From: Desulfovibrio sp.
GTDB lineage: Bacteria; Desulfobacterota; Desulfovibrionia; Desulfovibrionales; Desulfovibrionaceae
NCBI GenBank assembly: GCA_031276785.1
Contig: JAISMK010000056.1
Coordinates: 1-52,543, forward strand
DNA: 52,543 nt
Direction of reading: 5' to 3'
The notes beneath the pieces are model-generated. The model was not told the DNA's origin. It was given only the letters and a program-made list of their open reading frames with translations, and made no database searches. The translations under genes and the position numbers were made by a program. Shown one piece after another: positions 1 through 52,543 of this stretch; the stretch's first letter is position 1; each line of letters opens with the position of its first letter.

Positions 1-257
1 CCATTTTGGGTTTTCTCTGCTATTAAAAAAATTTTATATTGAAATGCGGGCGGTGGAGCGCGCAGCGCCGCCGTCCGCTCATGCGCCCGCTCATGCGGTG
101 CGGGCGTTGGCCAGAGAAAGTAAGGCCTGTAATATAAAGTGAAAATGCTCCAGAGACCTCCGGGAGACAAAGCCGCGCTTTCCCGGCAGCCTCTGCCCAG
201 GCGCCGATCCGGAATAAACGGGACCGGAAAAACCGGGTACGTCAAAGGAATTTTCTT

Positions 258-950
258 GTGAACAGCGTGATGGAAGAATTCGCCAATTTGTCCAAGATCA
301 TCGAAATGATTGCGGCGCAAATGGGCTCTGATTGCGAGGTTGTGCTGCATGACATATCCCGAGGTTTTGAGAACAGTATTGTCAAAATCTGTAATGGACA
401 CGTCACCAATCGCAAAGAGGGCGGCTGCGGAACAAACTTCGGCCTTGAAAAACTGATGGGTTCGCCTTCCGAAGATCAGTACAGCTATATATCGCAGATG
501 CAAAACGGGCATCTGCTGAAATCCTCCACTATGTACCTGCGTGATGATCAAGGCGAAATTATCGGAGCCATCTGCATCAATCTCGACATTACAGAATTTG
601 TGGCCGCAATCCATACTATCAATAAATTTGCCGGATTCAACTATGGATCCCCCCAGAAAGACACTCAGGGAGATGAAATTTTCGTCAATAATGTCGGCGA
701 ACTGATCAACCATTTTATCAATGAATGGCAGGGCATACTCGGCAAGCCGGCAGCCACGATGACGCGGGATGAAAAAATCAGGGCTGTCGAGTTTTTTGAC
801 TCGAAAGGAGTTTTCTTGATCACCAGGGCCGGTGATAGAATCAGCGAGTTCCTGCATGTCTCTAAATTCACGTTGTATCAGTACCTTGAGGCCGCCCGGA
901 AAAACTGCGAGCGTCCGGCAGATGCCCCCAAAATTCCAATTCCAGATTAA
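258..950 (+). CDS. YheO-like PAS / HTH transcriptional regulator (DauR-like)
   Basis: 230 aa ORF, GTG start with AAAGGA upstream; N-terminal YheO-PAS-like (CEVVLHDISRG..., LRDDQGEIIGAICINLDIT) and C-terminal HTH (FDSKGVFLITRAGDRISEFLHVSKFTLYQYL). Confidence 0.85.
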   Translation: MNSVMEEFANLSKIIEMIAAQMGSDCEVVLHDISRGFENSIVKICNGHVTNRKEGGCGTNFGLEKLMGSPSEDQYSYISQMQNGHLLKSSTMYLRDDQGEIIGAICINLDITEFVAAIHTINKFAGFNYGSPQKDTQGDEIFVNNVGELINHFINEWQGILGKPAATMTRDEKIRAVEFFDSKGVFLITRAGDRISEFLHVSKFTLYQYLEAARKNCERPADAPKIPIPD

Positions 951-1016
951 TGCGGGATAAAAGCGCGAACCGGAGAAGAGTTGCTTGCCGCCGCCGCAAC
1001 AGCCCTGAGCGCCGTC

Positions 1017-1067
1017 ACTAGTACGCCGTAAATTTATCAGCAATTTTAAATGTTACAGCGTACTAGT
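1017..1067. repeat. Palindrome ACTAGTACGCCGTAA ... TTACAGCGTACTAGT
   Basis: 15-nt arms, 14/15 complementary, about 21 nt loop. Confidence 0.8.
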
Positions 1068-1124
1068 CTACATCTTGGCCGGGCGTCGTCAGAAGGAAGC
1101 TGGGTATTAGACCAATTTCGCTTT

Positions 1125-1165
1125 GAGATGGTTGCAGGCGAGCAAAGCTCGCCTGCAACCATCTC
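1125..1165. repeat. Perfect 19-bp hairpin GAGATGGTTGCAGGCGAGC-AAA-GCTCGCCTGCAACCATCTC
   Basis: Direct reading; perfect inverted repeat with 3-nt loop. Confidence 0.9.
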
Positions 1166-1197
1166 GCGGCAAGGGTTCGCAGGCAAATCCTTGCCGC
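1166..1197. repeat. P5 hairpin GCGGCAAGG...CCTTGCCGC (second copy at 37604)
   Basis: GCGGCAAGGgttcgcaggcaaatCCTTGCCGC; closely matches 37601-37629. Confidence 0.8.
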
Positions 1198-1230
1198 GCA
1201 GTTCAACTTTTTCAAAGTTAAATTGCTCTA
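1196..1230 (+). repeat. P1 palindromic repeat, long form
   Basis: GCGCAGTTCAACTTTTTCAAAGTTAAATTGCTCTA. Confidence 0.85.
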
Positions 1231-1286
1231 TGAGCCGGCAATTAAAGCATTTTTACCCTGGAATGGGAATTATCCTCGAAAAATAA

Positions 1287-1322
1287 GACGGCCCAAGGCT
1301 TTTCTGATTACCTTGGGCCGTC
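1287..1322 (-). terminator. Intrinsic terminator downstream of tRNA-Ala
   Basis: GACGGCCCAAGG...CCTTGGGCCGTC perfect 12-bp stem; on the minus strand followed by TTATTTTTC. Confidence 0.75.
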
Positions 1323-1334
1323 CTGATTTCAAGC

Positions 1335-1410
1335 TGGTGGAGATGAGGGGGATTGAACCCCTGGCCTCGGCGATGCGAACGCCGCGCTCTCCCATCTGAG
1401 CTACATCCCC
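1335..1410 (-). tRNA. tRNA-Ala (anticodon CGC)
   Basis: Minus strand GGGGATG TA GCTCAGATGGGAGAGC G CGGCG TTCGCAT CGCCG ... GGTTCAATCCCC CATCTCC ACCA; cloverleaf with encoded CCA. Confidence 0.95.
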
Positions 1411-1417
1411 AACGTGT

Positions 1418-1575
1418 CTAGGAAACGCTGATTTATTCCGTTTGGCCTGCGTTGCTCGTTCTTTTTGCCGAGGAGCCGGACGGAAGAGTCCAGCCCCGCT
1501 GCCAAAAGAACTCGCGCCTTGCCAAACGAAAAAACTCAGCGTTTACGAAATCCGTTTAATTAGTGCTTCCCTAGA
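1418..1575. repeat. P4 long palindromic element, copy A (MITE-like or structured RNA)
   Basis: TCTAGGAAACGCTGATTTATTCCGTTTGG...CCAAACGAAAAAACTCAGCGTTTACG...TTAGTGCTTCCCTAGA; paralogous to 49312-49455. Confidence 0.8.
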
Positions 1576-1597
1576 GCATTTTGCTTTTGAAACGCTC
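1572..1597 (+). repeat. P1 palindromic repeat, degenerate
   Basis: TAGAGCATTTTGCTTTTGAAACGCTC. Confidence 0.5.
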
Positions 1598-1671
1598 CCT
1601 TCGGCGCTTACGGCGAAACGCGGTTTCGCCTGCGCCTCATGGGCGGGCTGCGGTGCATCCGCCCCGCCGCC

Positions 1672-1699
1672 AGAGCAATTTAAAAGTGAAATTGCTCTA
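1672..1699. repeat. P1 palindromic repeat, short form
   Basis: AGAGCAATTTAAAAGTGAAATTGCTCTA preceded by CCGCCGCC. Confidence 0.85.
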
Positions 1700-1784
1700 G
1701 AATTCTATATTATTTTCCCCCCGGACGCAAGCCCGGAGTTGCTCCGCCGCCGGCGCAACCTCAAGTCGCGGCTTCCCGGAATGC

Positions 1785-3257
1785 TCAGGATGGTTCGCAT
1801 CTGGTTTGTCCCTGCAGGCGGCGGCGCAGGGCGAAACGGGAAATGCCAAGATATTTAGCCGCCTTGACCTGGTTCCCCTGAAAGCGATCCAAGGCCGCCC
1901 GCACCAGGGTATCAATATGGGCCTCCAGATCCAGGCCTTCCTCCGGCAAGGCCAGATCCGGGCGGAGAGGAGGGCTCGCGGACGGAGCGGGCGGTTCCCG
2001 TCCGGCCGCCGGAGAATTCTGTTCCTGGAATTCCAGGTGCTCCAGGCTGAGCGCAGTCCCCTCGTGCAGAAGGACGGCCCGTTCAATGGCATTCTCCATT
2101 TCCCGGATATTGCCCGGCCAGGGGTGCCGCGCCAGAGCGGCCAGGGCCTCAGGGGTTATTTCCCTGAATTTTTTTTTCTTTTTTTTCGCTTCACGGCGCA
2201 GAAAATATTCGGCCAGGGGGAGGATATCCTCCCGGCGTTCCCGGAGTGGGGGAATGCGGATATATCCCACCCGCAGACGGTGGTAGAGGTCGCGGCGGAA
2301 AGATCCCTTTTCCACCATTGCGGCCATGTCCCTGTTGCCAGCGCAGACCAGGCGGGCGGTAAAGGCGCGTTTTTTCATCCCTCCTACCCGGAAAAAGGTA
2401 CGCTCCTGCAAAGCCCGCAGGAGTTTGGGCTGGAGAGAGAGCGGCATTTCCGCCACCTCGTCCAGGAAAAGGGTTCCCTTGCCGGCCTGCTCCAGTTTGC
2501 CCTGGGATCCGCCCGTCCTGCTGCCTGTAAAGGCGCCGGCTTCGTGCCCGAAGAGTTCGCTTTCAAATAATTCGTGAGGGATGGCGGCACAGTTGATGGC
2601 CAGGAAGGGCAGGTCCGTGCTTTCATCCCCGTAGTGGATAGTGCGGGCCACAAGTTCCTTGCCCGTGCCTGTTTCCCCCTCAATGAGCACCGGGACGGAA
2701 GGATCGGTGTGCAGAATCCGGGCTTCGCGCAGGATGGCGCGCATGGCCGGGGATTCGGCGATGATCGGTCCAACGCCGTCAACCTCCCGCAGGCGGTTCC
2801 GGGCTGAGACCAGATCCCGCTGCAGGTCGGCGGTGGTCCGGGATACCTCGTCCTCCAGATGGTGGCGCAATTTGTAGTTTTCCCTGATCAGGGACTGATG
2901 TTCGGCAGAGCGCTCCACCACAGCGGCCAGCTCCCGCGCATTGATGGGTTTGTTCAAGTAGTCGTAAGCTCCCTTGCGCAGGGCATCCACGGCCGTCGCC
3001 ATGTCCCCGTGGCCGGTGATTAGAACCACATCGCTGTCGCCCAGTTCCGGAATTTCCTTCAAGGCGGTTAAAAGGGAGATTCCGTCCATCCCGGGCATGC
3101 GGATATCGGTTATCACCAGAGGATAGAAGTTCTGCCGCGCTTCTTCCAGCGCCTTGAAGGGATCCGGCAAGCCCTGGGGGTCGTGCCCCAGATCCTGCAG
3201 AACCAGACACAGGCTTTGCAGACTGTCCCTGTCATCGTCTACAACCAGAATGCGCAC
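1785..3257 (-). CDS. Sigma-54-dependent response regulator (NtrC/DctD family)
   Basis: REC (VVDDD, ITDIRMPGMDG, NKPI), AAA+ (GETGTGKE, ESELFGHEAGAFTGS, GTLFLDEVAEM), C-terminal Fis-type HTH (NQVKAAKYLGISRFALRRRL). Confidence 0.93.
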   Translation of the reverse strand: MRILVVDDDRDSLQSLCLVLQDLGHDPQGLPDPFKALEEARQNFYPLVITDIRMPGMDGISLLTALKEIPELGDSDVVLITGHGDMATAVDALRKGAYDYLNKPINARELAAVVERSAEHQSLIRENYKLRHHLEDEVSRTTADLQRDLVSARNRLREVDGVGPIIAESPAMRAILREARILHTDPSVPVLIEGETGTGKELVARTIHYGDESTDLPFLAINCAAIPHELFESELFGHEAGAFTGSRTGGSQGKLEQAGKGTLFLDEVAEMPLSLQPKLLRALQERTFFRVGGMKKRAFTARLVCAGNRDMAAMVEKGSFRRDLYHRLRVGYIRIPPLRERREDILPLAEYFLRREAKKKKKKFREITPEALAALARHPWPGNIREMENAIERAVLLHEGTALSLEHLEFQEQNSPAAGREPPAPSASPPLRPDLALPEEGLDLEAHIDTLVRAALDRFQGNQVKAAKYLGISRFALRRRLQGQTRCEPS

Positions 3258-3285
3258 TGGATCCCTCGCTTGAGAACAGAACGCA

Positions 3286-3312
3286 GGGCAATTTTACGGT
3301 GAAATTGCCCTA
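3286..3312. repeat. P1 palindromic repeat, short form; overlaps PBP1A stop codon
   Basis: GGGCAATTTTACGGTGAAATTGCCCTA; minus-strand TAG at 3310-3312 is the PBP stop. Confidence 0.8.
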
Positions 3313-5841
3313 ATAAATTTGTTTCATCCATTCCTCCACCACTCGGAGGTCGTCGTCGCCGCGCTCCAGGGGCTTCCCCGTGACCAGATGGGGGGCCGTC
3401 CCGGCCATGAAGGGCAGAAAATATGTTTCCCGGGAGCCGGCTCCGGCCAGATACCCGGTCTGGGCGTCCACCTGGGAGAAGGAAATTCCCGGAGGCACGG
3501 AAAAATCCTGGGGAGGGTAAAGAGGATCGACCGTCTGGCGGTAGCGGATAAAAATGGGCAGTGCGGCGCGGCCCCCGGTTTCCATGCGGCCCATGGGGGA
3601 GTTGTTGTCGTAGCCCACATAGACGCTGGTTACAAGATAGGGGGAAAAGCCGATGAACCAGGCATCGCGCTCGTCATTGGAGGTTCCTGTCTTGCCGGCC
3701 ACAGGCCTGCCCAGGACGCGGGCGCGGGCGGCGGTGCCGGCGTTGACCACTTCCTTGAGCAGGGTGGCCATGATAAACGCGTTTTGTTCCGAAACGGCCT
3801 CCTGAATATCGGGGTCAAAGGCCACCAGAGAGTGCTGCCAGCAGTCCTGAACCTCCCGGATGATGCGCGGCTTTATGCGCATGCCCTTGTTGGCGAAGGC
3901 GGTATATGCCTCGGCCATGGCCTGGGGGGTGGCCTCATAGCTGCCCAGGCTGACGGCCAGCACATCCGGAATGTCTCCGGGGATGCCGAGTTTTTTGGCC
4001 CGCTCCACAATGGCCGGCATGCCGATCTGCTGGGCGACGCGCACGGTGCAGAGATTGCGGGATTTGGCCAGGGCCGTGCGCAGGAGGATGGGCCCCAGAA
4101 ATTTTCCGTCAAAATTGCCCGGCCGCCACAGCTTGCTGCCGGCTGAGGCGGGCAGGACAAAAGGGGCGTCCAGCAGGATGCTGCCGGCGGTGAGTCCGTG
4201 GTCCAAAGCGGCGGAGTAGACTATGGGCTTGAAGGAGGAGCCGGGCTGGCGTTTGGCCTGGGTGGCGCGATTGAACTGGCTTTCCGGGGAAAAGGCATAT
4301 CCCCCCGCAATGGCCACCAGATCGCCCGAGGCCACGTCAATGGAAGCGACGGCTCCCTGCAGGTCGGGCATCTGTTCCAGGCAGAGAGGAATGGGGTTTT
4401 CCGGGGTCGCCTCCGCGGCGGAGTATGCCTTTTCGGGGCCGTTTTTATCCCCGGGGCGAAAGGGCCGGCTCACCGGGTTGGCCGTGCCCTCGGCTCCTAC
4501 GGCCGAAACCCAGACAACATCCCCCACAGCCAGAACCTTGGCCGCATCCGCAACCCGGCCCGCGGCCTCCGGGGAAATATTGGTGTTGGGGGTGCGGGCC
4601 CAGCCCATGGTCCTGATGTCGATATATCCCCTGTACCGTTCGCCCAGAGCGATTTCGGCCCCGGCCCGGTTCACGGCTGTTACCAGGCCCTTGACCCAGT
4701 TGGCGTTCTCCAGATCCTGAGGCGAGAAGGAAGCCTTGCTCAGAAAGCCGGCGAAGGCGTCCGGAGGCAGTTTCTGCAGGGGGCCGAGCCAGCCCCGGCG
4801 CTGGCAGGCGTCATGCAGTCCGGCGCGCAGGGCGGTTTCCGCCGCCCGCTGATGCACGGGATCCATCGCCGTGTAGACGTGCAGGCCGGCCTCGTAGACC
4901 ACCCGTTCCTCATAGGGGGTGGCGCTCCTCTCTTCCGGAGAGCGGCTGGGATCGTGGGTGGACATGTCCAGGGGTATTTTCTTGTTGCGGACATTTTCCT
5001 CGGTGAAGTAGGCCAGGAGCTGGCGGCGCACTTCCTCCAGATACCAGGATCCCACGGACCAGGAAGGGTCGGGCAGGCTGCGGTAGACCAGAGGCTGGGC
5101 CAGGGCTTTGTCGTACTCCTCGCGGGAGATGAAGCCCTCCCGCAACATGCGGCCCAGTACCCATTCCTGCCGTTCCTTGATGTTTTCAGGTTCCGCAAAG
5201 GGGTTGTTGCGCGAAGGCGCCTTGGGCAGGCCGGCCAGAACGGCGCTTTCGGCCAGAGTCAGTTCCTCCACATGCTTGGCGAAGTATGTCCTGGCCGCGG
5301 CCTCCACCCCGTAGGAACTGTTGCCGAGATAGATCTGGTTCAGATAAATGTACAGAACCTGTTCCTTGGTCAGGTATTTTTCCAGCCTGTAGGCCAGAAT
5401 GGCCTCTTTCAACTTGCGTTCGTAGCTGCGCTCCGGGGTCAGCAGAAGACGTTTGACCACCTGCTGGGTAATGGTGCTGCCCCCTTCCCTGGGGCTACCG
5501 GACAGGAGATTTTTGAGGAAGGCGCGCATTATGGCTTTGAGGTCAATCCCCGGATGCTTGAAAAAGCGGGCGTCTTCCGCCGCCAGAAAGGCCATGGGCA
5601 AATGGGGGGGCATCTGTTCTATGTTCACCAGAAAGCGCTTTTCCCGGAAAAAATAACCCATGACGCTGCCGTCGCGGGCGTACACGGTGGTCACCTGGGG
5701 CGGCCGGTAGTCGGAAACTTTGGTAATGCTGGGCAGATCCTGGGAAGCCCAGAGATACAGCGCGAAAATACCGCCTGCGCCGGCAAGGCCCAGGGAAGTG
5801 AGGGAAAGCAGCGCATAAAAAAGCACGCGTTTCATGGACAT
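3310..5841 (-). CDS. mrcA: Penicillin-binding protein 1A (bifunctional transglycosylase/transpeptidase)
   Basis: GT51 motifs (EDARFFKHPGID, GGSTITQQVVKRLLL) and transpeptidase motifs (RQPGSSFKP, SRNLCTVR, KTGTSND). Confidence 0.95.
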   Translation of the reverse strand: MSMKRVLFYALLSLTSLGLAGAGGIFALYLWASQDLPSITKVSDYRPPQVTTVYARDGSVMGYFFREKRFLVNIEQMPPHLPMAFLAAEDARFFKHPGIDLKAIMRAFLKNLLSGSPREGGSTITQQVVKRLLLTPERSYERKLKEAILAYRLEKYLTKEQVLYIYLNQIYLGNSSYGVEAAARTYFAKHVEELTLAESAVLAGLPKAPSRNNPFAEPENIKERQEWVLGRMLREGFISREEYDKALAQPLVYRSLPDPSWSVGSWYLEEVRRQLLAYFTEENVRNKKIPLDMSTHDPSRSPEERSATPYEERVVYEAGLHVYTAMDPVHQRAAETALRAGLHDACQRRGWLGPLQKLPPDAFAGFLSKASFSPQDLENANWVKGLVTAVNRAGAEIALGERYRGYIDIRTMGWARTPNTNISPEAAGRVADAAKVLAVGDVVWVSAVGAEGTANPVSRPFRPGDKNGPEKAYSAAEATPENPIPLCLEQMPDLQGAVASIDVASGDLVAIAGGYAFSPESQFNRATQAKRQPGSSFKPIVYSAALDHGLTAGSILLDAPFVLPASAGSKLWRPGNFDGKFLGPILLRTALAKSRNLCTVRVAQQIGMPAIVERAKKLGIPGDIPDVLAVSLGSYEATPQAMAEAYTAFANKGMRIKPRIIREVQDCWQHSLVAFDPDIQEAVSEQNAFIMATLLKEVVNAGTAARARVLGRPVAGKTGTSNDERDAWFIGFSPYLVTSVYVGYDNNSPMGRMETGGRAALPIFIRYRQTVDPLYPPQDFSVPPGISFSQVDAQTGYLAGAGSRETYFLPFMAGTAPHLVTGKPLERGDDDLRVVEEWMKQIY

Positions 5842-5952
5842 AAGGGGAGCCGCCGGTTGGATGTTTTGTCAGGGCGCCCGGAACAAGTACATTTTGCGAT
5901 GAGAATATTGCCAATTGTGTCAGAAATTACCCCGCCGCCCGCGACGACAAGC

Positions 5953-6585
5953 TCAAAGGGGCGTTGCTCCGGAAGGCAGACCCCAGTCCCGGCGCAGGGC
6001 TTCGTACAGCGCGCGCGCCTCATCCGGGGTAAGGCCCAGAATCGCCAGCCCTTGCGCCGGCGACCCGGCCCGGCGCGCGATGAGGCAGGTTTCGGGCTGG
6101 AACAGGGTGGCTGTCCTTCCCTGTATCCAGGCCGGGAAGAGCAGACAATACCACGGGCGTACTTGCCTTGGCAAACGGCATCCGTCCTCCCCCAGAAAGA
6201 CGCAGGAGCCGTCCGGGCCAAGACGCAGGCGGAAATGCCCGCCTCCGGGAGGGAAGAGCTTGCGAACCAGATCCCGGTCCAGGGTAAAGAGCCGGCGCAT
6301 GGCCGCCATAAATCCGGGTGTGTTGTCCTCCTCCGCGCAGATGGCGTCGCCGCCGCGCGGAGGGCGGATGGCGGACAGGGGGGAAGCCGGGTAAAGATCC
6401 GCCGCCCCGGCGGAACCCCCGCCACCGGCCAGGGCCGCATGGGGGAGCAACCGTCGCCACTCCGCCTCGGACAGGGGAAAGATCAGGTGGGCCGCCTCCG
6501 GGTCCGTCTTACAGCAGCTCCGCCCCCCGGCCGCGCACCGGGCGCAGAGTTCCCCGCCCCGCGGAAAGATTCCTGCGTGGCACAT
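5953..6585 (-). CDS. YkgJ-like cysteine-cluster protein
   Basis: 210 aa from ATG at 6585 (MCHAGIFPRGGELCARCAAGGRSCC...); cysteine cluster typical of the YkgJ/UPF0153 family. Confidence 0.7.
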   Translation of the reverse strand: MCHAGIFPRGGELCARCAAGGRSCCKTDPEAAHLIFPLSEAEWRRLLPHAALAGGGGSAGAADLYPASPLSAIRPPRGGDAICAEEDNTPGFMAAMRRLFTLDRDLVRKLFPPGGGHFRLRLGPDGSCVFLGEDGCRLPRQVRPWYCLLFPAWIQGRTATLFQPETCLIARRAGSPAQGLAILGLTPDEARALYEALRRDWGLPSGATPL

Positions 6586-6589
6586 AGCT

Positions 6590-8212
6590 CTAATAACGCT
6601 CCCGGCCGGACCTGGGCCAACGGCCTGTGAAACCGTAGGCAGGCAGAAAGCCGAAGGTCCGCCCGGGCTTTCCCCTGTGCAGGGAGGGATAGGCCGAGGG
6701 CCTGTCCGGAAGGGAGGCGAACATATCCCGCAACTGTCGGGGAATGGCGCGCAGGGGCGCGCGGGCCACATACAGGGCGTCCCAGCCGGAGCGGGATCCG
6801 GGGGTTTCCGGCCCGGGATCCCTGCCGGCAGGTATGCGGCCGTTGGGGTCCGGCCAGAAATCATACTGGTTGAGCCGCCGTCCGAAGTCCGCGCAAAAGA
6901 CGACGGGACGGCCGGGAATGTAGAAAGCCAGCTCGGCGGCCACGCCATAGGAGTCGGAAAAGAAAAAGACCTCTTCCGGGCGGGGCATGGCCTGGCGCAG
7001 GGAGTCCAGTTCCCGGCCCAGGTCGCTCCAACCCTTGAGGCGCAGAGTGGGATCAAGAAATTCCGGCAGGGGCAGCAGGCGGGTTAGACCGGCCTGGCCG
7101 TGGACCGCCAGGCCGGCAATCAGGCTGGCGGCCGCGCAGGCTTTCAGGATTCCCCGTCTGCGCATCCGGATTTCGTCCGCTCCCAGGGCGGCCAGGACAA
7201 AGCCCGCGACATAGCTCATGGCCGGCCAGTTGGGGTAGACGCGGGAGTGGAAACTCCAGAGGACAAAGAAGAGCCACAGGGGCCAGAACTGCAGACAGAG
7301 CAGGAGGCGCAGGCGGGAAGCCTCGTCTCCCGCCCCTTGCCCTCGCAGATGGGAAAGGCAGGATCGGGCCAGGCGCGCGCCCTGCCAGAGCATCAGGGCG
7401 AGCCACCAGGGTAGCGCCAGGGCCGCCTGGGAACCCAGAAATTCGGGAACGCGATCCGGGCGCAGCAGGGGCGCGGGATCTGCGCTGGCCGCCCCCAGTC
7501 CGGCCAGCCCCGCCAGATGCCGAAAGGTTACGAAATCATTGCCGGCGTTCCAGGCCAGGCTGGGAGCCAGCCCCAACAGCGCTCCCCCGGACAGGGCCAG
7601 GACGGCGAGCCTCCAGGCGCGGGCGCGGAGCGTCCCCCGGCGGCGCAACAGCCAGCAATAGGCCAGGGCCGGAGGCAGGAAGGCCAGCATGGTGAACTTG
7701 GACAGGACTCCCAGGCAGGCGCAGAGAGCCAGACCCCACAGGGGCCAGCAGGCTCCGGGACGCCCGGTCAGGCCGGTGAGGCAGGCCAGCCCGCCTGTCC
7801 AGCACAGGAGGAGTGGGTTGTCCGTGGTCATGAGCACGCCCCCGACAATGAACATCGGGCTGGAATTGGCGATGAGCAGGGTGGCCAGGGCCAGCCCCGG
7901 CCGGCGCAGGAGGATCCCCAGCCAGGCGTAGATCAGCCCCTGGACGGCCAGGCTGTTAAGAACAGCCCCGAAACGGACTCCCAGTTCCGTATGGCCGAAA
8001 ACTCCGGTCCACAGGGCGATGATCCAGGCAATGAGCGGACCTTTGGAGTAGTATCCGGGTTGGAGGCGGCGGGACCAGTCCCAGTACTGGGCCTCATCCT
8101 GAGCCAGATCCAGTTGTCCGGAAGAGGCTATCCACAGCCGGGCCAGAGTGCAGGACAGGATGATTCCCAGGGCGCAGAGTCCCGGCCGGCGGAGAAAGAA
8201 GGGAACCGGCAT
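6590..8212 (-). CDS. Membrane glycosyltransferase, GT39/GT83 (ArnT-like) family
   Basis: 540 aa polytopic; N-terminal LAQDEAQYWDWSRRLQPGYYSKGPLIAWIIAL motif. Confidence 0.8.
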   Translation of the reverse strand: MPVPFFLRRPGLCALGIILSCTLARLWIASSGQLDLAQDEAQYWDWSRRLQPGYYSKGPLIAWIIALWTGVFGHTELGVRFGAVLNSLAVQGLIYAWLGILLRRPGLALATLLIANSSPMFIVGGVLMTTDNPLLLCWTGGLACLTGLTGRPGACWPLWGLALCACLGVLSKFTMLAFLPPALAYCWLLRRRGTLRARAWRLAVLALSGGALLGLAPSLAWNAGNDFVTFRHLAGLAGLGAASADPAPLLRPDRVPEFLGSQAALALPWWLALMLWQGARLARSCLSHLRGQGAGDEASRLRLLLCLQFWPLWLFFVLWSFHSRVYPNWPAMSYVAGFVLAALGADEIRMRRRGILKACAAASLIAGLAVHGQAGLTRLLPLPEFLDPTLRLKGWSDLGRELDSLRQAMPRPEEVFFFSDSYGVAAELAFYIPGRPVVFCADFGRRLNQYDFWPDPNGRIPAGRDPGPETPGSRSGWDALYVARAPLRAIPRQLRDMFASLPDRPSAYPSLHRGKPGRTFGFLPAYGFTGRWPRSGRERY

Positions 8213-9441
8213 CAGTCGCCTCCGGCCGGCAGGCGGGCGCGGTACCGCCGGACAGCCGCGTTGTGCTCGGAGATGGTCCTGCTGAAGACATGGCCGCCGT
8301 CGCCCTGGCCTGTGGCGACAAAATAGAGAAAGCCGTGTTTCTCGGGCAGGGCCGCAGCCAGAAGGGAAGCCAGGCTCGGCGAGCAGATGGGGCCGGGCGG
8401 CAGACCGGCGTGGGCATAAGTATTATAGGGGTTGGCCGGATCGCGGATCTGGGAGCGCCGGATGGGGCCGGAAAAGGCCGGCCCCAGGCCATATATGATG
8501 GTGGGGTCGCATTGCAGGAGCATACCCAGGCGCAGGCGGTTGGCATAGACTCCGGCAACGCGGGGACGCTCCGGGGGAACGCCGGTTTCCTTTTCCACCA
8601 GCGAGGCCAGGATGACCAGGCGGCTCAGGGCCGTTTCATCCACGTCTGAGGGCTGCTGAGGGCCGTCGTCTTTCCAGGCGTCCTTGGCGGGAAGATCCTC
8701 GGGAAGAGGGCATCCTGGAGTGAGGGTGGCGTTGGCGCCGGGCAGGGTGGAGTTGGCGGGCAGGGGAGGGGCCTGGTGGGATGCGGCGCGTCCGGCGGCG
8801 GTGAGGACCACGCCTTGGCGCGGGGGAAGGCTGTTCCAGAGCGGAGCTGTTCTGCGCCAGAACATCCGCACCATCATGGAAGCTATGTCCCGCGCCTGTT
8901 TCTTGTCCGGAGGGGTGCGCGGCCCGCGCAGAAAGTAGGTTTCCGGAAAGAGAAAACCCTCGGCGTTGCCAAAGGGGATATGGTGCTCCCGCAGGAAGGC
9001 CGGGTCATGGATAACCGCGTTGAAGTCCTCAAAGAGGATAAATCCTTGTTGCTCCAAGGCATTCGCTGTTTCCCACCAGGACAGCCCCTCGCGCACCAGG
9101 AGGCGGTGGAGAAAGGGCCGGCCGGAGGTGATCTGATCCAGAACCCTCCCGGGAGTCCAGCCGCCGCTTACCAGGAATTCACCGGCCTGGATCCGGCCCT
9201 GGGCGTTGCGCAAGAGAGCCAGCAGCCGGAAGCGGCGGGCATCGGCGATCACCCCGGCCGCGGCCAGATCCGCGGCCACGCGTTCCAGGCTGGCCCCGTG
9301 CCGGATGGAAAAGAGGGTCTCCTTGTTTTCCGCGGAGGCCGGGGTGGTCAGAAAATGATGGGCGTCCCAGGCCGCCAGGGCGCTGCCGCAGGCCGCCAGG
9401 GCCAGCAGGAGGAAACAGATGTTGCGGAGGAATCTTTTCAA
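8212..9441 (-). CDS. mltG: Endolytic murein transglycosylase MltG (YceG-like)
   Basis: ILASLVEKETGVPPERPRVAGVYANRLRLGMLLQCDPTIIYGLG, NPYNTYAHAGLPPGPICSPS. Confidence 0.93.
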   Translation of the reverse strand: MKRFLRNICFLLLALAACGSALAAWDAHHFLTTPASAENKETLFSIRHGASLERVAADLAAAGVIADARRFRLLALLRNAQGRIQAGEFLVSGGWTPGRVLDQITSGRPFLHRLLVREGLSWWETANALEQQGFILFEDFNAVIHDPAFLREHHIPFGNAEGFLFPETYFLRGPRTPPDKKQARDIASMMVRMFWRRTAPLWNSLPPRQGVVLTAAGRAASHQAPPLPANSTLPGANATLTPGCPLPEDLPAKDAWKDDGPQQPSDVDETALSRLVILASLVEKETGVPPERPRVAGVYANRLRLGMLLQCDPTIIYGLGPAFSGPIRRSQIRDPANPYNTYAHAGLPPGPICSPSLASLLAAALPEKHGFLYFVATGQGDGGHVFSRTISEHNAAVRRYRARLPAGGD

Positions 9442-9854
9442 TGTTTGTCCGCTCCGCGCAGAAAGGTCTCCAGAATGGTCACGGCCGCGGCCTGATCCAG
9501 GAGGGCGCGCAGTCCCCGGCCGGATTTTCCGGCTTCGCGCAGGCGCTGTTCCGCCTCCCAGGAAGTGAGCGTTTCCTCCACTAGGTGGACCGGCAGGCCG
9601 AGGCGCCGCCGCAGTTCCTCCGCCAGGCCGCGGACCAGCCCGGCCGTCTCTCCGTCCGTCCCGTCCCGGCGCAAGGGAAGTCCCAGCACCAGGGCTCCGG
9701 CCTTTTCCTGCGCCGCCAGGGCGAGGATGTCGGCGAAAAAGGCTTTTCTGCCGCGCATGGGCAAGGTCGTCCGGGGAAAAGCGAGGATGCCGTCCGGATC
9801 GCTGACGGCGATGCCGGTGCGTTTTTGTCCGTAGTCAATGCCCAAGTATATCAC
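9438..9854 (-). CDS. ruvX: Putative pre-16S rRNA nuclease / Holliday junction resolvase-like YqgF
   Basis: VIYLGIDYGQKRTGIAVSDP, LVLGLPLRRDGTDGE, VEETLTSWEA; GTG start overlaps upstream TGA, stop overlaps mltG ATG. Confidence 0.9.
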   Translation of the reverse strand: MIYLGIDYGQKRTGIAVSDPDGILAFPRTTLPMRGRKAFFADILALAAQEKAGALVLGLPLRRDGTDGETAGLVRGLAEELRRRLGLPVHLVEETLTSWEAEQRLREAGKSGRGLRALLDQAAAVTILETFLRGADKH

Positions 9855-12800
9855 GCCTTCTCCCTTGCCGGCTGGTCTTCTTCTCCGGGCTGCCGGGCCA
9901 GCCGGTCCAGGGAAACGTAGCGCAGGCCGTTTTCCGCCGGGGCGCCGCCCAGAATCCGTTTGCACAGGCGGGTCCAGCGCGGGCCCAAAGCCAGGGCGGC
10001 CAGATATTCCAGAGTGTGCAGAACCCGCTTTTCCTCGTGGCGCGGCAGGAGAATGCGCTGGAGGCCGAGTTTGCAGGAAGGGCAACTGACCAGAATGGGG
10101 GCTTCGTCAGCAAGGTCGGAGAGGTCGGCATCCAGGCGGGCGCGTTTTTTGGCGCGGATTCTGTTGTAAATGGCCGGCGAAGAAATGGCTCCCAGGCCGG
10201 ATTCGCCGCAGCAGCCGGGGCTGATGGCCACGGGCGCGCCCGTGAAGCGGGCGAGATCGGCGGCGTAGAGGCTATGCCCCTTGACCGGGGAAATGTCGGG
10301 AAGCTCCCCGTGGCAGGGGGTGTGGTAGAGAAGAGGCGAAGCCGCGTCCTGCGGGAAGGGGGAGAGATGGGAGAACAGGAAGTGGGCCGCGTCGTCCATT
10401 TCCAGGGGCGTCCCGTCCAGAGCGGGAGGAGGGAGGAAATGGCGGCGCATGCCGTTAAGGCATGTGCCGCAGGAGGTCAGGAAGCGGCTCAGGGGGAGAT
10501 CCATCTCCCTGGCCTTTTGGGCCAGGAGGCGTAATTGGGCGAGATTCCTATCCCGGTTCGCGGCGAATTCATTTTGCGCCCCGGCGGCCAGCAGGGGATA
10601 GCCGCAGCACAGGGCCTCCCCCGGCAGGAGTACTGCGTAGCCGGCCCGCAGGAGCAGGGCGAGACCGGCAAGGCCGATATTGCGCAGAAAAATGCTGCTG
10701 CCGCAGCCGGGGAAATAGAGGACCGCGCCTCGGATCGCCGCCTGATCGCTCCGGGGCAGAAAGAAGGAGCCTTTGTCCAGACGCAGGATCTCGGCCAGGG
10801 AGCGGTACGCCGGCCGGGGACCGGGGGCGGAAAACAGGGGATTGGCGAAGCGGGCGCGCCAGGAGGCGGGGATCGCCGGGAGAACCCTGTTCTGCAGGGC
10901 CTGCCCCAGAGCGGCCAGACGGGCGGCCCTGGGGATGCGCGCCGGGGGATCGGCCGCCAGATGGCGCAGAATGCGCAGGCGCAGAGGATGGCCGCCCGCC
11001 CCCTCTTCCACCAGATGGCCGCGTAAGGTGAGGGCCACTTCGTCCGAGGGGATCTTCACCGGACAGACGGCCATACATTTGCCGCAGCCCGTGCAGTGTT
11101 CCACCAGATTCTGGAGCTGGGCCAGGAGAGAAGGGTCCACCCGGCCGTGATTCACCTGGGAGTAGTACAGGGCTTCCACCAGCGCGCCCAGGGCCAGGTT
11201 TCTGTTGCGCGGATGGTGGAGCATGGACTGCTCGGGGTAGTGCATGGGACAGAATTGTTTGCACTTGCCGCAGCGGGTGCAGACCTGAATGTGGGTCAGC
11301 AGGGAGATAAGCCTCTCCTTGTCCTGAAGACCGCTTTGCCGGAGATCCTGAATGAGGCGGTTGAAAGAAAAGGTAAAGGGGGCGACGGGCAGGGCGCGCT
11401 GAGTGAGCTTGGCCGGGTTGAAAATGTTTTTTGGATCCACAAGCTGTTTAAATACTTGAAATTCAGCTATCTTGTCCTGGCGGAGGAAGCCTATTTTGGT
11501 TATGCCCACGCCGTGTTCGCCGGTGACTTCTCCCTTCAGGGTCTGGGCCATGGACATGGCCAGCCCGGCCACTTTTTCGGCATCCCGCAACATATCCGGG
11601 TCATTGGAGTTCACCGGGATATTGACGTGCCAGTTGCCGTCGCCGGCGTGCATGTGGCTGGCGACGCTGATGCAGGTGTCCCGCATGCGGTCCTCAACGG
11701 CGGCGATCCTGTCTCCCAGGGAAGGATGGGATTCGGCCAGGGCGCGCAAAAAGAGGCGGGCGTGCAGGCGCAGTTCCTGGTCGGAGAGATCCGCGGCGGT
11801 GATTTCTCCCTGGATGATGCGGGAGGCATAGGCCAGTTCTCCGGGGATCCGGTCCTCCTCCTCCGGCAGGCCGGGCAGATCTCCCACTCGTTTGAGGGCG
11901 GAACGATAGGCGCGGGCGGCATATTCCAGGTTCAGCCCCTCCAGATAGCGGGCGAACTCCGGAATGGCCTGCAAGGGGAGGACCACGTCCTCATTGATCT
12001 TGAAGCCGGAGGTCCGCTTGGCAATGGCCGAAAGGCGATGCCTGTCCTCCCAGAAGAGTTCGCCTTCCCGCTCGTCCCCGGCCGTGAAAACATCCACCCC
12101 GTCATAAGTGCCGCAAATCTGGACCACATGGCGCACAGCCTCGTCCAGGGCGGCGGTGTCGTCGCTGTCCAGTTGCAGGATCAGCACGGACAGGGGGTCG
12201 CCCTCGTAGAGGAGGGACTTTTTCCGGTAGTCAATAGCCTGGATGTATTTCGTTCCGAATTCCTCCAAGGCGGTAATTTTGACCAGATCCCCCCGCCGGC
12301 GGATATCGTTGCGCAGGGCCACCACGTCTGTGACTACCAGCATGCAGTTTTCCAGGGAGCGGCCGAAAAACTCCAGGGCCATGACCCTGTGGTGGGCAGG
12401 CTGGCGGTGCAGGATGAAGGTGGCGTCCAGAATGACTCCGTCCGTGCCCTCTTTCTGCACACCCGGCAGTCCTTCCAACGTTTTGTTGGTGACATCCTTG
12501 CCCAGGCCAGGCGCGCGCAGGCTGATGCCCGGCAGCCGGATCAGGGTGCGCAGGCCGCCGGAGAGGTCGCGCACCTCAAAGACTGCGGTCTCTTCAGGGT
12601 GAATTTTGTGCCGGGGGTGGTTCTGGCGCAGAATTGTAATAATCTCGCCGGTGGGCGTGACCATGCGGTAGGAGAGCAGATTGTCTATGGTGGTGCCGTA
12701 TTCAAAGCACAAAGGCCCGCCGGCGTTTTCCGCGATGTTGCCCCCGATGGTGGAGGCCGTTCTGGAGGCCGGATCAACGCTGAACAGCAGGCCGTGTTCC

Positions 12801-13462
12801 GCGGCCGCGGTAATGGCGTCGTTGGTTATGACTCCGGCCTGCAGGGTCAGGGTGAGGCCGTCCTGGTCCAGGGGGCCTATGGCCGTCAGCTTGGTCAGAG
12901 CCAGGATAACGCTGCGCTTGCGGGCCGGAATGGCGCCTCCGGTCAGTCCTGAGCCGCCTCCGCGCGGCACCAGGGCGAAGTGCATTTCGTTGGCCAGACG
13001 GACGACATTGCTGACGGCCTCGGCCGTTTTGGGGGTGATGATCAGAAGGGGCAATTCCAGGCGCAGGTCCGTTGCGTCAGTGGCGTTTTCCACCAGGTCG
13101 TGGGGGCTGGCGCTGATATCCTCCGGGTCCAGGATGGCGCCCAGGCGGGCGATGACCTCTTTGCGGAAAGCCAGATCGCTTTCATGGGCGCTCCAGAACA
13201 TGGTCAGGCCCTCGGCCAGGGAATTGGCGTAGTGGTGGGCCAGGGCCTTGCGCGAATTTTCAAAGCGCTCGTTCACGCTGCGGCGCACGGTTTCCGCCGC
13301 GACAAAAGGATTGTAGCGGACCAGGAAGAGTTCTTCGGCGATATCCGTGGTCAGCCGCCGGACTCCTTCCGGCCATTCGGCGAACTCCTGCTCGCTGATG
13401 CGCAGAATGCGCGGTACCAGGGTGGCGGCGTTTATGGAAATGTGCGGGCCTTTGGAAAGCAT
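9851..13462 (-). CDS. DUF3683-type FAD/FMN-binding oxidoreductase with 4Fe-4S and CCG domains (lactate/glycolate-dehydrogenase-like)
   Basis: 1203 aa; PRGGGSGLTGGAIP, GEHGVGITKIGFL, CTRCGKCKQFCP, CTGCGKCMAVCP, CCG motifs (PGCGSS..., CCGY, CGTCLNG, SPGCCGESG, SCPSCK). Confidence 0.85.
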   Translation of the reverse strand: MLSKGPHISINAATLVPRILRISEQEFAEWPEGVRRLTTDIAEELFLVRYNPFVAAETVRRSVNERFENSRKALAHHYANSLAEGLTMFWSAHESDLAFRKEVIARLGAILDPEDISASPHDLVENATDATDLRLELPLLIITPKTAEAVSNVVRLANEMHFALVPRGGGSGLTGGAIPARKRSVILALTKLTAIGPLDQDGLTLTLQAGVITNDAITAAAEHGLLFSVDPASRTASTIGGNIAENAGGPLCFEYGTTIDNLLSYRMVTPTGEIITILRQNHPRHKIHPEETAVFEVRDLSGGLRTLIRLPGISLRAPGLGKDVTNKTLEGLPGVQKEGTDGVILDATFILHRQPAHHRVMALEFFGRSLENCMLVVTDVVALRNDIRRRGDLVKITALEEFGTKYIQAIDYRKKSLLYEGDPLSVLILQLDSDDTAALDEAVRHVVQICGTYDGVDVFTAGDEREGELFWEDRHRLSAIAKRTSGFKINEDVVLPLQAIPEFARYLEGLNLEYAARAYRSALKRVGDLPGLPEEEDRIPGELAYASRIIQGEITAADLSDQELRLHARLFLRALAESHPSLGDRIAAVEDRMRDTCISVASHMHAGDGNWHVNIPVNSNDPDMLRDAEKVAGLAMSMAQTLKGEVTGEHGVGITKIGFLRQDKIAEFQVFKQLVDPKNIFNPAKLTQRALPVAPFTFSFNRLIQDLRQSGLQDKERLISLLTHIQVCTRCGKCKQFCPMHYPEQSMLHHPRNRNLALGALVEALYYSQVNHGRVDPSLLAQLQNLVEHCTGCGKCMAVCPVKIPSDEVALTLRGHLVEEGAGGHPLRLRILRHLAADPPARIPRAARLAALGQALQNRVLPAIPASWRARFANPLFSAPGPRPAYRSLAEILRLDKGSFFLPRSDQAAIRGAVLYFPGCGSSIFLRNIGLAGLALLLRAGYAVLLPGEALCCGYPLLAAGAQNEFAANRDRNLAQLRLLAQKAREMDLPLSRFLTSCGTCLNGMRRHFLPPPALDGTPLEMDDAAHFLFSHLSPFPQDAASPLLYHTPCHGELPDISPVKGHSLYAADLARFTGAPVAISPGCCGESGLGAISSPAIYNRIRAKKRARLDADLSDLADEAPILVSCPSCKLGLQRILLPRHEEKRVLHTLEYLAALALGPRWTRLCKRILGGAPAENGLRYVSLDRLARQPGEEDQPAREKA

Positions 13463-13851
13463 GGAAGATCCTGTTCAGGAGGCGGGTTAAGTTCGTCGAT
13501 TCTGAAAAAGGCCATGCGGCCTTTCGCTCAAGATCGCTTCGCGAAAAAGCGTGGTTTGCGGCTCGTTCCGCAACGCTGCGGGGCGCCGGGCTTGCCGCTC
13601 CCGGGCGGGGGGTTTGGGCCGGAGTTACAATGAATATGTGCTTTCCTATAAGCCCCACCGGAGGGCTTGGCAAGCCGGGCGCCCCGCCGGCAAGGCGGAG
13701 AGCCTCCCGGGTGAATTTTTTGCCTCTCTTTCTCTTTTTCCTTGCGGCCGCGCCCCGGTTTGTTGCAGGATACTGCCGGCCCCGCCAGGTAGCGGGACGC
13801 CCGCCCCGGCGTCTTTCCGGCGCAAGGGCCATGTGCAACCTGGAGATCTGC

Positions 13852-14649
13852 ATGAACCCCGTCTTGCGTACCTTTCTTCGGGCAGTCCTTGTCCTGGCGC
13901 CGTTGGTCCTGTCCTTTCCGGTTCCGGCCCCGGCCGCCGACGAGCAGGTCCGGGAGGCCGTGCGCCGGGTTTTGCGGGAAAACCCGGAACTGATCCTGGA
14001 TGTACTCAAGGAGAACAGCGAACTGGTCCTGGAAATCGCCCAGCAGGGCCAGACCCTGCGCTCCCGCCGGACCATGCGCGCCCAATGGGAAACCGATCTG
14101 CGCACACCCAAGTCTCCCCGTCTGGAAGGACGCGCGTTGCGGGGCAACCCCCGCGCTCAGGTGACCATCGTGGCCTATTCCGACTACCTGTGCCCTTACT
14201 GCCGTCTGGCCGAGGAGAATCTTCAGGTTCTCATGCGCAAGTACGAAGGCAAGGTGCGCCTGGCCTTCAAGGCCCTGCCCAATGCCAAGAACGCGTTGTC
14301 CGTGACGGTGGCCAGGTATGGCCTGGCGGCCTTCAACCAGGAGGAGGACAAGGCCTGGAGATTTCACGATGCCCTCTTTGCCGAGGCTGAAAAGATTGAA
14401 AAAAACGGCGATGCCGTGGTCAAGGCCCTGGCCGTTAAACACGGCCTGGACCTGAAGCGCCTGTTGGCGGATTCCGCCTCCGCCCGGACGCAGGAACGCC
14501 TTGCCGCCGACGAGGCGGAGGCGGAAGGCTTCGGCATCCGCGGAACACCCTATTTCCTGGTGAACGATCTTCTGGTGCGCGGGGCCGTGCCCCGGGACAT
14601 GTTTGAGGAGGCCTTGCAGAAGGCTCTGACTCTTAAAGATAAGCAGTAG
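13852..14649 (+). CDS. DsbA-family thiol-disulfide oxidoreductase, exported
   Basis: Signal peptide from ATG 13852 (GGAG upstream); [16 protein letters not shown] active site; [12 protein letters not shown]. Confidence 0.9.
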
Positions 14650-14657
14650 GAAAGACC

Positions 14658-15863
14658 ATGCCTGCCATCGGAACTCCCCTGACAGCCTCGGCCACCCGGC
14701 TCATGCTTCTGGGAGCCGGGGAACTTGGCCGCGAGGTGGCCATGGAGGCCATGCGCCTTGGCCTGGAGGTCATCGCCGTGGACCGCTATCCCGGCGCCCC
14801 GGCCATGCAGGTGGCCCACGCGAGCCACGTCCTGAACATGCTGGACGGCGCCGCCTTGCGGCGTCTGGTGGAGAAGGAACGGCCGGATTTCCTTGTGCCG
14901 GAAATAGAAGCCATTGCCACGGACGTCCTGCTGGATCTGGAAGCGGAAGGTTTTCGCGTCATTCCCACTGCCAGAGCCGTCCGTCTGACCATGGACAGGG
15001 AGGGCATCCGCCGCCTGGCAGCCGAAGAACTAGGCCTGCCCACCTCTCCCTACCGTTTTGCCGGAAGCCTGGAGGAACTCCGCGCGGCTGTCCGCGACCT
15101 TGGTCCGCCCGTCGTGGTCAAGCCAGTCATGAGTTCTTCCGGCAAGGGGCAGAGCGTGGTCCGCTCCGAGGCCGGCCTGGACGCCGCCTGGGATTACGCC
15201 CGGAAGGGGGGCCGAGCCGGCGGGGAGCGGGTCATCGTGGAGGGGTTTGTTCCTTTTGATTACGAAATTACCCTGCTCACCGTCCGCCATGTCGGCGGAG
15301 TTCTCTTCTGCGATCCCATCGGGCACCGCCAGGAAGATGGCGATTACCGCCAATCCTGGCAAACCCAGCCCATGCAGCCCCAAGATCTGGAAGCGGCCCG
15401 CGACATTGCCGGGAAAATCACCGCGGCCCTGGGCGGGCACGGGATCTTCGGGGTGGAGCTTTTCGTCCGCGAGGCCCGTGACGGAAAGCCCGGAACAGTC
15501 TGCTTCAGCGAGGTTTCCCCCCGACCGCACGACACCGGTCTGGTTACCTGCGTTTCCCAGAATCTTTCCCAGTTCGCCCTGCACGTGCGCGCCATTCTCG
15601 GCCTGCCCATTCCCGGGTTGCGCCGCCATGGCCCCGCGGCCTCCGCCGCTGTCCTGGCCTTCGGCTCAGGCGGGGCGCCCCTGTACACGGGCCTGGAAAA
15701 GGCCCTGGCCGAGCCGGATACCTCTCTTGCCCTCTTCGCCAAGCCGGAAGTGGCCGGCCGCCGCCGCATGGGCGTGGCCCTAGCCCTGGCCCCCACTCTG
15801 GATGAGGCCAAAGCCAGGGCCTGGCGGGCCGCCGAGGCCGTGCGGGTGAAATTGCGGGACTGA
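14658..15863 (+). CDS. purT: Formate-dependent phosphoribosylglycinamide formyltransferase
   Basis: ATP-grasp; [66 protein letters not shown]. Confidence 0.95.
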
Positions 15864-15870
15864 TTGCCGT

Positions 15871-15903
15871 AAGCGCAATTTATTCGCGCATTCAAGCGCC
15901 GGA
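15871..15903. repeat. P3 repeat (AAGCGCAATTTATTCGCGCATTCAAGCGCCGG)
   Basis: Similar to 27949-27980 and 46852-46884; contains DUF1992 stop TGA at 15892-15894. Confidence 0.65.
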
Positions 15904-16308
15904 TTGGGCCTTGGCCGGAGAAGGGCCGGGGACGCGCTGCAGGAGCCGGGGCAGATAGGGGCTGTCCGGCAGGGCGCAGAGAATTGCGTCGCCCGGGTCT
16001 GCCCCCCGGCGGCGGCGGACGCGGCGCAGCAGCAGATTCAGCCGGCGCAGGCGGCGGTGGAGGGCGCCTTCTTCCGGGGCGGAATGGCTCAGCTCCTCCT
16101 CCGGCGGGCGAGGCACGGCTACTCCGGCCTCGACGAAGCCGCTGTTTTTAAGAATGGTATAGGCCATGCGCCCTTCCGGCGGGAGGCGGGAAAGGTCTTC
16201 CAGCACCAGAGGTTTCCCCGCCCCGGGGAGATGGTCCAAAAGGCCGTCCGCCAGGGCTTCCCTGATTTTTGCCTCTGCCACCAGGGCAACGGCGTCCAAA
16301 GCGTTCAT
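15892..16308 (-). CDS. DUF1992 (DnaJ homologue C28-like) protein
   Basis: VAEAKIREALADGLLDHLPGAGKPL...LPPEGRMAYTILKNSGFVE. Confidence 0.8.
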   Translation of the reverse strand: MNALDAVALVAEAKIREALADGLLDHLPGAGKPLVLEDLSRLPPEGRMAYTILKNSGFVEAGVAVPRPPEEELSHSAPEEGALHRRLRRLNLLLRRVRRRRGADPGDAILCALPDSPYLPRLLQRVPGPSPAKAQSGA

Positions 16309-16360
16309 GTCTTTACGGCCTTACGGGATTGGGATTTTGCGGAAATCAGCGCCAGCGCCC

Positions 16361-16397
16361 TAGAGCAGTCCAACTTTTTCAAAGTTAAAATGCTTTA
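16361..16397 (+). repeat. P1 palindromic repeat, long form
   Basis: TAGAGCAGTCCAACTTTTTCAAAGTTAAAATGCTTTA. Confidence 0.9.
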
Positions 16398-16445
16398 GCA
16401 CCGGGGATTCGCCCAGAACTTCAATTATAGCCCGCCGGCGGAGGC

Positions 16446-17963
16446 ATGCAAGAGAAAATTTCCTCTCCTCTCTCCCCGGCCGAGCGGCGCGAGATCTGCG
16501 CCCTGGTCGCCGCCGGGCGTCACCTGCCCCTCCGCTACAGAGATCGTCTATTTCAGGAGGAGGATCACGCCGCGCCGGTTACCCTTCCCGCCCCGAGTCC
16601 GCGCGAATATTTTCCCGCCAGGGGCAACCCGGCCTGTTCCCGGGTCAATACTCTGATCCGGGGCGATAACCTGGCGGTTCTCCAGGCTATGCTGGACGGC
16701 CCTTTGGACGGCGTTGCACCGGCAGCCGGAGGGGTCCGGCTGATCTATCTGGACCCTCCCTTCGCCGTGGGCGCCCATTTCCCTGTGGTGCTGGATGTGG
16801 GCGGAAGAAAGAGCGCGCTGGCCGCCACCGCCTACAGCGATGTCTGGCGGGAAGGGCCGCAATCCTTCCAGCGCATGATCTCCGCCCGCCTTCCCCTCAT
16901 GCGAGATCTGCTGGCGGATGACGGCAGCATCTACGTCCACTGCGACTGGCGCGCCGTTTCCTTCTTCCGTCTCTTTCTGGACTATCTTTTCGGGCCGGAT
17001 CATTTTCTGGGGGAAATCATTTGGCACTATACCGGCGGCGGCCGTTCGCGCCGGTATTTTTCCCGCAAGCACGACACCTTGCTGCACTATGCCAAATCCC
17101 GTCGCTGGATCTTCCATCAGGATGCCGTCCGGGTTCCCTATGCCGCTACCAGCGGCTTTGCCCGGAGCGGCATTGTCAGCGCCGCCGGAAAAAAATATTC
17201 TCCCAATCCCTTGGGCACGCCTGTGGACGACGTCTGGTCTCTGCCCATTGTCAATCCTATGAGCCGCGAGCGCCTGCCCTATCCCACCCAGAAACCGGAG
17301 GTTCTGCTGGAGAGGATTCTGCGGGCATCCTCTAGTCCGGGCGATCTGGTGGCGGATTTTTTCTGCGGTTCCGGCACCACCTTGGCTGTGGCCGAGCGCC
17401 TGGGCCGCGCCTGGCTGGGAGCGGATTCCTCCCCCTTTGCCCTCCAGACGACCCGCAAGAGGCTGCTGGCCCTGCGCCGAACCCTGGAACACAGTCCTCC
17501 TCTGGCCATTCTGGACTGCGCGCCGCCGCGGCAGGACGCGCCTTTCGCCATCCTTCTGGACCGGCGGACCTTTACCTATGATCCGCCGGAGATCGCGGCC
17601 GCTGTCCGCAGGGTTCCCGGCGGCATTGTGGTGGAACTGCGCGGTTTTCTGGTCAGGGACAGGGAAGGGGAAGGCAGCCTGTTGGTGCGCGGAGGCCTTT
17701 TGTGCCGGCGCGAAGGCGTAAGAACGGCGCCTCTGATGCGGACCTGGCGGGACTGGGTGGATTCCTGGAGCCTGGATGCGGCTCCCGCGTCCGGCTGTTT
17801 TGTCAGCCTGTGGCAGGGCCTACGCCGGCGGGGGGAGGAGGGGATAGATCTGGCCAGCCCTGTTCTGCCGGCCGGATCTCCCGTAGTGTCCGTCCGGGTG
17901 GTGGACATTTTCGCCCGGGAGCATACCAGGCTTTTCCCTTTGGGGGAATACGCGACAAGGTGA
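16446..17963 (+). CDS. Orphan site-specific DNA methyltransferase (adenine, beta-class Mod-like)
   Basis: LIRGDNLAVLQAML, LIYLDPPF (motif IV), YPTQKPEVLLERILRASSSPGDLVADFFCGSGTT (motif I); motif IV precedes motif I. Confidence 0.85.
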   Translation: MQEKISSPLSPAERREICALVAAGRHLPLRYRDRLFQEEDHAAPVTLPAPSPREYFPARGNPACSRVNTLIRGDNLAVLQAMLDGPLDGVAPAAGGVRLIYLDPPFAVGAHFPVVLDVGGRKSALAATAYSDVWREGPQSFQRMISARLPLMRDLLADDGSIYVHCDWRAVSFFRLFLDYLFGPDHFLGEIIWHYTGGGRSRRYFSRKHDTLLHYAKSRRWIFHQDAVRVPYAATSGFARSGIVSAAGKKYSPNPLGTPVDDVWSLPIVNPMSRERLPYPTQKPEVLLERILRASSSPGDLVADFFCGSGTTLAVAERLGRAWLGADSSPFALQTTRKRLLALRRTLEHSPPLAILDCAPPRQDAPFAILLDRRTFTYDPPEIAAAVRRVPGGIVVELRGFLVRDREGEGSLLVRGGLLCRREGVRTAPLMRTWRDWVDSWSLDAAPASGCFVSLWQGLRRRGEEGIDLASPVLPAGSPVVSVRVVDIFAREHTRLFPLGEYATR

Positions 17964-18115
17964 AACAGCTCTTTCTGCCCAGCGCCGCCTTTAGCCGGCG
18001 GGCCTTTCTGAAAAGGGCCTTTTTCAGGATCGACTGAATAATAAAGGGAAAACATCGTCCGGCGGCCGCTTTCTTCTCTTGGAGAGAGCGGTTGCGCCGC
18101 GGGGGATCTGAGGCC

Positions 18116-19498
18116 ATGAACACGACCGGGACTGCGCTCTCCGCTTTTAAGGCCTACGACATCCGGGGCCGGGTACCGGGGGAGGTGAATCTGGAACTTG
18201 CCCGCAAACTGGGTCTGGCCTTCGCGGCGGAGTTCGCGCCCCGCGAGGTCTGCATAGGCCGGGACGCCCGGCTGTCCAGCCGGGATCTGTCCCTGGTGCT
18301 GGAAAACGGACTGCTGGACGGAGGGGCTGATGTTACGGACATCGGGCTGTGCGGCACGGAGGAGCTGTACCATGCCGTTTTCAGCCAGGGCTTTGACGGG
18401 GGGATTATGGTCACCGCCAGCCACAACCCGAAGGACTGGAACGGCTTTAAGCTGGTCCGGGGAGGGGCGCGGCCGCTGAGCGGTGAGAGCGGCCTGTTCG
18501 CCCTCAGGGAGCGCATACTGGCCGGGGATCTGCCCCTGGCGGCGCGTCCCGGCCGAAGGAGGAAAAAAGACTTCCGATCCGCCTATGTGCGGCATCTGAT
18601 GTCCTTGCTGGGAGATGCTGGTTCCCTGGCGCACCTGACCATCGTAGCTGACGCAGGCAACGGCTGCGCCTGGCTGCCCTTGCGGGAATTGCGCGAATAT
18701 CTGCCCTGCGTCCTGGTCCCGTTGCGCCGGGAGCCGGACGGGAATTTCCCCCACGGGGTGCCCAACCCCCTGCTGCCGGAGAACCGGCAGACCACGCGCG
18801 CGGCGGTGCTGGAGCACGGGGCCGGCCTGGGCCTGGCCTGGGACGGAGATTTCGACCGCTGCTTTTTCTTTGATGAAGAGGGTAATTTCGTGGAGGGATA
18901 CTACATGGTGGGCCTTCTGGCGGCCGCTCTTCTGGCCCGCCATCCGGGGGAAACCATCCTGCATGATCCGAGGCTGACCTGGAATACCAGGGAAATCGTG
19001 GAAGAGGCCGGGGGCATTGCCCTGGAAACCAGGACCGGGCACGCCTTTTTCAAGGACCGGATGCGGACGGAGGGGGCCTTGTACGGGGGCGAAATGAGCG
19101 CCCATCATTATTTCCGGGATTTCGCCTGCTGCGACAGCGGCATGCTGGCCTGGCTCCTAGTCTATCAGCTTATGAGCCGGACGGGAAAGCCCCTGTCTCA
19201 ACTGGTGGGGGAGCGCATGCGGCGTTATCCGGCCAGCGGGGAGCGCAACTGCTCTCTGGATGATCCCGCGGCCGCCCTGCTTCTGGCGCGGGAAAAATAC
19301 GCCCCTCAGGCTCTGCGGATTTCCTGCGTGGACGGGGTGAGCATGGAGTTCGCCGACTGGCGCTTCAACCTGCGGCCGTCCAATACCGAACCCCTGGTCC
19401 GCCTCAATGTGGAAAGCAGGGGGGATGAGCCCCTGATGCGCCGCAAGACGGAGGAGATTCTGGCCCTGCTGGCCGGAGGGGATTCTGCTTCCCGCTGA
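18116..19498 (+). CDS. Phosphomannomutase/phosphoglucomutase
   Basis: FKAYDIRGRVP, GIMVTASHNPKDWNGFKLVR, WDGDFDRCFFFDE, RPSNTEPLVRLNVE. Confidence 0.95.
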   Translation: MNTTGTALSAFKAYDIRGRVPGEVNLELARKLGLAFAAEFAPREVCIGRDARLSSRDLSLVLENGLLDGGADVTDIGLCGTEELYHAVFSQGFDGGIMVTASHNPKDWNGFKLVRGGARPLSGESGLFALRERILAGDLPLAARPGRRRKKDFRSAYVRHLMSLLGDAGSLAHLTIVADAGNGCAWLPLRELREYLPCVLVPLRREPDGNFPHGVPNPLLPENRQTTRAAVLEHGAGLGLAWDGDFDRCFFFDEEGNFVEGYYMVGLLAAALLARHPGETILHDPRLTWNTREIVEEAGGIALETRTGHAFFKDRMRTEGALYGGEMSAHHYFRDFACCDSGMLAWLLVYQLMSRTGKPLSQLVGERMRRYPASGERNCSLDDPAAALLLAREKYAPQALRISCVDGVSMEFADWRFNLRPSNTEPLVRLNVESRGDEPLMRRKTEEILALLAGGDSASR

Positions 19499-19523
19499 AA
19501 AGGGCCTGCGGTCTTGATTTCTT

Positions 19524-19559
19524 TAGCGCAGTCCAACTTTTAAAAGTTAAACTGCTCTA
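19524..19559 (-). repeat. P1 palindromic repeat, long form; TAG is DUF4139 gene stop
   Basis: TAGCGCAGTCCAACTTTTAAAAGTTAAACTGCTCTA; stop codon at 19557-19559 (minus). Confidence 0.92.
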
Positions 19560-21293
19560 TTCCTCCCGTCCGGGATCCAGGGGTTTGTCCGCAGGGGCAA
19601 GAACAGTGACTTTGTGGCTGATGGTCCGGCTTTCCCCAGGTTGCAGGGAGAGTTTCCAGCGGTAGATTTTCGTTCCGCCCTGCCTCGGGTCCAGAGACGC
19701 TTCCTCGGGCGGGGGAGTGGAGGAAATGCGGACGGTAATGGCGCTGTCCCGGATCTGGGGCGAAGGATCCTCCACCCAGGCCAGCACAGGCCTGTTGCGG
19801 GTGTTGCGTACCAGGAAGTCCCAATGCCAGAGGACGGTCTGCTCTTTGTCCAGAAAGCCCTGTTCGCCGGTGACGTGTTTCTGATCCAGGCGGGTGGCGA
19901 CAACCTGAGGATCGGCGCCGAAGTGGAGTAGGGCCGACCTGCCGTTCAGGGAGAGCCGTCTTTCGCCCACAAAGACGGTGTCCACAAAGAACCGGGCCTG
20001 GCCCGGCGGCAGCTCCAGAGCCTCTTTCAGGGAAAGGGAGGCGCTGAGAAATCCTTTGGGATTCAGGGCGGGGCGCAGGGTATAGTGAAATTGGGCCGGG
20101 TATTCGTTGCTGGCCAGGGGCACGGTGGTGGCAATGCCGCTTTCTATGTCGCGTCTGCCCAGGTTCCACAGACGGAAGACGCCTTTTTCCTCTTCCGCGG
20201 CGGCAGCGCCTTCTCTGGGAGGGGCCAGCAGGGCGTCCGGTTCCTCCGCAAGGGATAAACTGGACTGGACGGCGGCGATCTGCGCCGTACTCCTCTGCTG
20301 GCGGGCAAGGTTGCGGGGCCGGGGAGTCTCGGGCGCGGCCTCCGCAGTGCCGGCAGCCGTTATCGCGGCCAGGCGGATATGCCAGGGAGGCAGGGGGAGG
20401 GGATCGGGGTTGGTGTCCGGGCCGGAGGTGGAGATGAACACCTCCACATTTTTCCAGGCGAAGCCGGAGGACTGGAGCAGCGAGGCGCTCTGGGCGATGG
20501 TTAGGCTGTCTTTGCCGGGAAACGCGTTGAGATCGTAGAAGGCGCGCCAGGATCCCGGCAGGGTGTAGGAATAGCGCAGGAGGGAAATTTTGTTGTCTTG
20601 GGTTTCCGTCGGGATAAAAACGAAGCGGCGGCCATGCTTCCGGTCATAGTTGCGCAGGGCGTTTTCGGCCTCCTGCAGGAGGATGAGCTGGTCATCCCGC
20701 AGGCGTTCTCCGGAACTTTTGGCCTTGAAGAGGTCGGGAAGAATGTCCTTGAAGGCGGCATCCAGCTTTAGACGCTCCTCGGCTTTGATCTGACTGTTTT
20801 CTTTGTCGCGGATGCGCCAGAGCCTGAGGCGCAGGTCCAGAGTGTCCAGATTGGCGGTCAGGGCATCCGTCTTGTCCCTGAGGGTGACCAGGGTCTGCAG
20901 CAGGGCGCGGCGATCCGGATCGGTTTCTTCCTCGGGCCGGGTGGCCGGCGTCTGGGAAGAGGGCAGAAGGTTCCCTGAAGGCGCGCCGGCGCGCTGCGGA
21001 GGCAGGTCCGTTTCCGGGTCCGGCCAGGAAAAGCCGCTGGCCGGAAGGCCGTCCACGCTGGCGGAGAAGGAGGCTTGTCCGGCTGCGGCGGGCAGGGTCA
21101 GGAGGAAGCCGCGCCCGAGCCCGGCAATGGTTTCCGGAGGCAGGCGCTCTTCCACCGTGGCCTGAACCTGATTCGGGTAAAAAAGGGCGCTTACGGGCCG
21201 GGCTGGAGGCCTGGCGGCCGCGAAGGCGGCGCCGGCGAAAAGTTGGATGAGGCACAGGGCGGAGGGCAGAATTCTTTTCATGCTGGACCTCAA
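19557..21293 (-). CDS. Exported DUF4139-like protein
   Basis: Signal peptide; YPNQVQATVEERL..., SYTLPGSWRAFYDLNA..., VPLASNEYPAQFHYTLRPALNPKGFLSA, WHWDFLVRNTRNRPV. Confidence 0.6.
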   Translation of the reverse strand: MRSSMKRILPSALCLIQLFAGAAFAAARPPARPVSALFYPNQVQATVEERLPPETIAGLGRGFLLTLPAAAGQASFSASVDGLPASGFSWPDPETDLPPQRAGAPSGNLLPSSQTPATRPEEETDPDRRALLQTLVTLRDKTDALTANLDTLDLRLRLWRIRDKENSQIKAEERLKLDAAFKDILPDLFKAKSSGERLRDDQLILLQEAENALRNYDRKHGRRFVFIPTETQDNKISLLRYSYTLPGSWRAFYDLNAFPGKDSLTIAQSASLLQSSGFAWKNVEVFISTSGPDTNPDPLPLPPWHIRLAAITAAGTAEAAPETPRPRNLARQQRSTAQIAAVQSSLSLAEEPDALLAPPREGAAAAEEEKGVFRLWNLGRRDIESGIATTVPLASNEYPAQFHYTLRPALNPKGFLSASLSLKEALELPPGQARFFVDTVFVGERRLSLNGRSALLHFGADPQVVATRLDQKHVTGEQGFLDKEQTVLWHWDFLVRNTRNRPVLAWVEDPSPQIRDSAITVRISSTPPPEEASLDPRQGGTKIYRWKLSLQPGESRTISHKVTVLAPADKPLDPGREE

Positions 21294-21799
21294 GGGTTGG
21301 TAAGCGGACAGGAACGGATTTTTTCCACCAGGGCGGTGGTGGAGAAGCCGGGGAGCAGGGGCAGGGAACGGACCGCGCCTCCGCAGGCCTTGACAAAGTC
21401 GGCGCCCACAATGGCCTCTTCGGGCCAGTCGCCGCCTTTGACCAGAATATTCGGGCGCACGGCCCGGATGAGGTCCAAAGGGGTATCCTCGTCAAATTCC
21501 ACGATATAGTCCACCGAGGCCAGGTGGGCCAGGACAAAGGCCCGGACGGCGAAGGGATTGAGGGGCCGGTCCGGCCCCTTGCCCAGGCGGCGGACGGAGC
21601 CATCGCTGTTCAGGCCCAGGATCAGGGCGTCGCCCAGATCCCGGGCCTGCCGCAGCAGACGGGCATGGCCGGGGTGTACAAGATCGTAACAGCCGTTGGT
21701 GAAGACGATTTTTTTTCCCGCCCGGCGCAGGGAGGGCAGGAGCCGCAGAAGTTCCGGCCGGGACAGGATGGCCGGATGCCGTAGGGTGTCATAGGTCAC
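21290..21799 (-). CDS. rfaE2: D-glycero-beta-D-manno-heptose 1-phosphate adenylyltransferase (RfaE domain II)
   Basis: VFTNGCYDLVHPGHARLLRQARDLGD, LNSDGSVRRLGKG, NILVKGGDW. Confidence 0.93.
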   Translation of the reverse strand: MTYDTLRHPAILSRPELLRLLPSLRRAGKKIVFTNGCYDLVHPGHARLLRQARDLGDALILGLNSDGSVRRLGKGPDRPLNPFAVRAFVLAHLASVDYIVEFDEDTPLDLIRAVRPNILVKGGDWPEEAIVGADFVKACGGAVRSLPLLPGFSTTALVEKIRSCPLTNP

Positions 21800-21843
21800 A
21801 GGCGTTCTTCCGAGCCGGGCGAGGTTGAGGGGGCAAAGCCCCC

Positions 21844-21870
21844 TAGCTATTTCACTTTGAAATTGGTCTA
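21844..21870. repeat. P1 palindromic repeat, short form, tandem with the next
   Basis: TAGCTATTTCACTTTGAAATTGGTCTA; shares TA at 21869-21870 with the adjacent element. Confidence 0.8.
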
Positions 21871-21904
21871 GAGCGGTCCAACTTTTAAAAGTTAAACTGA
21901 TCTA
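21869..21904 (-). repeat. P1 palindromic repeat, long form; TAG is trpS stop
   Basis: TAGAGCGGTCCAACTTTTAAAAGTTAAACTGATCTA; trpS stop at 21902-21904 (minus). Confidence 0.92.
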
Positions 21905-22945
21905 AAACCCAATAATACTGCGGACTTCCTCCATGGTTGCCTGGGCCACGGCCCTGGCCCGGGCATTGCCGGCTTCCAGAACTTCCTGGACATAGCCCGG
22001 CCGGGCGCTGAGACGGGCGCGCCGTTCCTGCATGGGGGCCAGGAAGGATTCCAGGCGGTCAAGGAGAATCTTTTTACAGTCAACGCAACCAAGGGCGGCT
22101 TTGGCGCAGCCGGCCCGGATTTCTTCCCTGGCTTGGGAGGGGGTGAGCAGCTCGTGGTAGGGAAAGAGATTGCAGACATCGGGGTTGCCGGGGTCGTGGC
22201 GGCGCAGGCGGGCCTTGTCCGTAAGCATGCCCTTGATCTTGGGGGTTATGGTATCCATGCCCTCGCGCAGAAAAATGCCGTTGTTATAACTTTTGGACAT
22301 TTTGCGCCCGTCCAGGCCGGGGCATTTCGGGGTTTCAGTCAGCCGGGCCTCCGGCTCGGGAAAAAAGTCGCCATACATGTTGTTGAAGCGGCGGGCTATT
22401 TCCCGGGCGAGTTCCATGTGCGGGAGCTGGTCCTGCCCCACCGGAACCCAGCGGGCCTTGTAAATGATGATGTCCGTGGTCATGAGTACCGGGTAGCCGA
22501 GAAAACCATAGGTGGAGAGATCGCGGGAGGTGATCTGCTGCTGCTGTTCCTTGTAGGTGGGGCAGCGTTCCAGCCAGCTTACGGGAGTCACCATGGAAAG
22601 GATGAGGTGCAGCTCGGCATGTTCCTTGATCTGGGATTGCTGAAAGATTACGCAGCGCTCCGGGTCCAGGCCGGCCACCAGCCAGTCTTCAACCAGGGAG
22701 GGGATGAATTCCCGGATGGCCAGAGAATTTTCGTATTCGCTGGTCAGGGCGTGCCAGTCGGCCACAAAATAGAAAGCTTCCATGGTTTCCTGCATGGCGA
22801 CCCAGTTCTCAAGCACGCCGAAATAGTGCCCGAGATGCAGTTCGCCGGTGGGGCGCATGCCGGAAAGAACGCGGTCCCGGGCAGCCGCTGGTGGGGGGGA
22901 GGAGGTTGCGGACATGGCGTCTCCGGGTATGAAAATGTCTTTCAT
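21902..22945 (-). CDS. trpS: Tryptophanyl-tRNA synthetase
   Basis: SGMRPTGELHLGHYFGVLENW, FVADWHALTSEY, DGRKMSKSYNNGI. Confidence 0.96.
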   Translation of the reverse strand: MKDIFIPGDAMSATSSPPPAAARDRVLSGMRPTGELHLGHYFGVLENWVAMQETMEAFYFVADWHALTSEYENSLAIREFIPSLVEDWLVAGLDPERCVIFQQSQIKEHAELHLILSMVTPVSWLERCPTYKEQQQQITSRDLSTYGFLGYPVLMTTDIIIYKARWVPVGQDQLPHMELAREIARRFNNMYGDFFPEPEARLTETPKCPGLDGRKMSKSYNNGIFLREGMDTITPKIKGMLTDKARLRRHDPGNPDVCNLFPYHELLTPSQAREEIRAGCAKAALGCVDCKKILLDRLESFLAPMQERRARLSARPGYVQEVLEAGNARARAVAQATMEEVRSIIGF

Positions 22946-23655
22946 AAGCGCAAGCGGGCCAGTTGACCAAGAATGACGGGGTCCAGCCCGGTGAGGAAGC
23001 CGATGGCGGCCACCGTGGCCTGGATGCAGGGCACAAGAATGGAACCGGGCAGATTCGTGGCCAGGAGGAGAATGACAAGCAGCAGGCCGAACCGCCCCAC
23101 GCTGTTGTATGCCCTGGCCAGAGGGCCGGGCAGCAGGCCGCCCAGGATGTGGCCGCCGTCCAGGGGAGGCAGGGGCAGCAGGTTGAACCAGGCCAGGGCG
23201 CAGTTGATGAAGGTTCCCAGAGCCAGGGAAATGCAGACGGCTGTCAGCAGGATGGAGAGGGAGGTCAGGCCGGATGTTACCAGGTTGAGCACAAGGCGGA
23301 TCAGCGCCGCGCAGAGGATGGCCACCAGGAGGTTGGCCATAGGGCCCGCCAGGGAGACCAGGATCATTCCCTGGCGGGGGAAACGGAAATATCCCGGCTG
23401 GACGGGGACGGGCTTGGCCCAGCCGAAGACCACTGGACTGGGGGAAAGGGAGGTTAAGGCGAAGACTCCCATACCCACGGGGTCTATGTGCGGCAGGGGA
23501 TTAAGGGTCAGGCGCCCCATTGCCCTGGCTGTGGGATCTCCCAGCTTGCCGGCCACCCAGCCGTGGGCCACTTCATGGCAGATAATGCCAAAAAGGGCCG
23601 GCACAAGCGCCAGCCCAAAAGTTTGCAGGCCAAGGTAAAAATCGTGCGCTCCCAT
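22942..23655 (-). CDS. Site-2 protease family (M50) membrane metalloprotease
   Basis: ICHEVAHGWVAGKLGDPTA, NLLPLPPLDGGHIL; polytopic. Confidence 0.9.
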   Translation of the reverse strand: MGAHDFYLGLQTFGLALVPALFGIICHEVAHGWVAGKLGDPTARAMGRLTLNPLPHIDPVGMGVFALTSLSPSPVVFGWAKPVPVQPGYFRFPRQGMILVSLAGPMANLLVAILCAALIRLVLNLVTSGLTSLSILLTAVCISLALGTFINCALAWFNLLPLPPLDGGHILGGLLPGPLARAYNSVGRFGLLLVILLLATNLPGSILVPCIQATVAAIGFLTGLDPVILGQLARLRL

Positions 23656-23664
23656 ATCCGGCGT

Positions 23665-24033
23665 TCAGGCAAGGCCCTTCCGCTGCAGTACGGAGCGGAT
23701 GGAGTCTTTCAGCATGGACAGATCCACGGATTTCACGCAGTAGGCGTCCGCGGCAATGGATTTAAGGTCGTATTGGAAACTGTCGTAGGCTGTGCTGAGG
23801 ATGACCGGCAGGGTGCTGGTTTGGGCCCGGATGGTTTGCAGCAGATCCAGTCCGGAAACATTGGCGAGTTTGATGTCCAGAAGGACAAGGTCGGGATTTT
23901 CCCGCCGGATGACAGCCAGGATGGGTTCCTGCCCGTCGGATGACGCCACGGTGTACCCTTCCGTTTCCAGCTCTTCCTGGTACAGCATGCGGATGTGGGG
24001 CTCGTCGTCCACTACAAGAAGCTTGATGGCCAT
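23665..24033 (-). CDS. Stand-alone response regulator receiver protein
   Basis: LLVVDDEPHIRMLY, DLVLLDIKLANVSGLDLL; beta5 KS replaces the usual KP. Confidence 0.88.
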   Translation of the reverse strand: MAIKLLVVDDEPHIRMLYQEELETEGYTVASSDGQEPILAVIRRENPDLVLLDIKLANVSGLDLLQTIRAQTSTLPVILSTAYDSFQYDLKSIAADAYCVKSVDLSMLKDSIRSVLQRKGLA

Positions 24034-24319
24034 GAAGCACCTCTTGGAGAAGAAAGGGCGGTTTGGCCATGGGACAATGCCGAAACAGCGCGCTTCCGGC
24101 CCGCCATCGCCTCTTCCCGCCTGCCGCCGGAATGCAGATGCAGCGGCCTGACAAGGTTATCAACAAATCATAACAACGATACTCCGCTCCGGGCAGGTAT
24201 GCAAGCCTAAATCCTTTTTCGATAAGGGAAAATACGCGGACGTTTTTTGCCGCTATTTTGTCTTGCCAAGCGCTCCTTTCCTTCGCACAATGCCCCGGAC
24301 ATCCATTCGGGGTATAAGC

Positions 24320-24964
24320 ATGCTGGCGATTCTTGATTACGAAGCAGGCAACCAGACCAGCGTCCTGCGCGGTCTGGCCGGTCAGGGACTGGAGGCCGTA
24401 ATTACGGCGGACGCGGCGGTGCTGGCCGCGGCGGCAGGGATCATTTTCCCGGGCGTGGGGGCGGCTGGACAGGCCATGGACGTGCTGCGCCGCAGTGGAC
24501 TGGACAGCGCCCTCACCCGGCTGGTCGCCGCCGGCAAGCCCCTGCTGGGCATCTGCCTGGGCTGCCAGATCCTTCTGGAAAGCAGCGAGGAGGGCGACAC
24601 CCGCACCCTGGGCCTGATTCCCGGACGCTGCCGGCGCTTTGCCCAGCACCTGCGCGATGAAGACGGAGAACCTCTGCGCATTCCCCACATGGGTTGGAAC
24701 GGTTGCCGCCTGCAGCGGCCTTGCCGTCTTTTCCGGGGCATTTCCTCGGATGCCGAATTTTATTTTGTCCACAGCTACTATGCGGACCCGGACTCGGATC
24801 TGGTCATTGCCACCACCCGTCACGGCCTGGAATTTTGTTCCGTCCTCGGACGCGATGGGTTCTGGGCAGTGCAGTTCCATCCGGAAAAGAGCGGCCGGGC
24901 GGGTCTGGCCCTGTTGCGCAATTTTTACGAATACTGCCGGGAAGGGGCGGCCGGGCAATGGTAA
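24320..24964 (+). CDS. hisH: Imidazole glycerol phosphate synthase subunit HisH
   Basis: [74 protein letters not shown]. Confidence 0.93.
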
Positions 24965-25734
24965 GCAAACGTATTATCCCCTGCCTGGATGTGCGGGCCG
25001 GCAAACTGACCAAAGGGGTACGCTTTTCCGACAACGTGGATATCGGGGATCCCGTGGAGGCGGCCCGTCGCTATTACGAACAAGGGGCGGACGAGATTGT
25101 TTTCTACGACATCACCGCCTCCCACGAGGGGCGGGGCATCTTTCTTTCCGTGGTGGAGCGGGTGGCTGAAACCATAGCCATTCCCTTCTCCGTGGGGGGC
25201 GGCGTCTCCACCGTGGCGGACATGCGCGCCGTGCTCCTGGCCGGGGCGGAAAAGGTTTCCGTCAACTCCGCCGCCGTCGCCTGTCCGGACATTATCAGCC
25301 GGGGGGCGGAGGCCTTCGGCTCCCAGGCCATCGTGGTGGGCATGGACGTGAAAAGGGTGCCCCCGCGTCCGGAGGTTCCTTCGGGCTATGAAGTCGTTAT
25401 CCACGGCGGGCGCACCTTCATGAACAAGGACGCCCTGGCCTGGGCCAGGCGTTGCTGGGATCTGGGGGCCGGGGAAATCTGCCTTAATTCCATTGACGCC
25501 GACGGCACCGGGGACGGTTACGATCTGAATCTGACCCGGGCCGTGGCCGAAGCCGTGCGCATCCCGGTCATCGCCTCCGGCGGGGCCGGCTCCCCGGAAC
25601 ACATGTTTCTGGCTTTGACCGAGGGCAGGGCCTCGGCCGCCCTTGTCGCCTCCATCGTCCACTACGGCCGGTACGCCATTGCGGAGATCAAGGAATACCT
25701 GTCCCGCAGGGGATGTAAGGTCCGGCCCGCGTAG
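24958..25734 (+). CDS. hisF: Imidazole glycerol phosphate synthase subunit HisF
   Basis: [53 protein letters not shown]; overlaps hisH end. Confidence 0.93.
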
Positions 25735-25828
25735 CGCGCTTGCGCGGCGGAACTTCCCGGGAGAGCCGCATCTTGACAGGCGCGCCTCCCGTGCTTACCC
25801 CTTGAAGGCACAAGGAGCAAAGCGGGAT

Positions 25829-26488
25829 ATGAACAGACGCCCTCCCCATTTCCCCTCCCCGGCCGGAATGCCCGAGCCGGAGGAGCAGGGCAGAACCGGA
25901 GCTGAAGACTTAGCCGCCGAATACTGGAGCGCCGCCGGCGGGCAAGAGGAATCCCCCGCCGTGGACAGCGCCCCGCCCGGCGAGGCGGAGCCGGCGGCCG
26001 CGTTGGACGAAGCTGACTTGGCCGCCCTGTGCCGGGAGCGCATCTGTCCCGGCTGCCCTGAGAAAAAGGAGGCTGATGACGCCCGCCTGCGCGTTCTGGC
26101 GGAGTTGGACAACGCTCGCAAGCGTCTGGCCAGGGAGCGGGAGGAGCAGATCCGCTTCGCCTCCGAGGCCGTGCTGACGGAGATCCTTCCCTCCTTGGAC
26201 AACTTGAATCTGGCCCTGTTTCATGCCGCTCCCGACGATGCCTGCCGGGACTTTGTCGTCGGCGTGCGCATGACCCGGGATCTGCTGACGGAAGCCCTGA
26301 AAAAGCACGGCCTGCTTCCTGTGGGGGAAGTGGGCGAGGCGTTTGATCCCTCCCGGCACGAGGCTGTGGGCATGGCCCCTGCGGATGATGTTCCGGAGGG
26401 GCATGTCTGCGCTCTTCTGGCCTCCGGCTATACCCTGCATGGCCGCCTTCTCCGCCCGGCCAAGGTCATGGTCTGCCGGCGGACGTAA
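25829..26488 (+). CDS. grpE: Nucleotide exchange factor GrpE
   Basis: AELDNARKRLAREREEQIRFASEAVLTEILPSLDNLNLAL, FDPSRHEAVGMAPADDVPEGHVCALLASGYTLHGRLLRPAKVMV. Confidence 0.93.
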   Translation: MNRRPPHFPSPAGMPEPEEQGRTGAEDLAAEYWSAAGGQEESPAVDSAPPGEAEPAAALDEADLAALCRERICPGCPEKKEADDARLRVLAELDNARKRLAREREEQIRFASEAVLTEILPSLDNLNLALFHAAPDDACRDFVVGVRMTRDLLTEALKKHGLLPVGEVGEAFDPSRHEAVGMAPADDVPEGHVCALLASGYTLHGRLLRPAKVMVCRRT

Positions 26489-26524
26489 TTCCGGCCGTCG
26501 GCGACAAGCTCAAATGTATATACA

Positions 26525-26573
26525 AGCAATTTCATTTTGAAATTGCTCTGGCGGCGGGGTTTCCGCCGCAGAG
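26525..26573. repeat. P1 short form plus GC-rich hairpin (P1-GC)
   Basis: AGCAATTTCATTTTGAAATTGCTCTGGCGGCGGGGTTTCCGCCGCAGA. Confidence 0.8.
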
Positions 26574-26582
26574 GATTTGCAC

Positions 26583-27431
26583 ATGATCCAGTGCGCCCGA
26601 ATTTTTGATTATCTGCGGGACCTCTGGAGGCAGCCCCGGGTTTCCCGGGGAGTTTCCCTTTTCCTGATTTTCAGCTTTGTTCTGGCGGTGGGCTGCATCA
26701 CCCTGAATAAGCAGGGTCTTCTTCCCCAACCCCTGGCCGGCCTGCTGCCCTCCAATCCCTTTGACGCCATCATGATGGCCTTCAGTCTGGTCCTGGCCAT
26801 TGAGGTTATAGAGCTGATCATCGCCATTTCCGATTCCGTTTCCCTGGCCGTGGGCAAACAACTGGAAATAATGGGGCTGCTCCTGCTGCGGGAAACATTT
26901 ACCGACATTAGCCTGCTGGATGTCCGCCTCGATGCCTCCGAGGATTACCGGATGCTGCTGCAGATAGCCAGCACCGCCGTGGCCGGCCTGCTTCTCTTCG
27001 TCATGCGGGGACTGTTCGCGAAGTTCCGCTACCTGCAGTGGAACAAGGATGTGGCCAGCTATATCAACGCCAAAAAATGCGTCGCCCTGAGCCTTTTTCT
27101 GTTTTTTGTGGCCGCCGGCGTCAACGATCTTTACGGTATTCTGCTGCTGGGGCGGGATCCGGTCTTTTTCCGCGTCTTTTACACCAGCCTGATTTTTGCC
27201 GATATTCTGCTGGTGCTGGGCGGCCAGTATTATATGCCCTGCTTTCACGCCACGTTCCGCAACTCCGGCTATGCCGTGGGAACCCTGCTCATGCGTCTGT
27301 CCTTCGGCGCCCCCCATTATCTGGGAGCAGCGCTCTGCGTGTTCGCCGGGTTCTATATTCTGGCCCTCACCTGGGCGGCCTCCCGCTTTTCCCCCGAAAT
27401 TCTGGAAGGGGCGGCGGTCAGGGCGGCCTGA
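26583..27431 (+). CDS. Uncharacterised polytopic membrane protein
   Basis: ORF with several hydrophobic segments (FLIFSFVLAVGCI, IMMAFSLVLAIEVIELIIAI, TAVAGLLLFVM, LSLFLFFVAAGVNDLYGIL, GAALCVFAGFYILALTWA). Confidence 0.75.
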   Translation: MIQCARIFDYLRDLWRQPRVSRGVSLFLIFSFVLAVGCITLNKQGLLPQPLAGLLPSNPFDAIMMAFSLVLAIEVIELIIAISDSVSLAVGKQLEIMGLLLLRETFTDISLLDVRLDASEDYRMLLQIASTAVAGLLLFVMRGLFAKFRYLQWNKDVASYINAKKCVALSLFLFFVAAGVNDLYGILLLGRDPVFFRVFYTSLIFADILLVLGGQYYMPCFHATFRNSGYAVGTLLMRLSFGAPHYLGAALCVFAGFYILALTWAASRFSPEILEGAAVRAA

Positions 27432-27444
27432 AGGGAAGGCCGCT

Positions 27445-27867
27445 TCACGGAACTGCCCGCCTGAGCAGTTCGCGCAGGAACGGTCCTGCCGGGCGCGGAT
27501 CCTCTCCGGCTTTCCGCATGAGATAGGGCTGGCCGGAAAGGGAAGAGCGCGACCCGGCCGTGTCGATGAACTGTTCCGCCGTATTCAGGCGCTCGCGGAG
27601 GTGGTTCCATTTCAGCCGCAGGTGGTCGGCGGCTTCAGCGGCGGAATGTTCCCGCCCGTTGCGGATGAAAGTCACGTCTTCCTGTTGGGCCAGGGAGTTC
27701 AGCAGCCCCTCGACCCGGGCCTCTTCCCCCGGGGGCATGGCCAGGGCTGGCCCGGCGCACAGGAGCCAGACGGACAGCGCGGCCGGCAGCAGCCAGGCGC
27801 CGCGTTGCCGGGGACGGCTTTTTTCAGGGCTAGAGCAGTTTAACTTTGAAAAAGTTGGACCGCGCAT
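27445..27867 (-). CDS. DUF5329-like exported protein; N-terminus encoded by a P1 repeat
   Basis: ARVEGLLNSLAQQEDVTFIRNGREHSAAEAADHLRLKW...TAEQFIDTAGSRSSLSGQPYLMR; ATG 27867 has AAAGGAG at good spacing. Confidence 0.8.
   Translation of the reverse strand: MRGPTFSKLNCSSPEKSRPRQRGAWLLPAALSVWLLCAGPALAMPPGEEARVEGLLNSLAQQEDVTFIRNGREHSAAEAADHLRLKWNHLRERLNTAEQFIDTAGSRSSLSGQPYLMRKAGEDPRPAGPFLRELLRRAVP
27831..27866 (+). repeat. P1 palindromic repeat, long form, inside the 5' coding region of the DUF5329 gene
   Basis: TAGAGCAGTTTAACTTTGAAAAAGTTGGACCGCGCA. Confidence 0.92.
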
Positions 27868-27882
27868 GAAGCACTCCTTTGT

Positions 27883-27910
27883 GAGAGCAGTTGAAAAATG
27901 AAATTGCTCC
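27883..27910. repeat. P1 palindromic repeat, short form, with GGCGGC extension
   Basis: GAGAGCAGTTGAAAAATGAAATTGCTCCGGCGGC. Confidence 0.75.
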
Positions 27911-27948
27911 GGCGGCCGCGCGGGTGCAATCCCGCTACGGCAGGGGCA

Positions 27949-27980
27949 GGAGCAATTTATTTGCGCCTGTAAGCGCCAGG
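27949..27980. repeat. P3 repeat
   Basis: AGGAGCAATTTATTTGCGCCTGTAAGCGCCAGG. Confidence 0.6.
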
Positions 27981-27988
27981 GGCGGAGT

Positions 27989-29842
27989 TCATCTGCCGGG
28001 CAACAGCTTTTTTACGTCGCGCAGCAGGGAACCGCCTTTGTTCAGCGTTTTGGCCGCCTTTTCCGGGGAGTTCAGCAGATCGCTGACCGAATTTTGCAGG
28101 AAAGCGGCCATGTCAACGCCGCAGGCGGGGTTGGAGAAAGTGCCGCCCACCAGCAGCGGAATGTCCGGGGGCGCTCCGCCCAGGCGCAACCGTACCTTCA
28201 GGGCCAGAACCTCGCTGACCAGGTTGGCGGTCCCGCTCATTTCCGCCGTCAGCAAAGGTGACTCCAGCAGGCCCTGTTTAACCTCCGCCAGCCCCTGTTT
28301 CAGGGACAGGAGCAGAACCAGCCGCTCCAGCGGAAGATTGACCGGCAGGGGAGCCAGGCCAAGCTGCTGGAAATCCTCAGGAACCAGAGAAAAGCCCTGC
28401 ACTTCGCCCTTGTGCAGGCGGATTTCCGCCGTGCCGCTCAGGGAGGACTTAAGCGCCCCGGGGTCCAGCCCTCGGGCGCTGAGCGCCTGGGCGCCGGCCA
28501 GCCGGCCGGAGAGGGTGCGCTTGCCGGTGGCGGCGGCCAAGAGATCGCCTGCTTCCAGATCCTTGATGTCATTGCGCAAGCTCAGATTCGGCAGAGGCGG
28601 ACGCAGATCCGCCTCCGCCACGCCGCTGATGCTGCCTTTGAACAGCTTCAGGCTGTAAGGAATCCGCGCCTGGCCCTTGTCGGACGTTACCTGGACCGCC
28701 AGGGTGGTTAGAGGCATGCCGGCTATGACCAGGGTGTTCGCGGAAAGCCGCAGATCCGCGTCCAGGGCGCGCAGGGCAGCTGGCAGTTCCTGTTCTTTTT
28801 TATCCTGGCGACGGGGCGTTGCGGCCGCGGTGTCCCGCCCCGGCGCGGCGGCGCCTTCCGGGGCGCGCGGTTCGGGCGCCAGGCGCGCGGCCTTGGCCAG
28901 GAGGGCATCCACATCCAGGGAGCCCACGGTCAGTTCGCCCGAGATCCCCAGGCCCGGCCGCCGGGAATCCGGGAGAGACAGTTCCAGGCGGCCTTTCAGG
29001 GTCGTTTCCTCCAGCTTGCCCGTAAAGGCCGCGCACAGGCTGCCGGAGGAGAAGGAGGCATCCCCCGCCAGACTGGCCCGCAGGGAAACATCGCCCCGGG
29101 AGGCCGTGGCCGTCAGAGCATCCACCACGGCTCCGGCCGATCCGTCGGCGCCGGCCCGGACTGTGCCCCGCAGGTCAAAGGCCGTCTTCAGGCCCGCGTT
29201 GACATCCTCCACCTCGCCCTGGACCGTGAGGATCATGTCCTCGTTAAGGCCGACATTGAACACTTCCATAGATTTCAAACCCAGGCGGAGGGAGTCGCCC
29301 CGGGCCAGATTGCGGTAAACGACCTCGCCGTCCGTGAGGCGCACGGCCTCAATGTGCAGAGCCAGGGAAGACTCGGCCTTCGGGGGGGCGCCCTCCTGCA
29401 GGGGGGTCACATCCTTCTCCGGGGCCGAGGGGGAAGATTCGCCCTGCCCCGGTTCCCAATTTTTGTGTCCGGCGGCTGTTTCCGCCAACTTCAGGCGGAG
29501 GCCTTCCAGCAGAATCTCCTGGATCTCCACCTTCCCCCGCAGCAGCGGGGCTAGGGCCAGACGGAGCGAGGCGCTCCTGGCCGCCAGCAGGGGCTCTGCC
29601 CCGAAGACCGGCGGATCGAGGATCTGGAAGGCCCCGGTGTTCAAGCCCAGCCAGGGGAAAAAGGCAACCGAGAGGTCTCCCTGCAGGATCAACTGGCGCC
29701 CCGTCGCCTTGAACACGGCGGCGCTGATGTCCTTTTTGTAGTCATTGGGATTGACAACGGCCAGCAACACTCCCAGCGCCGCCAGCGCGATAAGGGCTAG
29801 GGTGAGGATGCCGGCCAGGACAAGAAGCAGTTTCCGTTTCAT
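27989..29842 (-). CDS. AsmA family protein
   Basis: N-terminal TM then NPNDYKKDISAAVFKATGRQLILQGDLSVAFFPWLGLNTGAFQI; C-terminal AsmA-like repeats. Confidence 0.88.
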   Translation of the reverse strand: MKRKLLLVLAGILTLALIALAALGVLLAVVNPNDYKKDISAAVFKATGRQLILQGDLSVAFFPWLGLNTGAFQILDPPVFGAEPLLAARSASLRLALAPLLRGKVEIQEILLEGLRLKLAETAAGHKNWEPGQGESSPSAPEKDVTPLQEGAPPKAESSLALHIEAVRLTDGEVVYRNLARGDSLRLGLKSMEVFNVGLNEDMILTVQGEVEDVNAGLKTAFDLRGTVRAGADGSAGAVVDALTATASRGDVSLRASLAGDASFSSGSLCAAFTGKLEETTLKGRLELSLPDSRRPGLGISGELTVGSLDVDALLAKAARLAPEPRAPEGAAAPGRDTAAATPRRQDKKEQELPAALRALDADLRLSANTLVIAGMPLTTLAVQVTSDKGQARIPYSLKLFKGSISGVAEADLRPPLPNLSLRNDIKDLEAGDLLAAATGKRTLSGRLAGAQALSARGLDPGALKSSLSGTAEIRLHKGEVQGFSLVPEDFQQLGLAPLPVNLPLERLVLLLSLKQGLAEVKQGLLESPLLTAEMSGTANLVSEVLALKVRLRLGGAPPDIPLLVGGTFSNPACGVDMAAFLQNSVSDLLNSPEKAAKTLNKGGSLLRDVKKLLPGR

Positions 29843-29864
29843 CGCGCAACCGCCTTAATTTACT

Positions 29865-30908
29865 CTATTTGCTGGGTTCTGCGGCAAAGGCCCCGGCAAT
29901 GCTTTGGCCATAGGGCGCCCGCAGGATGCCCTGTTCGGTGATGATGCCCGTGATCAGCTCCGCCGGGGTGAGATCAAAGGCGTAATTCAGTACCGGCACT
30001 CCCTCCGGGGCGATGCGGACTCCGGCCAGATGCGTTACTTCCTGAGAGGACCGCTCCTCCAGAGGAATTGATTCGCCATCGGGAAGGTTTCTGTCAATGG
30101 TGGACAGGGGCGCCGCGATGTAAAAGGGGATTTTATGGGCTCTGGCCAGCAGGGCCAGACCGTAGGTGCCGATTTTGTTGACGGTGTCTCCGTTGGCGGC
30201 AATGCGGTCCGCCCCGGCCAGCACCTTGTGGACCATTCCTCTGCGCATCAGCAGGGCGCAGGCGCTGTCGCAGGCGATGGTTACAGGCACCCCGGCCATG
30301 TTCAGCTCATAGGCCGTCAGTCTGGCTCCCTGCAAGACCGGCCGCGTCTCATTGGCAATGACCCGGATGTTCTTGCCCGACTCCATGGCGGCGTAAACAA
30401 CCCCCAGAGCCGTGCCGAAACCAGCCGTGGCCAGGCGTCCGGCATTGCAATGGGTCATCACCGTTTCTCCGTCGGCGATGAGGGCGGCCCCGTAAGCCCC
30501 CATGCGCCTGTTGGCGGCGAGATCCTCTTCCCGTATGGCCTCGGCCTCGCGGATCCAGATTTCCAGAAGCCGTTCCAGGCTGTCTTCCGGTTTCCACAGG
30601 CGGCGCATCCTGTCCACGGCCCAGGCCAGGTTCACGGCCGTGGGCCTGGCCTCCAGGATTTCCCGCAGCAGAATTTTCAGCCTCGGCCTCCAGTTGCGCA
30701 AAGCTCCCGCCTCCCAGGCGGCCAGCACACAGCCGAAGGCCGCGCTCACCCCGATGGCCGGCGCCCCGCGCACGGTCATGTTTTGCAGGGCCTGCACCAC
30801 GTCCGCCGTTGTCCGGCAAAAGACGTACTCCTCCCGTTCCGGTAGCCGCCGCTGATCCAGCAGTGCCAGAACCTTTGCCGCGCTCAGAAATTGAATGTGG
30901 TTTTCCAT
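29865..30908 (-). CDS. mtnA: S-methyl-5-thioribose-1-phosphate isomerase
   Basis: [74 protein letters not shown]. Confidence 0.95.
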
Positions 30909-30917
30909 GTTGTCTCT

Positions 30918-33900
30918 TCAGCCTTCCTCCGCCCGGAGGGGCTTTATTCCCTTTGCCGCCAGGGACAGGCGCTGCCGGAGGATGTCCAGATAGTAATAAT
31001 AGACCGGGGTCAGGTAAAGGGTCAGGATCTGGGAAGTAAGGAGGCCGCCCACCACGGCCAGGCCCAGAGGCTGGCGGGATTCCGCCCCGGCGCCGTGCCC
31101 CAGGGCAATGGGCAGGGTGCCCATGAGGGCGGCCAGGGAAGTCATCATGATGGGCCGGAAGCGGATCAGCGCGCCGCGCAGGATGGCCTCCTGGGGGGGG
31201 AGATCCAGGCTGCGCTGGGCGCTTAGGGCGAAGTCGATCATCATGATGGCGTTCTTTTTGACAATGCCGATGAGCATGATGATGCCCACAAAGGCGTAGA
31301 TGTCCAGATCCTTGCCGAAGAGGGCGAGGGTGACCAGAGCGCCGAAACCGGCCGAGGGCAGGCCGGAAAGGATGGTGAGGGGGTGGACGAAGCTTTCGTA
31401 GAGAATGCCGAGGACGATGTATATAACCACAATGGACATGAACAGCAGCAGCCAGAGACCGGCGGAGGAAGCCTGGAAGGCCTGGGCCGTTCCCTGGAAG
31501 CTGGTGTTTATGGTGCCGGACAGGGTGGATTCAGCCAGCTTCCGGACGGCCTCCACGGCATCGCCCAGAGAATGGCCGGGGGCGAGGTCGAAGGATATGG
31601 TAACCGCGGGCATCTGCCCCTGATGGTTGACCACCAGGGGGCCGACGCCCGTGTTGCGGTTGACCAGGGTGGTCAGGGGAATGAGGGCGCCGGAAGGGGC
31701 GCGGACGCGGAGCAGATCAATGGTGTTCGGGTTGTCGCGGAAGTGGGGAGCAAGTTCCAGGATTACCTGGAAATCGTTGGTGGGAGCCAGAATGGTGGAA
31801 ACTTCCCGGGTCCCGTAGCTTAAGGACAGGGCGGTTTCGATCTGCCGGGCGGTGATGCCCAGGGCGGAGGCCTTGTCGCGGTTGATGGAAACGCGCACCT
31901 CCGGATTGGAGAGCATGAGGTCCATGGTCACGTTCTGCAGGCCCGGCATGGCGCGGACCTTTTGCAGCAGTATATTGGAGTCCCGGTACAGAGTGGCGGT
32001 GTCCGGGCTCTGCATGGTGAACTGGTAGAGGCCCTTGGTGGAGGCCCCGCCGATGCGCAGGGGGGGCGGCAGGGAGGTATAGGCGTTGATGCCCGGCACC
32101 TTGGCGAAGAGGTTCCTCAGCCGCTCGGCGATGACCGAGGCGTGGGGGCGCTCGGCCCGGTCACGCAGGCTGAGGAACATGACGCCTTCATGGGTATAGT
32201 TGACGCCGCCGCTGTTGCCCACCGTGGAGGAGTAGTGGATCACGTCCTTGTCGGCGTTGACTATGGACACCAGCTGCTGCTGCAGCCGGGTCATGTTGCT
32301 GATGGAGCTGCCCTGCGGGCCTTCGGTGCGCACCAGGATCTGGCCGGTATCCTCGGTGGGGAGAAAGCCTTTGGGGGCGATGGCGAACAGCCAGACGGTG
32401 AGGCCCAGAATCAGGAAAGAGAGGAGCAGGCATGGCCCCTTGTGGTCCAGCACGGCCCGCAGGCTGCGTTCATACAGGGCGAGGGCGGCGTCAAATACGC
32501 GTTCCGCTGTCCCGTACATGCCTTCCGTGTGGGAGTGCCGGCCGGGGCGCAGGAAGCGGGAGCAGAGCATGGGGGTCAGGGTCAGGGAGACGAAGCCGGA
32601 AAAGAGAATGGCCAGGGCGATGGTCAGGGCGAACTCGTGGAAGAGGCGGCCCACGATGCCGCCCATGAACAGGACCGGAATGAATACGGCCACCAGGGAA
32701 ACGGTCATGGACAGGATTGTGAAGCTCACCTCGCCGGCTCCCTCCAGGGCGGCCTGGAAGGGGTTTTTGCCCATTTCCATGTGCCGGACGATGTTTTCCA
32801 GCATGACTACGGCATCATCCACCACAAAGCCCACGGACAGGGTCAGGGCCATGAGGGAGAGATTGTTGAGGGAAAAGCCCAGAAGGTACATGCCGGCGCA
32901 GGCTCCCACCACCGACAGGGGCACGGCCAGACTGGGGATGACTGTGGCCGAGACGTTGCGCAGGAACAGGAAGATGACCATGATCACCAGACTGACCGTA
33001 AGGGCCATGGTGAACTGGACATCGCTGACGGAGGCGCGGATGGAAACGGAGCGGTCAAAGAGGATATGGAAGTTGACGGCCACCGGAACCTGGCGGCGCA
33101 GTTCCGGCAGTACCTTGTGAATGGCGTCCACCACGCCCACAGTGTTGGTGCCGGGTTGGCGCTGCACGGCCAGGACAAAGCCGCGTTCGCCGTCAAACCA
33201 GTTGGCCTGCCGGTCATTTTCCACGCCGTCAATGACCTTGGCCACCTCTCCCAGGCGGATGGGGGCGTCCCCTCGCCAGGCCACGATGAGGGGTTGGAAT
33301 TCCCCGGCGTTCATGAGTTTGCCGGAGCTTTGCACGGTGTACTGGCGTACGCTGCCGCTCAGAGAGCCCACGGGCAGGTTGGAGTTGCCCTCTTCCAGAG
33401 CTTGGGCCACCTCATCAATGCCGATGCCGTGCGCGGCCAGGGATTCGGGGTCCACCTGGACGCGCACGGCGAATTTCTGAGCCCCGAAGATCATTACCTG
33501 GGCCACTCCGCTAACTGTGGAGAGCCGCTGGGCCACCAGATTCTCCGCGTATTCGTTTACGTCGGAAAGGCGCATGGTGGGAGAGGAGAGGGCCAGAAAG
33601 AGGATGGGGGAGTCGGCCGGGTTCACCTTGCGGAAACTGGGGGGATTGGGCAGGTCTCCCGGCAGCCGCCGCATGGCCGTGGAAATGGCCGTCTGCACGT
33701 CCAGAGCGGCGTCGTCGATGTCCCGCTCCAGGGCAAACTGCAGAGTGATGCGGCTGCTGCCCAGGATGTTGGTGGAAACCATGGAGTCCAGGCCGGCTAT
33801 GGTGGAGAACTGTTTTTCCAGAGGGGTGGCCACGGAGGCGGCCATGGTTTCCGGGCTGGCTCCGGGGTAGGAGACGGTGACCAGGATGGTGGGGAAGTCC

Positions 33901-34019
33901 ACCGTGGGCAGATCCGCCACTGGCAGGAGGCGGTAGCCCATGATCCCGGCGACCATTATGCCGGCCATGATCAGGGTGGTGGCGACGGGGCGGCGGATAA
34001 AGGCGGAGGAAATATTCAT
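30918..34019 (-). CDS. RND efflux transporter permease (MdtB/MdtC-like)
   Basis: 1033 aa; FIRRPVATTLIMAGIMVAGIMGYRLLPVADLPTVDFPTI; multiple RND signature segments. Confidence 0.95.
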   Translation of the reverse strand: MNISSAFIRRPVATTLIMAGIMVAGIMGYRLLPVADLPTVDFPTILVTVSYPGASPETMAASVATPLEKQFSTIAGLDSMVSTNILGSSRITLQFALERDIDDAALDVQTAISTAMRRLPGDLPNPPSFRKVNPADSPILFLALSSPTMRLSDVNEYAENLVAQRLSTVSGVAQVMIFGAQKFAVRVQVDPESLAAHGIGIDEVAQALEEGNSNLPVGSLSGSVRQYTVQSSGKLMNAGEFQPLIVAWRGDAPIRLGEVAKVIDGVENDRQANWFDGERGFVLAVQRQPGTNTVGVVDAIHKVLPELRRQVPVAVNFHILFDRSVSIRASVSDVQFTMALTVSLVIMVIFLFLRNVSATVIPSLAVPLSVVGACAGMYLLGFSLNNLSLMALTLSVGFVVDDAVVMLENIVRHMEMGKNPFQAALEGAGEVSFTILSMTVSLVAVFIPVLFMGGIVGRLFHEFALTIALAILFSGFVSLTLTPMLCSRFLRPGRHSHTEGMYGTAERVFDAALALYERSLRAVLDHKGPCLLLSFLILGLTVWLFAIAPKGFLPTEDTGQILVRTEGPQGSSISNMTRLQQQLVSIVNADKDVIHYSSTVGNSGGVNYTHEGVMFLSLRDRAERPHASVIAERLRNLFAKVPGINAYTSLPPPLRIGGASTKGLYQFTMQSPDTATLYRDSNILLQKVRAMPGLQNVTMDLMLSNPEVRVSINRDKASALGITARQIETALSLSYGTREVSTILAPTNDFQVILELAPHFRDNPNTIDLLRVRAPSGALIPLTTLVNRNTGVGPLVVNHQGQMPAVTISFDLAPGHSLGDAVEAVRKLAESTLSGTINTSFQGTAQAFQASSAGLWLLLFMSIVVIYIVLGILYESFVHPLTILSGLPSAGFGALVTLALFGKDLDIYAFVGIIMLIGIVKKNAIMMIDFALSAQRSLDLPPQEAILRGALIRFRPIMMTSLAALMGTLPIALGHGAGAESRQPLGLAVVGGLLTSQILTLYLTPVYYYYLDILRQRLSLAAKGIKPLRAEEG

Positions 34020-34028
34020 GGCCGCGGG

Positions 34029-35156
34029 CTACTCGTCGATTTTTCGGGCCAGAGCCCCCGGCGCCAGTCCGAGCTGGCCTTCGGCCACCACCAGGTCGCC
34101 CGGCGCCAGGCCGGACAGGACGGCGGTAAGGCCGCCGGGCCCCTTTTCCGTGGTCACGCTCACGGCCTCCACCCGGTAGAGATCCCCCTCCGGCCTGGCC
34201 TGGTACACATACTGCCCGGACAGGCCCTCCAGGATGGCCCGCTCCGGTATGAGCACGGCGCCGGTAACGGTGTCCATCTTCAGGGTCACGCGCACGAACT
34301 GGCCGGGCCAGAGGCGGTCGTCTTCATTGTCGAACAGGGCATGGAGGCGGATGCTGCCTGTCGTGCGGTCCACTTCGTTGTTGACGGCGCTGACTTGACC
34401 GGGGATGGGCCGGCCGCTGTCGCCTTCGGGCAGCACGGTCACGGCCAGGGGGCCGATTTTCATGCGTTCCAGAATGCGCGGCAGGTAGCGTTCCGCAACG
34501 GTAAAGCGGACCTCCGCGGGGCGGATGGAATTGATGACCACCAGGGTCCGGTCGTCATTGCTCTGCAGGACGTTGCCCTGGCGGACCAGAATGTTGCCCA
34601 GCTTGCCGGCCGCCGGGGCGCGGATGATGGAGTACTCCAGTTGCAGTTCCGCCACCTGGATTGCAGCCTCGTCCTCGGCTATGGCGGCCCGGGCAATCTG
34701 CTCGGCCGTGTGCATCTGCTCATAGGCTTCCCGGCTGATCACATCCTGGCGCAACAGGACGGTATAGCGGGCCAGATCGTTGCGGGCCTTTTCCAGCAGG
34801 GCCTTGTCCCGGGCCAGGCGGGCTCTGGCTTCTGCCAGGGCGGCCTCAAAGGGGCGCGGGTCCAGGCGGAAGAGGATGTCTCCGGCCTGCACCTCCTGGC
34901 CCACGGACACGGGGGTCTCCATAATCTGCCCGCTAACCTGGGCCTTGACCGCCACGGAGGTGACGGCCTCCACATTGCCCACGGCCTCCACCACGCGGGG
35001 GAGGTCCCTGACCTCGGCCGCGGCCAGGCGCACGGGAGCGGCCCGCTGTTCCTGAACTCCCGCGCCTTCCGAACCGCAGGCGGCGCACAGGGCTAGGCAG
35101 GAGACAAGAAGCAGCCGTCGAAGCACGGGCGCAAGGGACACAAGGGGGGGAATCAT
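34029..35156 (-). CDS. RND periplasmic adaptor subunit, lipoprotein (MdtA-like)
   Basis: Lipobox LALCAACGS; VKAQVSGQIMETPVSVGQEVQAGDILFRLDPRPFEAAL; AGGGAGC upstream of ATG 35156. Confidence 0.93.
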   Translation of the reverse strand: MIPPLVSLAPVLRRLLLVSCLALCAACGSEGAGVQEQRAAPVRLAAAEVRDLPRVVEAVGNVEAVTSVAVKAQVSGQIMETPVSVGQEVQAGDILFRLDPRPFEAALAEARARLARDKALLEKARNDLARYTVLLRQDVISREAYEQMHTAEQIARAAIAEDEAAIQVAELQLEYSIIRAPAAGKLGNILVRQGNVLQSNDDRTLVVINSIRPAEVRFTVAERYLPRILERMKIGPLAVTVLPEGDSGRPIPGQVSAVNNEVDRTTGSIRLHALFDNEDDRLWPGQFVRVTLKMDTVTGAVLIPERAILEGLSGQYVYQARPEGDLYRVEAVSVTTEKGPGGLTAVLSGLAPGDLVVAEGQLGLAPGALARKIDE

Positions 35157-35381
35157 GGTGGGCGCTCCCTGAGCTCCGCCGGGGGCGGCAGACTTCGTCG
35201 TGATGAGCAGCCGGCTCAATGTACCCCAGGGCGCGGGAGCTGACAAGGGGCGGATCCGCATACTGCCGACAGATCCTCCGGACTATGGCCCTCTTGCCTT
35301 CCGGCGGACCGGCATGTAATATCAATTTCTTCTTTTCCCCGGAACGCGCCCCGGCGCACAACCCGCATCGCGGAGCCGCCC

Positions 35382-36635
35382 ATGCCCGACATCCGTTCCC
35401 AATACAGCGACCGTCACCATTTTTTCGGCCGGACAACGCCCGGGGCCTTGGCCGGAGAATTCGGCACCCCCCTTTACGTCTACAATGAAAACATCCTGCG
35501 GCAACGTTGCCGGGAGATCCTCGGCCTGTCCGGCCTGCCCGGTTTTTTCCCCTGCTATTCCACCAAGGCCAACGGCAATCCCGGCCTGTTGCGCATCATC
35601 CGCTCCGAGGGCCTGCGCGCGGACGCCATGAGTCCGGGCGAAATCACTCTGCTCCGGGCCGCCGGCTTCTCCCGGGACGAGATCTGCTATGTCTGCAATA
35701 ATGTTTCCGAAGAAGAGCTGGCCTTTGCCGGGGAGAACTCCTTCCTCGTCAGCGTGGATTCCGTGGCCCAGATCGAGGCCTTCGGCCGTGTCCACCCCGG
35801 CGGCGAGATTATGGTCCGCCTGAACCCGGGTATCGGCGCCGGCCACCATCAGAAGGTGATCACCGCCGGCAGGAATACCAAGTTCGGCGTTGTTCCCGAG
35901 GACTTTGAGGCCATGATCGCGGCCCTGTCCCGGCATAACCTGACCCTGGCCGGGCTGAACCAGCATGTGGGATCCCTGTTCCTGGATCCCTCCCCTTATC
36001 TGGACGCCGCGGCCTGGCTTCTGGAAACAGCCCGCCGCTTCCTTCCCCTTAAAGTTCTGGATTTCGGCGGCGGCTTCGGCATTCCCTATCATAAATATGA
36101 TGCCGAAGCCCGCCTGGATCTTGCCGAAACAGGACGCCGTCTGGATGCCCTCCTGTCCGCCTGGGTCGGGGAAACTGGCTTTTCCGGCCGTCTCATCGTG
36201 GAACCAGGCCGCTATGTGGTGGCGGAGTCCTCCATACTTCTCGGCCGCGTCCACGCCGTCAAAAACAACGGCCCCACCAGGTATGTTGGCACGGACGTCG
36301 GTTTCAACACGCTGATCCGGCCTGCCATGTACGACTCTTTCCACGACATGGAGATCTACTCCGCGGACTCCTCGCCCAGGCCTCCGCTGCCCCAGACAGT
36401 TGTGGGCAACATCTGCGAGACCGGAGACATCCTGGCCAAGGATCGCCTGCTGCCGGAGATCCGGACGGGGGATCTTCTGGGCCTTCTTGATGCCGGAGCT
36501 TACGGCTATTCCATGTCCTCCCCCTATACCCAGCGTCTGCGCCCGGCCGAGGTTCTTATCCGGGCCGACGGCTCGGCCCGTCTGATCCGCCGCCGGGAAA
36601 CAGTGGAGGATCTTCTGCGTCTGGTTGCGGACTGA
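35382..36635 (+). CDS. lysA: Diaminopimelate decarboxylase (PLP-dependent Orn/DAP/Arg decarboxylase family)
   Basis: GTPLYVYNENILRQRC, CYSTKANGNPGLLRI, VRLNPGIGAGHHQKVITAGRNTKFGV, DFGGGFGIPY, VEPGRYVV. Confidence 0.9.
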   Translation: MPDIRSQYSDRHHFFGRTTPGALAGEFGTPLYVYNENILRQRCREILGLSGLPGFFPCYSTKANGNPGLLRIIRSEGLRADAMSPGEITLLRAAGFSRDEICYVCNNVSEEELAFAGENSFLVSVDSVAQIEAFGRVHPGGEIMVRLNPGIGAGHHQKVITAGRNTKFGVVPEDFEAMIAALSRHNLTLAGLNQHVGSLFLDPSPYLDAAAWLLETARRFLPLKVLDFGGGFGIPYHKYDAEARLDLAETGRRLDALLSAWVGETGFSGRLIVEPGRYVVAESSILLGRVHAVKNNGPTRYVGTDVGFNTLIRPAMYDSFHDMEIYSADSSPRPPLPQTVVGNICETGDILAKDRLLPEIRTGDLLGLLDAGAYGYSMSSPYTQRLRPAEVLIRADGSARLIRRRETVEDLLRLVAD

Positions 36636-36641
36636 AGGCTG

Positions 36642-37655
36642 ATGCGCTGCCTGCCCCTGGCCGATGACTGCGGCGTTTCCCCGGCCAATGTCCGTTCCAT
36701 TCTGGAGTGCGTGGAAGCCGGGGCCTTGCGCGGAACATCCTTGCTGGCCACGGGCGCGGCCCTGGAAGAAGCCGCCGCCCTGCTGGGTCCCAAAGCCGCG
36801 GCGGATCCGGACCTGCGCCTGGGGGTGCATCTGAACCTGCTGGAAGGCTTTTCTTCCGCCCCTCCCTCTGAAATTCCCCTGCTGGCCGATGCCGGCGGCA
36901 GGTTCCGCCACAGCCTGTTCAGCCTGTGCGCCGCCCTGGCTCTGGCCTCTCCCGCGCGCAGGGCAGCCTTTGCCGACCAGGCGGCCAGGGAATGGCAGGC
37001 CCAGGTGGACCGGGTTCTGGGCGCTCTTGCCCGGGCCGCGCCCGGGGTGCGCCTTGTTCCCTACCTGGACGGGCACATGCATGTCCATGCCCTGCCGGGG
37101 CTGCGCCCCGCGCTGGAAAGGATCCTGAAAAACAACGCCGTCCGCCATGTCCGGGTGCCGGAAGAACCCCGTTACGCCTGCTCCGCTCCTTTCGCCGGGT
37201 GGGCGGCTGGCCTGGCCCGCCGGGAACTCCTGGCTGCCTGGGGCCGTTCTCTGCGCCGTTTTCTCGCGGATCTGGGTCTGCCCGCCCCGGAATTTTTCTT
37301 GGGCGCCTTTGCCAGCGGCCGCATGACCGGACAGATCCTGGCCTCCGGCCTGGACAGGGTGCGCGCCTTGGCCCGGGAAGAGGAGAGCGTGGAAATCATG
37401 TTCCATCCCGGCGGCTATTCCGAAGAGGAACGGCGTCTCCCGGCCGGCGCGGGCGGACAGGGGAAAAACCATCTTTTTTCCGTCGCCTACTACGCGAAAA
37501 AAGAGAGGGAAGAGGAAAAAAAACTGCTTTTGAGCGAGGAATACCGCGCTCTCCTGGCGGCCTGCGACCCGTCCTGGCCGCGCCCGCCTGCAAGCATTTC
37601 GCGGCAAGGATTTGCGGGCAAATCCTTGCAGAGCGGTCCATCTTTTCAAAGTTAA
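36642..37655 (+). CDS. ChbG/HpnK (YdjC) family polysaccharide deacetylase; C-terminus read through repeats
   Basis: LADDCGVS, LGVHLNLLEG, DGHMHVHALPGL; last ~20 codons ISRQGFAGKSLQSGPSFQS come from P5+P1 repeats. Confidence 0.8.
   Translation: MRCLPLADDCGVSPANVRSILECVEAGALRGTSLLATGAALEEAAALLGPKAAADPDLRLGVHLNLLEGFSSAPPSEIPLLADAGGRFRHSLFSLCAALALASPARRAAFADQAAREWQAQVDRVLGALARAAPGVRLVPYLDGHMHVHALPGLRPALERILKNNAVRHVRVPEEPRYACSAPFAGWAAGLARRELLAAWGRSLRRFLADLGLPAPEFFLGAFASGRMTGQILASGLDRVRALAREEESVEIMFHPGGYSEEERRLPAGAGGQGKNHLFSVAYYAKKEREEEKKLLLSEEYRALLAACDPSWPRPPASISRQGFAGKSLQSGPSFQS
37604..37629. repeat. P5 hairpin GCAAGGATTTGC-GG-GCAAATCCTTGC
   Basis: Perfect 12-bp inverted repeat; second copy at 1166-1197. 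Confidence 0.85.
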
Positions 37656-37664
37656 ACTGCTCTA
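37630..37664 (-). repeat. P1 palindromic repeat, long form; supplies stop codons for both convergent genes
   Basis: AGAGCGGTCCATCTTTTCAAAGTTAAACTGCTCTA; TAA 37653-37655 (+) and TAG 37662-37664 (-). Confidence 0.92.
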
Positions 37665-38078
37665 ACTCCGGTTCCAGGAGGCCAGATCCTTGACGGCCTT
37701 AAGCAACTCCCGCACGGATCGGTGCCAGTGGCGGACCATGTGCCGCATCAGCCCCACTTCCTCGGATTTGGCCAGCAGGCCGAAGACGGGCACGCCCCTG
37801 CCGTAGGCGGCCCCGACCTCGGCCCAGGCGTCGCAGCCCGAAGGGCCCAGGTAGATGAGCAGATCCGCCTCCAGGGCGGAGGAAGCGCAGAAGCGGAAGA
37901 TGCTCAGCCCCTCTTCGGAACCGATAAAGTTAGCGAGTTCTCGCCGGGAGAGGAAGGCTTCCTCCGGGCGGCCCTGGCGCAGCCAGGATAGGATCTCGTG
38001 CCCCTCCCGCTCCAGATGCTCCGAGAGCATCTCCACGGCGTGCTGGTGTTTCCAGGATGCGGCGATATAGATGCGCAT
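37662..38078 (-). CDS. Nucleoside 2-deoxyribosyltransferase-like protein
   Basis: MRIYIAASWKHQHAVEMLSEHLEREGHEI..., ADLLIYLGPSGCDAWAEVGAAYGRGVPVFGL. Confidence 0.5.
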   Translation of the reverse strand: MRIYIAASWKHQHAVEMLSEHLEREGHEILSWLRQGRPEEAFLSRRELANFIGSEEGLSIFRFCASSALEADLLIYLGPSGCDAWAEVGAAYGRGVPVFGLLAKSEEVGLMRHMVRHWHRSVRELLKAVKDLASWNRS

Positions 38079-38096
38079 AGCGTGTTCCTTGCGCCC

Positions 38097-38798
38097 TCAG
38101 CCGGGCCGGCGGGCCAGCCAGGACAGCCAGAAGGCGGGCCAGGCGCGCAGCAGGGCCGCGGCGGCGCGGGATCTGTGGCTGTGGCGGTTTTTCTCCTCCG
38201 GGCTCAAGGCCGCGGCTGTGCAGCCCAGAAGAGGATCGAAAAAGAGAGGATCATAGCCGAAACCGTTGCCGCCATTAGGGACAGCGGCGATGACTCCCTC
38301 CCAGACCCCCTCGGCCAGCAAATGGAGGCCGTCCGGGGCACAGGCGGCCATTACGCAACGGAAGCGGGCCGTGCGGCGATCCGGTGGAACACCGGCAAGT
38401 GCGGCCAGGAGCTTTTCCCTGTTCCGGGCATCGCGGCTTTGCGTCAGTCCGGTCGGATTTCCGCCATCAGCGGGGGGAGCCGGCCTGAGGGAGGGCTTCC
38501 GGGAGCCGGCTGCTTCCGCGCATCCGCCGTAGCGGGCGGAATAAATACCCGGCGCTCCGTTCAGGGCATCCACTTCCAGCCCGGAATCGTCGGCCAGAGC
38601 CATCCGGCGGGTGGCGGCGGCGGCGGCGCGGGCCTTGAGCAAGGCGTTTTCGGTAAAGGTTTCCCCTGTTTCCTCCACTTCCGGGCAGTAAACCGGAAGC
38701 CTCCTCAAGGGAAGGCCCAAAGGCGACAGCAGGAAAGAGATCTCGGCGAGCTTGCCTGTGTTCCTGGTGGCCAGAACGAGGGCGTCGCGGGGGATCAT
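38097..38798 (-). CDS. rdgB: XTP/dITP pyrophosphatase (RdgB/HAM1)
   Basis: LVLATRNTGKLAEISFLL, TFTENALLKARAAAAAT, ADDSGLEVDALNGAPGIYSARYGG, GFGYDPLFF. Confidence 0.95.
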   Translation of the reverse strand: MIPRDALVLATRNTGKLAEISFLLSPLGLPLRRLPVYCPEVEETGETFTENALLKARAAAAATRRMALADDSGLEVDALNGAPGIYSARYGGCAEAAGSRKPSLRPAPPADGGNPTGLTQSRDARNREKLLAALAGVPPDRRTARFRCVMAACAPDGLHLLAEGVWEGVIAAVPNGGNGFGYDPLFFDPLLGCTAAALSPEEKNRHSHRSRAAAALLRAWPAFWLSWLARRPG

Positions 38799-40267
38799 GG
38801 CGGGGGGGGCAAGGCCAGGGCGGCTGGCAGCAGCAGGGCGACTGTGGTCCCCTTGCCTGTCTGGCTTTTAAGCCACAATTTGCCGCCCATATCGTCAATG
38901 ACCTTGCGGGTCATGGCCAGGCCCAGGCCGGAGGCGCTGTCCTTGGTGGAAAAGAAGGGGTTGAAGACCTGGGCCTGGATTTCCGGAGGGATGCCGCTGC
39001 CCGTATCCTCCACGGAAATACGCACATAATCCGCCTCGCGCCGGCAACGGATGGTCAGAGCGCCGCCGCCGGGCATGGCCTCCAGAGCGTTTTTGATCAG
39101 GTTTATGAGACATTGCTTCAGGTTTTCCGCATTGCCGGCGGCTTTGGGCAGGCCGTCCTCCAGAATGACTTCGGCCCGGATGCCGCGCTCCTCACTGCCG
39201 ATGGTCATGAGATTCAGGGTCTGCCGGACCACGGACTCCACCTCGAAGACACCCATCTCCTGCCCGATGGGTCTGGCGAAATTGAGGATATTGCCCAAAA
39301 TGACATCCAGGCGGCGAGCTTCGGTGACGATGATGCGGGCCTTTTCGCGGGCATCCTCGTCCAGAGAGGGGTGACGCAGCAGGGCATTGGCAAAGCCACC
39401 TATGGAAAATAGGGGGTTGCGGATCTCGTGGGCCATGTAGGTGGAAAGTTCTCCTATGGCGGCCAGCTTTTCCGTCTGCCGCACGCGCTGTTCCATCTGG
39501 CGCCACTCCGTAACGTCCCGGCGGACATAGAGATACTGCGGCGGTCCGCCGCGGAGGTCCCGCACGGGGTAGCACAGAGCGTGCAAATGGCGGAGCCTGC
39601 CATCGGGCAGGACAACCGAACCAAGGCTTTCGGCTTTTTTCCCCGTCCTGCGCGCCTGTTCGTAGACGCAGTTCCCCTCTTTGTTTAAGAGCAGCAGGGG
39701 GTCCAGGTCCTCGTAATGGAGTCCGATACACTCCTGAATGCGCAATCCCCGGTTGACGGCGGCAAAGTGATTGATTTCGCGGATGATGCCATTATCATCC
39801 AGCAGCAGGATATCGTCTTCCACCTGGTCCATGAGCAGCAGAAAAAGGTTTTTGGCTTTGCGCAGACCTTCGCCGCCGCCGATACGCAGGCGGCCGTCAT
39901 CAACGGCTGTTGCAAGCTGGACAAGGGATCCGCCGGTGAGTATGGTCACCGGGCGCGGGGCCACGGCCCGGATGGCCCCGGCGTGGCGGCTGTCGTCACT
40001 GATATCCAGGACAAGGTCAATGCGTGGTCTGGCGGCGAAAAGTTTCTCCACTCCGGAAAAGGTGGGCAGCTTTTTTAGAAAGGCGGACAGATTGGCCGTG
40101 GAGGAGATGTCACACAGCGGCGCCCAGCCGGTGATTTTGAAGCGGGGAAAAGTGAGCAGGAAGTCTTCGCTGGTGCTCAGGCGGATGAATCTGTTAATAA
40201 GAGTTCCGTACCCCACAAGGGCGACACGGTATCGTCCTGAGCCTGTAGTGTCGGAATGCGCGGGCAT
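38795..40267 (-). CDS. Sensor histidine kinase: N-terminal Rossmann-like region + PAS + HisKA/HATPase
   Basis: RYRVALVGYGTLINRFIR..., PAS, AHEIRNPLFSIGGF (H-box), NLIKNALEAMPGGG, DTGSGIPPEI, GLGLAMTRKVI; AAAGGAG upstream of ATG 40267. Confidence 0.9.
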   Translation of the reverse strand: MPAHSDTTGSGRYRVALVGYGTLINRFIRLSTSEDFLLTFPRFKITGWAPLCDISSTANLSAFLKKLPTFSGVEKLFAARPRIDLVLDISDDSRHAGAIRAVAPRPVTILTGGSLVQLATAVDDGRLRIGGGEGLRKAKNLFLLLMDQVEDDILLLDDNGIIREINHFAAVNRGLRIQECIGLHYEDLDPLLLLNKEGNCVYEQARRTGKKAESLGSVVLPDGRLRHLHALCYPVRDLRGGPPQYLYVRRDVTEWRQMEQRVRQTEKLAAIGELSTYMAHEIRNPLFSIGGFANALLRHPSLDEDAREKARIIVTEARRLDVILGNILNFARPIGQEMGVFEVESVVRQTLNLMTIGSEERGIRAEVILEDGLPKAAGNAENLKQCLINLIKNALEAMPGGGALTIRCRREADYVRISVEDTGSGIPPEIQAQVFNPFFSTKDSASGLGLAMTRKVIDDMGGKLWLKSQTGKGTTVALLLPAALALPPPP

Positions 40268-40291
40268 GGGATCTCCTTTCACGCGGCCGCC

Positions 40292-40319
40292 GGAGCAATT
40301 TCAAAGAGAAATTGGTCTA
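40292..40319. repeat. P1 palindromic repeat, short form, in 5' leader of histidine kinase
   Basis: GGAGCAATTTCAAAGAGAAATTGGTCTA preceded by GCGGCCGCC. Confidence 0.8.
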
Positions 40320-40320
40320 A

Positions 40321-40356
40321 AAATCAACGCATTTTTAAAAATCAACGCATTTTTAA
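40321..40356. repeat. 18-bp perfect tandem duplication AAATCAACGCATTTTTAA x2, followed by P2 motif
   Basis: Direct reading; followed by CCTGGGATTGGAATAA. Confidence 0.9.
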
Positions 40357-40414
40357 CCTGGGATTGGAATAAGCAGCCATCCCAAACGAAACTTCTCTAA
40401 CGAAAGCATAGATC

Positions 40415-41785
40415 ATGCTGCGTATTTATTCAATCAGTCTCGGCTGTCCGAAAAACCTGGTGGATACGGAAAAGACCCTGGGGGGGCTGGAGCAGCTGCG
40501 CGGCGGCCTGCTGCCCGTGGATGCCGCTGAGAAGGCGGACCTCGTCTTCATCAACACCTGCGCCTTCATAGCCCCTGCGGTGGACGAATCCGTGCGGGTA
40601 ATTCTGGAGACGGCGGACCGCCTGGCGAATCTGCCTCCGGAGAGGCGGCCTCTACTGGCGGCGGCGGGTTGTCTGGTGGGGCGTTTCGGCGGAAAAGATC
40701 TGGCTCCGGACCTGCCGGAGGTAGATCTTCTGCTGGAGAGCAGGGATCTTCCTGACTGGCCGGCGCGTCTCAGCGCCGCTCTGGAGGTCCGCGCCGGCGG
40801 TCACCCCGGCTCCCCCCTCCTTCCACATCCGATCTCCCGCTTGCTGTCCACAGGCCCTTCCTATGCCTGGCTCAAAGTAAGCGAAGGCTGCCGGCAGGCC
40901 TGCTCTTTCTGCGTTATTCCCGCCATCCGTGGTTCTTTGCGCAGCGCCCCGGCCGCGTCCCTGCGGGAAGAGGCCGTCCGGCTCCTGGATCAGGGAGTGC
41001 GGGAAATCATTCTGGTGGCCCAGGATCTCACATCCTGGGGTACGGACCTGCCGGCGGGGGAGAGGCTGCCCGGGCTTCTGCGGTCCTTGCTCTCCCTGCG
41101 CGGCCTGGACCGCCTGCGTCTAATGTATCTGTACCCCTCCGGGCTCACGGATGATTTGCTGCGTTTTCTCCAAGATGCCGGCCCGCCCTTTGTGCCCTAT
41201 TTCGATATCCCCTTACAGCATGCGGCTCCCGGCATCCTGGGCCGCATGGGCCGGCCCTTCGCCGGCGATCCCCGGGCCGTTGTGGACCGCGTCCGGAAAT
41301 TTTTTCCTCAGGCGGCTCTGCGCACCAGCCTCATGGTCGGCTTTCCGGGTGAAACCGAAGCAGACTTCGACCTTCTCTGCCGCTTTGTCCGCGAGATCCG
41401 CTTTACCCATCTGGGCGTCTTCGCCTTTTCTCCTGAGGAAGGGACCCCGGCCGCCCTGCTCAAAGGACGCGTCCGCGCCCGCGTCAGCGGGGATCGCCGC
41501 AGCGTCCTCATGGGCATCCAGAAGGAGATCAGCGGAGAGCTGCTGGCCGCCTGCCTGGGGCAACGCCTGTCCATACTGGTGGACCGGCCGCAGGGGGAAT
41601 GGCCTGGCCTGCACCTGGGCCGGGCCTGGTTTCAGGCTCCGGAGGCGGACGGAGTCACCTACGTCAGCGGCCCCGGCGTTGCCCCGGGCCTCCTGGTGGA
41701 GGCGGAAATTACCGAAACATCCAGCTATGATCTTGTGGCCTTGACAGACGAAGCGGGATCTGGCGCCGGATCAGCGCGCGGGTGA
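40415..41785 (+). CDS. rimO: Ribosomal protein S12 methylthiotransferase RimO
   Basis: YSISLGCPKNLVDTEKTLGGL, INTCAFIAPAVDES, VSEGCRQACSFCVIPAIRGSLRS, MVGFPGETEADF. Confidence 0.95.
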   Translation: MLRIYSISLGCPKNLVDTEKTLGGLEQLRGGLLPVDAAEKADLVFINTCAFIAPAVDESVRVILETADRLANLPPERRPLLAAAGCLVGRFGGKDLAPDLPEVDLLLESRDLPDWPARLSAALEVRAGGHPGSPLLPHPISRLLSTGPSYAWLKVSEGCRQACSFCVIPAIRGSLRSAPAASLREEAVRLLDQGVREIILVAQDLTSWGTDLPAGERLPGLLRSLLSLRGLDRLRLMYLYPSGLTDDLLRFLQDAGPPFVPYFDIPLQHAAPGILGRMGRPFAGDPRAVVDRVRKFFPQAALRTSLMVGFPGETEADFDLLCRFVREIRFTHLGVFAFSPEEGTPAALLKGRVRARVSGDRRSVLMGIQKEISGELLAACLGQRLSILVDRPQGEWPGLHLGRAWFQAPEADGVTYVSGPGVAPGLLVEAEITETSSYDLVALTDEAGSGAGSARG

Positions 41786-41858
41786 TGCCGAGTTGTAACG
41801 GTTCTTGGGCGTTCACTTTGCTACCAAGTTGCGACCAATAGGGAGCGAATTGGTATCG

Positions 41859-41879
41859 GCTGAAGGCATGGCCTTCAGC
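41859..41879. repeat. Hairpin GCTGAAGGC-ATG-GCCTTCAGC
   Basis: Perfect 9-bp inverted repeat in the rimO / secreted-hypothetical intergenic region. Confidence 0.8.
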
Positions 41880-41911
41880 CCGCCTACAAGCATTTCAAGC
41901 GTAAAATGATG

Positions 41912-41948
41912 TAGAGCCGTCCGACTTTTTCAAAGTCAAACTGCTCTA
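41912..41948 (-). repeat. P1 palindromic repeat, long form with paired substitution; TAG is gene stop
   Basis: TAGAGCCGTCCGACTTTTTCAAAGTCAAACTGCTCTA; stop at 41946-41948 (minus). Confidence 0.93.
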
Positions 41949-42407
41949 ATACGTCCATTTCCCTTTGATATACTTGATTATTTCCGTAACTGGAGCGCGT
42001 TTCCGGGGAATAAAGGGGCCGTTCAAGGCGCCTTTCTGATCCCGGGCGGTGCAGATGTATTCAATTTCCACATAGTGCATGTAGCCGATGTAGGAAACGA
42101 GCGCGCTGTCCTCCGGCGTCAGATAGGAGGTGGAAATGGTATCCGGATCCACCTCAATGTAGCGGGCTGTAAAGGTGCCATCGTTATTCCGGCTGACCTC
42201 CTTCTTGAGGGAGGAGGGAAGGACGGCGCGGTTGATGGAGCTGATGGTCCGTCGGGCGAAGGCGTCCAGCTTCTGCTGGACCTGATCGCCGGACGCCTTG
42301 GCAGGCGCGGCCGGAAGGGAAGAGCTGCCCTGCCGTCCCTGGGCGGGTAAGGGGACAATAAAGCAAAGGATAAGGAGCAGGCAGCCTGTGGGCAAAATTT
42401 GTTTCAT
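41946..42407 (-). CDS. Small secreted protein of unknown function
   Basis: 153 aa with signal peptide (MKQILPTGCLLLILCFIVPLPAQG); no recognised domain. Confidence 0.75.
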   Translation of the reverse strand: MKQILPTGCLLLILCFIVPLPAQGRQGSSSLPAAPAKASGDQVQQKLDAFARRTISSINRAVLPSSLKKEVSRNNDGTFTARYIEVDPDTISTSYLTPEDSALVSYIGYMHYVEIEYICTARDQKGALNGPFIPRKRAPVTEIIKYIKGKWTY

Positions 42408-42465
42408 CGCGGTTTTCTCTTGGGCTGGGGAGATGCCCGTTCAGGGGTGCGCGGCCGGACTGCGT

Positions 42466-42507
42466 TCCTGAAAAAAGGCCCGGCAGTCGCCGGGCCTTTT
42501 TTCAGGA
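42466..42507 (-). terminator. Intrinsic (bidirectional-capable) terminator
   Basis: TCCTGAAAAAAGGCCCGGC-AGTC-GCCGGGCCTTTTTTCAGGA just downstream of the OmpA gene stop. Confidence 0.9.
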
Positions 42508-42514
42508 GAGAGGG

Positions 42515-43513
42515 TTAACGGAAGTCAATTTCGGCGCGCCGGTTCAGGCGGCGGCCTTCTTCCGTGCTGTTGTCGAACTTGGGATGGCTTTCGCCATAGC
42601 CCCGGGCGGAGATCTTGGAGGCGGGAATGCCCTTGTTGACCAGATAGGCCTTAACCGCGGCGGCCCGGCGCTCGGACAGGCGCTGGTTATATTCCTCCGT
42701 GCCGATGCTGCAGGTATGCCCGCTGATTTGCACGTTGCTCTGCTTGATAAGCTTGGCCAATTCATCCAGCACAGGGGTGGATTCGCGGGTCAGGGCGGAG
42801 GAGTCGAAGGCGAACTGGACGCTACGCAACACAACACCGCGCCCAAGGAAGACATCGTAGACGAACTGCTCCACCGCCGCATCGCTGGAGAGCAGGTCGG
42901 CGGCCTTCACAGAAACGCTGCATTCGGGCTGCAGGGCGGCAATGCTGTCAAGAATTTTCTGCCCCTTGTCGCTGTCCGCCAGGGAAATAACATGGAAGCA
43001 CAGGCCGGGATTTTCGCGCACGGCATCCAAGGCGGCATCCAGAGGATCATAGCCCAGATTCTTTTCGCCGTCGCTGACCAGAATGACGGCCGTGGGCCGG
43101 GCCAGGCCGCTATACAGATCCTTGGTCCAGCGGCGGATGGCGTCGCCAAGAGGGGTCAGCCTGTTGAAGACTTCATCCCTGCTCTTCAAAGCGGAGAAAG
43201 CCGTGCCGAAGGCCGCTCTGTTAAACTCGCGCTGGGATAGAATCTCCTTGTCGGAAGCGAAGGAGTGGATGCTGCCGCTGTATCCGAGCTCCGGAATTTT
43301 GTCATTGACACGGGTCAGAACGGTCTTGGCCAGATCAAACTTGAGGCCGTCCAGCGCCTTGTGCTTCAACATCATTGAGCCGGAATAGTCAATGAGGAAG
43401 TCAAAGGTGGAAACTTTGGCCGTAGCGCCCTGAACGGAGGGCGCGGCCAAGGCTGGCGCGGCAAGAACCAGAGCCATCGCCAAGGCTGCTGTTAGTAAGG
43501 GAAAACGCTTCAT
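42515..43513 (-). CDS. Exported VWA + OmpA C-terminal domain protein
   Basis: FDFLIDYSGSMMLKH (MIDAS-like), OmpA domain VQFAFDSSAL...ISGHTCSIGTEEYNQRLSERRAAAVKAYL...ESHPKFDNSTEEGRRLNRRAEI. Confidence 0.93.
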   Translation of the reverse strand: MKRFPLLTAALAMALVLAAPALAAPSVQGATAKVSTFDFLIDYSGSMMLKHKALDGLKFDLAKTVLTRVNDKIPELGYSGSIHSFASDKEILSQREFNRAAFGTAFSALKSRDEVFNRLTPLGDAIRRWTKDLYSGLARPTAVILVSDGEKNLGYDPLDAALDAVRENPGLCFHVISLADSDKGQKILDSIAALQPECSVSVKAADLLSSDAAVEQFVYDVFLGRGVVLRSVQFAFDSSALTRESTPVLDELAKLIKQSNVQISGHTCSIGTEEYNQRLSERRAAAVKAYLVNKGIPASKISARGYGESHPKFDNSTEEGRRLNRRAEIDFR

Positions 43514-43703
43514 GAGCTCCTCCAGAGGGTAAGGTGAACGGGCATGGCTGCAAAAAAGGCCAAGTATGGGTAGTCCTGGTCAGCCTAGCCGTTTTTTAAT
43601 AAAAGCACAAGCCGTCGATTCCGGACGGAACCGGAATTTTCCGCCCGTTCCGGCGCGTTTCCGGTATGCGGCACGGTAGCCGTCCCGCCGGAAAAGCCGT
43701 TCA

Positions 43704-45098
43704 TTACGCGCTGGCAGCGGGCTGCGTGCCGCCTTCACCTTCAGCGGGGGCCACCATAGCGGATTCCAAGGACTCGTCCAGTGTCGGATGGGAAAAGATC
43801 ACCGGCGGCGGCCCGCCCCTGGTCGTGCCTCCCGCCACCAGCAGGGCAGAGGCGCCGACCAGATGCGAAACATCCGCTCCCACGGCGCTGACCGCCCGCA
43901 GCCGGTTGTCGCTCCAGATCATTTTCACGAAGCCCTGGGCATGGCCGGAACTTTGGGCCATGGAGTTTTCCGCCAGAAGAGTCCTGGAGACGTAAAATGG
44001 TTCCTGCAAGCGGCCGAGTTCCGCCTCCGAAGGGCCAACGCGCATAACTTCCAGGGTTCCGTACAGGCAGGAGGGCATGGCCGGAGGGGCATACATGGCG
44101 TTGACCAGTCCCGCGGCGTGGGCCACGGCGTATCTTGCCTGGTGATCCGCCGCGTGGGCCAGCAGAGTGCGGCCGTTGCAGTCTCCCACGGCGTAGATGC
44201 CCTCGGCGCAACGCAGGCATTCGTCCGTCTTCGGCACTCCGTTGGAGCGCAGGACGGCCCCTGCCGCCTCCAGCCCCAGGCCGGCTGTGTTGGCCCGCCT
44301 GCCCACCGCCAGGAGCGACAGGGAAGCCGCCAGTTTCTCCCCGGAGGCGAAGACCAGCCTGGAGGCTCCTTCCACCGTGGCCACAGAGTCAATGCGACCG
44401 CCCGTGTGGATATCCCAACCCTCCTGGCGGAAATGCCGCAGCAGCACATCACTCACATCGGGATCCTCCGCCGGCAGAATCCGGGGCAGCCCTTCCACCA
44501 GTATGATTTTGCTTCCCAGGCGGTGAAACAGTTCCCCCACCTCCAGGCCGATGGCCCCGGCCCCGATGATGAGCAGGCTCTCCGGGGCCTTTTTCAGGTT
44601 CAGCGCCTCCGCCGGGGAGAACACCGTCTCCCCGTCCGGGGCAAGGCCCGGATATGAGGCCGGAACCGATCCGGCAGCCACGATGCAACGGGAGAAGGAA
44701 AGGGTTTTCTCTCCTCCCCCGGACATCCTGACCACCACGGAACGCGGCCCGGCGAAAACCGCCCTGCCCCGCAACAGAGTAACCCCAGCCTCCGTCAACT
44801 GCTTTTCCAGGCCGGAACGCAGCCCGGCCACAAAGCGATCCTTCCTGGCCTGGAGAGCGGCAAGATCCACGGCGGGATCCCCCGAGGCAGTCCTGTATTT
44901 TTTTTGCGCTTTCCACAGGGGAAGAAACCGGGTGCCGCCCAGAAGAAACTTGGTGGGAATGCAGCCGGTGTTCAGGCAGGTTCCCCCCGGGAGCCCAGCC
45001 TCCACCACAGTTGTGGCCAGCCCGGCCGCAACGCCGTCCCGGGCGGCCCGGCTCCCGGCCGGACCGCTGCCGATCACCAGAAGATCCACGTCTGCCAT
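43704..45098 (-). CDS. Dihydrolipoyl dehydrogenase-like class I disulfide oxidoreductase
   Basis: LLVIGSGPAGSRAA, GGTCLNTGCIPTK, IIGAGAIGLEVGELFHRLGSK, GIYAVGDCNG, FSHPTLDESL. Confidence 0.9.
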   Translation of the reverse strand: MADVDLLVIGSGPAGSRAARDGVAAGLATTVVEAGLPGGTCLNTGCIPTKFLLGGTRFLPLWKAQKKYRTASGDPAVDLAALQARKDRFVAGLRSGLEKQLTEAGVTLLRGRAVFAGPRSVVVRMSGGGEKTLSFSRCIVAAGSVPASYPGLAPDGETVFSPAEALNLKKAPESLLIIGAGAIGLEVGELFHRLGSKIILVEGLPRILPAEDPDVSDVLLRHFRQEGWDIHTGGRIDSVATVEGASRLVFASGEKLAASLSLLAVGRRANTAGLGLEAAGAVLRSNGVPKTDECLRCAEGIYAVGDCNGRTLLAHAADHQARYAVAHAAGLVNAMYAPPAMPSCLYGTLEVMRVGPSEAELGRLQEPFYVSRTLLAENSMAQSSGHAQGFVKMIWSDNRLRAVSAVGADVSHLVGASALLVAGGTTRGGPPPVIFSHPTLDESLESAMVAPAEGEGGTQPAASA

Positions 45099-45162
45099 GC
45101 CGTCTTTCTCCCTACCTGCGTACCCGGGAAGCCAGCTCCGCCCGCGCCAGGGTCAGGCCGGG

Positions 45163-45561
45163 TCATAAGGATACGCCCAGTTTGACGATTTCCTGCAACA
45201 GAGCTTCCCTGTTCAGGGGTTTGACAATATAGCCTGTGGCCTCGCCTAGAAAAAAGGCGTCATGCACCTCTTTGGCGTCATCCAGACCGGTGACCATAAG
45301 CACCTTTACCCTCTTCTCAGGAGCTATGCCCTGTTCCTTTTCGATTTCCCGGATTTCGCGCAGGGCCATCTGCCCGTCCATGTTAGGCATCAGGATATCC
45401 AAGGTTACCAGGGTATAGGGATCGTGATCCTTTAGGGCTTGGGAAAAGACAGCAATGCATTCGTCCCCGTCCGCGGCCACATCCACATCTCCAAAGGGCC
45501 TCAGCAGTTTCCGCATCAGCAGCCGGGTTTCAACATCGTCGTCCACCACAAGGAAACGCAT
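45163..45561 (-). CDS. Response regulator receiver protein (CheY-like)
   Basis: MRFLVVDDDVETRLLM, LVTLDILMPNMDG, VTGLDD, YIVKPLN; start at ATG 45561. Confidence 0.9.
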   Translation of the reverse strand: MRFLVVDDDVETRLLMRKLLRPFGDVDVAADGDECIAVFSQALKDHDPYTLVTLDILMPNMDGQMALREIREIEKEQGIAPEKRVKVLMVTGLDDAKEVHDAFFLGEATGYIVKPLNREALLQEIVKLGVSL

Positions 45562-45761
45562 GGAAGACTCCTTTTTAGGACGCGAAAAGAGGCAGTCTGA
45601 ATTTTTTCTGCCCGCTTTGAAGGTAAAAGTCAAGTGCGGCTTGGGCGTCGCCCAGGGCGCCGGGAGATTAGCCTGCCCTGCGCGGCCTCTGTCTTTTTCT
45701 TGAAAACCGTAGCGTTCTCGCCTATTATAACTCCGCTCCGCGCCCGCAGCGGGAAATACCT

Positions 45762-45813
45762 CATTCCAATTCCAGGTTAAAAATGCTTTAATTTTTGACC
45801 TGGAATTGGAATG
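45762..45813. repeat. P2 palindrome CATTCCAATTCCAGGTTAAAAAT...ATTTTTGACCTGGAATTGGAATG
   Basis: 23-nt arms with one G-U type mismatch, 6-nt loop GCTTTA. Confidence 0.9.
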
Positions 45814-45887
45814 CGAGGGCAGGATGTCACGCCGAAATGCGAAGCATTTCGAGAGGCAAGGCGAAATCACATTTTCGCCGCAGCCGA

Positions 45888-45920
45888 CAGATAAAAATTG
45901 CCGGAGGCAATTTTTATCTG
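45888..45920. repeat. Perfect hairpin CAGATAAAAATTGCC-GGA-GGCAATTTTTATCTG
   Basis: 15-bp perfect inverted repeat upstream of cpoB. Confidence 0.9.
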
Positions 45921-45953
45921 GAATCCGAATCAGACCGCAACAGCAGGAGTTCC

Positions 45954-46793
45954 ATGCCCAGCTCCCTCCGCCCCGTACTTCTGGCCGCCCTTAGTCTGGT
46001 CCTTGTCGGATGCGCCGGGAGCGGCGCTGAAGATCGCCTGCGCCGGCTGGAAGCCCAGGAGCGGAATGGCGTTGTTATGGATCTCAGGCTGGGGCATGTG
46101 GAAGACAGGCTGGACGCGGTGGAGGCCGCTGTGGGAGAACTGCGCGCAGCCCTGCAAGAAAAGCCGAGAGCCGGCCGCGCCGCCCATGCGGCCGCCTCTC
46201 CGCCTCCCAAAACCGGTTCGCCTCCGCCAGCGGCGCCAGCCGCCTCTCCGCCTCCTAAATCCGCCGCGATTTCGACGGCTGCGCCCGCCGGGCCAGCCGG
46301 CGGCGCTCCTTCTACCGCGCCCGGCCCGTTGCCTGAACACTACCAGACTCTGGCAGGGGGCAGGCGGATCGCCCCCCAAGCCGCCCCGGCACGTCCGGAC
46401 CCAGGCCGCCGCCCTACGGCCGGCGGGAGCCAGGCGGACTATGACGCGGCCTTGGCCCTGTATGAGGGACGCAAGCCGGCGGCCGCCCAGGAGGCTTTTC
46501 TGGCCTTTCTGGAGCTCCACCCCGGCAGCCCCCTTGTCCCCAACGCCCTGTACTGGCTCGGCGAATCCTACTATGCCGCCGACAAGCTGGATCTGGCCAT
46601 AATGCAGTTCAAACGGGTGGCAGAGGCTTACCCCCGGCACGACAAGGCCGCCGCGGCCCTGCTCAAGGCGGGATACGCTTACGCCCGCCTCAACGATAAG
46701 GAAAATGCCCGTTTTTACTGGCAAATTCTTCTCGATGACTTTCCTGATTCCGCCCCTGCGGCCTTGGCCAGAAAGCGGCTGGCCGGAATTTAG
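45954..46793 (+). CDS. cpoB: Tol-Pal system-associated protein YbgF/CpoB, lipoprotein-like
   Basis: Lipobox SLVLVGCAG; YDAALALYEGRKPAAAQEAFLAFLELHPGSPLVPNALYWLGESYYAADKLDLAIMQFKRVAEAYPRHDKAAAALLKAGYAYARL. Confidence 0.85.
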   Translation: MPSSLRPVLLAALSLVLVGCAGSGAEDRLRRLEAQERNGVVMDLRLGHVEDRLDAVEAAVGELRAALQEKPRAGRAAHAAASPPPKTGSPPPAAPAASPPPKSAAISTAAPAGPAGGAPSTAPGPLPEHYQTLAGGRRIAPQAAPARPDPGRRPTAGGSQADYDAALALYEGRKPAAAQEAFLAFLELHPGSPLVPNALYWLGESYYAADKLDLAIMQFKRVAEAYPRHDKAAAALLKAGYAYARLNDKENARFYWQILLDDFPDSAPAALARKRLAGI

Positions 46794-46843
46794 AGCAATT
46801 TAAAAAGTAAATTGCTCTGGCGGCGGCGCGCGGCGCCCGCCGC
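46791..46843. repeat. P1-GC repeat; TAG is cpoB stop
   Basis: TAGAGCAATTTAAAAAGTAAATTGCTCTGGCGGCGGCGCGCGGCGCCCGCCGC. Confidence 0.88.
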
Positions 46844-46851
46844 GGTAGGGT

Positions 46852-46884
46852 TAAGCGCAGTCTATTTGCGTATTCAAGCGCCGG
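46852..46884. repeat. P3 repeat
   Basis: TAAGCGCAGTCTATTTGCGTATTCAAGCGCCGG. Confidence 0.65.
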
Positions 46885-46959
46885 GGCTGGCGTAGCGTAA
46901 AGTAAGATTGATGCTTAATATAACAACAGAGACGCTCCAGATCGCTTCCTGGAGGATGC

Positions 46960-48357
46960 GTGGCCTCTTTCGCCCTTTTGAGTGCCTCCGACAGAAAAGA
47001 ACTCTGGGCCTGCCTGGCCCTGCGCCATGCCGAAGGCATCGGTCCGCTACGGGCCATGCGTCTGGCCCGGAATCACGGTTCCGCCCTGGCCGCAGTGGAG
47101 GCCGTCCTGTCTTCGCCCTCCGCCTGGGACAGCCTGGTTCCCGGCCGGGTGGCGCGCGAGTTCGCCCGGGAAAAATGGCGGGCGGCCGCCGGGGAGGAAT
47201 GGAGCGCTCTGCGCCGCGCCTGCTTCTCTTTCCTGCTCTGGAACGACCCGGACTATCCCGGCATTCTTGGGGAAATCCCCGATGCGCCCCTCCTCCTCTA
47301 CTGCAAGGGAGACCCGGGCCTCCTGCGGGGACCGGCCGTGGGTGTGGTCGGCGCCCGTTCCTGCACCCGCGAGGGCGCCGCCGTGACCGCCTTCTTCTCC
47401 CGCGCCCTTTCCCGATCCGGGGTAACGGTGATCTCCGGCATGGCCAGGGGCATAGACCGGGTTGCCCACCTGGCGGGCCTGGAGGGGCCGGGGAAATCCA
47501 TTGCCGTTCTGGGCACCGGCATTGACCGCGTCTACCCCCTGGCCAACGCGGATCTGGCGGGCAAAATGGAGAGCCAGGGCCTGGTGGTGTCCGAATTTCC
47601 GCCGGGAGCGCCCCCCGCCCCCCGTCATTTCCCCATCCGCAACAGGCTGATCAGCGGGCTTTCCCGCGGTATTCTGGTGGTGGAGGCCGCCGCCCGGAGC
47701 GGCAGCCTGATCACCGCCCGCCTGGCTTTGGAGCAGGGCCGGGAGGTTTTTGCCGTGCCCGGGCACACCACGGCCGCCGTATCCGGAGGCTGCCGCTCCC
47801 TGATCCGCCAGGGAGCCAGGCCGGTCTTTTCCGCCGATGACATCCTGACGGAACTCGCCCCCCTGCTCCGCCAGGAGGCGCGGCAGGCTCTGGAAAAGCG
47901 CCTGGAAGAAGAAGATCGGCGCGCCCGGGCGCCTGCGCCCAGCCAACCTTTCCGGCAGCGCCGCGAAGAGGATCCGGCCGGGGCCGAAACCGTGCTGCCG
48001 GATGCGGACCTGCCCTGGCTGACGCCGCAAACACCTCTCTCCGGACGGCGGGGAACCTCCCCGGCCGGCAAAGGGCGGACCTCCCCCCGGCCCTCGGACA
48101 GCAAGCCTCCCCGGCCGGCCCCCGTTCCCGGAGGAGAAGGGCGGGCCGCTTCCCTGCCGGATAATCTCGGCCGGCCGGAACGGGATATCCTGGAGGCCCT
48201 GGAGGGTAACCGGGCGCATGTGGATGAGCTTTCCCGACGCCTGGGTCTGGATGTGTCCCGCCTGAGCGGCCTGTTGCTGATGCTGGAGGTGCGAGGCCTG
48301 GTGGCGCGCCTGCCGGGGGGCGTCTATGCCCGCCCGGAGGATGCGGCCTGTGGCTGA
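46960..48357 (+). CDS. dprA: DNA processing protein DprA
   Basis: GVVGARSCTREG, VISGMARGIDRVAHLAGL, AVLGTGIDRVYPLANADL, FPIRNRLISGLSRGILVVEAAARSGSLITARLALEQGREVFAVPG. Confidence 0.95.
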   Translation: MASFALLSASDRKELWACLALRHAEGIGPLRAMRLARNHGSALAAVEAVLSSPSAWDSLVPGRVAREFAREKWRAAAGEEWSALRRACFSFLLWNDPDYPGILGEIPDAPLLLYCKGDPGLLRGPAVGVVGARSCTREGAAVTAFFSRALSRSGVTVISGMARGIDRVAHLAGLEGPGKSIAVLGTGIDRVYPLANADLAGKMESQGLVVSEFPPGAPPAPRHFPIRNRLISGLSRGILVVEAAARSGSLITARLALEQGREVFAVPGHTTAAVSGGCRSLIRQGARPVFSADDILTELAPLLRQEARQALEKRLEEEDRRARAPAPSQPFRQRREEDPAGAETVLPDADLPWLTPQTPLSGRRGTSPAGKGRTSPRPSDSKPPRPAPVPGGEGRAASLPDNLGRPERDILEALEGNRAHVDELSRRLGLDVSRLSGLLLMLEVRGLVARLPGGVYARPEDAACG

Positions 48358-49315
48358 TCCCCGCTCCCTGCAAGCCGACCTTCCGGAAAGCGTGGAGATG
48401 TTCCTGGCCTTCCTGGAACTGGAACGGGGCTGTTCCCCGGCCACAGCCCGGGCCTACGGCCGGGATGTCCTGCAGTTTGAGGAAATTCTGAGCCGGGAGG
48501 GACTTTCCCTGTCCGGGCCGGAGCAGGTGGAACGCCGCCATGTGCAGCGGTTTCTGGCGGATCTGCACCGCCGGGGCGTCAACCGATCCTCCATGGGGCG
48601 CAAACTTGCCGCCCTGCGCTCCTTTTTCCGCTTCTGCGCCCGGATGCGCCTGATCACGACCCTGCCCACGGAGGGCATAGGCAATCCGCGGACGGAAAAG
48701 CGGCATCCGTCCATGCTCAATGTGGATCAGGCGCTGGCCCTGCTGGAAACGGCGGCCGGCAGGCTCTCTCCGGCCCCGGGAGGGGAGGGACCGCCCCGGC
48801 GAGGGGAGGAGGCGGCCCTGCGGGCCCGCGACGTGTGTCTGGCGGAGATCCTGTACGGTTCCGGCCTGCGCGTTTCCGAAGCCCTGTCCCTCAATGCCGG
48901 CAGGCTGCGGGAGGAATCGGAAACCGTGCGGGTTCTCGGCAAGGGGGGGAAGGAACGCCTGGCCCCTCTGACGGACGCGGCCCGGGATGCCCTGGCTGAA
49001 TGGCTGCCTTTGCGCCCCCGTCTGGCCGCTCCCGGCGAACACGCCCTGTTTGTCGGAGCGCGCGGCGGGCGGCTGAACCGCCGCGAAGCCCAACGCGTCA
49101 TCGCCCGGCTCTGCCGCCGGGCGGGGTTGCCGCAGCCGGTTTCACCGCACGGCCTGCGCCACTCCTTTGCCACCCACCTTCTGGAGGCGGGCGCGGACCT
49201 GCGCAGCGTTCAGGAATTGCTGGGCCATGCCCGTCTGACAACCACCCAGCGCTATACCCATCTGAATCTGGCCCACCTCATGACCGTATACGACAAGGCC
49301 CATCCTCGATCCTAG
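48350..49315 (+). CDS. Tyrosine recombinase XerC/XerD
   Basis: LYGSGLRVSEAL, LGKGGKERLAPL, HGLRHSFATHLLEAGADLRSVQELLGHARLTTTQRYTHL; probable GTG start overlapping dprA stop (alternative start 48326). Confidence 0.93.
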   Translation: MADPRSLQADLPESVEMFLAFLELERGCSPATARAYGRDVLQFEEILSREGLSLSGPEQVERRHVQRFLADLHRRGVNRSSMGRKLAALRSFFRFCARMRLITTLPTEGIGNPRTEKRHPSMLNVDQALALLETAAGRLSPAPGGEGPPRRGEEAALRARDVCLAEILYGSGLRVSEALSLNAGRLREESETVRVLGKGGKERLAPLTDAARDALAEWLPLRPRLAAPGEHALFVGARGGRLNRREAQRVIARLCRRAGLPQPVSPHGLRHSFATHLLEAGADLRSVQELLGHARLTTTQRYTHLNLAHLMTVYDKAHPRS

Positions 49316-49455
49316 GGAAACGCTGATTTATTCCGTTTGGACTGCGTTGCTCGTTCTTTTTGCGGAGGGGCGGGACGGAAGAGTCCAGCCCCTCCGCAAA
49401 AAGAACTCGCGCCTTGCCAAACGAAAAAACTCAGCGTTTCCGAAATCCATTTAGA
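49312..49455. repeat. P4 long palindromic element, copy B
   Basis: CTAGGGAAACGCTGATTTATTCCGTTTGG...; 19-bp perfect inner stem GTTCTTTTTGCGGAGGGGC / GCCCCTCCGCAAAAAGAAC; XerC/D TAG stop inside first bases. Confidence 0.88.
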
Positions 49456-49507
49456 GCAGTTTCGCTTTTCTGATCAACACTCTTCAACTCCAAAATGAAA
49501 TTGCTCC
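49452..49507. repeat. P1-like element, expanded loop
   Basis: TAGAGCAGTTTCGCTTTTCTGATCAACACTCTTCAACTCCAAAATGAAATTGCTCC. Confidence 0.6.
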
Positions 49508-49570
49508 GGCGCCGCCTCTCCCGCCAGGAAGGCTATTGCCCCTGGCGGGGAAAAGGGCTATGGACAAGCA

Positions 49571-50026
49571 ATGGATGAGATCGCTTTTTCCGGAAAAAGC
49601 CCTCCCCCCGCCGGGCGCGGGAGGAGGATGTATGCGGCGGCCCTGCTCCTGTTCCTGGCCGGAGCGGGTGGTCTTGTCTTTCTGGGCGCCTCGGAGAACG
49701 GCACCTATTTCCGCACTGTATCCGAGGCCTTAAGCATGCCCCGTGAGCGCCTGGCTGCGGTCCGGCTGTTCGGCACAGTGCAAGAGGAGGGCCTGCATTC
49801 CTTCGCCCAGGGCCTGGGGGTGCGTTTTCAACTGAAGGACGGGGAGGACGCGGCCAAGGCTCTGTGGGTTGTCTTCCGGGGGGCCGTGCCGGAAGCCTTC
49901 CAGGCCGGGGCGGAGGTGATTGTGGAAGGGGGATTCGCTCCGGAGGGGACGGATTTTTTGGCCCGGACCCTGATGACCAAGTGTCCTTCCAAATATCAGA
50001 AAGAGAACAGGGAACGGGGAGTGTGA
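49571..50026 (+). CDS. ccmE: Cytochrome c maturation protein CcmE, cysteine (CxxxY) variant
   Basis: N-terminal TM, YFRTVSEAL, RLFGTVQEEGL, LMTKCPSKYQKE in place of the usual HxxxY. Confidence 0.88.
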   Translation: MDEIAFSGKSPPPAGRGRRMYAAALLLFLAGAGGLVFLGASENGTYFRTVSEALSMPRERLAAVRLFGTVQEEGLHSFAQGLGVRFQLKDGEDAAKALWVVFRGAVPEAFQAGAEVIVEGGFAPEGTDFLARTLMTKCPSKYQKENRERGV

Positions 50027-50113
50027 TCCGGGCGGCGGCCGCTTGCGCCGCCGGATCGGGTCCAAATATCAATTGCCCTGAATCAATAATGATTTAAAAG
50101 TTGTAAATATCCC

Positions 50114-52279
50114 ATGAACATGGCGTACAGCGCGGGGCATTACCTCCTGGCGGGGGGCTTTTTTTTAGCTGTGGCGGCCGCCGGAGCGGCGGCGCTGGGC
50201 GTGGCCTTACGCCGCAGGAGGGGCCTCTGTCTTGGCGCGGCCGAAACGGCGTGCTGGCTGGTGTTCGCGCTTCTGACCCTGGACCTGGGTCTGCTGTTTT
50301 CCGCCTTTCTCCACCTGGATTTCCGGCTGGCGGCCGTGGTCCGGCATACGGACGTGTCCTTGCCCCTTGTGACCAGGGCTACGGCCCTGTGGGCCGGGGA
50401 GGCCGGATCCCTGCTGCTGTGGGCCTGGTCCGTGGCCGCGGCCGGGCTCCTGTTCCGGCTGCTGCCGGCCTACGGCCGGTTGAGCTGGGAAACCCGGCTC
50501 TGGTTCCGGGCCTTTTTTTTGAGCGTCATGGCCTTCTTCCTGCTGCTGCTGGCCGTCTGGAGCGATCCCTTCGCCCCGTGGCGGGATCTGCCGGGCCGGA
50601 GCGCGCCTGTTGACGGCTTCGGCCTGAACCCCCAGTTGCAGACTCTGGGGATGATTCTGCATCCGCCTCTGCTGTTTTTAGGCTACGGCGGCTTTGTGGT
50701 CCCGGGCTGTCTGGCCCTGGCCCAGACTCTGGTGGGGCGGGGATCGCCGGCCTGGGAATCTCTGGGGCGGCCTTTCATTCTGGGATCCTGGAGCCTGTTG
50801 ACTGCGGGCATCATTCTGGGGGCCTGGTGGGCATACCGGGAACTGGGCTGGGGGGGCTACTGGGCCTGGGATCCGGTGGAAAACGCCTCTCTGCTGCCCT
50901 GGCTGGCGGCCACGGCCTGCCTGCACACCGCCGTTATCCTCCGCCGGAGCGGCAAGCTGGCCAGAGTCTCGGCCTTTCTCATGGCCCTGACCACGGTTTC
51001 CGCCTTTTTCGCCACCTATCTGACCAGGGGGGGGGCGGAGGCTTCCCTGCACAGCTTTGCCGCAAGCGGCGTCAGCTCTCCCCTGTTGGCCTTCGCCCTG
51101 GCTGGGCTGGGGCTGAGCGCCGGCATCTGTCTGGCCGCCCCCAGGAGAACAGACAGGGAAATGGCCCATCCCCTGAGCGGGGAAGGGATGCTGGTGCTGC
51201 TGGCCTGGACGCTGCTGGCCCTGTACGGGGTCATTCTCCTGGCCACCCTTTCCCCGGCCCTGGTCCGGGGGCTGCGCGCCCTTCCCCTGGCGGCCTTTCA
51301 GTCCCTGGACCTGCCGGCCTTGGGGGCCGGCTTTTATAACCGCGCCTGCCTGCCCCTGTTTACCCTGCCGGCCCTGCTGCTGGTCCTCTGCCCCTTCCTC
51401 CGCCGGGAACGCCCCTTGGCCCCCGGCGGGGCGCGCTCCTTCCTGGCTCCCGCCCTCATGCTGGCGGCCCTGGGCTCCCCGCTGCTCAGCCGTCTGGCGC
51501 CGCTGGAGGGCGGGGTGGAACGTCTGGCTCCCCTGGTGTTCCTGGCTGGATTTATCCTGTTTTTCCTCCCCGGCCGGAGGAACGAAGGATTCTTTCTGCC
51601 CGGCGTCCTGCGGGGAACGCTGATCCTGCTCGCTCTGGCCGGCCTGCTCCTCTTCCGGCTGGGGCTGGAACAGCCCGTGGCCCTGGTGGCGGCCGCCAGC
51701 TCCCTGGCCGGCGCGGGCGGGCTGGCGGCCCTGTTTGCCGTGCGCCCCGTCCTGTTCGCCCGGCGCGCCTCCGCGGCGGCCGGAGGCGCCCACCTGGGCC
51801 TGCTGCTGCTTATCCTGGGAGTGGCCATCTCCGGGCCGTACCAGGCGCGGCACACCCTGGTTCTGGGGCCGGGGGAGTCCGCCTCCCTGGGAGGAGGGTA
51901 TTCAGTGCGGCTGACGGCCCTGAAGGCGGAAGGCGTGGAGCTGCGCCCGGACGGGGAAGCGCGCTACCGCTTTTCCCAGGCGGACCTTGCCCTTTCCCAG
52001 GAGGGGCGCGCCCTGGGAGTCCTGTCTCCGCAGATCCGCCGCTACGCCCGCTTTGACCGCCAGCCTTACGGCCAGGTGGCCACCCTGTTCAGCCTGGGCA
52101 ACGAAATCTACGCTACCCTGCTCCGGCTGGGAGATGACGGGCGGGCGGCCCTTATGCTCCAGATCAATCCCCTCATCAACTGGATCTGGCTGGGGGGCCT
52201 TCTGCTCTGCCTCTTCCCGCTCCTGGGAACGGGGCGGGCGCAGCGACCCCAGGCGGCGGAAGAGGGACAAAGCCCATGA
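50114..52279 (+). CDS. ccmF: Cytochrome c-type biogenesis protein CcmF
   Basis: Polytopic; WGGYWAWDPVENASLLPWLAATACLHTA, GLNPQLQTLGMILHPPLLFLGYGGFV. Confidence 0.96.
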   Translation: MNMAYSAGHYLLAGGFFLAVAAAGAAALGVALRRRRGLCLGAAETACWLVFALLTLDLGLLFSAFLHLDFRLAAVVRHTDVSLPLVTRATALWAGEAGSLLLWAWSVAAAGLLFRLLPAYGRLSWETRLWFRAFFLSVMAFFLLLLAVWSDPFAPWRDLPGRSAPVDGFGLNPQLQTLGMILHPPLLFLGYGGFVVPGCLALAQTLVGRGSPAWESLGRPFILGSWSLLTAGIILGAWWAYRELGWGGYWAWDPVENASLLPWLAATACLHTAVILRRSGKLARVSAFLMALTTVSAFFATYLTRGGAEASLHSFAASGVSSPLLAFALAGLGLSAGICLAAPRRTDREMAHPLSGEGMLVLLAWTLLALYGVILLATLSPALVRGLRALPLAAFQSLDLPALGAGFYNRACLPLFTLPALLLVLCPFLRRERPLAPGGARSFLAPALMLAALGSPLLSRLAPLEGGVERLAPLVFLAGFILFFLPGRRNEGFFLPGVLRGTLILLALAGLLLFRLGLEQPVALVAAASSLAGAGGLAALFAVRPVLFARRASAAAGGAHLGLLLLILGVAISGPYQARHTLVLGPGESASLGGGYSVRLTALKAEGVELRPDGEARYRFSQADLALSQEGRALGVLSPQIRRYARFDRQPYGQVATLFSLGNEIYATLLRLGDDGRAALMLQINPLINWIWLGGLLLCLFPLLGTGRAQRPQAAEEGQSP

Positions 52280-52543
52280 TCCTGGCCTTGAGGAATGTAT
52301 CCCTCTTTTACGGTTCCCGCCTGGTCTTCCGGAATGTTTCCCTGGAGCTGGAGGCGGGCGGTATTACTCTGCTCACAGGAGCCAACGGCGCGGGCAAGAC
52401 CACCTTGCTGCGGATTATGGCCGGGCTGATCCGGCCTTCCGCCGGCAGGGTGGAGACTGGCGGGCCGGAGCCGCGCTTCGGCTACCTGGGACACGCGACC
52501 TTCCTCTACCCCGGTCTGAGCCTTCTGGACAACCTGGCCTTCT
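52276..52543 (+). CDS. ccmA: Heme exporter ABC transporter ATP-binding protein CcmA (truncated by window end)
   Basis: ATG overlaps ccmF TGA; ITLLTGANGAGKTTLLRIMAGLIRPSAG Walker A; frame open to the window end. Confidence 0.9.
   Translation, partial: MILALRNVSLFYGSRLVFRNVSLELEAGGITLLTGANGAGKTTLLRIMAGLIRPSAGRVETGGPEPRFGYLGHATFLYPGLSLLDNLAF

Follow-up and report, generated by a model that had tools for sequence, protein, structure and literature searches.

Evidence for in-frame capture of a short palindromic repeat at the N-terminus of a predicted exported DUF5329 protein in Desulfovibrio

Can a mobile palindrome become the beginning of an exported protein without damaging it? The question is raised by a locus in a 52,543-nt stretch of a Desulfovibrio sp. 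contig (the whole analysed stretch, hereafter the window), for which a preliminary description proposed that a copy of a palindromic repeat, P1, supplies the start and the N-terminal codons of a DUF5329 gene. The minus-strand sequence that it quoted, AAAGGAGTGCTTC-ATG-CGC-GGT-CCA-ACT-TTT-TCA-AAG-TTA-AAC-TGC-TCT-AGC, is present and opens an ORF of 140 amino acids (27867-27445). The features of the locus are as follows.

27445..27867, minus strand: DUF5329 gene (YfeK-like family) for a predicted exported protein; 140-codon ORF, supported by Pfam, coding score and homologues
27457..27726, minus strand: DUF5329 domain, from the profile match
27739..27792, minus strand: hydrophobic core and c-region of the predicted signal peptide (LLPAALSVWLLCAGPALA), from translation and hydropathy, ending after residue 43
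27831..27863, minus strand: P1 palindromic repeat, 33 nt, lacking the left 4 nt of the consensus, within DUF5329 codons 2-13; from alignment, copy search and hairpin fold
27865..27867, minus strand: ATG start codon, outside P1, at the position of TAG in solo P1
27874..27880, minus strand: Shine-Dalgarno AAAGGAG, 6 nt 5' of the ATG, from the sequence
27884..27917, minus strand: another palindrome, of the GAGCAATTT family, forming the right end of a composite that lies upstream; from the grouping of copies
27989..29842, minus strand: AsmA-family gene, upstream of the DUF5329 gene and on the same strand; ORF and profile match

A profile search bore out the family assignment: residues 48-137 of the 140-aa protein match PF17263 (DUF5329) with E=1.6e-26 and 92.9 bits, against a cut-off of 27, over positions 3-93 of the 95 in the model, and enterobacterial relatives carry the annotation YfeK family or DUF5329. 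The ORF, on the minus strand, opens with AAAGGAG-TGCTTC-ATG. Our scan agrees with the earlier statement that, from the 27867 ATG to the hydrophobic core, no further ATG, GTG or TTG lies in frame; the first to follow is an ATG past the predicted signal peptide. It might be argued that the gene is decaying, or not translated from this ATG, its overlap with P1 being merely apparent, and the sporadic distribution of DUF5329 in the family (6/288 genomes) goes in this direction. We hold this to be very unlikely, given a domain that is intact across nearly the whole Pfam model, a positive coding score for the 27867-27445 ORF, a strong Shine-Dalgarno and the lack of any other in-frame start 5' of the core. 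In the genus, the only other DUF5329 gene is that of genome G005, which is 48% identical and lies in another genomic context; the nearest congener, G007, has no syntenic DUF5329 behind AsmA.

The segment is indeed a multicopy repeat, as had been claimed. The 31-mer GCGGTCCAACTTTTTCAAAGTTAAACTGCTC, at 27863-27833, has 3 more copies in the window at ≤3 mismatches (0 expected from shuffles), and the 28-nt P1 core is found 132 times in the 2.02-Mb draft genome at ≤3 mismatches, versus 0 for a reversed control. Alignment of the copies gives a solo P1 consensus, TAGAGC[AG]GTCCAACTTTTTCAAAGTTAAACTGCTCTA, of ~37 nt, and a search of the window against Rfam at gathering score returned tRNA only, P1 not being a known Rfam RNA. 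The isolated element folds into a 17-bp hairpin of -21.1 kcal/mol on one strand; the other strand reaches -15.3 kcal/mol. A hairpin is still predicted in the DUF5329 mRNA just 3' of the ATG, and could have been kept there for tuning translation or secretion of the protein. This appears highly improbable, since the coding strand is the one with the weaker hairpin and folding around the start is unexceptional (z -1.0 to -1.75).

In about 60% of the copies (71/121), P1 has a second hairpin on its left and then forms the right-hand end of a ~127-nt composite starting with TAGAGCATTTTACGC; the ends TAGAGCA/TGCTCTA are common to composite and solo P1. Each of the 15 genomes of the genus contains matches to the composite, in which the P1 loop varies. 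The P1 core itself, at ≤3 mismatches, is absent from the 14 congeners, where loop-indel variants end the same composite, and we rejected a genus-wide distribution of P1 in its exact form. Exact P1 was not found in viral contigs either. As a side observation, the composite (TAGAGCATTTTACGC...CTGCTCTA; type copy L179, 1501-1627) is abundant across the genus, and its right-hairpin variants are species-specific.

TA stands on both sides of 22 solo P1 copies. At one locus, L111, which lies in a repeat array, TA-P1-TA can be compared with the paralogous sites L121, L129 and L141, which have a single TA and no P1; this is the only locus at which a target-site duplication was seen against an empty site. 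Together with the terminal inverted repeats (TAGAGCA...TGCTCTA, in solo P1 and composite) and the absence of coding capacity, this identifies P1, as judged from sequence, as the terminal hairpin of a TA-flanked, MITE-like element. In the same comparison (L111, C68:22600-24972, versus L121, L129 and L141), arrays of different palindromic elements abut through TA. Fragments of IS630-type DDE_3 genes were found near two contig starts, with ends not linked to P1, and a single truncated Y1_Tnp opens contig C166.

By their descriptions, Correia elements and the RUP of pneumococcus are close to P1: they are short, non-autonomous and palindromic, have terminal inverted repeats and TA ends, and are present in >100 copies, mostly intergenic and clustered. 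TA is the target of RUP and Correia elements. P1 differs from these MITEs in that the search for a cognate transposase gave only the DDE_3 fragments. REP elements, palindromes of 20-40 bp, resemble P1 in size, in forming a hairpin and in their frequent position at gene 3' ends; P1 differs in being TA-flanked and part of a longer composite, and of RAYT-type transposases only the truncated Y1_Tnp was found.

How much of the gene start is then P1? The repeat provides ~11 of the first 13 amino acids of the DUF5329 leader (codons 2-13). The match starts from base 2 of codon 2, which leaves the start codon outside the repeat; the initial proposal was right for the N-terminal codons and wrong for the start. 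Likewise, the announced Shine-Dalgarno is there, with its 6-nt spacer, but it and the ATG look native rather than repeat-derived. Where other P1 copies have TAGA, this one has ATGC, and among the sampled copies only the DUF5329 one reads ATGCGCG in place of the family TAGAGC[AG] or CAGAGC[AG]. The start codon might nevertheless have been exapted from P1, by mutation of TAG AGC to ATG CGC in register and recruitment of an upstream Shine-Dalgarno. Indeed, the ATG is exactly in register with the consensus TAG. Such a route however requires three specific changes in four bases, next to 31 nt that match the query core exactly, and the already ideal Shine-Dalgarno spacing fits a native pair, which makes exaptation unlikely. 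A copy that seemed to share its flank with the DUF5329 one (C166:11741) was discarded, as it reads TTTAGAGCTG, without ATG.

None of the six frames is open through the consensus solo P1: each meets a stop, which in the frame used by DUF5329 would be the initial TAG. The present copy, unlike an intact one, can be translated, and this only because its left end (TAGA) is lost. Excising the 33 nt (27863-27831) leaves ATG CGC CCT GAA AAA AGC, in frame, i.e. MRPEKSRPRQRGAWLLPAALSVWLLCAGPALA. Could the repeat have been misplaced by assembly or sequencing? The assembly is a draft in 183 contigs, but P1 is shorter than usual assembly words, the site lies well inside a contig of 52 kb and the ORF continues through P1, so that an artefact is extremely unlikely.

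The preliminary description had also placed a second P1 copy immediately upstream, at 27883. This was rejected: the palindrome at 27884-27917 groups with D1/D2 of the GAGCAATTT family and has relatives at L002 and L003. Further repeats were encountered in passing. A ~150-nt stretch common to two genera, at L072 (~3250-3420) and at L162 upstream of the DUF5329 gene (TTTATGGTT[CT]GAAAC[CT]TCTCCCTTCAGGGAGATT...GGATTGAAACA), resembles another mobile repeat. The window also has a 138-nt repeat with inverted arms, at 1421-1558 and 49316-49453 (93% identical), further copies of which seem to adjoin P1 elements elsewhere in the genome.

We then considered what the insert does to the protein. Hydropathy places the beginning of the hydrophobic core at residue 26, and at residue 15 once the insert is removed; the n-region counts 25 residues, 14 without the 33 nt, compared with 3-17 in seven homologues. 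Taking out the 33 nt yields a signal peptide that is in frame and of normal length. The orthologue comparison proposed at the outset did return homologues without the P1 segment. As the n-regions of the homologues cannot be aligned, their shorter length is only suggestive. If cleavage occurs after A-L-A, the A-X-A pattern from which (without a predictor) the end of the signal peptide after residue 43 was deduced, the P1-coded residues probably fall in the leader removed on export, and none in the mature protein. The insert would be tolerated because the added residues sit in this probably cleaved part, and the insertion of P1 in DUF5329 is likely neutral.

To see whether such a position is usual, placement was analysed for 118 distinct copies with a home-made codon-usage gene caller, in loci sampled around P1 rather than over the whole genome. 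No overlap with a gene was found for 86 copies, 28 were located at a stop codon, and a single one, that of DUF5329, was clearly inside a CDS, yet ~83% of the sampled DNA is coding. P1 usually avoids genes, and DUF5329 is the only clear N-terminal capture among the 118 sampled copies. Gene calls overlapping P1 were made at three other loci, L112, L064 and L100. At L112, the last four codons and the stop of a gene (273-1799, amidase GatA-like by eye) come from P1, a small C-terminal capture. The calls at L064 and L100 look doubtful, possibly antisense, and were set aside.

In each of the 28 stop-codon copies, the stop of the neighbouring gene (TAG in 27, TAA in 1) coincides with the end of the element, and the transcript corresponds to the strong hairpin strand. 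Stop-codon TA sites make up 5.3% of non-coding TA sites (86/1624), from which ~6 copies are expected; the observed number is over fourfold higher (binomial p ~2e-11). A stop codon may be a natural neutral TA target, an element that starts with G recreating TAG on insertion. Window genes 19557-21281, 21902-22945, 37662-38078 and 41946-42407 have a P1 or P1-like copy at their 3' end, at the stop. The G007 orthologue of the first has the same Glu-Glu-TAG end without P1, and therefore P1 reached a native stop at 19557-21281.

Several observations support the view that a palindromic repeat was captured in frame at the N-terminus of this predicted exported protein: the repeat is multicopy and the gene single-copy, homologues are without the segment, and excision of the 33 nt keeps the frame. 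The following history can be proposed. A solo P1 would have inserted immediately 3' of the native DUF5329 start codon, and its left end (TAGA), which would stop this frame, would have been lost. The remaining 33 nt would lengthen the positively charged n-region of a Sec-type signal peptide by ~11 residues, with translation beginning at the native ATG and using its own Shine-Dalgarno. The repeat-coded residues would stay cytoplasmic and leave with the signal peptide, and the insertion would be close to neutral because the mature protein is unchanged. We give this reading a probability of about 0.78. The order of events, the native origin of the ATG, the cleavage of the signal peptide and neutrality are what we infer from the above, and the empty DUF5329 allele without P1 is deduced, G005 being too far in identity and context to represent it.

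Similar repeat captures are already known from other bacteria, Rickettsia and above all Yersinia. RPEs, of ~150 bp, are often inserted in frame in many genes of Rickettsia (review PMC10969869). They share with P1 the presence of a palindromic repeat in frame within a protein-coding gene, and the initial comparison with them holds for the capture. Beyond that it is an analogy: as described, RPEs are set apart from P1, which is ~37 nt, has stops in all frames in its solo form and avoids coding sequences, with 1/118 sampled copies clearly in a CDS. The closest parallel is offered by RU-2 in Yersinia YPO1552: there the repeat supplies residues 1-30 of a 144-aa exported protein, and with them part of the signal peptide, while the signal peptides of homologues from other genera are unrelated (Delihas 2007, PMC2759123). 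The repeats are different: RU-2 is 168 nt long, has its own ORF and covers nucleotides 1-90 of YPO1552, start included (PMC2759123), whereas P1 begins in codon 2.

The layout of YPO1552 resembles that of DUF5329 proteins (144 aa long, conserved over 55-138, with a signal peptide at 1-41 and with relatives in Salmonella and Vibrio), and we found no family name for it in the literature. If YPO1552 is a DUF5329 protein, the DUF5329/YfeK family would have captured unrelated mobile repeats, P1 and RU-2, as signal-peptide starts more than once. This is a tentative and rather doubtful idea; if true, signal-peptide n-regions would be a recurrent landing place for MITEs. The P1 family itself shows which sites are tolerated: mostly intergenic ones, unusually often stop codons, and hardly ever positions within genes. 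Among the latter, DUF5329 is a clean, small example of a mobile palindrome that turned coding, probably harmlessly, in a leader that is likely to be discarded.
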